Position numbers and translations under genes: made by a program
The notes under the pieces: model-generated
Told to the model about the DNA's origin: nothing
The model's database searches: none
What the model saw: only the letters and a program-made list of their open reading frames with translations
Shown: in pieces, positions 1 to 5,156 of the stretch
How the letters are laid out: each line of letters opens with the position of its first letter
Numbering within the stretch: the stretch's first letter is position 1
Source of the DNA: Candidatus Lithacetigena glycinireducens
GTDB lineage: Bacteria; Coprothermobacterota; HKB111
Length of the DNA: 5,156 bases
Direction of reading: 5' to 3'
Assembly (NCBI GenBank): GCA_018725485.1
Contig: QLUP01000080.1
Location: 1 to 5,156 of the forward strand

Positions 1-530
1 GTGTCTACCAGGAGCTGAAGGAATTTATATCTTGTAAGAGGGTCTAATCCTAAGGTGGGGTCATCCAGAACTAATAGATCAGGTTTAAAACACAAAGCCA
101 GAAGCAAAAGTGTTTTCCTTTTCATACCCAGTGAAAATTCTCCTATCCTCTTCTTCAAAGGTAGTTCAAATTTATCCTGATATACTGATTCCAGTTTAGA
201 ATCCCAGGTAGGATAATAGGGTTTAACTATGTTTATAAGTTCAAAAAGGGAAAATGTGTCGTAAATGCTTTCATTTTCCGGAACATAACCGATTCTCTTT
301 AGTAACTCAATTTTTCTACCTGTGGTTTTCTTACCCCAAAGAAATACTTCACCCGAAGATTGTTTTCTAAGCCCCATAATTATTTTAATGGTTGTCGTTT
401 TCCCTGCACCATTAGGGCCAAGAAAGCCAAATATGGAACCTTCTTCCACTTTCAAACTGATTCCTTCTATGGCAGTAGTGGTTCCATAATATTTACTTAC
501 TGAGTTAAGTTCGATAACTGGCATTCTCAA
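1..530 (-). CDS. ABC transporter ATP-binding protein, partial (C-terminus beyond window start)
   Basis: Cytoplasmic nucleotide-binding subunit of a BcrA/YtrB-like ABC exporter; 176 codons are visible. Seen: Walker A GPNGAGKTT (residues 38-46), a GYVPENESIY segment where the Q-loop belongs (81-90), a degenerate signature FSLGMKRK (132-139), Walker B LLVLDD (152-157) and D-loop TLGLDP (159-164). The H-loop and C-terminus lie outside the window. The start is taken as TTG at 530 because AGGAGG (543-538) is 7 nt upstream; the in-frame ATG at 524 is 13 nt away and less well placed. It is the last visible gene of a leftward run after a YtrA-type GntR regulator, an arrangement known for YtrA-controlled ABC systems, and a permease gene would be expected beyond the window. 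The usual Walker B catalytic Glu is Asp (D157). The substrate cannot be predicted. The family call is very secure; the start is fairly secure. Confidence 0.93.
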   Translation of the reverse strand, partial: MRMPVIELNSVSKYYGTTTAIEGISLKVEEGSIFGFLGPNGAGKTTTIKIIMGLRKQSSGEVFLWGKKTTGRKIELLKRIGYVPENESIYDTFSLFELINIVKPYYPTWDSKLESVYQDKFELPLKKRIGEFSLGMKRKTLLLLALCFKPDLLVLDDPTLGLDPLTRYKFLQLLVD

Positions 531-924
531 TTGCTTTCCTCCTGAGATTCTTTAAATGTTTCCTGCCATAAATCGTTTATTTCATTTCTTTCTAACCCCA
601 TAATTCTACCTTCCTTAATAATATTACTTAATAAAGAGGTCAATTGTTCTTTTTTTCTCGGTAGTTCCTTTCTTCAGAAACAGCTAAAATAAAAGTACCC
701 ACTCCTGGTTCACTTTTGATGTACCCTTCGAGGTTTAACTCCCTAAAGACCCGGGCAACAGTATTCGGGTTAATTGAAAGAAATGATGAAAGTTCTTTTA
801 TGGTAGGTAATTGCTCTCCAGATCTCAAAGTACCCCATAGTAAGGCTTTTTTAATCTGATTTTTTAGTTGCTTATAAACAGGTTCAGAACTATAGGGATT
901 TACTGAGAATAATTTTATAGACAT
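527..924 (-). CDS. YtrA-like GntR-family transcriptional regulator, interrupted by a -1 frameshift
   Basis: Cytoplasmic repressor-type regulator, probably controlling the downstream ABC transporter. The open frame from ATG 924 gives 94 residues ending at TGA 642-640. It contains the complete N-terminal winged helix: EPVYKQLKNQIKKALLWG, then GEQLPTIKELSSFLSINPNT, VARVFRELNLEGYI and the wing GVGTF. The usual YtrA-type C-terminal helices are missing from that frame. They appear at once in the -1 frame (EQLTSLLSNIIKEG..., then RNEINDLWQETFKESQEESN) and end at TGA 529-527. Joining the frames at the A-run 656-650 gives 132 residues, close to the usual 120-130 for this family. The shift could be programmed frameshifting, transcriptional slippage, a real mutation or a homopolymer sequencing error. 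The upstream gene ybjQ ends 30 nt before, so co-transcription is likely. Confidence 0.85.
538..543 (-). promoter_or_regulatory. Ribosome binding site AGGAGG deciding the TTG start of the ABC ATPase
   Basis: On the minus strand, AGGAGG is followed by AAAGCAA and then TTG (530-528), a 7-nt spacer. The site lies inside the last codons of the preceding regulator when that is read in its restored frame, so termination of the regulator at TGA 529-527 and initiation at TTG 530 share bases. That predicts translational coupling. Confidence 0.8.
649..671 (-). promoter_or_regulatory. Candidate -1 frameshift site: SD-like AAAGGA plus slippery A AAA AAG
   Basis: Read on the minus strand, AAAGGA occupies 671-666 and the heptamer A AAA AAG occupies 655-649, with a 10-nt spacer. 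The heptamer is in the phase needed for tandem -1 slippage (zero-frame codons GAA AAA AAG at 657-649). After a -1 slip the next codon is GAA at 648 plus the re-read G, which opens the frame encoding the expected C-terminus. E. coli dnaX uses the same heptamer with an internal SD at a 10-nt spacing. I do not see a strong GC-rich stem-loop downstream, only weak AT pairing such as TATT-AAGT-AATA. Whether it is used is unknown. Confidence 0.5.
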
Positions 925-954
925 TATTTCAGAGCCTTGTCCTTAGATAGATCT

Positions 955-1257
955 CTAAATCTTCACTGCTGTGCCGTAAGCTATTATCTCTGCTGCGCCT
1001 GAAGTAATAGTAGAAGTAGCAAAACGCACTTCTATGATGGCATTTGCTCCTAATTTTTCTGCTTCTGCTATCATTTTTTTTATGGCTTCTTCTCGTGCTT
1101 CCTCAAGAAGAGCAGCATACTCGGAGACAGTTCCACCAAAAAGCTTTCTAAAAGCAGCTAGTATATCTTTGCCTAGATGTACTGCCCGCATAGAAGAACC
1201 TTTCACCAGCCCAAATATTTCATAATCTACATTTAGATTGCAGGTTGTAATAAGCAT
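955..1257 (-). CDS. YbjQ/UPF0145 family protein (putative heavy-metal-binding domain)
   Basis: Complete 100-residue small cytosolic protein of the YbjQ (DUF74/UPF0145) family, whose members are reported to form oligomeric rings; the biochemical role is not established. Family features seen: N-terminal MLITTCNLNVDYEIFGLVKGSS, a central Lys/Glu/Ala-rich helix (about residues 40-70) and the C-terminal block GANAIIEVRFATSTI...EIIAYGTAVKI. The start is ATG 1257, since GGGAGG (1271-1266 region) sits 7 nt upstream and the family begins there; the frame is open further upstream into the tmRNA gene but that extension is not protein-like. It is the first gene of the leftward run, 30 nt ahead of the GntR regulator, so its promoter should lie in 1258-1378. 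A functional link to the ABC transporter is only suggested by position. Confidence 0.92.
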   Translation of the reverse strand: MLITTCNLNVDYEIFGLVKGSSMRAVHLGKDILAAFRKLFGGTVSEYAALLEEAREEAIKKMIAEAEKLGANAIIEVRFATSTITSGAAEIIAYGTAVKI

Positions 1258-1286
1258 TCGTAATCCTCCCTGTGCTTTAATAAAAT

Positions 1287-1314
1287 ACAATAGCACAATA
1301 ATTAAATCTGTTAA
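1287..1314 (-). promoter_or_regulatory. Possible promoter for the leftward ybjQ-gntR-ABC run
   Basis: On the minus strand TTAACA (1314-1309) and TATTGT (1292-1287) are separated by 16 nt, and the ybjQ ribosome binding site follows about 16-20 nt after the -10. The match to sigma-70/sigma-A consensus is moderate, and in AT-rich DNA such pairs arise easily. A direct repeat of TTAATAG (1311-1317 and 1320-1326 on the plus strand) overlaps the -35 and could be part of an operator, but it is not the known YtrA-type dyad. Confidence 0.3.
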
Positions 1315-1360
1315 TAGGTTTAATAGTTTTTTAAATAAAGGAATAACAATGCTTAACTGG

Positions 1361-1369
1361 TGGTATAAT
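1361..1369 (+). promoter_or_regulatory. Extended -10 promoter of the tmRNA gene
   Basis: TGG TATAAT is a perfect extended -10 (TG at 1361-1362, TATAAT at 1364-1369). The mature tmRNA 5' G at 1379 is 10 nt after the hexamer, ordinary for a transcription start, so the RNA may need little or no 5' trimming. No good TTGACA is present at the expected distance (GAATAA or ATAACA lie there), which is typical of extended -10 promoters. The leftward ybjQ promoter must fit into the same 121-bp spacer, so the two units are divergently transcribed. Confidence 0.75.
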
Positions 1370-1378
1370 ATATTGCAT

Positions 1379-1736
1379 GGGGGCGAATTGGATTCGACGG
1401 GATTGAGTTGTGTTAAGGTAGCAGGTCGAGGTCGCCACCGAAGCCCCTCGAAAAAAAGGTGGCAAAACAATAAACGCCGCTTAAATAGCGTAAATCCCTT
1501 CTTTATGAAGGGCGTCCTTCTGAGCTTTTATCAGCGAGGTTCAGCGGGGCGTGACCTAAAGCTGGTGAGGTTATGATTGCTTTCCTGAGGCAATTGTTAA
1601 CCTTGAAAATCAGGATATCGACTTGAAGCCCTGTCTTTGGGGCAGATAGTAGGAAGAATAAACAAAGACTATGCCTGTAGCTTGACCTTTTCGCATCCTT
1701 TTTCGGACGCGGGTTCGATTCCCGCCGCCTCCACCA
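1379..1736 (+). ncRNA. ssrA: tmRNA (transfer-messenger RNA), with an apparently truncated tag frame
   Basis: Rescues stalled ribosomes with SmpB by acting as tRNA-Ala and then mRNA. Seen: acceptor strands GGGGGCG (1379-1385) and CGCCTCC (1726-1732), then A and encoded CCA (1734-1736); the conserved TTGGATTCGACGGG block; T arm GCGGG/TTCGATT/CCCGC (1709-1725); helix 2 GTTAAG (1412-1417) with CTTGAC (1681-1686) and CAGG (1422-1425) with CCTG (1674-1677). Pseudoknots: PK1 TCGAGG 1426-1431/CCTCGA 1446-1451 with GCCACC 1434-1439/GGTGGC 1458-1463; PK2 CTGA 1520-1523/TCAG 1531-1534 with GCTTT 1524-1528/AAAGC 1558-1562; PK3 AGGTTA 1568-1573/TAACCT 1598-1603 with TCCTGA 1583-1588/TCAGGA 1610-1615; PK4 GCCC 1628-1631/GGGC 1640-1643 with GTCTTTG 1633-1639/CAAAGAC 1663-1669. 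The length of 358 nt is normal for a one-piece tmRNA. The oddity is the tag region, listed separately. Confidence 0.97.
1476..1484 (+). other. tmRNA resume point and residual tag frame: GCC GCT TAA (Ala-Ala-stop)
   Basis: PK1 ends at 1463. A 12-nt single-stranded spacer (AAAACAATAAAC) follows, ending in the UA-rich element that in other tmRNAs (for example E. coli AATAGTC before GCA) sits just before the resume codon. The next codon is GCC, then GCT, then TAA. Normal bacterial tags have about 8-15 codons ending in a motif like YALAA or VALAA; here only the terminal AA-stop remains. The stop is followed by CGC/GCG pairing around TTAAATA and a 6-bp hairpin CCCTTC-TTTAT-GAAGGG (1496-1512). The resume position is inferred from structure. 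Starting earlier at GGC (1461) would give GKTINAA, but that GGC is inside PK1. Confidence 0.6.
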
Positions 1737-1743
1737 TTTTTTT
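1709..1743 (+). terminator. Possible weak terminator: tmRNA T-arm/acceptor plus T7
   Basis: The GC-rich T arm (1709-1725) and acceptor strand are followed directly after CCA by seven T residues (1737-1743). This could work as an intrinsic terminator for ssrA, but the stem is not directly next to the T run and the next gene's start codon is only 3 nt after it. Partial read-through into the downstream genes is therefore plausible, and no separate promoter is evident for them. Confidence 0.3.
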
Positions 1744-1746
1744 GCT

Positions 1747-2433
1747 ATGCCTGTATTAGATGACATAATAGAGCTACAAAAATTAGAAGGGACAAAAACC
1801 GTAAATCTTAATAAAAAAGATGAAATTAGTTATGTTATAAAGAAAATAAACTTGAAGAAAGATGCGAAAATAAAAGAAATAGACAACATTATCAAGGAAA
1901 TCCATGTAAATGAAAGCGAGTTAAAAGACCTTGATTTAGCGATAGAATCAATTAGAGTAAAAGTAAAGCAAAATAAAGAACTCCTTTTTTCAGGAAAAAT
2001 CACCTCACCTAAAGAAGTATCTTTTAAATCACAGGAAATAAATAATATGAAAAAACATATAAGCGAAATGGAAGATAAATCCCTTTTGCTTATGGAAATA
2101 ATTGAGACCCGGCAAATTCAAAAAAAAGAGAAAGAACAGGAATTAAACGCAATTAAAACAGAATTGTCCGAACAGGAATCATTATTACCTTCCCTAACTT
2201 TTAATGATGATGGCTTAATCACTAATTTACAAGAAAAAATACCTCAGGATATTTTAAAAGAATTTTATTATCTACTCAAGGATAAAGGAGGATATGCGGT
2301 AGTTCCTTTGAAAGATGGTTTATATTGCAGCGGGTGTGGAGTGAATGTACCGGGGAAATTTCAATTACTAATCCAAAAGCGAGAACTTGTCAGGTGTGAA
2401 AGTTGTCATCGTTTTTTATACAATTATCGGTAA
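1747..2433 (+). CDS. Coiled-coil protein with C-terminal C4 zinc ribbon (zf-RING_7/DUF164 family)
   Basis: A 228-residue soluble protein. The first ten residues (MPVLDDIIEL, then QKLE) match the usual family start, which supports ATG 1747. Residues about 20-145 are Lys/Glu-rich and heptad-like, predicted to form an antiparallel coiled coil; the family-typical turn NKELLFSGKITSPKEV is at 76-91. Cys194-x2-Cys197 and Cys217-x2-Cys220-HRFLY form the C-terminal zinc ribbon. Distant relatives include the chlamydial DNA-binding protein CdsZ and FlgZ-like proteins; a nucleic-acid-binding role is suspected, but the molecular function in this lineage is not known. It starts 10 nt after the tmRNA end with no Shine-Dalgarno (upstream is TTTTTTTGCT). 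PolA follows after a 13-nt gap, so the two are likely co-transcribed. Confidence 0.93.
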   Translation: MPVLDDIIELQKLEGTKTVNLNKKDEISYVIKKINLKKDAKIKEIDNIIKEIHVNESELKDLDLAIESIRVKVKQNKELLFSGKITSPKEVSFKSQEINNMKKHISEMEDKSLLLMEIIETRQIQKKEKEQELNAIKTELSEQESLLPSLTFNDDGLITNLQEKIPQDILKEFYYLLKDKGGYAVVPLKDGLYCSGCGVNVPGKFQLLIQKRELVRCESCHRFLYNYR

Positions 2434-2446
2434 TTAACTGAGATAC

Positions 2447-5008
2447 TTGAAACTCAAACCTGTGGCTGATAAAAGCAAAAATCTTATTCTTATAGACGGT
2501 AATAATCTTCTTTACCGTTTTTATTACGCTTTACCTCCTTTTACCACTTCTTATGGTCAGCCAGTAGGAGCCCTATTTGGTTTTACCAGGATGCTTATAA
2601 AGCTATTAAAGGAACCACCGGGTTATTGTGCTGTAGTCTGGGATAGTCCAAAACCTAATATTCGCTACACGCTTTATCCGGAGTATAAAGCTCAAAGGCC
2701 ACCAACACCTACAACTTTTTCCAGTCAAAGAAAACTAATATATGAGATTTTAGAAGCCTTTTCTGTTGCTGCAATAGAAGTGGAGGGGGAAGAGGCTGAC
2801 GATGTAATTGCTACTTTATCCCGAAGCGCTTCCCGGGAGGGAATAAAAACCGCCATCTATACTGGTGATAGGGATTTGTTACAGGTGGTAAATCCTGATA
2901 TTAGCATGTATATGGTTAAAAAAGGGATATCAGAAATTGAAGAGTATACCAGGGAAAGGATTTTTAACGAGTGGGGAATGAGGCCCGAACAGTTAAGAGA
3001 TTTAAAAACCCTACTCGGAGATCTTTCGGATAATATAAAAGGTTTATCAGGAATTAGAGAAAAAACTGCTAAAGATTTAATCATTAAATATGGTTCTATC
3101 GATGGAATCTATGAGAATCTGGACAACCTCTCTGACAAACTTAAAAAATTGTTTTTACAAAATAGGGAATACCTGGGAATAGTGCAAGAAGTGATCGCCT
3201 TAAAAATGGAAATGGACCTCGGTTTCCCTCTTTCCAGTCTGTCCTATAGTAATTTTGACCCTGCAAAAGTAATGAAGGTATTGGAAAAGTACGAATTTAA
3301 AAGTCTATTTAAGGAAATTAATCTCCCTGAAGTAAAACCAAATCTCTTCTCCATGCCTACAACGCCTCTTTTTGACCAGCAAAAGGAAATCGTTAAAACA
3401 ACAGGCAATAATTATCTTTTATTTATAGAATATGCTGATAATCATCCCTTAAAGGTCACACCTGCAAAGGCTTTGGTTGGAAATCCGGAAAACCCCGTTT
3501 TGATAAAGGGAAGCGATTTGTTGGGTGAAGATTTTCTTAAAGAGCTTAAATCCATTCTTTGTAAAAACAAACTACAACTGTTTACTTCAAATTACAAAAC
3601 CTTATTACATTTCCTCTGGAAACACCAGCTCCCCGAACCCGCTGAAGTGGTGGATTTATCTTTATTGTTGTACTTACATGACCCAGCTCAGGGAGGAGAA
3701 CTACCTTTTACGATAAGTTTTAATTATTTAGATTTCTACGAGAACCTGGTAAATATTAAATTAAACAAAGAACTGCTTAAGTTATACGATGATATTGAAA
3801 AACCTTTGTGTCGGGTTATTGCCCTGATGGAACATAAAGGCATAAAGGTTGACACACATCAGTTAGATAGCGCAAGAACAGAGGCTTATATAAGGATTAA
3901 GGAGTTATCTACTAAAGCCTATGATTTAGCCGGGTGCAGTTTTAACCTGAATTCTCCTAAACAGGTAGCCGAGATTTTATTTAACAAACTGATGTTACCG
4001 GCTTACAAGAAAGGTAAAAATGGTTTTTCTACCAACTATGAAGTTCTTAAAAGCCTGGAAAACTTTAACCCCCTGGTGCCCCTTATTATAGAACACCGGG
4101 AAGTATCAAAAATAATTTCTACCTACCTGGAGGCGTTGCCGAAGTATATTTCCTCCGATACCGGAAGAATACATACCACTTTTTCCCAAACAGGGACTGC
4201 TACTGGAAGGCTTTCTTCACGAGACCCTAATTTACAGAATATACCCTCGCGCTCTCCCTTAGGGAATTTGATAAGAAGTGCTTTTGTGGCATCAGAAGGT
4301 AAAATATTATTAAGTGGAGATTACTCACAAATTGAATTGCGTATTCTTGCCCATTTAAGTAAAGACCCGGTTCTATTCCAGGCATTTACTGACGGAGAAG
4401 ATATCCATACCTACACAGCCTCTTTACTCTTTAATGCCAAACCAACTGAGGTTACCCGGGAAGAAAGGAATCGGGCTAAAACTGTTAATTTTGGTCTTAT
4501 CTATGGTATGTCTGAATACGGGTTATCCCAGGAGTTAAACATATCTCGTAGCGAAGCCCGCCAATTTATTAGCCGCTATTTTTTACGGTTTCCAGGGGTT
4601 AAAGAATACCTGGACTCCCATGTGGGAGAATGTAAAAAAACTGGTGTTACCAAAACCATTTTTGGCAGAAGAAGGAATATCCCCGATTTAGATTCACCTA
4701 ATAGGATAATAAGAGACCAGGCTTATAGAATAGCCATAAATACCCCTATTCAAGGAACAGCAGCAGATATTATAAAAAAAGCTATGGTTAATTTTTACAC
4801 CCTTGAGCAGGAAAAAGAGTTGCAGGGTACTAATTTACTACTTCAAGTTCACGATGACCTTTTGATTGAAGTGCCTGAAGAAGAAATGAAATATTGGGCT
4901 ATTAACTTAAAAAAATCTATGGAAGAAGCGATTAATCTCATCATCCCCCTAGAAGTACATCTTTATTCTGGTTATAATTGGCGAGATATGAAAATATATC
5001 AGTTATGA
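2447..5008 (+). CDS. polA: DNA polymerase I (5' nuclease plus polymerase, no proofreading site)
   Basis: Okazaki-fragment maturation and repair polymerase, 853 residues. The 5'-nuclease domain (about 11-290) has LIDGNN (D18), WD (D66), YKAQRPP (80-86), EGEEADD (113-119), TGDRD (139-143) and GDLSDN (191-196), all metal-site motifs. The 3'-5' exonuclease-like domain (about 310-450) lacks the D-x-E of Exo I and the Asp of Exo II (SNYKT), so it is inactive, as in Bacillus and Thermus Pol I. In the polymerase domain are [15 protein letters not shown] (586-600), motif A DYSQIELR (625-632), the O-helix R674, K678, F682 and Y686 (E. coli R754, K758, F762, Y766), and motif C QVHDD (800-804), where the usual Glu is Asp804. 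The start is uncertain: TTG 2447 is given, with GTG 2462 an alternative; neither has a clear SD. It overlaps coaE by 4 nt. Confidence 0.97.
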
Positions 5009-5156
5009 GAATAATAGGTTTAACCGGTAGTATTGGAAGTGGAAAGACAGAAATATCCACCTATCTAAAAAAGAAAGGTGCTTTTATTATTGATGCTGAC
5101 TCTATTGGTCATCGGTTGCTTCAACCAGGAAATCCAGTTTATCAAGAATTAGTCAA
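5005..5156 (+). CDS. coaE: Dephospho-CoA kinase, partial (N-terminus only)
   Basis: Catalyses the last step of coenzyme A synthesis, ATP-dependent phosphorylation of the 3'-OH of dephospho-CoA, in the cytosol. The 50 visible residues hold the P-loop [11 protein letters not shown] (residues 5-15) and the family motif DADSIGH (about 30-36), with LLQPG following, all diagnostic for CoaE among P-loop kinases. The start ATG 5005 overlaps the polA stop as ATGA, so translation is probably coupled; no strong SD is visible in the polA tail. A polA-coaE neighbourhood is common in Firmicutes, although mutM often lies between them and is absent here. The gene continues past the window end. Confidence 0.95.

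Follow-up and report, generated by a model that had tools for sequence, protein, structure and literature searches.

A conserved tmRNA with a predicted two-codon Ala-Ala tag in Candidatus Lithacetigena glycinireducens

The window analysed here, a stretch of 5,156 nucleotides that makes up one whole contig of the draft genome of Candidatus Lithacetigena glycinireducens (1.24 Mb, 83% complete), carries a tmRNA gene whose predicted tag frame is Ala-Ala-stop. The favoured reading, given a probability of about 80%, is that of a working tmRNA whose message an early stop limits to two alanine codons. As judged from its sequence, it is a well-supported additional case of a rare Ala-Ala-tag form first reported in 2025, and it would represent a case in nature where ribosome rescue is uncoupled from a long degron. 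The comparison within the genus relied on one other genome, the draft of Candidatus Psychracetigena formicireducens BS5B28 (QLTX01000013.1; 93% complete), which alone matched in a scan of genome contigs for further relatives and with which the whole window aligns at 87% (about 13% diverged).

Results

The covariance model RF00023 matched positions 1379–1736 of the plus strand with 162.6 bits (E 2e-65; gathering cut-off 47 bits), and the match spanned model positions 1–374, that is, its full length. A second tmRNA with a normal tag was also sought in the source genome, in which no other RF00023 match exceeded the cut-off. Apart from the full model, the gene has the G-U pair in the acceptor stem, the 3′ CCA (the RNA ends in ACCA), the succession of pseudoknot PK1, linker and resume codon, and an SmpB partner. 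A tag of the usual length (about 8 amino acids or more, with a hydrophobic end) is missing, there being two codons for Ala-Ala, and this length is typical for the tmRNA class but not defining. The neighbouring genes on the minus strand encode an ABC transporter ATPase, a GntR regulator and a YbjQ-family protein, and those on the plus strand a CT398-like zinc-ribbon protein and DNA polymerase I. In the sister families, smpB is the gene immediately upstream of the tmRNA gene; in both genomes of this genus it lies on a separate contig. The features of the locus are as follows.

1379–1736, plus strand: tmRNA gene (ssrA), one-piece standard form with encoded CCA (Rfam RF00023)
1379–1385, plus strand: 5′ strand of the acceptor stem, GGGGGCG, pairing with 1726–1732 (CGCCTCC); the third pair is G-U
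1427–1463, plus strand: PK1 (1427–1431 with 1446–1450 and 1434–1439 with 1458–1463), every pair retained in both species
1464–1475, plus strand: 12-nt linker AAAACAATAAAC with the UA frame-setting element at 1471–1472 (sequence, alignment with six relatives, PMC2481249)
1476–1484, plus strand: tag frame GCC GCT TAA, predicted Ala-Ala-stop (alignment, in silico ARAGORN test, second genome)
1491–1493, plus strand: second in-frame TAA, which is CAA plus a 1-nt deletion in BS5B28; the frame is not maintained past the first stop
1496–1512, plus strand: helix H5, hairpin CCCTTC/GAAGGG, downstream of the stop codon rather than containing it
1513–1563, plus strand: pseudoknot PK2
1564–1612, plus strand: pseudoknot PK3, in which four helix substitutions preserve pairing
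1613–1656, plus strand: region of pseudoknot PK4, pairing less certain
1709–1725, plus strand: T stem-loop of the tRNA-like domain

The G-U pair at the third position of the acceptor stem is the alanine identity pair. The initial annotation described the tRNA-like domain, helix 2 and all four pseudoknots as perfectly paired; this holds for the acceptor stem, the T stem, PK1 and also H5, whereas PK2 and PK3 are only well paired, and PK4 and parts of helix H2 are less certain. A possible small hairpin, CGCT-TAAAT-AGCG at 1478–1490, whose loop would hold the stop codon, is unchanged in both species.

In the E. coli tmRNA, the frame is set by A86 of the U85 A86 pair, four bases upstream of the resume codon (PMC2481249). 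With PK1 ending at 1463, U1471 and A1472 match these two bases and, because A1472 is the equivalent of A86, the resume codon should be the GCC that starts at G1476. The alignment agrees with this position, since AATAAA(C/T) followed by GCC occupies the equivalent place in every sister-family tmRNA aligned, with AATAAAT and then GCC at the resume site in five tmRNAs of two sister families of the phylum. On the unaltered window, ARAGORN reported no tmRNA; after an in silico replacement of TAA1482 it called the whole gene with a tag starting from base 98, which is position 1476. The early stop thus explains why ARAGORN missed the gene, and the tag start confirms the frame independently, so that two methods agree. 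The initial placement of the resume codon 12 nt after PK1, past the AATAAAC element and opening GCC GCT TAA, stands on the UA element, the relatives and the ARAGORN test alike.

It is very improbable that the true tag lies in another frame or is reached through readthrough of the TAA. A frame open at 1475 does run for 33 codons, and further downstream come another in-frame stop and, within H5, a TGA. However, the alternative frames give either TPLK or PLK and then a stop, or an open sequence, and neither has the hydrophobic end of a tag, as the initial annotation had already observed when it found no LAA-like ending. Moreover, the 1-nt deletion in BS5B28 breaks the 1475 frame, while the UA element, like every relative, places the resume codon at GCC. 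Readthrough is further opposed by the presence of release factors of the RF1/RF2 type in two full copies; the rescue factor ArfB was not detected in the genome, where only these two RF1/RF2-type proteins were found. On sequence comparison, the two-codon reading can be regarded as confirmed, that is, as real, conserved and correct.

The region from 1464 to 1490, which runs from the linker through the two alanine codons and past the stop, is identical in BS5B28 and the source (27 of 27 nt). The tmRNA as a whole differs by 4.8% between the two genomes, compared with 31.7% at the four-fold degenerate sites of two downstream genes and 34% in the upstream intergenic region; at the neutral rate, the chance of 27 unchanged nucleotides is about 3e-5. 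The first difference past the stop begins at 1491, where TAAAT became CAA-T, and the frame is therefore kept up to the first TAA and not beyond it, which speaks for the first TAA as the functional stop. In the PK3 helix, four substitutions between the species leave the pairs intact, in line with the earlier view of a gene under selection that has not decayed. Since the identical stretch comes from a separate assembly, it is not an assembly error. In a draft MAG contig of 5,156 bases, one might suspect gene decay, or a tag collapsed by faulty sequencing or assembly; the probability of this is practically negligible given the same sequence in a neighbourhood diverged by 13%, an RNA much better conserved than neutral sites, and an interval from resume codon to PK2 that is not shortened. 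The initial annotation had also advised reading the tags of close relatives; the genome of the same genus carries the identical GCC GCT TAA.

The length of that interval bears directly on the origin of the short tag. A count by hand, starting at the resume codon and running to the first PK2 strand, gives 37 nt in the source, 36 nt in BS5B28 and 37–44 nt in the sister families, whose tags have 8–9 codons (AEPEFALAA, AEPELALAA, AEPVAIAA and ADYDYALAA). The proposed loss of the central part of a normal tag had to be abandoned: deletion is excluded by the normal spacing to H5 and PK2 relative to the normal-tag relatives, and, as the interval has its normal length, nothing was taken out and an early stop lies at codon 3 inside it. 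A phylum of two genomes (G045 and G060) has a conserved six-residue tag, ANTLVA, whose last residues are Val-Ala and whose stop immediately precedes H5; its tmRNAs lie at L029, 1501–1890, and L088, minus strand, about 1504–1846. The source sequence after its early stop, ATA GCG TAA ATCCC, resembles the end of this tag in G045 (GTA GCG TAA TCCCC). A single substitution in a short ancestral tag could lie behind the present Ala-Ala-stop.

Further Ala-Ala tags were sought with two narrow spaced patterns in two largely overlapping sets of 386 genomes, where Ala-Ala-stop at the resume codon occurred only in both genomes of this genus; because the patterns are narrow, the search gives no estimate of frequency. 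The other two tmRNA matches carried the tags ADANLAYAA and ADENLAYAA, and the remaining tags of the survey were of ordinary length. A scan of viral contigs returned 94 stretches, and the 80 loci inspected by eye looked protein-coding and had no tmRNA features. Elsewhere, the ARAGORN tag ATPH for another tmRNA (L080, minus strand, 204–585) sits at an unusual place and looks wrong; by eye its resume site reads GCC GAA CAA CCT ATG GCT ATG GCG GCC TAA, or AEQPMAMAA. One more tmRNA (L032, minus strand, 1501–1848) was likewise missed by ARAGORN and has by eye an ordinary tag, ANSSYSLAA.

The protein partners named in the initial annotation, smpB and clpX, were both found intact in the genome. SmpB has 155 amino acids, with its tail present, in both genomes of the genus, and ClpX is intact together with an adjacent ClpP. 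In both genomes, ClpX keeps the GYVG, SITRDV and GGRKH motifs that form the ssrA-recognition loops.

RqcH was detected with the NFACT-R profile in seven of seven other genomes of the phylum. In the two genomes of this genus (83% and 93% complete), no RqcH was found by NFACT-N, by NFACT-R or by an alignment of the phylum's own RqcH. A weak NFACT-N match in the source genome was rejected as RqcH, being a 266-aa MutM/Fpg-like protein as judged from its sequence. The chance that both gaps result from incompleteness is about 1% (0.17 × 0.07, independence assumed). Despite the undetected RqcH, MutS2 is present in both genomes of the genus. This combination is uncommon: MutS2 usually accompanies RqcH, and genomes without RqcH usually lack MutS2 as well (PMC11633108). 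The presence of MutS2 makes the loss of RqcH in this genus probable rather than proven.

Discussion

In the favoured reading, SmpB would deliver Ala-tmRNA once a ribosome has stalled on a broken mRNA, and the nascent chain would be transferred to the tmRNA-borne alanine. The ribosome would then switch to GCC 1476, decode GCC and GCT, and terminate at TAA 1482, and the released protein is predicted to end in three alanines. Rescue should work with a two-codon frame, and the Ala-Ala-COO− end may still give ClpX a minimal degron, though probably a weaker one. In H. pylori, cells with an engineered tmRNA that adds only Ala and Val, because stops follow its resume codon, stay viable, although competence and stress tolerance suffer from a truncated tag (PMC2584231). 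This viability with two added residues makes rescue with two or three residues experimentally plausible.

Whether the three alanines are read by a protease is a separate matter. The main ClpX determinant of the ssrA tag is the Ala-Ala-COO− end (PMC7652416), which the predicted Ala-Ala-Ala terminus would supply to a ClpX retaining the GYVG, pore-2 and RKH motifs. Recognition is also helped by a leucine at position −3, the loss of which raises KM only modestly, and an unstructured tail of some length matters as well (PMC7652416, PMC10945698); owing to these two effects, three alanines may make a weak degron. For one engineered C-terminal E-A-A, degradation involved ClpA and was not mainly due to ClpX (PMC10945698). 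The earlier statement that the product would lack a good ClpXP degron was overstated, given the main determinant and the kept motifs. As an alternative, the RNA may serve rescue only, with ribosomes freed, three alanines read by no protease, and truncated proteins cleared by general proteolysis. This is possible, though the less favoured reading. H. pylori and N. gonorrhoeae remain viable without tagging (PMC2584231), and some mitochondrial and plastid tmRNAs have no tag frame at all (PMC11915505). Set against this, both codons specify alanine and produce the Ala-Ala end that is the key ClpX determinant, the retained codons are unchanged between the species, the 2-aa tags described in PMC11915505 are likewise Ala-Ala, and ClpX retains its ssrA-reading motifs. 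Between a minimal, weaker degron and none, the former is favoured slightly, as a little more likely on these sequence features.

The analogy with RqcH tails drawn in the initial annotation gains interest from the failure to detect RqcH in the genus, but it amounts to a correlation in two draft genomes. If the tmRNA had taken over alanine tailing after the loss of RqcH, its templated three-alanine tail would feed the same readers. The takeover would fit with RqcH being detected in each of the phylum's seven other genomes but not in the two of this genus, and with bacterial alanine tails made by RqcH being ClpXP degrons (PMC8012679); the evidence, however, comes from two draft genomes (83% and 93% complete), both of which hold MutS2, and the takeover is rather unlikely. 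The broader idea that in lineages without RqcH selection made the tmRNA a templated alanine-tailing device, with a three-alanine C-degron read by ClpXP, is more doubtful still; if true, trans-translation would have merged with alanine-tail quality control.

Two-residue Ala-Ala tags are not without precedent. The initial annotation knew of none so short, but 25 tmRNAs with such tags were reported in 2025, particularly in Fermentibacterota, for example Fermentibacter daniensis (PMC11915505). The report devotes two sentences to them, without explanation or mechanism; its candidates came mainly from ARAGORN and BLASTN. As ARAGORN misses the source gene, more cases may be hidden, and this miss shows how such genes get overlooked. 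What the present case adds is conservation in a second species, a comparison with sister families whose tags are normal, an account based on an early stop, and a possible connection with the undetected RqcH that can be tested. Compared by tag frame alone, the reported tmRNAs have exactly the Ala-Ala-stop of the source; the lineage named there is Fermentibacterota, whereas the source belongs to Coprothermobacterota, and its genus may itself be among the 25.

With RqcH/RqcP tailing, the source tmRNA would share the addition of alanines to the C-terminus of a stalled chain. That tailing is, however, untemplated and protein-driven on split 50S subunits, whereas the tmRNA tail would be templated, in a genus where RqcH was undetected. 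The sister-family tmRNAs have the same resume site and the same PK1–PK2 layout and spacing, but they carry 8–9 codons, with the stop within H5 and smpB adjoining, in contrast to two codons, a stop before H5 and smpB elsewhere in the source. The H. pylori SsrA-STOP variant resembles the source tmRNA in having a stop soon after the resume codon. It is a laboratory construct that adds Ala-Val, whereas the source tmRNA is natural and is predicted to add three residues with an Ala-Ala end.
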